Shown here: positions 1 to 23,916 of the stretch, one piece after another
How positions within the stretch are numbered: position 1 is the first letter of the stretch
How the letters are laid out: every line of letters starts with the position of its first letter
Assembly (NCBI GenBank): GCA_001799195.1
Contig: MGSU01000335.1
Coordinates: 864-24,779 of the forward strand
From: Deltaproteobacteria bacterium RIFOXYA12_FULL_61_11
GTDB lineage: Bacteria; Bdellovibrionota_F; JAHFAK01; YA12-FULL-61-11
DNA: 23,916 bases
Direction: 5' to 3'
Made by a program: the position numbers and the translations under genes
Notes under the pieces: generated by a model
What the model saw: the letters and a program-made list of their open reading frames with translations, nothing else
Databases searched by the model: none
Told to the model about the DNA's origin: nothing

Positions 1-181
1 TGAAACGGCAATAGCCTAGCCATCGCGGAAGGGTATTGCAAGGTATTTCTCCAGTGCTTGGTTTGCGAACTGTTTTCGATCGGCAAAAATTCCCATCATG
101 ACCGATGATGAAAAATTCGCCCTGTATCCATGCCGTTTGCTGGAACGCTCTACGGTGAATTGCATCATTTCGGGATCACGA

Positions 182-203
182 GGCTTCAGGCGCCGGTGAA
201 GCC
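182..203. terminator. Short hairpin over the stop codon of the radical SAM gene
   Basis: GGCTTCA at 182-188 pairs with TGAAGCC at 197-203 around an 8-base loop. It overlaps the TGA stop (186-188) of the minus-strand operon. No T tract follows, so it is at most a weak or processing hairpin. The remaining bases 1-181 hold no gene that I can support. Confidence 0.25.
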
Positions 204-1511
204 GGTCAGCGCAGGTTGCCAGGCTGGAGAACGGCCCGTACCCTGCTCGAGGTTCCATGGCAGCGTTGGGTCGGCAGGTGTCGAGAACACGGGAGCGGAC
301 TCACGTGCGGAAGGTCCGGGCAGCGCATGGTCGATTCCTGCCCGGTACAGAGCCGCGACCGGAGCGGGCAGACGAGGCAAGACCACCTGTTCGAGGAACG
401 GCGAGAAGGCGCAGCAGACCGGATCTCTCTCCTCGAGCCTGCCGGTGTAGCCGAGAGCATTGGCCCGGCAACCGCCGTGGAAGAGGCGGCCATAGCGGCA
501 ATCCCGACAGGGCAGGTCGGCGAGCCGGAGAGCGGCGAAGTCGCGTATCTGTCGGGTTGGTGTGAGGTATTGCTTGGGTAAGGCAGGGTCCTCCCAGGCT
601 CCCCAGTCGGTGTTGCGCAGCGAGGGACAGAAGCGCAGCCGGTCTCCGTCCTCCACGACCAACGCGCCGAAATTGTAGGCACAGGGGTGCTCGTCCCAGC
701 TTGCGGTGGGCAGCCCGAGCACAAGGGCATCGCTGCGGAAGCACTGCACGAGGTCGAGTTTCAGTCCGGGTAATTGCGGATACGCCTCGAGATAGCGGTA
801 GAAGACCGCGGCGATTGCCTCGAAGGCTCCTCTCGTCCAAGATGGCAAGGTTCCTCTGCCATTGCCGTAGCGACCGGAGGGAAAGGCGAGGTCAACCTGC
901 CAACGATGAGCTCCAGCTTCCAAGACCGCCTTGTAGAGCGCCGGCAGGTCGGCAGCGACCTCGGCCTTGCTGATCGTGGTGTTGATCGTGGTGAAGAGGC
1001 CATAGTCTCGCGCGAGCCGTACGCGTTCGAGGAGTGTCCGTGCCGAGGTCGGCCTGCCGCTCGTATCGCGACGAATGCCGCTGTGGGCTTCCAACCCGTC
1101 GATGCTGAAACCTAGTCCCAGGCTGCGCGTGCCGTGAGCGGCTCCTCGTCTAAACCAGCCGGCCAGGCCGTGGAGGACTTTTCGTTGTGCTAACCAGGCG
1201 AGGGTCGGTTCATCGACCAGGTAGCCGTTGGTGAGGATAGAAACGTTGGGGCAAACCCTCAAGGCCAGGTCGACCACCTCCTTCCAGTCCGGTCGGGTGA
1301 AGAGCTCACCGCCGGTCAGGGTGATCTTCGAGACGCCCAAGGCCCCCGCTCGTTCGAGCAAGGAAACCAGGGTGGCACGATCGTGTTCGGCGCAGTCCCC
1401 GTCGGCGGCCCGGTAGCAGTGGGTACAGCGGAGATTGCAGCGGTGCGTGGTCTCGAGGTGCAAACGTACCGGGGAAGTATAGCGATTGAGCAAGCTTTCG
1501 GGTGTGGTCAT
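186..1511 (-). CDS. Radical SAM/SPASM enzyme, probable peptide maturase
   Basis: Predicted 441-residue radical SAM enzyme. The CX3CX2C motif for the SAM-binding [4Fe-4S] cluster is Cys25, Cys29 and Cys32 in THRCNLRCTHCYR, followed by the GGE motif (TLTGGELFTRP). The C-terminal third carries a cysteine-rich SPASM region (HPCAYNFG, RFCPSL, LPCRDCRYG, HGGCRAN, DPVCC), which in this family binds auxiliary Fe-S clusters. I chose the ATG at 1511 because GGGAGG lies about 10 bases upstream and because ATGA overlaps the stop of the upstream exporter gene; a longer open frame back to 1832 only shadows that gene. It is the last gene of an operon peptide-exporter-radical SAM, so by analogy with SPASM maturases such as PqqE and MftC its likely substrate is the 38-residue peptide encoded at 2805-2921. 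The reaction is unknown. A roughly 60-residue Pro/Ala-rich tail follows the last cysteines. Fold assignment is secure; substrate is inference. Confidence 0.9.
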   Translation of the reverse strand: MTTPESLLNRYTSPVRLHLETTHRCNLRCTHCYRAADGDCAEHDRATLVSLLERAGALGVSKITLTGGELFTRPDWKEVVDLALRVCPNVSILTNGYLVDEPTLAWLAQRKVLHGLAGWFRRGAAHGTRSLGLGFSIDGLEAHSGIRRDTSGRPTSARTLLERVRLARDYGLFTTINTTISKAEVAADLPALYKAVLEAGAHRWQVDLAFPSGRYGNGRGTLPSWTRGAFEAIAAVFYRYLEAYPQLPGLKLDLVQCFRSDALVLGLPTASWDEHPCAYNFGALVVEDGDRLRFCPSLRNTDWGAWEDPALPKQYLTPTRQIRDFAALRLADLPCRDCRYGRLFHGGCRANALGYTGRLEERDPVCCAFSPFLEQVVLPRLPAPVAALYRAGIDHALPGPSARESAPVFSTPADPTLPWNLEQGTGRSPAWQPALTGFTGA

Positions 1512-2776
1512 CGAGGATTGCCTCCCGGAATGGGGGTTGAAGTAACATCTGGGCAGAGGACCAAGAAACTGCGCAAGGGCCTGCGGAGGAAGATGACGGC
1601 GATGCAAAGGGTCATGCCCAGACCGCAGAGTATGAACACTGCTCCGAGGCGGTCCGGCCAGTGTTCGCCAAGGATTCCGCCGAGGGCCATGCCCAGCGGG
1701 GTCGTGGCCGCCGAGAGGGCCGACATCACTCCGAAGGTCCGTGCCCGCATCTCCGCAGGCACGTTGGCCTGGAGAATGGATTGGATGTAGACGCTGAAGA
1801 ACCCGTTGCCCAGTCCGGTGAAGGTCATGCACAGCATGGCCAGGAGGGGTGTGCTAGCCAGGCCGAGAGCGGTCAGGCCGATCCCCATGCAGAGGGCGGA
1901 GCTCCCGAGCATCCAGGTCAGAGCCTTGCCCCGCAGCCGCAGGACCCCGGCGAGGAGGAAACCTCCCAAAGCGCCGAGGGCCAGAGCAGCGGAAATACGG
2001 CCATACCAACCTGCGTCCCCTGCCAGGGTGTCTTCGACGAAGAAGGGCAGGAGGACGAAGATGGGTGCGGCCAAGAGGTTGACCGAGGTCGCGAGGATAT
2101 AGAACTCGCGCATGCCCGGCGAGGCCAGGACGAAGCGCAGACCCTCCATGGCCAAGGTGGCGGTGCTGCGATTGCGCGGGCACCTTTCTCGTCTCGGGAG
2201 GGAGAGCGGAGCAAGGGTCAGGGCCGACCATAGGTAACTCAAGCCATCGAGGACGAACAGCAGGGAAGCCCCGCATACGAGGAACAACCAACCACCGAGC
2301 CAGTTACCGAGGAACTCGGCCAACTTGGCGGACCCGGCGCGCAGAGCATTGGCCGCCGGCAGGGAGGAGCGCGGCACCAGGTCGGGAATCAGGGCTGCCA
2401 GACTGGGGCGGAAAACAGCCCGCGTCAAGGCCAGACCGATGGCTCCGAAGGTCAGGACCGCCAAGGCGAGCGGCACACAGTCCGGACAGGAAAAGAGGAC
2501 CAGGGCGGTGGCCGCGGAAAACCCTGCAGCGAGGAGTTCACAGACGACGAGCAGGGATTTCCGCGGTAGGAGATCTCCGAGTGCCCCTCCGTAGGGTGCC
2601 GCTAGAGCGGTGGAGAGGGCGGTGAGGGTCATCACCGAGCCGACCAAGGCCGCTGAACCGGTTGCGTGTTTCAGCCACAGAGCCAGGGCCACTGCGTAGG
2701 CTTGACTGCCCAGGCCGCTGACGAGCTGGCCTTGCCAGAGCACGAGAAAGTGGCGGTTCAGCAGGCGCATGGTCAT
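1508..2776 (-). CDS. MFS efflux transporter (EntS/Mef-like)
   Basis: A 422-residue integral membrane protein with the usual length and about 12 hydrophobic helices of the major facilitator superfamily. The cytoplasmic loop 2-3 motif is present as GGALGDLLPRKSLL, close to the MFS motif-A pattern GxLaDrxGRk. Overall style (NRHFLVLWQGQLVSGLGSQ at the start, RRPL near the end) resembles the drug and siderophore exporters of the EntS/macrolide-efflux branch. The start ATG at 2776 has AAGGAA about eight bases upstream; an upstream in-frame start would run into the preceding peptide gene. The stop TGA overlaps the ATG of the radical SAM gene (ATGA, 1508-1511), implying translational coupling. It begins 28 bases after the small peptide gene, so it is probably the exporter of the modified product. 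The substrate is inferred from context only. Confidence 0.88.
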   Translation of the reverse strand: MTMRLLNRHFLVLWQGQLVSGLGSQAYAVALALWLKHATGSAALVGSVMTLTALSTALAAPYGGALGDLLPRKSLLVVCELLAAGFSAATALVLFSCPDCVPLALAVLTFGAIGLALTRAVFRPSLAALIPDLVPRSSLPAANALRAGSAKLAEFLGNWLGGWLFLVCGASLLFVLDGLSYLWSALTLAPLSLPRRERCPRNRSTATLAMEGLRFVLASPGMREFYILATSVNLLAAPIFVLLPFFVEDTLAGDAGWYGRISAALALGALGGFLLAGVLRLRGKALTWMLGSSALCMGIGLTALGLASTPLLAMLCMTFTGLGNGFFSVYIQSILQANVPAEMRARTFGVMSALSAATTPLGMALGGILGEHWPDRLGAVFILCGLGMTLCIAVIFLRRPLRSFLVLCPDVTSTPIPGGNPR

Positions 2777-2804
2777 GCCGGGGTTCCTTGTTGGGGATAC
2801 AGTC

Positions 2805-2921
2805 TTACTTCGAGCCGGGGAAGTAGTCGGAATCGACCAGATGGCCATTCAAACCGGCATGTTGGCCGAAGTGACGTTGTGCAGGGGTGAAGAGCATCAG
2901 GATGCGGGAGATGAATTTCAT
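2805..2921 (-). CDS. 38-residue peptide, candidate RiPP precursor
   Basis: Short gene encoding a 38-residue peptide. It starts MKFISRILMLFTPAQ, continues RHFGQHAGLNGHLV and ends DSDYFPGSK before a TAA stop. A perfect AAGGAGGT (2926-2933) sits four bases before the ATG at 2921, the best ribosome site in the window, so efficient translation is likely. No cysteine is present. The first half is hydrophobic/basic and could serve as leader; the second half holds His, Asp, Tyr, Phe and a terminal Lys that could be modified. It is first in an operon with an exporter (28 bases downstream) and a SPASM radical SAM enzyme, the usual order for a radical-SAM-modified peptide. I recognise no known precursor family. 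Alternatives: a leader peptide that regulates the exporter, or a small amphipathic membrane peptide. Confidence 0.65.
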   Translation of the reverse strand: MKFISRILMLFTPAQRHFGQHAGLNGHLVDSDYFPGSK

Positions 2922-3019
2922 GGCGACCTCCTTGGTCAGTGGGATACACGGTGCACCCGAACGTTGCCGCGGGTCGCACGGGGCAGTGTAGTAGCAGAAC
3001 CGATGCCAGAAATAACTAT

Positions 3020-3038
3020 TTGAATAAATGTAATTCAA
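3020..3038. promoter_or_regulatory. Inverted repeat TTGAAT-N7-ATTCAA upstream of the peptide operon
   Basis: TTGAAT (3020-3025) and ATTCAA (3033-3038) form a perfect six-base inverted repeat with a seven-base AT-rich spacer, about 100 bases upstream of the peptide start codon. Its position in an AT-rich pocket suggests the promoter/operator of the minus-strand peptide operon. I see no convincing pair of -35 and -10 boxes. Confidence 0.35.
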
Positions 3039-3046
3039 TCGGCAGA

Positions 3047-3072
3047 ATTCGGTATTCCGAATCGGTATTCGG
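3047..3072. promoter_or_regulatory. Three alternating ATTCGG/CCGAAT half-sites at 10-bp spacing
   Basis: ATTCGG (3047-3052), CCGAAT (3057-3062) and ATTCGG (3067-3072) alternate in orientation, each separated by four bases, so half-sites begin exactly 10 bp apart. Such helical phasing is typical of an operator for a dimeric regulator binding cooperatively. It lies between the 3' end of the frdA-like gene and the peptide operon. It could also fold as a hairpin in the frdA transcript, but no T tract follows. Confidence 0.4.
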
Positions 3073-3092
3073 AAAGCGGAAGGCGGGAGGAA

Positions 3093-4763
3093 TCAGCGCA
3101 GGGTGCCGTGGTAATGCGAGGTCAACTGGCGATCCTTGACCTGAGCGAGGGTGTAATCGGGCAACAGCATAGGAGCAATGCGTCCCTCGCCGGCCTTGGT
3201 CTCGAGGACCTCTTTATTGTAGCGACGCACGTGATCGAGCTGGAGAGGAGCCTTGGTCTCACCGAGGGCTTTCGCATAGGCTGCGGCATGTTCGCCGGCG
3301 ATGCGCCCGAAGACCACGATGTCGAGGAGCGAGTTGCCCATGAGGCGGTTCTCTCCGTGGATGCCGCCCGCGGCTTCTCCGGCAACGTAGAGCCCGGGGA
3401 GGGAGGTCTTCGTGGTCTTGTCGATCTTGAGGCCGCCGTTCTGGTAGTGCAAGGTGGGATAGATGAGCATCGGCTCCTTGGAAATATCGATGCCGAAGCG
3501 CTTGTAAAGGATGAATTTCCCGGGGAACTCCTTTTCGACCGTACCCGGCCCGACCATCTGATCGATCATGGGGGAATCAAGCCAGATGCCGAACTTGCCG
3601 GTCGGCGTGGGCACCCCGAGGCCGCGATGGACCTCGCGGATCAGGGCCGAGGCTTCGACATCGCGGGGTTCGCGCTCGTTGACGAACTGTTCCCCCTTGA
3701 CGTTGAGGATGTGCGCACCGGCGCCGCGGAATTTTTCGGTGATGAGAATCCCCTCGGCCTGCTCCGGGAAGATGACGCCGGTGGGATGGTACTGCACGGT
3801 GTGGAGGAAACAGACTTCGACCCCGGCCCGGTACGCCATGACGATGCCGTCGGCCGTGGCGCCGTAATGGTTGGTGGTCATGAACTTCTGGATGTGCAAG
3901 CGGCCGGAACCGCCCGTGGCGATAACCACCGCCTTGGCCTTGACCAGGAAGTACTCCTCGGTTTCGAGGTTATAGAGTACCGCGCCAGCGCAGCGACCCT
4001 CGGCGTCGAGGACCAGCTCGACCGCGGGGCGGAACTCGAGGACCGTGATGGTACCTGGGCGGTTGCGGGCCTCGTCGCGCAGGGTGCGCATGATCTCGGC
4101 GCCGGTGATGTCCGCGGCCGAGTGCATGCGTTTCCGCGAAGTACCGCCGCCGTGGATGGTCATCAGGGTGCCGTCGGTGTCCTTCGAGAAGTTGGTGCCC
4201 AGCTCTTCGAGCCATTTGATCGCCGAAGGGGCCTTGGTGACCAGGGTCTCTACCAGTTCCGGCGTGTTGGTGAAGTGCCCTCCACCCATCACGTCGAGGT
4301 AATGATAATAGGGCGAATCCTTGTGGTGCTGGGTCGCTGCCTGGATGCCGCCCTCGGCCATCATGGTGTTGGCGTCCCCGTGGCGCAGCTTGGTGGTCAT
4401 CAAGACCTTGGCCCCGCGCTCGCTGGCGATCAGTGCGGCGGATGTCCCCGCGCCGCCGGCGCCGATGACGAGTAGGTCGGTCTCGTAGGCCGGTTTGGTC
4501 AGGTCGATCTTGTCCGGGTCGACCCTGCTGGCGGCTTCGAGGACGTCGGCGAATTCGTGGGCGATGCGGTAACCCTTGTTCGGGCCGACCCGCAGGGCAC
4601 GTTTACCATCCTCATTGTAATCGGGGTGATACTTGAGGATCTGCCCGCGTTCCTCGAGCGACATGAAGGGAACTTCGATGTCGTGCTCTTTACGACCGAC
4701 GCGTTCGGATCTGGTCTGCTCGACGACTTTGATCAGCTCTTTCAGCTCTGGAGGGTACGGCAT
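3093..4763 (-). CDS. Fumarate reductase/succinate dehydrogenase-type flavoprotein subunit (TfrA/FrdA-like)
   Basis: A 556-residue FAD-binding subunit. The Rossmann motif GAGGAG is at about residues 101-106. The substrate-site signatures of the family are present: HTVQYHPTGV, PTLHYQNGG and HGENRLMGNSLLD, with the His and Arg residues that bind dicarboxylate. The position that carries covalent FAD in E. coli FrdA (His in SHTVAAEGG) is Asn132 here (ANTMMAEGG), so FAD is probably not covalently bound, as in aspartate oxidase and, as I recall, methanogen thiol:fumarate reductase. Odd points: about 90 residues precede the Rossmann fold, and the region after NSLLD is only about 75 residues, shorter than in classical FrdA. 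GAGGAGA lies eight bases before the ATG. It is the last gene of an operon hdrC-hdrB-frdB-frdA. Direction (fumarate reduction or succinate oxidation) cannot be told from sequence. Confidence 0.85.
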   Translation of the reverse strand: MPYPPELKELIKVVEQTRSERVGRKEHDIEVPFMSLEERGQILKYHPDYNEDGKRALRVGPNKGYRIAHEFADVLEAASRVDPDKIDLTKPAYETDLLVIGAGGAGTSAALIASERGAKVLMTTKLRHGDANTMMAEGGIQAATQHHKDSPYYHYLDVMGGGHFTNTPELVETLVTKAPSAIKWLEELGTNFSKDTDGTLMTIHGGGTSRKRMHSAADITGAEIMRTLRDEARNRPGTITVLEFRPAVELVLDAEGRCAGAVLYNLETEEYFLVKAKAVVIATGGSGRLHIQKFMTTNHYGATADGIVMAYRAGVEVCFLHTVQYHPTGVIFPEQAEGILITEKFRGAGAHILNVKGEQFVNEREPRDVEASALIREVHRGLGVPTPTGKFGIWLDSPMIDQMVGPGTVEKEFPGKFILYKRFGIDISKEPMLIYPTLHYQNGGLKIDKTTKTSLPGLYVAGEAAGGIHGENRLMGNSLLDIVVFGRIAGEHAAAYAKALGETKAPLQLDHVRRYNKEVLETKAGEGRIAPMLLPDYTLAQVKDRQLTSHYHGTLR

Positions 4764-4811
4764 GGTCTGGTCTCCTCATTCGTGACCGGGTTCTACGTGC
4801 AACTGGTGCGT

Positions 4812-5564
4812 TCAGCGCAACCCGACGTTGTCCTTGGAAGGTTTCCACTCGTTGCGGGACATGGCAGGTTCCATTTCCCTGGCGTTGTAGAGTTTCTTGA
4901 GCTCGGCCGTATCCGTGGTCTCGAGCTTGGCGATCAGCTCTCCGAAAAGCCCTTGCTCGATCTTGAGCACCATCTCGGCAAGATGCTGAGCCCTCGGTGT
5001 GAGTTTTGCGCCCCAGAGTCTGCGGGCCATCTGGGCGATATGGTACTGGGGCAACTCGCCCATGCAACGGCTGGCGCAGAGGCCGCACTGAATGCAGTCG
5101 AAGGAGGCTCTGGCCGCGGCTTCGATATCCCCCCGTTTGAGGTAGGCGATGTAGTCCATGACCTTGACGTCCATGGGACATACCTTGGTGCAAGCATTGC
5201 ACGCCACGCAGCGGAACAGCTCGGGATAGGCCTCGAAGATCTCGGTGGCGATGCCTTGCATGGTGGAGACGTCATAGGTCGCCTTCAACGCCGGGTAGAA
5301 GGGGAGTTGGGTCAGGTACATCTCCGGTTCGATGACCGTCTGACAAGCCAAGCCGGTGTGGATCTTGTAGTCGCCGGGCTTGCGGTAGACCGTTGAGCAG
5401 GCTCCGCAAATGCCGCCGCGGCAGCCGCAACCGCGGATGAATTTGTAGCCGGCATACTCCATGGCCTTCATGATCGTCAGCTCGGCCGGCACTTCGTACT
5501 TCTGGCCCATGATGAAGATGGGGATCATCTTGATCATGGGAGTCTTCAGGGTACTCTCGTTCAT
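4812..5564 (-). CDS. Fumarate reductase-type iron-sulfur subunit (FrdB/TfrB-like)
   Basis: A 250-residue ferredoxin-like subunit. The N-terminal plant-type [2Fe-2S] domain has GCGCRGGICGACSTVYR followed by a distal Cys in TGLACQTV. Two further cysteine clusters, CVACNACTKVCP and CIQCGLCASRCMG, match the alpha-helical ferredoxin domain binding [4Fe-4S] and [3Fe-4S] or [4Fe-4S] centres. The tail (EWKPSKDNVGLR) is hydrophilic. ATG 5564 is preferred over the start at 5591 because GAGGTGAGC directly precedes it. It sits between the hdrB-like and frdA-like genes, 54 and 48 bases from them, and should relay electrons between the flavin of the FrdA-like subunit and the HdrB/HdrC-like pair. In methanogen TfrB the HdrB-type CCG domains are fused to this subunit; here they are encoded separately. 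Confidence 0.88.
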   Translation of the reverse strand: MNESTLKTPMIKMIPIFIMGQKYEVPAELTIMKAMEYAGYKFIRGCGCRGGICGACSTVYRKPGDYKIHTGLACQTVIEPEMYLTQLPFYPALKATYDVSTMQGIATEIFEAYPELFRCVACNACTKVCPMDVKVMDYIAYLKRGDIEAAARASFDCIQCGLCASRCMGELPQYHIAQMARRLWGAKLTPRAQHLAEMVLKIEQGLFGELIAKLETTDTAELKKLYNAREMEPAMSRNEWKPSKDNVGLR

Positions 5565-5618
5565 GCTCACCTCTTCGTGGTTACTACTCACGTCGTTGGG
5601 TTCTTCAATCCGTATGGG

Positions 5619-6509
5619 TCATGCCTGGTGGATGGGACTGATACGCTCGGCCACCAGCTTGAGCGAGCTCGCCGGGCTGAGCTCGAGTCCCAGTTCTTCG
5701 TTTCCTACGCCCAGGGCTAGGGCCAGGAGTTGGCTGAAGTACAAGGTCGGCAGCGGACGCAGGCCTTCTCCGTGAGGGAGGACTTGGTTCTGGCAGGTGC
5801 CGAGGTTGTATTCGCACAGGGGGCAGCTCGTGATCACCAGTTCGGCGCCGTGCCGCTCGGCCGAGGCCAGCACATTGGCGCTGGCGCGATGCGCGGCGTC
5901 CGGTTCCGAGAGGATGTTGTAGGCTCCGCAACACTCGATCCTGGCCGGATAGTCGACCGGTTCGGCTCCGAGGGCTCTGAGGAAATCGTCGAGAATGGTG
6001 GGCTGGTCCGGACGGGGATCGATGGACACCGGTCTCGGACGCACCAGGGTGCAGCCGTAATAGGGGGCGACCTTGAGGCCTGTCAGCGGGCGGCGTACCT
6101 TGGCGGCGAGGGTTTTCCAACCGATGCGATCACGCAGCAGGGTGAGCAGGTGGTGTACCTCGACCTCGCCGTGATAATCGGGTTCTTCATCCATGAACGT
6201 GTTGAGCGTATGACGTTTTTCCTCGTCTTCGCGCATCAGGCGGTTCGCCCGGGCCAGGGTGTTGTAGCACATGGAACACAGGGTCATCACCGTCTCAGCA
6301 CCCTGTTCTTTTACTCTGATCAGGTCGCGCACCGGAGCGACCTGGTGGATGAGGTCATCGTCGGTGAGGGAGTACACCGCACCGCAACAATTCCAACGCG
6401 GTAATTCGACGGCGGCTATACCGAGCACGCGGAGCGCGGCGAGAGCGGCATCCTCGAGGTTCTTGGCGCGGGTTTTCAGGGTGCAACCGGGATAGTAGGC
6501 GATCTTCAT
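5619..6509 (-). CDS. hdrB-like: Heterodisulfide reductase subunit B-like protein with two CCG domains
   Basis: A 296-residue protein with two complete CCG (cysteine-rich) domains. The first has YYPGCTLK, RWNCCGAVY and LCSMCYN; the second has YYGCTLV, IECCGAYN and CPLCEYN. In HdrB these cysteines bind two non-cubane [4Fe-4S] clusters where heterodisulfide is cleaved; in SdhE/MfrE-type subunits the same domain serves a quinone or membrane-anchoring role. The start ATG 6509 has GAGGAGG five to six bases upstream and follows the hdrC-like stop by nine bases, so the two are co-translated. The operon context suggests the electron-accepting or donating module of a hybrid fumarate reductase. Because no HdrA (flavin-bifurcating) gene is nearby, a bifurcating complex is not supported. 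Confidence 0.88.
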   Translation of the reverse strand: MKIAYYPGCTLKTRAKNLEDAALAALRVLGIAAVELPRWNCCGAVYSLTDDDLIHQVAPVRDLIRVKEQGAETVMTLCSMCYNTLARANRLMREDEEKRHTLNTFMDEEPDYHGEVEVHHLLTLLRDRIGWKTLAAKVRRPLTGLKVAPYYGCTLVRPRPVSIDPRPDQPTILDDFLRALGAEPVDYPARIECCGAYNILSEPDAAHRASANVLASAERHGAELVITSCPLCEYNLGTCQNQVLPHGEGLRPLPTLYFSQLLALALGVGNEELGLELSPASSLKLVAERISPIHQA

Positions 6510-6518
6510 CTCCCCTCC

Positions 6519-6926
6519 TCAGGCTGTGAGCTTGCGGAAACAACTGACGAAGGCGATCTGCGGCAGGTCGCGTAGTTGCTCCGCGGGCAGGGCGGAAAGG
6601 TTGACATGGTCGACGTTCTCCCGCAACCCGAGCTGCCGGACGGCTTCCATGACGCGGGTGATATCGATGCCGCGGGGGCATCTCGCCATGCAGGTGTGAC
6701 AGGAGGCGCAGACCCAGGCCAGGGGCGCCTCGAGCACTTCCTCGCGCAGTCCGAGTTGGATCAGTTGCATGAGTTTCCTCGGTACCACCTCGGTGTCCGC
6801 GCTCATCGGGCAGGAAGCGGTGCAGGTACCGCACTGCATGCACAGCGCGACGTTCTGGCCGCTGAGCTCGCGGATCTTCTCCTTGAAATCGCAGTCGATC
6901 CTGCGGTCATCGATGAAAAGGGTCAT
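6519..6926 (-). CDS. hdrC-like: Heterodisulfide reductase subunit C-like ferredoxin
   Basis: A 135-residue protein with two cubane [4Fe-4S] motifs, CMQCGTCTASCP and CASCHTCMARCP, spaced as in HdrC. It would pass electrons between the HdrB-like subunit and the FrdB-like subunit. The chosen ATG at 6926 has GGAGGA about eight bases upstream; the open frame continues upstream to 7007 but that part is not needed and has no good ribosome site. It is the first gene of the four-gene redox operon and is separated from the next by nine bases. No membrane segment is visible, in contrast to the membrane-anchored HdrE-linked forms. Confidence 0.87.
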   Translation of the reverse strand: MTLFIDDRRIDCDFKEKIRELSGQNVALCMQCGTCTASCPMSADTEVVPRKLMQLIQLGLREEVLEAPLAWVCASCHTCMARCPRGIDITRVMEAVRQLGLRENVDHVNLSALPAEQLRDLPQIAFVSCFRKLTA

Positions 6927-7056
6927 GGGTTCCGTCCTCCGCGTTGAGGTCGCGCACTGCGGGTGTAGAGCGTGACGTTGGAACTCCCTTAGTCCAGGGT
7001 GGGGCAAGAATCAACGATTTTCTCTTGGACCGAGGCTGAGGCCTCCTGGGGTGTCC

Positions 7057-7080
7057 TCTTTAATATAATGATATTAAAGA
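7057..7080. promoter_or_regulatory. Perfect AT-rich palindrome upstream of the redox operon
   Basis: TCTTTAATAT (7057-7066) and ATATTAAAGA (7071-7080) are perfect inverted repeats of ten bases around AATG, in a GC-rich genome. It lies about 130 bases upstream of the hdrC-like start and about 85 bases past the hppA stop. It may be an operator for the hdrC-hdrB-frdB-frdA operon or an AT-rich hairpin; there is no run of T as expected for an intrinsic terminator. A TATATT within it on the minus strand could act as a -10 box, but no good -35 is seen. Confidence 0.45.
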
Positions 7081-7163
7081 TAAAATTGCGGGAATACGAG
7101 GTGTTACCTGAAAATTGAGTGAGGCGAATCGAATCGGATTCTTGAGATGGAGGAAAGGAAAAG

Positions 7164-9374
<2,211 letters not shown>

Positions 9375-9489
9375 AGGTTCTCCTCTCTCCTTGCTTCAGG
9401 TAATTGCAAGATATTCCTCATACTTTCCACAACGAAAGCGTAGGCTAGCAATAGCCGAGGCCCTGTGAGTTAGCAAGCAGATTCTTCGG

Positions 9490-11007
9490 TCAATGCTTCT
9501 TTTTGTCGCTGGTCGAACTTCTCCGTGGGACACTCCGCCCCACTCCGAGGATCTCCTCCCGATGCTCGAGGATGCGGTTCGCGGTGCGCCTCGCGAGAAC
9601 CCAGATGGTTTCCATCGGGTTGACCCCGAGATGCGTGGGGAAGACCGAGGCATCGGCCACGAAGAGGTTGCCGTAGCCGAAGACCTTGCCCCGACTATCG
9701 ACAACGCCTTCGTGACGATCCCGCCCCATCCTGCACGTGCCCATCAGGTGGACGGTCATCAGTTCGATCTCCGAGGGGTCTATTTCATGGGCGGCCAGGA
9801 GGGAAGGGCCTTCGTCGAGGTCGACCACGGGGAGATGATGCAGGGGCAGGAGGACTTTTCTCGCTCCCGCCGCGCGATGCATGGTAAGGGTCAGGTCGAG
9901 AGCGCGTTTGATCCTCACGAGGTCCAGTTGGGTGAGGAAATAGGTGGGGATGGGATGGCCGAAGAGACGCCGTATACGACCGGTGGTGGTGTCTTCGACC
10001 ATGGCGCCGATGACCAGCATCTTGTCGTACTGGGCCATCAACTCGGCATGTTCGCGCCCAAAACCGGGTACGCCCATGGCGAGTATAGAAGGAGGAACGC
10101 TGCCCGAGGCCAACAGGATACCTTCCTTCTCGATGAACTCGGTGACCTGGTGACTCTGATGGACTCCTTTCCACATGACCATGGGGCGGTCGTAGAGTCC
10201 TATCGTCTTGAGGGTCGGATGGAGATGGAGGTGGCGGCCGAGGTGAGGGTTCTGCAGGCCCGAGTTCCAGAGCAACATGGGGGTATAGGTTGAACCTGCG
10301 CAGAGGACCACTGCACGCGCTTCGATGAGGGAGCGGCGCCCGCCTTCGGCTGCGGTGACGAATACTCCGCCAACCTTGCCACCGAAGCGTTGCAGGGAAA
10401 GGGCTCGGGTCGAGGCCAAGAGGGTGCCCCCTGCGGCCTCGAACCTCGGGATGTAACTCTCCAGGGTGCTTTGTTTGGCACCGGTCGGGCAGCCGAGGAT
10501 ACAGTGGTTGGTTCCGGCGCAGTGACGTTGGTTGCGCCGGTTCTCGCGCAGACTCCAACCGAGCGCCAGGGCTGCATCGCGAAAGGCCAGGTTGTCCAGG
10601 CCGAGGCTCTCAGGATCTTGGAGTGCGACCCCGTTCTCGCGTTCGACCTCTTCGAAGAGGGGGGTCATGGCCTCGGGAGCGAGGCTGGGATCGGCGAGCC
10701 GTTCGACCCAGCGCTGCAGCACTCCCTCCGGAGTGCGCCAACACATGCCGCCGTTGATCAGAGTGCTGCCGCCGACCGTGCGTCCTTCCACGTACTGGAT
10801 ATTCGGACGGCCGAGGATAGTGGTCGCGCCTGCTCCTCGATACAACTTGGACACCATCTCCGAAGGTCTGGTGGTCTGGTCTTGGCGAGGAACTCGCTGC
10901 CCTTCCTCAAGCAGACAGACGTCCAGACCCGCCTGGACCAGGGCATGCGCGCATGCACCGCCGCCGGCACCGGAGCCGACGACGACGACATCGAAGCGGT
11001 GTATCAT
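9490..11007 (-). CDS. GMC-family FAD oxidoreductase with CX5CX3C motif
   Basis: A 505-residue glucose-methanol-choline oxidoreductase. FAD is bound by the N-terminal Rossmann motif VVVVGSGAGGG and by the GMC block GRTVGGSTLINGG; the C-terminal block FVADASVFPTHLGVNPMET carries the conserved His/Asn region. Cys163, Cys169 and Cys173 form CX5CX3C (CAGTNHCILGC), the same spacing that, as I recall, binds a [3Fe-4S] cluster in the catalytic subunit of Burkholderia FAD-glucose dehydrogenase. Thus a dehydrogenase passing electrons to a membrane partner is more likely than an oxygen-using oxidase. The ATG at 11007 overlaps the upstream stop (ATGA, 11004-11007). Substrate is unknown; alcohols, sterols or sugars are possible. 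No Tat signal is visible at the start. Confidence 0.85.
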   Translation of the reverse strand: MIHRFDVVVVGSGAGGGACAHALVQAGLDVCLLEEGQRVPRQDQTTRPSEMVSKLYRGAGATTILGRPNIQYVEGRTVGGSTLINGGMCWRTPEGVLQRWVERLADPSLAPEAMTPLFEEVERENGVALQDPESLGLDNLAFRDAALALGWSLRENRRNQRHCAGTNHCILGCPTGAKQSTLESYIPRFEAAGGTLLASTRALSLQRFGGKVGGVFVTAAEGGRRSLIEARAVVLCAGSTYTPMLLWNSGLQNPHLGRHLHLHPTLKTIGLYDRPMVMWKGVHQSHQVTEFIEKEGILLASGSVPPSILAMGVPGFGREHAELMAQYDKMLVIGAMVEDTTTGRIRRLFGHPIPTYFLTQLDLVRIKRALDLTLTMHRAAGARKVLLPLHHLPVVDLDEGPSLLAAHEIDPSEIELMTVHLMGTCRMGRDRHEGVVDSRGKVFGYGNLFVADASVFPTHLGVNPMETIWVLARRTANRILEHREEILGVGRSVPRRSSTSDKKKH

Positions 11008-11450
11008 CTGTCGATTTCCTCCCCGTAGGTTTCGAGCCGACGTCTGGATACTTCGGCGATCCACTCGTCGGGGCGATAGCCCATGGCTTCCATGACCCTG
11101 GGGTGCTCATAGAAACCCATGACGGCCAGGATCTTGAGTAAGCGCATCACTTCGCGCAGGGGCATGAAGCGCGAAGCGGACCAGCGTTGGCAGAGTGCTT
11201 CGCGTTCGGAGAGGGGAAGCCCTCGGAAGGTCACCGGCCGGAGCAGTAGGGCGCTCGTCGCGATATTCAGGCCGAGGAGAGCGAGAGTCAGTCCCCAGGT
11301 GAAGAACCGGGGAAAATTGGCCAGGTACCGTTCGCTCGAGACGAGCAATTCGTCCTCGAGAGAGAAGGGGAACACCTCGGAGCGCGGTTGGAGCACCTCG
11401 AAGAAGGAACGCAACAGGGCTCGCAGGAGGGAGGGGAGGACCGGGATCAT
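11004..11450 (-). CDS. Small one-TM protein, probable partner subunit of the GMC oxidoreductase
   Basis: A 148-residue protein with one clear transmembrane segment (about residues 49-70, FFTWGLTLALLGLNIATSAL). The C-terminal half reads MGFYEHPRVMEAMGYRPDEW, which resembles the end of gluconate 2-dehydrogenase subunit 3-type proteins (G-Y/F-x2-P...GY). Its stop overlaps the ATG of the GMC gene, so the two are translationally coupled and probably form a complex in which this protein anchors the enzyme to the membrane. GAGGTGAGC just precedes the chosen ATG; a GTG start further upstream at 11558 is open but lacks support. No cysteine cluster or heme motif is present, so electron transfer would need another carrier. 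The family match is tentative. Confidence 0.7.
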   Translation of the reverse strand: MIPVLPSLLRALLRSFFEVLQPRSEVFPFSLEDELLVSSERYLANFPRFFTWGLTLALLGLNIATSALLLRPVTFRGLPLSEREALCQRWSASRFMPLREVMRLLKILAVMGFYEHPRVMEAMGYRPDEWIAEVSRRRLETYGEEIDR

Positions 11451-11630
11451 GCTCACCTCGGGAATTCGATGCGGCAGGACGATAGCACGAAGGGACGGAA
11501 AAGCAACTCGGGTCGAGGCTTCGTTTGGGGGAGTCTGTTCCTTCATGCTCTGGGGCACTGGAAAGGCTGAGAAGTATCCTGTACTACCATCTGGAAATGG
11601 AAGGCCTGTCGACCTGAAGGAGAGGCGAAC

Positions 11631-12182
11631 ATGAAACCCGGCGTGATACTGATCTTGGCTCTGCTCCCATACTCGGCCTGCGGTGGGGAGAAGGGTTCCT
11701 CGGACCCGGGGACGATTGAACTCGTCGTCCCAGCTTTCAGGGGAGGAGTGATTCCGTTGGCCCAGGTCCGCACGGAAGCCGGCGGCGGCAATCGTTCACC
11801 AGTCGTGCAGTGGTCCTCTGTCCCGAAGGGAACCCTCTCGTTGGCCCTGATCTTCTATGATACCCATCCGATCGCGCGGGAGTGGATCCACTGGGCAGTG
11901 CTCGATCTGCCGCCGGGCTCGGCGGGGCTGGAGGAAGGTAGCTCGGGCACAAGCCTTCCCGTTGGAGCGCGAGAATTGCTCAACGATTTCGGTCAGAGCG
12001 GCTATGGTGGTCCGCAACCTCCGGTCGGTTCGGGACTGCACCGCTATCGATTGATCCTCTACGCTCTGAGTGTCCCGACGGTGGCTCTCCAGGGCAAGAC
12101 CACGAAAGCCGCCTTCGAAGCAGCGGTGCGCCCCTCAGTATTGGCCTCCGCCATGCTCGAGGCCGGCTACGAACGCAAGTGA
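11631..12182 (+). CDS. Secreted PEBP-family (YbhB/Raf kinase inhibitor-like) protein
   Basis: A 183-residue protein of the phosphatidylethanolamine-binding family. The ligand-site pattern is visible: LIFYDTHPIAREWIHWAV (family D-x-D-x-P...HW), and GYGGPQPPVG then GLHRYRLILYAL (G-Y-x-G-P-x-P-P-x-G-x-H-R-Y). The N terminus MKPGVILILALLPYSACGG is a short hydrophobic signal ending in Cys, so it may be a lipoprotein, though Tyr rather than Leu at -3 of the lipobox is unusual. AAGGAGAGG precedes the ATG at a good distance. The gene stands alone and is closed by a strong terminator. Family function in bacteria is poorly known; a small-ligand or lipid-binding role is possible. Confidence 0.87.
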   Translation: MKPGVILILALLPYSACGGEKGSSDPGTIELVVPAFRGGVIPLAQVRTEAGGGNRSPVVQWSSVPKGTLSLALIFYDTHPIAREWIHWAVLDLPPGSAGLEEGSSGTSLPVGARELLNDFGQSGYGGPQPPVGSGLHRYRLILYALSVPTVALQGKTTKAAFEAAVRPSVLASAMLEAGYERK

Positions 12183-12217
12183 GCGATTGGAACGGTTGGA
12201 AAAGAGAAAATAAAAAA

Positions 12218-12257
12218 GCCTGAAGTCGGAGGGGGGGATCGACTTCAGGCTTCTTTT
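12218..12257 (+). terminator. Rho-independent terminator after the PEBP gene
   Basis: GCCTGAAGTCG (12218-12228) pairs perfectly with CGACTTCAGGC (12240-12250) around an 11-base G-rich loop, followed by TTCTTTT. An A6 tract on the other flank means it could also stop transcription on the minus strand. It lies 36 bases past the PEBP stop codon. Confidence 0.92.
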
Positions 12258-12457
12258 CACTGGGCTGAAGGACTAGCATTTCTTGTGCCAAGTCTAGGTT
12301 TTAGTGTTTCCTGTTGATAGTATGTAATTTTTATGGAATAGCTGCTGGAACTCACCGCAAGAGTGGGGTCGAAAAGCCCCGGAATGGGAGCGGGATGTCC
12401 AGGCTGCTGAAAGAAAGTACGAAAGATGAGGTGACAGGGGTGAACGGCAGGCACGAG

Positions 12458-12676
12458 ATGACCCTTCGAGGCTTAGAACGCATCCTCGAGTCCGCGCGCA
12501 GCGTGGGCGCGACCGATGCAACTCCGGTGCGCGCTCTGCAGGAGGGAAGGGAGTTGACCATCGAGAACTTCGACCTTCTGCTCGAACCCGTAGGTACCGA
12601 CGTTGCGCAGCAAGGGCCGTCCCAGGGCGAGCCCTCGGTTCTGCGCCTGCTGCTCGGTCCCGACCGGGAAAGTTGA
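12458..12676 (+). CDS. Possible small hypothetical protein
   Basis: An open frame giving 72 residues from ATG 12458 (MTLRGLERILESARSVG... to LLLGPDRES), or 93 residues from ATG 12395. Its third codon positions are GC-rich like the real genes nearby, and the composition (acidic, no cysteines, no membrane segment) is protein-like. Against it, no strong ribosome site precedes either ATG and I recognise no family. It lies between the PEBP terminator and the pseudo-subtilase, on the same strand as the latter. Bases 12258-12457 before it and 12677-12829 after it hold nothing I can name; the second gap is AT-rich and probably contains the promoter of the next gene. Confidence 0.35.
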   Translation: MTLRGLERILESARSVGATDATPVRALQEGRELTIENFDLLLEPVGTDVAQQGPSQGEPSVLRLLLGPDRES

Positions 12677-12829
12677 CCCTCCAGCCCTTGTATCGCAGCC
12701 CTGGGAGCTGCGGTGGCTGCCGAGATCCCTCCCACGGTTATGACGCAGAGCAAAAAAATAGAAAGACAGAAGACGGTACTTATATCGATAGTTATTACAA
12801 ATTAATAGAACCAATATTTGACACAGAGC

Positions 12830-14554
12830 ATGAAAACTGGTAAGGGAGGGCGTTTGGAAAAACTCCTGGGGGTGGATATGCTCCGCTGGTCCTTGCTCGG
12901 TTTCTTGGCCCTCTTTTCCATGCTCGGCGGTGCGCAGACTTCGAGTCCTGCCGAGGTCTTCGTGCGTTTCGAGGCATCGTCTCCTGGGGATGATCTGAAG
13001 GCCTATCTGGTCCACGCGCTCGGCCTGGAACTCAGCTTCGTCGAAGGCTGTTATCCCGACCCTCTGGTGGTGTGCTTCCGCGTTCCGGACGGCAAGAATC
13101 TCGACCAGGTGGTCGAGCAACTCTCTGATGACCCGGCCATCGCGTTTGTCAGCCCCAACCAAGCCGTGCCGACCAGCAACCAACAATACCAGACCCAGAC
13201 CCAATTCCAAGAGCCGGTCGATGGCCTGGATCCCATTCTCGAACCCGAAACCCCCTTGCAGCCCCCGGTCGATCCAGGCGAGGAATTACCCCCTCCGATC
13301 GAAGAACCGGTCGTACCGCAACCCCCGGTCGTCGAACCGCCTGTGGTCGAGGAGCCCCCGGTCGAGGAGCCGATCGAACCGCAACCCCCGGTCATTGAAC
13401 CACCCGTGGTCGAGCCGCCAGTGGTCGAGGAACCGGTCGTACCGCAACCCCCTGTCGCCGAGGAAGCGGACTTCGTGCTGACCCACTGGGGTTTACAGCG
13501 CATCGGTCTCGGTGAGGTCAGGCCTCGCTACCAGGGGGACGAGAAGCTCCTCGTGGCGGTTATCTCCACCGGTGTGGATATTCATCACGAGGCCCTGGCT
13601 GAAGTCATCCATACCAATGCCGGCGAAGTCCCGGGCAACGGCAAGGACGACGACGGCAACGGCTTTGTCGATGACGTCTACGGATATGACTTCCTGCACA
13701 ACACCGCCGACGTGACCGACCAGGTCGGTGCCGGCACCGCCGCGGCGGGTCTCATCGCGGGAGCGCGCCAACTCGGGGACAAGACCTATCTCTACGGATC
13801 CGGCGGCAAGGTCAGTCTGTTGCCCATCAAGGTCAATGACGGCAACCTCCTCGTTTTCGCCTGGACCATGTTCAGGGCCTTCGATTACGCGTTGAACATG
13901 GGTGCCGAGGTGATCTACTTCGGCTTGGACTTACATGCGCTCTTCCTCCCGGACGGGGGGCCGCGGCAGTGGTTCCAGTACATCACCCGCAAGGCCGAGG
14001 AACGCAATGTCGTCATCGTGGCTCCGGCCGGAGATCTTGGTTGGAATGTCGACCACTGGCTGTTGCACGGTTACCCCGCCGCTTACAAGAGCAACGCCCT
14101 CCTGACCGTCGGGGCGAGCGACAGCTCTGACCTGCCGGCGGAGACCTCGAATCGCGGTCGCCGCAGCGTCGATCTCTTCGCTCCCGGGGGCGACCTGATG
14201 TGCTTGGCTCCGGACGACGAATACTTCACGTGCTCCGGAACCCCTGCCGCGGCGGCCTTGACGGCAGGAGTGGTCGGATTGTTGCGCGGCTATGCCCCCG
14301 AACTCGATGTTCTCGACGTGCGCAACCGTATCCTGAACACGGTTCAACCCATGGATGAACTGCTGGACAGCTCCGTGAGTGGCGGGGTGCTCGACGAGGA
14401 AGCCGCCTTGTTCGCGGAGCAGGGTGGGAACGACACCGACTTCGCGATAGACGCCGGGTGCGCGGTCGTGAGCGCCGAGCAGCCTCAGGGCTTCTTGCCG
14501 TTCCTGTTCCTCCTGGGGGTCCTGCTCTTCAGCCGACGCCGCGCTGCTCGCTGA
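12830..14554 (+). CDS. Secreted subtilisin-fold pseudoprotease with Pro-rich linker and C-terminal sorting tail
   Basis: About 574 residues: signal peptide (core LLGFLALFSMLGGAQ); a prodomain-like region to about 126; a Pro/Glu/Val linker of PPVVE-type repeats (127-214); a subtilase (S8) fold (about 225-510); then Cys544, a hydrophobic helix and RRRAAR at the very end. The S8 blocks are recognisable but every catalytic residue is changed: Asp to Ser246 (VAVISTGVD), His to Ala301 (GAGTAAAG for GHGTHVAG), oxyanion Asn to Asp402 (APAGD), Ser to Pro472 (SGTPAAAA for SGTSMAAP). The protein should therefore not cut peptides and may bind or scaffold. The tail resembles Cys-TM-Arg sorting signals of the MYXO/JDVT-CTERM kind. 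The start is uncertain: TTG 12854 has GGAGG four bases upstream, ATG 12878 is also possible. It probably shares a transcript with the radical SAM gene 24 bases downstream. Confidence 0.85.
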   Translation: MKTGKGGRLEKLLGVDMLRWSLLGFLALFSMLGGAQTSSPAEVFVRFEASSPGDDLKAYLVHALGLELSFVEGCYPDPLVVCFRVPDGKNLDQVVEQLSDDPAIAFVSPNQAVPTSNQQYQTQTQFQEPVDGLDPILEPETPLQPPVDPGEELPPPIEEPVVPQPPVVEPPVVEEPPVEEPIEPQPPVIEPPVVEPPVVEEPVVPQPPVAEEADFVLTHWGLQRIGLGEVRPRYQGDEKLLVAVISTGVDIHHEALAEVIHTNAGEVPGNGKDDDGNGFVDDVYGYDFLHNTADVTDQVGAGTAAAGLIAGARQLGDKTYLYGSGGKVSLLPIKVNDGNLLVFAWTMFRAFDYALNMGAEVIYFGLDLHALFLPDGGPRQWFQYITRKAEERNVVIVAPAGDLGWNVDHWLLHGYPAAYKSNALLTVGASDSSDLPAETSNRGRRSVDLFAPGGDLMCLAPDDEYFTCSGTPAAAALTAGVVGLLRGYAPELDVLDVRNRILNTVQPMDELLDSSVSGGVLDEEAALFAEQGGNDTDFAIDAGCAVVSAEQPQGFLPFLFLLGVLLFSRRRAAR

Positions 14555-14578
14555 CCCCTTCGCCGACGCGGAGACCGG

Positions 14579-15712
14579 GTGGATTTCCTCACGTCCTGCT
14601 ATCATCAATTGGCCGCGCTGTATCCGCGGGTTCGGGAACTCGACCTTCGGCAGGATCGACCGAGGACGACGGGCACGGTCCTGGCCGAAGAACTGAGACA
14701 GCGCGGGCAAGCGGTCCTGGAAGATCGGGCCAGGGTGTTACCCCGACCGCGTTCGATCATTTTCAACCTGACCATGCAGTGCTGTCTGCGCTGCAGGTTC
14801 TGCAACCTGTGGCGGCTCCAGTTCCCCCACATGGAACCGGCATTCTGGCACCGGGCCATCGATGAACTCTATGCGCTCTCGGGGCCGTACCAGCTTTGCC
14901 TCTCCGGAGGCGAGCCCCTACTGGTCCCCTATCTCGAGGAACTGATCGCCCATGCCTCGTCCCTGGGAATAGAGACCGCGGTGCCCACCAACGGGTTCCT
15001 CCTCGATGCGGAGCGTATTCAGCGTTTACAGGCCGCTGGGTTGCGCAGTCTCAAGCTGTCGATCGATGCGCTGGGTCCGCTCCATGATCACTTGCGCCGT
15101 AAAGAGGGTTTGTTCGACAAAGTCTTGGAAGCGATCGGGGCCTTGCGAGGGCACAACCCGAGCATGCAGGTAGGGGTTCTGACCGTCTTCATGGGTCCCA
15201 ATCTTTCGCACCTCGTCCCGCTCGTGGAATGGGTGAGCCAGGAGGAAGCCCTGGGGTTCATCGAGTTCCAGGCCTTGACGCAGACCTATGCCGACCCGCC
15301 CGACACCTCGTGGTATCGCACCAGCGAGCTGTGGCCGTCGGATCCGGCCGCCGTGGAGGTTCTCATTGATCAATTGCTCGCCCTGCAAGCCGCCGGAGCA
15401 CCAATAGGCAATCGTCCCTTCCAGTTACAATTCTTCAAGTATTACTTCAGGAATCCCAACCAGTTTGTCTATCACGATTGCATGATCGGCAATTTCCATC
15501 TCACCGTGCGGAACGACGGCGAGGTGTCGTCGTGTTTCAACCAGGGACTCATGGGTAACCTCCGAGAGAACTCCCTGGCCGAGCTCTGGGAAGGAGCGCG
15601 AGCCTCGTTGCAACGCCTCAAGATGGAGACCTGTCGCGTTTCGTGCGGTTTCCCGGTGAATTGCTACTTTGCCGAGAACGCCCGTTATGTCTTCCCCTCT
15701 TCAGAGGATTGA
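14579..15712 (+). CDS. Radical SAM/SPASM enzyme
   Basis: A 377-residue radical SAM protein starting at GTG 14579, with GGAGA just upstream. The cluster motif CX3CX2C is Cys68, Cys72 and Cys75 in MQCCLRCRFCNLW, followed by LSGGEPLLVP (GGE motif) and the strand SLKLSIDAL. The C-terminal SPASM-type region starts DCMIGNFHLTVRNDGEVSSC (CX12GX4C) and ends with METCRVSCGFPVNCYFAEN. A roughly 60-residue helical segment precedes the core. It lies 24 bases behind the pseudo-subtilase gene and ends overlapping by 28 bases the 3' end of a convergent SPASM-like/TPR-like gene. No short precursor peptide is seen beside it, so the substrate may be a larger neighbour protein, such as the pseudo-subtilase, or something distant. 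Function not known. Confidence 0.87.
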   Translation: MDFLTSCYHQLAALYPRVRELDLRQDRPRTTGTVLAEELRQRGQAVLEDRARVLPRPRSIIFNLTMQCCLRCRFCNLWRLQFPHMEPAFWHRAIDELYALSGPYQLCLSGGEPLLVPYLEELIAHASSLGIETAVPTNGFLLDAERIQRLQAAGLRSLKLSIDALGPLHDHLRRKEGLFDKVLEAIGALRGHNPSMQVGVLTVFMGPNLSHLVPLVEWVSQEEALGFIEFQALTQTYADPPDTSWYRTSELWPSDPAAVEVLIDQLLALQAAGAPIGNRPFQLQFFKYYFRNPNQFVYHDCMIGNFHLTVRNDGEVSSCFNQGLMGNLRENSLAELWEGARASLQRLKMETCRVSCGFPVNCYFAENARYVFPSSED

Positions 15713-17169
15713 GAGACAGGGGGCGGAGAGTCGAGCAGGAACGGACGGAGGAGTCGGCCCCGGCCGAGTTCTGCTGGAACCGGGAAGCCGTTCAGGTACA
15801 GTCTCGTAGCATCGACGAGGGCTTGGGGATAGGGGTCTTTGCACGAGGGCAGGGGGGTGGGGCGCTCCCCGCCGAGCAGTGCGACGCAGGCTCGGAGCGC
15901 GGCGCACATCGGCCGGAGGTATGTAGGAGGCTGCCAATCGCGGAGTACCCCCTCGGCTTCGGGGAGACGGCCGCCGGCCAGATGGAGGTTGCCCAAGCCA
16001 AGCCGCGCGAGAGGCCCCACGCGAGCGTCGTGTTTTGCGGCCAGGAAGTCGAGGGTGGCCAAGGTGGTTTCCCGAAGGTGCAAGCGGCAGCAACCGCGCA
16101 ACACGAGCACCCGAGGATCGCGAGTTTTAGAGAGGTTCTCCAGCAGGGCGAGGGCCTCGGCATGAGCCCCCGAGGCTATGGCCAGCAGGGCCGTGGGGTA
16201 AGCGCGAGCATCCACTTCCAGAGCCTCGAGACCTTGGGTGAGGATCCTTTTCGCTTGCTCCAAGCGATCGGCGAGCACGAGACGTTCGCCCAGGTGCATG
16301 GTCCGCCAGGGAGAGTGTCGTGGTCGGAGACCTCCAGGTTTCTCCGAGAGAGGGGGGGATGGTAGAACTATGGGCAGGGTTTCGGCCTCGTAGTGTCGTG
16401 CGCAGGGATGCGTACACTGCGGCTTGAAGGCTTCCAGCTCATTGTAGTTGGAAGCAAAAATGCTATTTCCCGGAACTTCCTCCAAACTCAGGATCGGAGC
16501 TCCGAGCGGACAGGCATATGCTTTCCCGTCCTCGAGATAGAGTCTGCGCTGCAGAGCACAGGTGAAATGCTGCGGGTAGCTCGGCGAGGGCCTCTCGTCG
16601 AGCACCGCGTGGAGTGAGGGTTTGACCCAGGATCGGGGGGTTGCCAAGACCTCGGGTGGTAAGTCGAAGGTGACGGGAGGGTGGCCTCCGGCTTGGTGCA
16701 GGATGCACAACGAGAGCGCGGCGGGGGCGACGTGGGTGAGCAGCGAGAGGTCCTCGGCGCCGAACTGTTCGTAGTTGGCTTCCCAGAACTCGAGGTAGAA
16801 GTACTTGGAGATACCGGGCAGGTAGAAGTTCTCGAGGAAGGAGGTATAGAAAGGATATTCGTCCGGGAAGTGCAGATAGATGCACGCGCGGACCAGGGGC
16901 CTGAGTTGGTGCAGGAGCACGCTGGTCCTCGGCGTGAGGTCCCGAGCATGGAAATGGAGGGCCAGTTCGAAACCCTCCACGTGGAGGGAACTGAGCCAGG
17001 CCAAGCTGGGAGGAGGGGCCGGCTCTAACCTCAGGTGCAGGGTCCAACGCTCCTCCGGGAGACCGATGCGGCGTCTCAGGGCAAGGAGCGACTCTCGCCA
17101 GTGCTCCCCTCTTTTTCCCAGAAATTCCGTTCGGCGGAGATCCCTACCGTCCACCTGCATGGTCGACAC
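15685..17169 (-). CDS. SPASM-like domain plus TPR-like repeats, no radical SAM motif
   Basis: About 494 residues. Residues 1-200 have a mixed alpha/beta look (TLHLRLEP, GFELALHFHARDL, ACIYLHFPDEYP, YFYLEFWEANYEQ) reminiscent of a radical SAM barrel half, but no CX3CX2C exists. Cys204-x10-Gly-x4-Cys220 (CALQRRLYLEDGKAYAC) fits the SPASM signature CX9-15GX4C, and Cys252/Cys256 (CTHPC) follows. From about 290 the chain becomes helical with repeated A/L/G-rich pairs (HLGERLVLADRLEQAKRIL, RVLVLRGCCRLHLRET, ARLGLGNLHLAGGRLPEAE) typical of TPR-like repeats. The start is unclear: GTG 17169 or ATG 17160, neither with a strong ribosome site. It converges on and overlaps the radical SAM gene by 28 bases. 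It may bind the substrate or partner of that enzyme, or be a degenerate radical SAM relative. Confidence 0.75.
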   Translation of the reverse strand: MSTMQVDGRDLRRTEFLGKRGEHWRESLLALRRRIGLPEERWTLHLRLEPAPPPSLAWLSSLHVEGFELALHFHARDLTPRTSVLLHQLRPLVRACIYLHFPDEYPFYTSFLENFYLPGISKYFYLEFWEANYEQFGAEDLSLLTHVAPAALSLCILHQAGGHPPVTFDLPPEVLATPRSWVKPSLHAVLDERPSPSYPQHFTCALQRRLYLEDGKAYACPLGAPILSLEEVPGNSIFASNYNELEAFKPQCTHPCARHYEAETLPIVLPSPPLSEKPGGLRPRHSPWRTMHLGERLVLADRLEQAKRILTQGLEALEVDARAYPTALLAIASGAHAEALALLENLSKTRDPRVLVLRGCCRLHLRETTLATLDFLAAKHDARVGPLARLGLGNLHLAGGRLPEAEGVLRDWQPPTYLRPMCAALRACVALLGGERPTPLPSCKDPYPQALVDATRLYLNGFPVPAELGRGRLLRPFLLDSPPPVSQSSEEGKT

Positions 17170-17379
17170 GCTGTCGATGACAACAGCAGCATCCTAGCAG
17201 GTAGAGGACTGCCTTCCAAGGCCGGAGGGCCATGCTGTCCCAGAACCCGAGCAAGGTACTGAGTTCATCGACCCTCTCTCCGCGTGTCGTTCCTCGACAA
17301 TTTCGTTCTATGAAACCTTGAAAGAATTACTCACGAAGGTGGTGGTTCCGGAGTAAGTGTTTCTAGTGATGTGGAATCA

Positions 17380-17709
17380 TTATTTGTAACACGTCACCGT
17401 GCAGAGGTAATCCGAGGAAATGGTGTGACGTTTGATTCTCCTATGCCTGCCGATACAGTCCACCTTCCTATCCATAGAATCTTCTATGGCTTGAGCATAT
17501 TCCGAGCACTGGCCATGTTCACGATCAATCGAATTGTATTCAAATCGTTCTCTCAGTACGATGGTTTTTTCCTCATCATCGTCAGGAACATTTGTCTGTC
17601 TCGTTGCATACCCCATGGGGTCACCGGTATTTGGGTCCCAATTGTCACAGTCAGCGTGGAGGTTGCCCGAAAAAGAGAGAACCAATAAAAGTGAAAGTGC
17701 ATGTTTCAT
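17380..17709 (-). CDS. Small secreted cysteine-containing protein
   Basis: A 109-residue protein with a clear signal peptide (MKHALSLLLVLSFSGNLHA, cleavage likely before DC). The mature part of about 90 residues is hydrophilic and carries five cysteines (in ADCDNW, GQCSEY, VDCIGR and the last eight residues CTVTCYK), suggesting disulfide bonds in the periplasm or outside. AAGGAG lies nine bases before the ATG, so expression is likely. The gene and both flanks are markedly more AT-rich than the neighbours, which suggests recent acquisition or a fast-evolving gene. A TATAAT on the minus strand (17804-17809) about 95 bases upstream could be its -10 box, without a good -35. I recognise no family; a secreted effector, inhibitor or toxin-like peptide cannot be distinguished. 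Confidence 0.72.
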   Translation of the reverse strand: MKHALSLLLVLSFSGNLHADCDNWDPNTGDPMGYATRQTNVPDDDEEKTIVLRERFEYNSIDREHGQCSEYAQAIEDSMDRKVDCIGRHRRIKRHTISSDYLCTVTCYK

Positions 17710-18011
17710 GTTGCCTGCTCCTTGGTTCAGATGTCCTTCCAGGATTGATGTTCGCTACGAATGCAATGTGTATACCATTAGGTGTCATTATCAATGCTAA
17801 ATTATTATATTAATTATCAAATAGATGCTCACACATATTTTTATGATAAATTTTTGTTTGGACATTCACGTCGCAGTCCTGCGCTTGGTATTTCCCAGTT
17901 AGAAACCTGCCTGCGTCCGCTGGCCTTTCCACAAAACCCGAGGTATGGGCTCTGCACAGCCCGGGAAAAGAGGACTAGGGCAGCGTTGCAACGAGGTATG
18001 GGAGGCTGCGG
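17710..18011. other. AT-rich intergenic region
   Basis: This 302-base gap between divergent genes is strongly AT-rich from about 17780 to 17870 and contains no open frame with a ribosome site. It probably holds the promoter of the small secreted protein (minus strand; TATAAT at 17804-17809 read on the minus strand) and, near its right end, that of the CapA-like gene, for which GGGAGG is the ribosome site. No repeats or RNA gene are evident. Confidence 0.4.
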
Positions 18012-20255
18012 GTGACGAAAGTGAAGGGAGGGACGAAGCGAGGCCTTGCCGCCGGTCTGCTGGCCGCGCTCGTTGGGCTCGGTCATTGTTCCAGGCCCAA
18101 TGCCGAGAACGGACTCGAGGATGCATCGAGGGACGGGCAGGAGCGGTTGCTCGAGGAAGTGCTGCTCTCCCGGGTCAGGGTCGAGGGCCGGGTACTCGCC
18201 CCTGGGGGCAAGGCCTTGGCGGGCGCCGAGGTACGTCTCGGTTCGCTCATTGCTGTCAGCGGTGCAGAGGGCGAGTTCTTGTTCCCGGAAGTCCCTCCCC
18301 GCAATGCCCTGCTCGAGGTTCGCGCGGAAGGATACTATCCCGAGTTGCGACCCTTGGGATTGGCGCGACCTCCGGAGGAGATCGCGCTCGGAGTCCTGGT
18401 GGTCAGGCCCGCTCCCCGCGAGCCGGAGTTCTCCCGCTTGCTCTTCGGCGGGGATGTGGCCCTGGGCCGGCGGTACCTCGACGTCGACGGTGGCACGCCT
18501 CCCGAGGTCCTCCCCGCGGACAACCCGGCCGCGCTGCTCCAGGTCTCCGACCCGTTGCCCGGCGCTCGGGCGGTGTTCGCCCAGGTGCGGCCCTATTTCC
18601 AGGCCGTCGACTTCCGTGCCTTCAACCTCGAATCGCCAGTCCTCGACCGGCCGGAAACCCCTCATCCGAGCAAGGCTTTCGTCTTCTTTACCCTCCCCGG
18701 CGCATTGGGCGCGTTTTCCTGGCTCGGTGTGGACTACGTTTCGCTCGGTAACAATCACCTCTACGACTACCTCGAGGCCGGCCTCGACCAGACCCTAGCA
18801 AACCTCGCTTCGGCAGGCCTGCCCTCCAGCGGAGCGGGGAAAGACGCCCGCCAGGCTTTCCTGCCGTACCGGACCACGCTGGCCGGTCGCGAGTTGTCGT
18901 TTCTCTCCATGACCTCGGTCAGCGGTTCGCAATACCAACCCGACCTGGTGGCGAGCGATACCAAGGGCGGAGCCGCGGACCTTCGCGACGACCAGACCGT
19001 ACTCGAGGCGGTCGGGAAAGAACGTAACGGGGGGCGTCTACCGGTGGCCATGCTCCACACGGGCAAAGAGTATTCCTTCTCGCCGTCCGAGTACGCCCTG
19101 GATCGTTTCCGCCTCGCCGTCGAGGCCGGGGCTTCGCTGGTCCTTGCCCATCATCCCCATGTGGCCCAGGGCTTCGAGTTGCAAGGGGGTGTCCTGGTTG
19201 CCCACAGCCTGGGCAATTTGGCGTTGGATCAGGACCGCCTGGAAACGATGCTGACCGTCCTGCTCGAGGTCGATGTCCGCGGCGGCGCGGTGGTCGGCGC
19301 GAGGGCCTTGCCCCTCTACCTCGAGGACTATAGTCCCCGTCCTGTGACCGGGGAGTTGGCCGAGGCATTGTTGCGGCGCCTGGGCGAGGTCTCGAAGGGC
19401 GTGCAGGTCTGTATCGAAGACGGGAAGGGCCAACTCGTGCTCTCGGGCAGCGCGCGACGGCAGCGACGCTCGAGTACGCTTGAGGTCCAGCTCGGTCCGG
19501 AGGGCAGCGAGCTCCTCGACCTGCGTTCCCTGCGTCGCGAAGGCGAGTCCCTTACCAGACTCGGCGGTTTCGGCGAGCGCGTTGTGGAGTTGGGCCGCGA
19601 TTACCTGCTGCACGGGGATTTCGAAGACTGGGATCTGGACGACGAGACCTTCGAGCTGTCGCGCTGGGACCTCTCGCGACCCTCTCGCTTCGCCTGCCGC
19701 GAGGGTGCCCGGCGTGGTCTCTTGGGACTCTGCAGCAGTCGGAGTGCCGGGAACGAGGGAGCCAGCCACCTGCGTCCTCTCAACACCGTCCGCGTGGCCG
19801 CTCTCACCGATACCCCGGTACCGAGCGTCACGGTGCTCGGTTATCTGCGCGGGAACAATGCCGGCGCCAGCACCGTGGAGGTTTCCTTCCAGGCGCTCGG
19901 CGGTGGAGATGCTATCGATGAAAAGAACCTCGACACCCATGCCGGCGGCACCTATACGTGGCGGCGTTTTTCCGGCCGGGTGACCTTTCCCGAGGAGCAT
20001 CTCGATCCCGCCGATGTACCCGGCACGCACGGACTGGGTCTTCGACTGACCGTGACCCACGAACCCCCTGTTACCGGGGCTGCCCTGCTTGGTCTCGACG
20101 ACGTGGCCGTGGTGAGCTGGGAACGGAAGCATCAAGGGCCGGGAACGCTCCTCCTACCCCTGCCCAACCAGTACGACTTCCTCACCCTGGCCGGTCCCCC
20201 GGGCACGGTGCTGCTCGAACTCGAGTGGGAACGTTGTGGTGAGATCGGGGAGTGA
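18012..20255 (+). CDS. CapA-family (poly-gamma-glutamate capsule type) protein with accessory domains
   Basis: A 747-residue secreted protein starting at GTG, seven bases after GGGAGG. The first 26 residues form a signal ending GLGHC; His at -1 makes this a poor lipobox, so lipidation is doubtful. Residues about 54-112 look like a carboxypeptidase-regulatory beta-sandwich (VEGRVLAPGGKALAGAEV ... GEFLFPEVPP). Residues about 140-430 are the CapA metallophosphatase-like domain: LLFGGDVALGRRY, FNLESP, SLGNNHLYDYLEAGLDQT, LAHHPHVAQGFE and HSLGNLALDQ, with the Asp, Asn and His metal ligands present. The C-terminal 200 residues (LLHGDFEDWDLDDE ... GLDDVAVVSWE) resemble a jelly-roll sugar-binding module. 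No capB or capC homologue is nearby, so a role in capsule synthesis is not supported; a cell-surface hydrolase is as likely. Confidence 0.85.
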   Translation: MTKVKGGTKRGLAAGLLAALVGLGHCSRPNAENGLEDASRDGQERLLEEVLLSRVRVEGRVLAPGGKALAGAEVRLGSLIAVSGAEGEFLFPEVPPRNALLEVRAEGYYPELRPLGLARPPEEIALGVLVVRPAPREPEFSRLLFGGDVALGRRYLDVDGGTPPEVLPADNPAALLQVSDPLPGARAVFAQVRPYFQAVDFRAFNLESPVLDRPETPHPSKAFVFFTLPGALGAFSWLGVDYVSLGNNHLYDYLEAGLDQTLANLASAGLPSSGAGKDARQAFLPYRTTLAGRELSFLSMTSVSGSQYQPDLVASDTKGGAADLRDDQTVLEAVGKERNGGRLPVAMLHTGKEYSFSPSEYALDRFRLAVEAGASLVLAHHPHVAQGFELQGGVLVAHSLGNLALDQDRLETMLTVLLEVDVRGGAVVGARALPLYLEDYSPRPVTGELAEALLRRLGEVSKGVQVCIEDGKGQLVLSGSARRQRRSSTLEVQLGPEGSELLDLRSLRREGESLTRLGGFGERVVELGRDYLLHGDFEDWDLDDETFELSRWDLSRPSRFACREGARRGLLGLCSSRSAGNEGASHLRPLNTVRVAALTDTPVPSVTVLGYLRGNNAGASTVEVSFQALGGGDAIDEKNLDTHAGGTYTWRRFSGRVTFPEEHLDPADVPGTHGLGLRLTVTHEPPVTGAALLGLDDVAVVSWERKHQGPGTLLLPLPNQYDFLTLAGPPGTVLLELEWERCGEIGE

Positions 20256-20256
20256 G

Positions 20257-20397
20257 ATCAGAACTGTCGCGCACGACTCGCCAAAGGCCCGTGCATCCAT
20301 GGGCAGAACTTCCCGTATACTATCTATTGGAACCCACCACCTGCCCGTCAGCCGCGAGGATGGGTCGCCCCCGTAGGTTATCGTCAGATAGTCGCAC
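20257..20397 (-). pseudogene. Remnant of a third PRC-barrel gene
   Basis: Reading down from GTG 20397 gives VRLSDDNLRGRPILAADG then QVVGSNR and a stop, nearly identical to the first 22 residues of the 103-residue PRC protein encoded at 21344-21655. Immediately beyond, in another frame, lies IREVLPMDARA, matching the C-terminal end of that protein (LREVLPMDARA). About 180 bases of the middle are missing, so this is an internally deleted, frameshifted copy. The start codon has also changed from ATG to GTG. Confidence 0.75.
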
Positions 20398-20415
20398 GTT
20401 TCGAACTCCTCCTGG

Positions 20416-21249
20416 TCACTCGGGGTGGTTCTCCGATTGGTGCTGCGGCGACATTCCTGCCGTTCGATCGGCGCCTTTCCAATAGACCGGGCGTCCGTAG
20501 TAGTCGTACAGACGTGTTTCGTACTCGCGATTGATCGCCGCACTCGCGTTCCACTCGGGGCTCTTCTTGATCGCTTGTTGCGACAGGTCGACATAGACCT
20601 TGCTTTCCAACCAACTGATACTGCTTGCCCATTGTGGTGAGACCAGTACCTTCTTGCCGACCCACCAATTGCTGGTGTCGATCACCAGATAGCGTATTTC
20701 CCAGGACTCATCGTCGACGATGAAATCCTCGACGTGGCCTATCGCTGCGTCGCTCCCTTGGATATGGTACCCGCGGAGCTCCCGGGCGCTGCGCAAATGG
20801 ACGTCGCTGGACTCAGCAGCATGCTCGGCAGGCACCTCAGCATGCTCGGCAGGCACCTCGGTCCCCTTGCTCGCCGCAAGCAATCCCGGGTAACCAACCA
20901 TACCCCAAAGTCCAGAGTAGCCCCAGTAGTATGGGTAACCATAGTAGCGGTAGTAAATCCGCTCGTGCTGTCGGGAGACGGGCTCGTCCACGTCAATGCT
21001 CGGACTGTTCTTGACCTTGTCCATCGTCAACGCCAGGTGAAAGTACTGGGTCGACCAGTCGGCCTGGCGGAAGGAGATGGGGGAGATGAGCACCATGCGC
21101 CCATTCAGGAAGAGAGAGCCACCGGCCTGGACGACCAGATAGCGCACTATCCAACGCTCATCGTCCAGAAGGAAATTCACCACGCTACCGATGTCGCCGT
21201 CGGTGGCACACACGGTGTATCGCTCGAGATCTTTCAGGCTTCGCAACAT
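20416..21249 (-). CDS. Tandem PRC-barrel domain protein
   Basis: A 277-residue protein with two PRC-barrel repeats. Repeat one (about residues 1-85) has GDIGSVVNFLLDDERWIVRY and LVVQAGG; repeat two (about 148-235) has AAIGHVEDFIVDDESWEIRY and LVIDTSNWWVGKKVLVSP. These are the beta-barrel of the photosynthetic reaction-centre H-subunit type that binds partner proteins or RNA. The linker is very Tyr-rich (RIYYRYYGYPYYWGYSG) and contains a doubled EVPAEHA; the tail again ends in tyrosines (YDYYGRPVYWKG). ATG 21249 is chosen because GAGAGGAA lies about eight bases upstream; the open frame extends to 21405 but overlaps the neighbouring gene. The gene follows a one-barrel PRC gene on the same strand. 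Proteins of this kind often appear in stress or sediment bacteria; function unknown. Confidence 0.82.
   Translation of the reverse strand: MLRSLKDLERYTVCATDGDIGSVVNFLLDDERWIVRYLVVQAGGSLFLNGRMVLISPISFRQADWSTQYFHLALTMDKVKNSPSIDVDEPVSRQHERIYYRYYGYPYYWGYSGLWGMVGYPGLLAASKGTEVPAEHAEVPAEHAAESSDVHLRSARELRGYHIQGSDAAIGHVEDFIVDDESWEIRYLVIDTSNWWVGKKVLVSPQWASSISWLESKVYVDLSQQAIKKSPEWNASAAINREYETRLYDYYGRPVYWKGADRTAGMSPQHQSENHPE
20818..20859. repeat. 21-bp perfect tandem duplication inside the PRC gene
   Basis: Two identical 21-base units, 20818-20838 and 20839-20859, lie head to tail. In frame they encode the heptad EVPAEHA twice in the linker between the two PRC barrels, so the duplication keeps the reading frame and only lengthens the linker. 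Confidence 0.9.
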
Positions 21250-21343
21250 GGATAGTTCCTCTCTGCCCTGTGGGTCAGTTGCTTCTTTCCGAAATATGCA
21301 CGGTCTTCGTCCCGGCCCCTGCTTATCGACCACCGCCGCAGTT

Positions 21344-21655
21344 TTAGTGGGCGGCACCCTCGGCCTTGGCCCGTGCATCCATGGGTAGAACTTCCCGTAG
21401 CCCATGTGCCGAAACCGAGAGGAGGACTGTGTCGCTCACGGACTGAATCATACGGACCGGGATTTCGAGCGTCCCTGCATGGAACATACTGCGATCAGCC
21501 CCGATTTGGTCGGCGATGTCCTTGCCCAGCTTTGCCTGGAGCGACTCCACCCGCCAAGCGTCGCTTTCGAAAAAAAGAGCGGTGATTTCACCCACCACCT
21601 GCCCGTCAGCCGCGATGATGGTTCGTCCCCGAAGGTTTTCGTCAGATAGTCGCAT
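21344..21655 (-). CDS. Single PRC-barrel domain protein
   Basis: A 103-residue protein made of one PRC-barrel: MRLSDENLRGRTIIAADGQ, VVGEITALFFESDAWRVESL, then a helix-rich end. AAGGAGA lies six bases before the ATG. It is followed on the same strand, 94 bases on, by the two-barrel PRC gene, and a deleted copy of itself lies beyond that (20257-20397). The three probably arose by local duplication. The intact copy lacks a signal peptide and membrane segments, so it should be cytoplasmic. Partner unknown. Confidence 0.8.
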   Translation of the reverse strand: MRLSDENLRGRTIIAADGQVVGEITALFFESDAWRVESLQAKLGKDIADQIGADRSMFHAGTLEIPVRMIQSVSDTVLLSVSAHGLREVLPMDARAKAEGAAH

Positions 21656-22154
21656 GTGTTATCTCCTTTCACTGTCCGTTGTTCCACCGCGCTTGGCCAC
21701 AGGCACGCATTGCCTTCAATGCAGGCTGAGATGACCGTAAGGTACAGCACAACCGCCACCGCCAGGATGACGGCGGAGGGCGACCAGCTCCCGAGGCCCT
21801 AAGCATATTCCGTGCCATGTTGGATACATCGAACCCAATCCAGAGCTTGCCGTCACGGGGCGGAGCTCCTTTGACCACGTCGTCAAGGCGATGGGCCAAT
21901 TGCAAACATCATAATGAATGGCAGGCACTTCATTTTGAGCGGACTCAGGTAATTGCTTCCCGTCGTACCCGGCCGTTGTTTCGAGCTCACAACACTGGCC
22001 AAGCGATGTACTGACCAGTCTTGCAAACTACGAGAGCTCTGCCACAAGCCATGCACGTGTGGATGCACATGTAGGCCCTCCTCGACCAGGGACAATAGCA
22101 TCGAGTCCCACACGGGGTTTGTCTCGACAGCTGACAATGGCATGGGGCTTGATA
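21656..22154. other. Region without a supported gene
   Basis: About 500 bases between the divergent PRC and N-ATPase genes. A minus-strand frame (about 21660-21798) has a membrane-like stretch SPSAVILAVAVVLYLTVISA but no start codon with a ribosome site; it may be the debris of a small membrane protein gene. The other short frames here look like chance. The promoters of both flanking operons should lie here. Confidence 0.35.

Positions 22155-23916
<1,762 letters not shown>

Follow-up and report, generated by a model that had tools for sequence, protein, structure and literature searches.

The window, by which we mean the whole 23,916-nucleotide stretch analysed here (G000:C335:864-24779), covers almost the whole length of a contig of 24,779 bases, which belongs to a draft genome of 4.64 Mb that is 87% complete. 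A cassette of three genes lies on its minus strand in the order 38-amino acid open reading frame (ORF), MFS gene, and radical SAM/SPASM-like gene, with the following features:

2926-2933, minus strand: Shine-Dalgarno sequence AAGGAGGT of the putative precursor gene, from direct reading of the sequence
2805-2921, minus strand: putative precursor peptide gene P0001, 38 amino acids, whose homologues occupy the corresponding position in two Bordetella loci (L030 5401-5538 and L031 5407-5541)
2829-2873, minus strand: conserved block HFGQHAGLNGHLVDS (HFGxHxxxxGHLVDS), the presumed modification and/or recognition site, in which the three peptides agree at 10 of the 15 residues
1508-2776, minus strand: putative MFS exporter P0003, 422 amino acids, TIGR00900/EntS/MefA-like, from model scores and identity to the MFS protein of Bordetella genomosp. 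1
186-1511, minus strand: putative radical SAM/variant-SPASM maturase P0002, 441 amino acids, from Pfam and NCBIfam matches, solved relatives, and Bordetella enzymes encoded beside homologous peptides

Four bases (CGCC) separate the Shine-Dalgarno sequence from the precursor ATG, 28 nt lie between the precursor stop and the MFS start codon at 2776, and the MFS stop overlaps the radical SAM start by 4 nt (ATGA, 1511-1508). The gene order, overlaps and motifs reported in the initial annotation all hold on direct reading, as does its strong ribosome site ahead of the tiny gene (AAGGAGGT at 2933-2926). The GC content of the cassette equals that of the neighbouring DNA, and no peptidase gene is found in the cluster. 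A methyltransferase gene past the window edge was considered as a further member and set aside, being the housekeeping CmoA (241 bits, above the cut-off), which is not related to the TehB-like enzymes encoded in the Bordetella clusters.

P0002 carries the motif C25xxxC29xxC32, a GGE motif at residues 67-69 and a cysteine-rich C-terminal region, and matches the Pfam Radical_SAM model at 1.2e-14. The best NCBIfam score is to PqqE (67.7 bits against a cut-off of 381.35), followed by maturases of the nif11 class and of the GDL-motif type, and the protein falls far under every equivalog cut-off among the NCBIfam models listed. By sequence, the closest solved relatives are PqqE (6c8v) and SkfB. The AlphaFold model of P0002 is weak (mean pLDDT 53), and its closest matches in fold are SkfB, BlsE, SuiB and anSME, with PqqE also among them. 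Neither P0002 nor the Bordetella enzyme P0004 has an RRE or PqqD-type match in Pfam.

The proposal that this is a SPASM radical SAM enzyme stands in part. The radical SAM assignment is sound and SPASM-like cysteines are present at 277, 295, 335, 338, 348 and 366/367, but one canonical cysteine is missing: against the pattern CX9-15GX4C...CX2CX5CX3C...C, six positions are present and the third cysteine of CX2CX5CX3C is replaced by Phe344, followed by His345. Because this cysteine is absent and the Pfam SPASM model (PF13186) does not reach its threshold on P0002, we refer to the enzyme only as a variant SPASM protein. The Phe-His pair occupies this position in all four known members (the window enzyme, two from Bordetella and a Pseudomonas remnant), and the surrounding string LFHGGCRAN is identical in each. 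In PqqE the third cysteine is likewise replaced, there by Asp319, a reported ligand of the AuxII cluster (PMC5715301), rather than by Phe-His. By analogy, His345 of P0002 may be a putative stand-in ligand for an auxiliary cluster.

Relatives of the enzyme are few. With P0002 as the single query, no homologue came up among the genomes of 84,980 species. A search of plasmids recovered a truncated piece from the C-terminal end of the enzyme, with 49.5% identity, present on three plasmids of Pseudomonas aeruginosa, and an alignment of P0002 with this remnant was used for a second scan of the 84,980 species. That scan, which demanded one of two short conserved strings and could therefore miss divergent members, returned only two full-length homologues, both in distantly related Bordetella, namely Bordetella genomosp. 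1 (L030, 41% identity) and B. trematum (L031, 42%). Of the 15 genomes in the genus Bordetella two are carriers, and the count for the family is also two, out of 268; samples of the surrounding order, class and phylum held none beyond these two, and 386 genomes across the domain yielded no further carrier. No orthologue was found in the surroundings of the window organism, whose phylum is represented by two species only. Phage records contained no family member, and neither did two viral scans, of which one was empty and the only yield of the other was a weak 28% stretch. The enzyme-peptide family is very rare. The Pseudomonas remnant itself lies at L020 6001-6390 on CP124675.1, with further occurrences on CP109684.1 and CP109756.1; it immediately follows the gene of an RND efflux permease and precedes a GNAT gene by about 21 bp.

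Looking for a short ORF beside the enzyme homologues had been suggested as a check, and one is present directly upstream in both full-length cases, each with its own Shine-Dalgarno sequence. These ORFs encode peptides of 44-45 amino acids (MTLLANLISKFFKWRAGSRRHFGYHSVHGGHLVDSCFSVAEPHRK and MTKLLILLSKALKRYSGHRKHFGYHVTYAGHLVDSCNSISGPIG). In the Bordetella loci the order is peptide, enzyme, MFS and TehB-like methyltransferase, the two methyltransferases being 43% identical to each other, compared with peptide, MFS and enzyme in the window. Precursor, enzyme and MFS are thus kept together as one set in all three genomes, which represent two phyla, and the peptide gene comes first in each locus though the other gene order differs. 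This arrangement bears on whether the short ORF might be a regulatory leader peptide (attenuator) of the efflux gene, with the radical SAM enzyme acting on some other substrate. Attenuator leader peptides control some macrolide-resistance genes, and in the window the short ORF does sit immediately ahead of an efflux gene, whose MFS product has MefA-like scores. A leader would be expected to stay attached to one gene, however, and here the gene that follows the peptide is the MFS gene in the window and the enzyme gene in Bordetella. The conserved part is also a 15-residue block, and no terminator-like hairpin was found between the peptide and MFS genes, so that we consider an attenuator barely plausible.

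The Bordetella cassettes have a GC content of 47-49%, against 60-63% in their flanks, a difference which suggests that they were gained by horizontal transfer and that the set moved as a unit. On either side of the B. trematum cassette there are ORFs that, as recognised by eye, resemble IS3-type transposases. In B. trematum LMG 13506 an in-frame TAG interrupts the radical SAM gene (L031, about 6697-6699), and because of it the pathway may be decaying in this strain. The Bordetella enzymes also possess an extra N-terminal domain of 130 amino acids (VDxYWHxxILNTxxY...FGxFxxH; L030 5590-5985 and L031 5593-5985) that is absent from the window enzyme and for which no separate gene was found in the window genome. 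This domain has no meaningful match in Pfam, NCBIfam or the PDB, and is all-helical in a low-confidence AlphaFold model (pLDDT 52).

The window peptide, MKFISRILMLFTPAQRHFGQHAGLNGHLVDSDYFPGSK, has no family match among Pfam and NCBIfam models and lacks the PqqA and MftA motifs; the initial annotation likewise recognised in it no match to the PqqA, MftA, streptide and triceptide families. It aligns with the Bordetella peptides well beyond chance: BLASTP against the Bordetella genomosp. 1 peptide gives E = 1e-7 (as a single comparison), the alignment scores of 63 and 65 for the two Bordetella ORFs were not equalled in any of 20,000 shuffles, and both ORFs are the top match to the window peptide among the 350 and 384 open frames of their loci. 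Matches of the peptides to plasmids were weak (E of 3 or higher) and were discounted as chance; one was inspected and lay inside an unrelated conjugation region. All three peptides share the motif [RK]HFGxHxxxxGHLVDS, in which Arg or Lys precedes the 15-residue block; the N-terminal leader is looser ([FL][IL]S[RK]) and the C-terminal tail is variable. Across the 15 codons of the block, the three pairs differ at 8, 9 and 9 third positions and at 3-4 of each of positions 1 and 2. At the invariant residues all codon differences are synonymous, indicating that it is the amino acids that are conserved. Loss of the peptide at the amino-acid level had been named beforehand as an outcome that would count against a peptide pathway; the peptide is instead conserved in both Bordetella loci.

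Where conservation lies within the peptide differs from what the initial annotation expected. It placed the core at DSDYFPGSK, most of which is not conserved: only Asp30 and Ser31 are shared, and the tail Tyr, Phe and Lys are not. The tails read DYFPGSK in the window and CFSVAEPHRK and CNSISGPIG in Bordetella, and at no corresponding position do all three have a reactive residue in common; the invariant residues of the block with reactive side chains are His17, Phe18, His21, His27, Asp30 and Ser31. For this reason the chemistry more probably falls within the block, most likely on one of these six residues, where an oxidative cross-link or a similar C-H functionalisation would be introduced. 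The reverse arrangement, close to that first proposed, would make HFGxHxxxxGHLVDS a recognition leader and the variable tail the modified and released core. Leaders are conserved and cores vary in many RiPP classes, and the window tail does offer Tyr, Phe and Lys. Enzymes that are 41-42% identical would nevertheless be expected to share their chemistry, which the three tails do not readily accommodate, and it is the invariant block that is rich in reactive side chains; a modified tail is accordingly an unlikely reading to us. The window peptide contains no cysteine, as was noted when a sactipeptide was first discounted, and so lacks the donor residue of sactipeptides and ranthipeptides; the two Bordetella peptides have one cysteine each, in the tail.

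The description of P0003 as an efflux-type MFS protein agrees with its Pfam matches (MFS_1/MFS_3) and with the MFS genes of the Bordetella clusters, the Bordetella genomosp. 1 protein being 29% identical. It is a TIGR00900-type protein with EntS- and MefA-like scores, below all named cut-offs, and would export the product of the pathway. The second-best score, 98 bits against a cut-off of 324, belongs to the enterobactin exporter EntS, and the peptide block has His17, His21, His27 and Asp30 invariant. These features could fit a RiPP with a metal-binding, metallophore-like product, in which three His and one Asp form a metal site tuned by the enzyme and an EntS-like pump exports it. As TIGR00900-type pumps export many compounds, and the cluster holds neither an uptake receptor nor a metal regulator, we regard a metallophore as a minority prospect.

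We favour the reading that the cassette is a RiPP-type pathway making and exporting a modified small peptide, with a probability of roughly 0.8. The only two full-length enzyme homologues each have a homologous short ORF with a Shine-Dalgarno sequence upstream, the homology of these peptides exceeds chance with block codon differences mostly at third positions, and the MFS gene is kept across the loci. PqqE, SkfB, SuiB and anSME are among the closest solved proteins in sequence or fold (the fold model being weak), the low-GC Bordetella clusters indicate a set that apparently moved as a unit, and the peptide stays first despite differing gene order. On the other side, the precursor set consists of three sequences only, one SPASM cysteine is missing, the 130-residue Bordetella domain is absent from the window enzyme, the B. 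trematum LMG 13506 enzyme has its in-frame TAG, and the cluster shows no peptidase and the enzyme no detectable RRE. Of the general marks of a radical SAM RiPP system, a short precursor adjoining the enzyme and conserved with it as a pair is found, and an RRE for leader binding is not; the RRE is common but not universal in such pathways.

In the RiPP-type pathway as we propose it, the 38-residue precursor would be translated from its strong ribosome site and bound by the radical SAM/SPASM-like enzyme, so that P0002 would act on P0001. A 5′-deoxyadenosyl radical would then be used for oxidative modification of the invariant block, a protease encoded elsewhere in the cell would probably release the product, and the MFS pump would carry this small product out. 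A more specific and tentative version, to which we give rather less than even odds, is that the pathway represents a new class of RiPP whose enzyme, a Phe-His SPASM variant, adds a His-involving cross-link or similar modification within HFGxHxxxxGHLVDS, and which has an exported product and has spread horizontally between phyla.

Compared with known systems, the predicted pathway resembles a radical SAM RiPP, and its sequences place it outside PQQ, mycofactocin and sactipeptide biosynthesis and set it apart from streptide. As in the PQQ pathway, a short precursor stands first in the operon and the radical SAM/SPASM enzyme has no fused RRE. PqqE is also the best named relative (67.7 bits; 6c8v), and Tyr-Phe...Lys in the window tail is loosely PqqA-like, which might point to a PQQ- or mycofactocin-like redox cofactor made from the peptide. 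That score is nonetheless far from the PqqE cut-off (TIGR02109, 381.35 bits), the peptide lacks Glu-x3-Tyr, its Tyr is not conserved among the peptides, and the cluster contains no PqqB, PqqC, PqqD or Mft partners. For mycofactocin (TIGR03962), P0002 scores 46.9 against 265 bits, and the precursor ends in GSK rather than the C-terminal Val-Tyr of MftA. A dedicated efflux pump also fits a cofactor poorly, and we consider this origin highly unlikely.

The streptide and RaS-RiPP C-C cyclases (SuiB, WgkB) similarly pair a precursor with a SPASM radical SAM enzyme, and SuiB is among the top fold matches. The WgkB model, however, scores only 34 against 650 bits on P0002, the window peptide has no Trp-Lys motif, and the window cluster includes an MFS export gene. 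The GDL-motif and nif11-class maturases (TIGR03913 and TIGR04103) give the next-best NCBIfam scores at 62-64 bits, but their cut-offs are 592 and 725, and the window peptide matches no named precursor family. The His and Phe of the block would permit the aromatic-X-X cross-link of triceptides, which have a dedicated maturase; no such maturase model is among the 25 matches listed.

A plasmid of the gut bacterium Agathobacter rectalis (NZ_CP143948.1) has a comparable adjoining set of small ORF, radical SAM and MFS genes, the enzyme being 25% identical and the MFS 21% over 254 amino acids. There, an unannotated 35-amino acid ORF, MFNLEELSLEFVKISELKTSKNLFGPVMYGTGVRM, with a good Shine-Dalgarno sequence precedes the radical SAM and MFS genes (L021 4812-7432). 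In contrast to the window, its SPASM cysteines are complete, and the 35-residue peptide is unrelated to the window peptide (shuffle-level score). It is possibly another precursor-maturase-exporter set, and this layout may recur with different precursors.

The open-access literature and family libraries searched contain no description of the family, and the papers do not contain the string GHLVDS; a literature lead on a Chromobacterium SPASM/MFS system was set aside because it concerns a GDL-type maturase. The pathway is very probably undescribed so far. It would add a compact family of precursor, maturase and exporter for which no current Pfam or NCBIfam model provides a name, with an unusual auxiliary-cluster motif and an invariant three-His precursor block unlike the precursors compared. 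Three genes suffice for a test in E. coli, which could reveal new C-H functionalisation chemistry.

Other genes of the window include a second radical SAM gene (14579-15712, plus strand), which lies between the genes of a subtilase and a TPR-like protein; its product has a true SPASM Pfam match and is without an NCBIfam equivalog. The subtilase (12818-14554, plus strand) contains a long linker rich in Pro, Glu and Val, and a hydrophobic stretch at its C-terminus followed by RRR looks like a tail for sorting or anchoring. A single run on the minus strand (3093-7007) encodes a fumarate-reductase-like flavoprotein (TfrA-like), an Fe-S subunit, an HdrB/SdhE-like CCG protein and an HdrC-like Fe-S protein; the CCG protein scores 166 bits, below the cut-off, against the anchor of methylmenaquinol:fumarate reductase. 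On the plus strand, 18012-20255 encodes a 747-amino acid protein in which a carboxypeptidase-regulatory-like domain is followed by a PGA_cap (CapA-like) domain, and 22244-23779 encodes the beta subunit of an alternate F1F0 ATPase (TIGR03305, 876 bits, above the cut-off).
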